DNA from: Pseudomonadota bacterium
Lineage (GTDB): Bacteria; Bdellovibrionota_C; UBA2361; OMIW01
Direction: 5' to 3'
Length of the DNA stretch: 6,498 nt
Assembly: GCA_900299205.1 (NCBI GenBank)
Contig: OMIW01000003.1
Location: 1-6,498, forward strand
Shown here in pieces: positions 1 through 6,498 of this stretch (positions within the stretch are counted from its first letter, which is position 1; each line of letters opens with the position of its first letter). The position numbers and the translations under genes are program-made. Under the pieces are notes generated by a model. The model saw only the letters and a list, made by a program, of their open reading frames with translations. It did not search any database and was not told the origin of the DNA.

Positions 1-114
1 CCGATGTGAGATTTGTGGTCAAGGCGCGTGGGCGGTGAGGGTTAGCAAACCGGATGACTTAAGAGCACTCAAAAGGGGATATGATACTCACTGTTCTAAA
101 CTTTGGATGTGCTC
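1..114. other. Left-edge region, no assignable gene
   Basis: This stretch precedes the first clear gene. Two + strand frames could carry the 3' end of an upstream gene. One ends at TGA 36-38 and would give the tail DVRFVVKARGR. The other stays open from base 2 to TAA 119-121, a Cys-rich 39-residue tail that would overlap the next start codon by 7 bases. Neither is long enough to identify, and the upstream gene could also lie on the other strand. A TATGAT at 80-85 resembles a -10 box, but no good -35 box sits 16-18 bases upstream. Confidence 0.3.
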
Positions 115-1284
115 ATGCTAAAAATCCCTATTCGAAAGTCCCGACAAAAAATCGTGGCAGCACTCCTGGTTGTGATAGCTATCGTAATACTCCTAGCCGT
201 GGGTATTGAACCGCAACAAGATTCGGGCCATCTTGGGCTGAAGGTGTCCGGTGATTTTCTTCCTTATTGGGCCTCGGTTCGTTTATTGCTCTCGGGACAA
301 AATCCGTATGATACTCAAGCACTATCCGCAATCATACTGCACACAGCTGGGCCGGGTGGCGCATTCATGAGGGTATATACACCACCCGCGCTCGCTGGTC
401 TCCTTATTCCCTTCGGTCTTCTCCCTTTCAATATCGCACTCCTCGCGTGGACAATAGCCAGTGTGGCGCTCTTCCTCGTGGGACTTCATCTTGTATATCA
501 GACTATCCAACCCCCTCATGACCATCGCACATTAGTGATTAAGTTTGCCTTTATACTCTCGTTTTACCCGACTTTTCTCGCAATAAAATTAGGTCAGATC
601 ATACCCTTGCTTTTCTGTTGTATCGCCTTTTTTTTCGCCAATCAGGCAAAATTAGACGATCGCAGGAAGGGATTTTTATCTGGGGTTGCCCTCGCGGTGT
701 GCACGGTAAAGCCTCACTTGTTCCTTCCGTTCCTCGTCGGTGTCTTTTTGTGGACCCTCAGAGCCGGGATGTGGCGCCTGGCGAGAGGCTTTTTTGTCGG
801 TGTGGCATTCCTGTGGTCATTCCCCGTGTGCTTCAATCCGCGAGTTTACGGGCTCTATCTGAATTCTGATTTATCAAACTCCCTTAATTGGCGCACTCCC
901 TCGGTTGGTTTTTGGCTTGCCGAATTGTGCGGTGGGTGGGCATACCTCATGTTTGTACCGTTGCTCTTGGGCTGTGGGTATGCTCTCTTGACAGGTCTGG
1001 TTGCACCCATGGATCAGGGAGCACCCCGTTTCGAGGTTCCCTGCCTGATGCCGTTGAGCCTTGCATGTGCTCCGTATCTATGGATGTATGATTTTGTTCT
1101 GCTTATTCCCGCTATTGTTTTAATGCTGCACCGAGGAGAAAATCTGTCGCGGTTTATTATTTTCGGATCGAATACCGCGTTGTGGCTCGGTCCCCGAGAA
1201 ATGGAGTATTCATTCTGGTACCCCGTCTTAATGACGGCACTGGCACTGTCAGTCTGTCGGGAGCGTTCGGCATCCCCTCCTTGA
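115..1284 (+). CDS. GT87 (DUF2029)-like polytopic membrane glycosyltransferase
   Basis: Predicted 389-residue integral membrane protein, probably a GT-C fold glycosyltransferase that moves a sugar (often mannose) from a polyprenyl-phosphate donor on the outer face of the inner membrane. A short basic N-terminus precedes the first membrane helix (about 13-31). The next loop carries GDFLPYW (Asp47 is the candidate catalytic acid of GT-C enzymes) and GQNPYD (61-66), followed by YTPP (88-91). Further hydrophobic segments lie near 92-128, 140-175, 186-214, 222-240, 264-295, 309-338 and 365-381. LGQIIPLL (159-166), TVKPH (197-201) and PYLWMYD (320-326) match the family pattern of GQ..LL, KP and a late W.YD motif. 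The length is normal for the family. I chose ATG 115; in-frame TTG 103 and GTG 109 are alternatives, and none has a Shine-Dalgarno sequence. Family assignment is by remembered motifs; the substrate is unknown. Confidence 0.8.
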   Translation: MLKIPIRKSRQKIVAALLVVIAIVILLAVGIEPQQDSGHLGLKVSGDFLPYWASVRLLLSGQNPYDTQALSAIILHTAGPGGAFMRVYTPPALAGLLIPFGLLPFNIALLAWTIASVALFLVGLHLVYQTIQPPHDHRTLVIKFAFILSFYPTFLAIKLGQIIPLLFCCIAFFFANQAKLDDRRKGFLSGVALAVCTVKPHLFLPFLVGVFLWTLRAGMWRLARGFFVGVAFLWSFPVCFNPRVYGLYLNSDLSNSLNWRTPSVGFWLAELCGGWAYLMFVPLLLGCGYALLTGLVAPMDQGAPRFEVPCLMPLSLACAPYLWMYDFVLLIPAIVLMLHRGENLSRFIIFGSNTALWLGPREMEYSFWYPVLMTALALSVCRERSASPP

Positions 1285-1383
1285 GATTTTCCCCGGCATC
1301 GCCTACTGTGTTTCGTCTTTCCGTGACCTTCTGCCGTGATGCTATCCGGTGCTGATTCACGGGCCCCGAACCGTCGTAGTTGT
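1285..1383. other. Intergenic, left half; no gene seen
   Basis: This follows the stop of the glycosyltransferase gene. There is no obvious intrinsic terminator. CCGTGA (1334-1339) can pair with TCACGG (1357-1362) across a 17-base loop, and another CCGTGA lies at 1321-1326, but these pairings are weak. Reading frames across the stretch on either strand look like chance ORFs without recognisable protein features. Confidence 0.5.
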
Positions 1384-1504
1384 TCCTGAAAATCCCTCCG
1401 TGGGTTTTTCAGGACGGCTCCAAGCGGATGAAGCCGCCGTAAGCGCGATTTCATCCGCGTCGTCCAAACGCCTGTCGGCGTTTGCCGGATCATCCGTGAT
1501 CCGG
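1384..1504. other. Array of four consecutive hairpins upstream of gltX
   Basis: Four inverted repeats sit nearly end to end in 121 bases. Hairpin 1 pairs 1384-1396 with 1402-1414 (13 positions, one T-T mismatch, loop TCCGT). Hairpin 2 pairs GCGGATGAA (1424-1432) with TTCATCCGC (1450-1458), with a possible 3-bp upper stem around loop CGTAA. Hairpin 3 pairs AAACGCC (1466-1472) with GGCGTTT (1477-1483), loop TGTC. Hairpin 4 pairs CCGGATCA (1485-1492) with TGATCCGG (1497-1504), loop TCCG. No T-run follows any stem, so this is not a standard intrinsic terminator. It could be a structured 3' UTR of the glycosyltransferase mRNA, a gltX leader (hairpin 4 ends 76 bases before the gltX ATG), a small RNA, or a REP-like palindromic repeat element. 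The pairings are read directly from the sequence; the role is unknown and the strand undetermined. Confidence 0.75.
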
Positions 1505-1580
1505 AGTGCCCCCTGAGATAGTAGCCCTATTCCTCATGGCGCACTAAGTAACCGTTCCCCGACCACTTTTGGCCGTTCTT

Positions 1581-3065
1581 ATGAAACCAGTTCGCACCCG
1601 TTTTGCCCCTAGTCCCACCGGTAAGCTGCACATTGGGACGGCGCGTACCGCCCTCTTCGCCTACCTTCTTGCTCGTCATTACGGGGGTACCTTTATTTTG
1701 CGGATCGAGGATACCGATCAGGCTCGCCGTGTTCCGGGGGCGGTCCGTCAGATTATCGAATCGCTCTCGCGGTTTGGGATTGAGATCGACGAGGGGCCAT
1801 CGATAGACGAGCTGCGCCAGGTGGGGGAGTACTGGGAAGGTGCTCCGGCACTGGGGGGCACCAAGGGCCCATACACCCAGAGCCTCCGTGCGGCGCGGTA
1901 CCGCGAGGTGGCTGAGCAGCTCGTGGCGATGGGAGTTGCCTATCGGTGTGATTGCACCGCCGAAATGCTCGAGCGGGAGCGAAACGAGCAGATGGCGCGA
2001 CGCGAGGTGCCTGGCTACTCGGGATACTGCCGCGATCGAAACGTCTCTGCTGATGTTCCGCATGTCATCAGGGTACGAATACCTGCGGGGAAATGTGACC
2101 TTGTCCTGAATGATGCCGTTCGAGGGCGAATTACTTGGGACGATCTCTCTCTGCGCGATACCGTGATAATGAAGTCGGATGGCATGTCGTTATATCACCT
2201 CGCCGTCGTCGTCGACGATCACGATATGGAGATCTCCCACGTTATCCGCGGAGAAGAGTGGATCCCCACGACGCCGATCCATCTCCTTCTCTATCGCGCG
2301 CTCGGATGGGAGCCGCCGGTATTTGCGCACGTTGCCCAGGTGCTCGGTACCGACGGTAAGAAACTCTCCAAACGGCACGGTGCTGCGGCGCTCGAGCAGT
2401 TCTTCGAAGCAGGCTATCTCCCCGAAGCCTTATTAAATTACGTCGCGCTGGTTGGTTGGTCGCCGGGTAAGGGCGAGGAGCAGGAGATATTTTCCAAGCA
2501 GGAGTTAGCAGAGCGATTCTCGCTCGACGGCTTGAGCGCATCGGGAGGGGTTTTCGACGATCAAAAGCTCGAATGGATGAACGGGGTGTATCTGCGAAGC
2601 CTTGCGAATGATGATTTCCTCCAAAGGGTGCGCTGCTTCTTCCCTGAGGGTGCTTTCGAGCGTTGCGAGGAAGAGCTGAAAAGTATTGCGGGGCTCGTGA
2701 AGGAGCGCATTAAGCTGCTTCCCGAAGTTCCCGAAATGGTTGAATTCCTGTACCGAGACGATCTCGTTCCTGATTATGCCGCAGCGCTCAAGAAGGGCAT
2801 CACCGGCCCGATAGCCGTTGCCTTGCTAACCGATGCGCTTGAAGCGCTTGACGGTGCGACGTCAATAACGCACGAATATTTGGAGCAGGCATTCCGCGGT
2901 ATCGCAGAGAGGCACGGACTCAAGGTGGGCCCGGCCTTTACGGTGTTCAGAATCTCGGTTCTGTGCAAGGCGATTACTCCCCCGCTTTTCGAGTCGATGG
3001 TTGCGCTCGGAAGGGATCGGGTGATGGCGCGGTTGCGCTCGGCGCGCGACTGGTACGGGCAGTAG
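1581..3065 (+). CDS. gltX: Glutamyl-tRNA synthetase (class I, GluRS)
   Basis: Complete 494-residue cytoplasmic enzyme that charges tRNA-Glu with glutamate using ATP. The Rossmann catalytic domain starts with RFAPSPTGKLHIGT (7-20), which contains the HIGH-type motif HIGT, followed by LRIEDTD. The KMSKS-type motif is KKLSKRHG (260-267). WIPTTPIHLLLYRALGW between them is family-typical. A zinc-site-like pattern is present: Cys123, Cys125 and Cys150, but Asp152 stands where E. coli GluRS has His. The C-terminal part is the helical anticodon-binding domain. The protein is about 20 residues longer than E. coli GluRS, largely because of an extra segment (about 74-95) between DEGP and GPYTQS. I prefer ATG 1581, which puts the conserved start VRTRFAPSP four residues in; an in-frame TTG lies at 1569. 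There is no Shine-Dalgarno sequence. The 5' gap holds the hairpin array. Whether the enzyme also misacylates tRNA-Gln cannot be told by eye. Confidence 0.97.
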   Translation: MKPVRTRFAPSPTGKLHIGTARTALFAYLLARHYGGTFILRIEDTDQARRVPGAVRQIIESLSRFGIEIDEGPSIDELRQVGEYWEGAPALGGTKGPYTQSLRAARYREVAEQLVAMGVAYRCDCTAEMLERERNEQMARREVPGYSGYCRDRNVSADVPHVIRVRIPAGKCDLVLNDAVRGRITWDDLSLRDTVIMKSDGMSLYHLAVVVDDHDMEISHVIRGEEWIPTTPIHLLLYRALGWEPPVFAHVAQVLGTDGKKLSKRHGAAALEQFFEAGYLPEALLNYVALVGWSPGKGEEQEIFSKQELAERFSLDGLSASGGVFDDQKLEWMNGVYLRSLANDDFLQRVRCFFPEGAFERCEEELKSIAGLVKERIKLLPEVPEMVEFLYRDDLVPDYAAALKKGITGPIAVALLTDALEALDGATSITHEYLEQAFRGIAERHGLKVGPAFTVFRISVLCKAITPPLFESMVALGRDRVMARLRSARDWYGQ

Positions 3066-3097
3066 TGAAAAGAGGTGAAGGTAAGAAAAGGGGATAG

Positions 3098-3119
3098 TAC
3101 CACCCCGGTCGTCGTGGTA
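3098..3119 (+). terminator. Weak hairpin after gltX, possible terminator
   Basis: TACCAC (3098-3103) pairs with GTGGTA (3114-3119) around a 10-base loop, 33 bases after the gltX stop. No T-run follows, so it is at best a weak or factor-dependent terminator or an mRNA 3' end structure. The rest of the 3066-3229 gap shows no gene and no convincing promoter. Confidence 0.2.
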
Positions 3120-3229
3120 GCGTCGCGGCTGTTAGGTGTGGTTATCAGATGTGGCAGTGCCGTCGTTCTCCTCTTGTCCTCGATCTCTTATCGTAATTGC
3201 TTCGGATACACAACGTGAACATATGCAAC

Positions 3230-4462
3230 ATGGCTCCTCGCGTCGGGGTCATTCGCTTCTTCGCTGCGGTGCCGTTTCTTACCCGCTCGTTTTTAACCGT
3301 CATACTTTCTATCGCTTCCGTGGCACCCCGCCACGATGCGCAGGCAGAACCAAAACCCGACCTCTCCCCTCCATCCCCTCTTCAACAAACGCTCGGCGAT
3401 CAGATTGAAAATCTCGGCCGACTCTATAAGGATGACTCTGAGGAACTCGTGCAGGAGGTGTGGCTTCTTGGCCGATACCACGGGCAGTATCATTGGACAG
3501 ATGCCGATACTGGTGAGGACCACGGCTTCGAAACAAGACGATTCCGCCTTGGAGGCCAGGCCCGGGTGTTAAAAAAAATGACTCTCCATGCGCAGATAGT
3601 GAGTGGGAGTGATCTCGATCCAGTCTATAACGGATTTACCGAATTGTGGGCGCAATGGGCCTTTACCCCCGAGATAGCGGTAACGATTGGGCAGCAGAAA
3701 AACCGCTTCACCCATGATCGTAACGTCTCGAGTCGTTACCTGAACTACCTCGAGCGAGCAATGCTCACGAACATGTTTGGTGTCGACTACACTCCCGCAG
3801 TCACCCTTCAGGGTACCGTGGGAAGAACCTCGTACTACACCGGGGTGTTCACGAACGCAACGGGACAGAATATTGGTGAAGCGCTCACCCGGTACGACTC
3901 GGGCTATTCAGTTTTGGGTGCGCTCTATCATCGTCTTGGAACAACCCTCGGGATTCAGGATGTGACCCTGTACGGATCGTACCTTCACAGCGACGCCAAC
4001 GAGAGAGCGACAAACATGAGCCGCTTCAACGATGGGGTATCGGGGGCGGTCATTATGACCCACGGGCACGCATCGTTGATCAGTGAGGTAACAGGTGGAT
4101 TCGACAGTGCAAAAGGCGATGCGATTGGGCTTAATATACAACCGACCTACTTCATCAACCGATCTCTCCAGATCGCAACCCGTTACCAGATAGCCCATTC
4201 GACCGATGAAGGCGGGCTCTCTCCGCAGCGGCGTTACGAGCGACCCGTGGGGCTCGGTGCGGGAGACCGGTATCAGGCCGGTTATGTGGGTCTCAACTAT
4301 TACATCGCAAAGCATCGCATCAAGGTGATGACCGGCGTCGAATACGCCACCATGAGCGGTCAGGATGCCTGGACCGCAAGCACCATGTTCCGCTTTTATT
4401 TCGGCCCACACTCAGGAGGCGCGTTCCCAATGAATGATATTCTGCCACATGAGTCGGACTAG
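3230..4462 (+). CDS. Outer-membrane porin, phosphate-selective porin O/P-like
   Basis: Predicted 410-residue outer-membrane beta-barrel that would allow diffusion of small solutes. The N-terminus has basic residues, a hydrophobic stretch (about 21-32) and an AQA signal-peptidase site (37-39), giving a mature protein that begins EPKPD. A proline-containing linker and a short predicted helix (about 55-75) precede the barrel. The barrel shows alternating, aromatic-rich strands: RRFRLGGQARVLKKMTLHAQ, ELWAQWAFTPEIAVTIGQQKNRF, then SSRYLNYLERAMLTNMF. The GQ.K..F followed by SSR....ER pattern is what suggests the porin O/P family. The last strand (TASTMFRFYFG, 382-392) is followed by 18 further residues, whereas many barrels end in a terminal Phe. 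I chose ATG 3230; TTG 3197 would add 11 residues ahead of the signal peptide. There is no Shine-Dalgarno sequence. Phosphate or other substrate specificity cannot be inferred. It sits between unrelated genes with gaps of over 160 bases on both sides, so it is probably transcribed alone. Confidence 0.8.
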   Translation: MAPRVGVIRFFAAVPFLTRSFLTVILSIASVAPRHDAQAEPKPDLSPPSPLQQTLGDQIENLGRLYKDDSEELVQEVWLLGRYHGQYHWTDADTGEDHGFETRRFRLGGQARVLKKMTLHAQIVSGSDLDPVYNGFTELWAQWAFTPEIAVTIGQQKNRFTHDRNVSSRYLNYLERAMLTNMFGVDYTPAVTLQGTVGRTSYYTGVFTNATGQNIGEALTRYDSGYSVLGALYHRLGTTLGIQDVTLYGSYLHSDANERATNMSRFNDGVSGAVIMTHGHASLISEVTGGFDSAKGDAIGLNIQPTYFINRSLQIATRYQIAHSTDEGGLSPQRRYERPVGLGAGDRYQAGYVGLNYYIAKHRIKVMTGVEYATMSGQDAWTASTMFRFYFGPHSGGAFPMNDILPHESD

Positions 4463-4624
4463 GGGGCCGGGGCCCAAGCTCTCAAAAGCTCGCCACGTCT
4501 TTGTAAGCACGCATCACAGGAGATGCCTTCGCTCATTTCAGGGAATCTGAGCCCTACATCACCCGATTGGCACCACTCCTCATAAGTAGTCTGGAGGGGC
4601 TGGTGTTGAGGGCGCGGGTGAAGC
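4463..4624. other. Intergenic gap, nothing convincing
   Basis: This holds only minor inverted repeats: GGGC/GCCC with a CGGG loop at 4464-4475, and AGCT/AGCT at 4477-4490. Neither is followed by a T-run. A GGAGG at 4593-4597 is too far from the next ATG (27 bases) to be its ribosome-binding site; GAGGG at 4608-4612 is 12 bases upstream of it and is a weak candidate. An in-frame TGA at 4619-4621 lies directly before the next gene's start. Confidence 0.45.
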
Positions 4625-6498
4625 ATGGGTGGGCAACAAACGAAGGCGCAACGGGGGCGATCTCCGGGCCAGCGGCGTGAGAGAGAGAACCCCGCAATCA
4701 AAGGCGTGGGTGGCGCTCGGCGCATTCCATCCACCAAAGCCCCCATATCGGCGGAAGCTGACGCCGGTCGAGGTACTCACCGAGCCGGCCAGCCCAAAAG
4801 GAACGCTCCTGCGACCTCGTCACCTCCACCCCCTCCGCCCCGTACCCCCCATCGGGCAATACCCGGTCGGGGACGTCGGGCACGGGATGGCGGTATCGCA
4901 CCATGTTCCGTCGGTGCGAGCACCGAGGTAACCGCAGAACCGGTCGGTCACTCAGCAGAGGCGCTCGCCGCTCTCGTCGAGCTCCAAAAGGCGATCCACG
5001 GGCTGCGTCAGGTCGTGGACGAACAGGGGCAAAACCATCCCCCTGCCGGCAACCTTTCCCCTGCTCAGACCAAGCCGCGGCGACGCCGCGTTGAAAATCC
5101 CAGGGAATCTGAAGGTGTTGGTGCCCTCGTGGTGACCGGTGTGTCGATAGAGAAGTTACAGGAGGTGGTGTGCCTAGGCTCGAGCGGAGTCCCCGATGGG
5201 ATATTGGCAGCCCCCGAACCTGCCCCAAACTTATCTTCCGCGGTGCACCCCCTCCTCCAATCTTCGGAAACCCTCTGCCGGCGGGTGGTCCGTTCATTAT
5301 CAATCAGCGAGGTCGAGCGCCTTATCTTTTATCTGACCTTCTACCGAGATGACCCTGCGTACGCAACGCAGCTCCTTGGCGTGCTCCTCCCCGCATTTAA
5401 TGCGGGTTCGGTATCCTCTAGCTCGACAATCGACTCCGCGACTCCCGCTGAGTACCGCATCGGCCTCGTCGTATTCGAGTGTCGTGAAACCGACCGCGAT
5501 GTCGTGGTGGAGAGGTTGCGGCATGCTATCGCTGATGCGGGGGGAGAAGTCACGGCCGTGCCCTGCGGTGGGCAACCCCATGCAGCGCCATGCTCCCATC
5601 AGCCCCGAACCAGACGCCCCCGTTCGCACTACCTTTTCTTCACCACCGACCCCCTCGAGCTTGCTGAGTGCCGCGCAGTTCTGCTTGACGACAGAGGCTG
5701 GAACCTCATCAAGCAGGGCGACATTCGCCCCTACTTAACTGCACCTGGCCGACGGGCCCTCGCGCGTCTCATCCAGCTTCGCACCTGGCTCCACCGACAC
5801 TTCACCCCAGTAGAGCGAGAGCAATTTTTGCTGATAGGTAGCTCAACCCTCTTCATGTATGGAATCCGTCTTCCGGGGGATATCGACCTGTACATCCACA
5901 ATCCAACCGCCGACCCCGAGTTTGTGGCAAAGGTAGAGCGGAGAATCGCGGCGGCCCCGACAGACTTGTTCGGGGGAGTGGACGTGATTATGCGGGGGTA
6001 TGGGGGATGGGTTGAGGCTGGTGGGGAGTATGCTGAAGCGCTGAGCGCCAACTACCTCGTTGACTGGCCCACGGCGTTCGGCGCAGGAACGATGGATGCC
6101 GTGATCGCCACCCCTCCATTCCACGAATTTTTCATCGGCCTCAAATGTGTGTCATTGGTTGGTGATATTGTTCGTCGGGTGCGCCGCATACGACCGGCCG
6201 CGTATGCCGATCTGATAGCGATGAGCCGACAACCCCGCTTCAGCACCATCATGGAGCTCGTTGTCCCGCGATTGACCGAATACATCTTTGAGGAAAAACA
6301 GTGGGTACGCCTCGATGAGAGCAGTGAGCTCCGCTTTTTCGGTACAATCCAAAATTATCTAAAAAGTCGCTATGGACTCTCAATAAAAGGGGAGGAGATC
6401 GCAGAACTCCTGAAAAACGGGGTAGTAGTGGAGCCGTTCCGCTATCTGGTGGGCGTTGTGGCTCGAGAAGGGATGGTGGGTAATGAGGAAGTTGAAAA
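4625..6498 (+). CDS. Partial multidomain protein with nucleotidyltransferase-fold core
   Basis: One uninterrupted frame of 624 codons plus two bases runs from ATG 4625 off the right edge, so the C-terminus is missing. ATG 4625 is the first possible start after an in-frame TGA (4619-4621), and the next in-frame ATG is codon 411. Residues 1-165 are rich in Arg and Pro (six prolines at 67-72, four arginines at 152-155) and look disordered. Residues 205-260 look helical. Residues 277-370 look like beta-alpha-beta units (IGLVVFE..., then HYLFFTTD...), perhaps a ferredoxin-like fold. Residues 400-425 read FLLIGSSTLFMYGIRLPGDIDLYI, matching the nucleotidyltransferase G[GS]...DxD signature with Asp419 and Asp421. 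GGVDVIM supplies a third acid (Asp453). Lys507 and YADL (527-530) resemble the downstream helix of AbiEii-type minimal nucleotidyltransferases. Substrate and role are unknown; it could act on a nucleic acid, a protein or a small molecule. The fold call is by motif; the full architecture is not one I recognise. Confidence 0.8.
   Translation, partial: MGGQQTKAQRGRSPGQRRERENPAIKGVGGARRIPSTKAPISAEADAGRGTHRAGQPKRNAPATSSPPPPPPRTPHRAIPGRGRRARDGGIAPCSVGASTEVTAEPVGHSAEALAALVELQKAIHGLRQVVDEQGQNHPPAGNLSPAQTKPRRRRVENPRESEGVGALVVTGVSIEKLQEVVCLGSSGVPDGILAAPEPAPNLSSAVHPLLQSSETLCRRVVRSLSISEVERLIFYLTFYRDDPAYATQLLGVLLPAFNAGSVSSSSTIDSATPAEYRIGLVVFECRETDRDVVVERLRHAIADAGGEVTAVPCGGQPHAAPCSHQPRTRRPRSHYLFFTTDPLELAECRAVLLDDRGWNLIKQGDIRPYLTAPGRRALARLIQLRTWLHRHFTPVEREQFLLIGSSTLFMYGIRLPGDIDLYIHNPTADPEFVAKVERRIAAAPTDLFGGVDVIMRGYGGWVEAGGEYAEALSANYLVDWPTAFGAGTMDAVIATPPFHEFFIGLKCVSLVGDIVRRVRRIRPAAYADLIAMSRQPRFSTIMELVVPRLTEYIFEEKQWVRLDESSELRFFGTIQNYLKSRYGLSIKGEEIAELLKNGVVVEPFRYLVGVVAREGMVGNEEVE

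Follow-up and report, generated by a model that had tools for sequence, protein, structure and literature searches.

Settling behind genes is a pattern known for the REPs of E. coli, and one that is not well explained. The closest described systems are the REP/BIME sequences of E. coli and Pseudomonas, which are GTAG-tagged palindromes, the ERIC (127 bp), Correia/NEMIS (about 107–155 bp) and RUP (107 bp) MITEs, and YPAL or RU-2, a Yersinia palindromic sequence of 168 bp. Published genes for RAYT, a Y1 tyrosine transposase, are flanked by inverted REPs (PMC2817692). We analysed a window (the whole stretch of DNA under study, 6,498 nucleotides) in which positions 1377–1546 probably belong to a dispersed family of non-autonomous miniature elements built of hairpins (MITE/BIME-like), of which they are one copy, transcribed as a structured 3' UTR. 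We favour this MITE/BIME-like reading because the genome holds ~20 dispersed copies, related hairpins stand in inverted orientation at the two ends, hairpin 1 shows covariation among copies, and the copies are associated with the 3' ends and stop codons of genes. The features of the element and its neighbourhood are as follows.

103–1284, plus strand: upstream gene, GT87 glycosyltransferase, ending 92 bases ahead of the element.
1377–1546, plus strand: whole repeat element, TAGTTG...CACTA, with ~89% identity to the family consensus; no copy in the genome is better preserved and, at 144.8 bits, it is the top of 31 covariance model matches.
1377–1383, plus strand: left end, TAGTTGT (family consensus TAGTTGG); the equivalent TAG is the exact stop codon of the upstream gene in five other copies.
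1384–1414, plus strand: hairpin 1, TCCTGAAAATCCC/GGGTTTTTCAGGA, loop TCCGT; stem 1384–1396/1402–1414, 13 positions with one T-T mismatch.
1424–1458, plus strand: hairpin 2, GCGGATGAAGCCGC/GCGATTTCATCCGC; stem 1424–1437/1445–1458, 10 bp, a C-A mismatch and 3 bp.
1466–1483, plus strand: hairpin 3, AAACGCC/GGCGTTT, loop TGTC; stem 1466–1472/1477–1483, 7 bp, to which RNA folding adds one pair.
1485–1504, plus strand: hairpin 4, CCGGATCA/TGATCCGG, loop TCCG; stem 1485–1492/1497–1504, 8 bp.
1505–1545, plus strand: hairpin 5, related to hairpin 1, in inverted orientation.
1581–3065, plus strand: downstream gene gltX, glutamyl-tRNA synthetase, with its start near 1581, 34 bases downstream of the element.

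The sequence-only reading had described four hairpins between two genes at 1384–1504, and all four are real, with the loops TCCGT, TGTC and TCCG. Its stem lengths of 13 (one mismatch), 7 and 8 bp were also correct; the 9 bp given for hairpin 2 fell short of the 10 bp, mismatch and 3 bp found here. The count missed a fifth, more degraded hairpin at 1505–1545 (fold z −3.7) adjoining the other four, and the complete unit spans ~1377–1546, ~170 bases with five hairpins. The suggestion that this density exceeds chance was borne out by RNA folding, which gave the stretch 1370–1520 an energy of −68.6 kcal/mol against −45.9±3.9 for shuffled sequences (z −5.9; 0/200 shuffles as low); the opposite strand of this stretch gave a z of −5.4. 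As had been proposed, no coding gene accounts for the hairpins: the unit, under about 300 bp, carries no supported ORF over 1377–1546 and is without coding capacity. At the far end of the window, positions 4625–6496 hold a long ORF of 624 aa, open at the window end and without a Pfam match.

The genome of origin, a 2.45-Mb draft in 206 contigs that is 90% complete, contained ~14 clearly related stretches on other contigs when searched with the intergenic DNA. A hand-made consensus brought the count on other contigs to ~20 copies, full or partial, with E values down to 1e-34. A covariance model built from eight copies recovered eight strong copies (92–145 bits) from the same genome, along with about fifteen that were weaker or incomplete. 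Element boundaries and gene calls were taken from simple alignments and ORF scans. The copies start with TAGTTGG..CCTGAAAAA and finish with ..TTTTTCAGGGGGCGCTA, and their consensus reads TAGTTGG-[TCCTGAAAAACC..GGTTTTTCAGGA]-CGGCTCCAA-[GCGCATGAAATCGC..GCGATTTCATGCGC]-GTCGCCC-[AAACGCC TGTC GGCGTTT]-G-[CCGGACCA..TGGTCCGG]-[AGTGCCCCCTGAAATAG..CTATTTTTCAGGGGGCGCT]A. Deletion derivatives such as L048 and L095 lack hairpin 2, and in these two copies hairpin 1 runs directly into hairpins 4 and 5; hairpin 5 is intact in L048 (AGTGCCTCCTGAAAAAG...TTTTTTCAGGAGGCGCT), where it forms a long, nearly perfect stem. All copies are old and diverged, with 68–89% identity, and the best-supported view is that the element is now mostly inactive. 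Within hairpin 5 of the copy at L006, ~90 extra bases (L006:1616–1706) contain further small inverted repeats and have no second copy in the genome. A long form of the element, suggested by the insertion within hairpin 5 of L006/L043 and by a look-alike stretch in L056, was rejected since neither stretch has a second copy.

Three origins had been offered for the hairpins from the letters of the window: a REP-like mobile palindrome, a leader controlling gltX and a structured RNA. The first, for which a genome search for copies had been named as the check, fits the many dispersed copies. A cis-acting leader of gltX would agree with the 34 bases that separate the element from the gltX start, but a homologous element was found near this gene in 0/29 relatives, and all other copies adjoin other genes, following unrelated ones. 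This dispersal contradicts the leader reading, which we consider extremely improbable. The element is not a gltX-specific regulator, and its other copies are better described as lying 3' to the upstream gene. The third origin, a structured RNA, stands in part: hairpin 1 covaries across copies, but no Rfam family matched, either at the gathering score or with E values as high as 1 admitted, and the structure occupies no conserved fixed locus.

Beyond the genome of origin, the DNA consensus gave only one weak match among 28 genomes of the order, and the repeat was not found in most of them. The covariance model gave several matches in G004, a genome from a different family of the order. These represent a shorter homologous family, TAGTTGATCCTGAAAAAGTC..GACTTTTTCAGGAGTGCTGCAAGC, in which hairpin 1 is conserved and homology extends beyond the hairpin (AAATAGTTGATCCTGAAAAAGTCATCCTGACTTTTTCAGGAGTGCTGCAAGCTTCATCCGCGCC). 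Single low-scoring matches in G019, G033 and G040 looked on inspection like chance. A Nostoc pattern match lay in apparent coding sequence, where the remainder of the element was missing, and was likewise taken as chance; when two core patterns were compared with viral contigs, neither had an exact match. At locus L118 (G004:C87), the repeat copy is followed immediately on its 3' side by another inverted repeat, a perfect one, CTATTTAGTTGATGC/GCATCAACTAAATAG. Its arms include TAGTTGATGC, which resembles the left end of the element, and it may be a related minimal palindrome.

Across 20 copies of hairpin 1 from both genomes, 85% of cells were paired. Double changes affected 8/13 pairs and amounted to 20 cells, against 10.2±3.0 in shuffles, none of which (0/500) reached 20. 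Sliding the hairpin 1 partners destroyed this covariation signal, every slid version being much worse. The whole four-hairpin unit showed a weaker excess of compensatory changes in the eight copies from the genome of origin. In the eight best copies, ~22% of stem cells were unpaired, which indicates that many copies are decaying. The compensatory changes can come from selection on the hairpin or from template switching between its arms, and the data fit both. A CsrA/RsmA sponge on the minus strand, with ACGGA in loops 1 and 4, was rejected on inspection because these loops are not conserved between copies.

Of the copies from the genome of origin, 18/21 point the same way as their 5' neighbouring gene. 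The more informative figure comes from same-direction gene pairs, because convergent sites cannot show orientation; here 11/12 copies were co-oriented and one was not, a small count. The first TAG of the element is the exact in-frame stop codon at L054, L056, L058, L061 and L099, where the genes that end in this way are a DnaJ-domain gene, an EVE gene, a DsbA-like gene, an H+-pyrophosphatase gene and gyrB. In about four more copies (L048, L065, L070 and L095), a TAG or TAA stop coincides with the left end or adjoins it; the genes ahead of these copies are mraZ, the L065 gene, and genes for a sigma factor and a ribonucleotide reductase. The upstream genes are genuine, comprising DNA gyrase B, MraZ, H+-pyrophosphatase (hppA), DsbA-like, EVE, DnaJ-domain, ribonucleotide reductase and sigma factor genes. 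Contact with a stop codon was found for 6–7 of 14–15 left ends, against a 9.5% background (p about 2e-4 to 1e-3) drawn from non-coding TAs in these loci, which partly include the copies themselves. At L057, it is the right end that touches the stop of a convergent gene. Several G004 copies likewise lie behind gene stops, L127 after re-orienting, and follow genes that we take, from reading their sequence, to be glmU-like, ilvC-like and trehalose genes; the exceptions L123 and L126 lie in front of genes.

We propose that copies spread in the past by transposition, with targets that contained TA. Where the target was a TA-type stop codon, insertion would have been tolerated; it would be harmless because TA and the first G of the element restore a TAG stop. 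Once inserted, the element would form part of the upstream gene's transcript, either as a hairpin-rich 3' UTR or as an intercistronic spacer, and its transcription with that gene may favour retention of one orientation over the other. The observed bias in orientation points to one of two explanations: as a 3' UTR the element may be tolerated or useful one way round only, or its insertion may favour one strand. A stronger version holds that the element captures stop codons, inserting at the stop's TA in fixed orientation, supplying its own TAG and adding a five-hairpin 3' UTR that tunes the upstream gene; we put this forward very tentatively and think it more probably wrong.

Co-orientation with the upstream gene, contact with the stop codon and a covarying stem would also be expected of a selected 3' RNA module, serving as a transcript end, mRNA stabiliser or translation brake and duplicated for its usefulness to the host. 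Ribosome stalling is reported for E. coli REPs that lie within 15 nt of a stop, in work quoted in a passage of PMC12306157, and the effect of ERIC on mRNA depends on orientation (PMC2229807). However, no intrinsic terminator was called in 1200–1700 and no U-run lies behind any stem; the carrier genes are functionally unrelated and number only ~20; nearly all relatives are without the repeat; and many copies are truncated or have broken stems. We therefore regard a selected module as unlikely.

The ends of the MITE/BIME-like element bear on how it was mobilised. On the opposite strand the right end reads TAGCGCCCCCTGAAAAA and has TAG and TGAAAAA in common with the left end, TAGTTGGTCCTGAAAAA, while the middle of these 17-nt ends differs; from this match we conclude that the outer hairpins are related and inverted. 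Both ends of the element are bounded by TAG/CTA. The base before TAG varies among copies (A, T, C or G) and the TAG itself is common. A possible TA target duplication is present in the window copy and L057 only, with no clear longer duplication.

These ends would suit an IS630/mariner-type MITE that inserts at TA, like Correia, RUP or ERIC, which we consider possible while leaning against it. Its ends TAG...CTA and the possible TA duplication point this way, as do a size and internal hairpins like those of Correia, ERIC and RUP (PMC2229807). Yet TAG and TGAAAAA are all that the terminal inverted repeats have in common, and the 90%-complete draft contains no match to an IS630 (DDE_3, PF13358) transposase, although old copies may outlive their transposase.

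Mobilisation as a REP/BIME by a RAYT appears somewhat more doubtful. Hairpins 1 and 5 would then be a REP and an inverted REP, with the TAG head cut on single-stranded DNA. Consistent with this, the inverted hairpins are paired and have a TAG head, copies lie within 15 nt of stop codons, as a passage of PMC12306157 reports for many E. coli REPs, and the genome encodes a RAYT-like Y1 transposase of 315 aa (L122:1390–2337, equal to G000 contig C131:5764–6711). This gene is the only Y1 match in the genome of origin, but its 53 bits to NCBIfam REP_Tyr_transpos are below the cut-off (80). It is not flanked by the element, the nearest copy being ~3.5 kb away, and Y1 genes are present in 25/27 genomes of the order, of which nearly all lack the repeat; many of these Y1 matches fall in ORFs about 320 aa long. 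The gene was rejected as a partner because no copies of the repeat flank it and because almost every genome of the order has Y1 genes, and no transposase could be tied to the element. The element also has no strict GTAG head, and its ~20 copies, rather than hundreds, are 170-base units with five different hairpins.

We filed the element as a small palindromic interspersed repeat that forms a new family, outside the named RAYT-REP and IS630-MITE families, because the defining features tested (a flanked transposase and GTAG head for the former, a transposase present for the latter) were not found. The sequence family appears undescribed; the kind of element is well known. Its recognition explains an otherwise odd intergenic region and adds a repeat family for an uncultured lineage, and an element end that serves as a stop codon in fixed orientation offers a testable example of palindromic elements settling behind genes as 3' RNA structures.

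With REP/BIME sequences the element shares dispersed palindromes outside genes, an unpaired head that contains TAG ahead of the stem, hairpins paired in inverted orientation and a frequent place just 3' of stop codons. It differs from them in having five different hairpins per 170-base unit, ~20 copies, the head TAGTTGG rather than GTAG and no flanked RAYT found. The ERIC, Correia/NEMIS and RUP MITEs resemble it in their 100–170 bp size, non-coding nature, TA termini and strong secondary structure, and are transcribed together with neighbouring genes in known cases. The element is distinguished from them by short imperfect terminal inverted repeats and by a series of separate hairpins in place of one long stem, and it is not known to have any sequence in common with these families. 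YPAL is without TA ends and has target duplications of 3–26 bp (PMC2229807), whereas in its nearly equal length, its palindromic nature and a composition that is not A+T-rich it matches the element described here.
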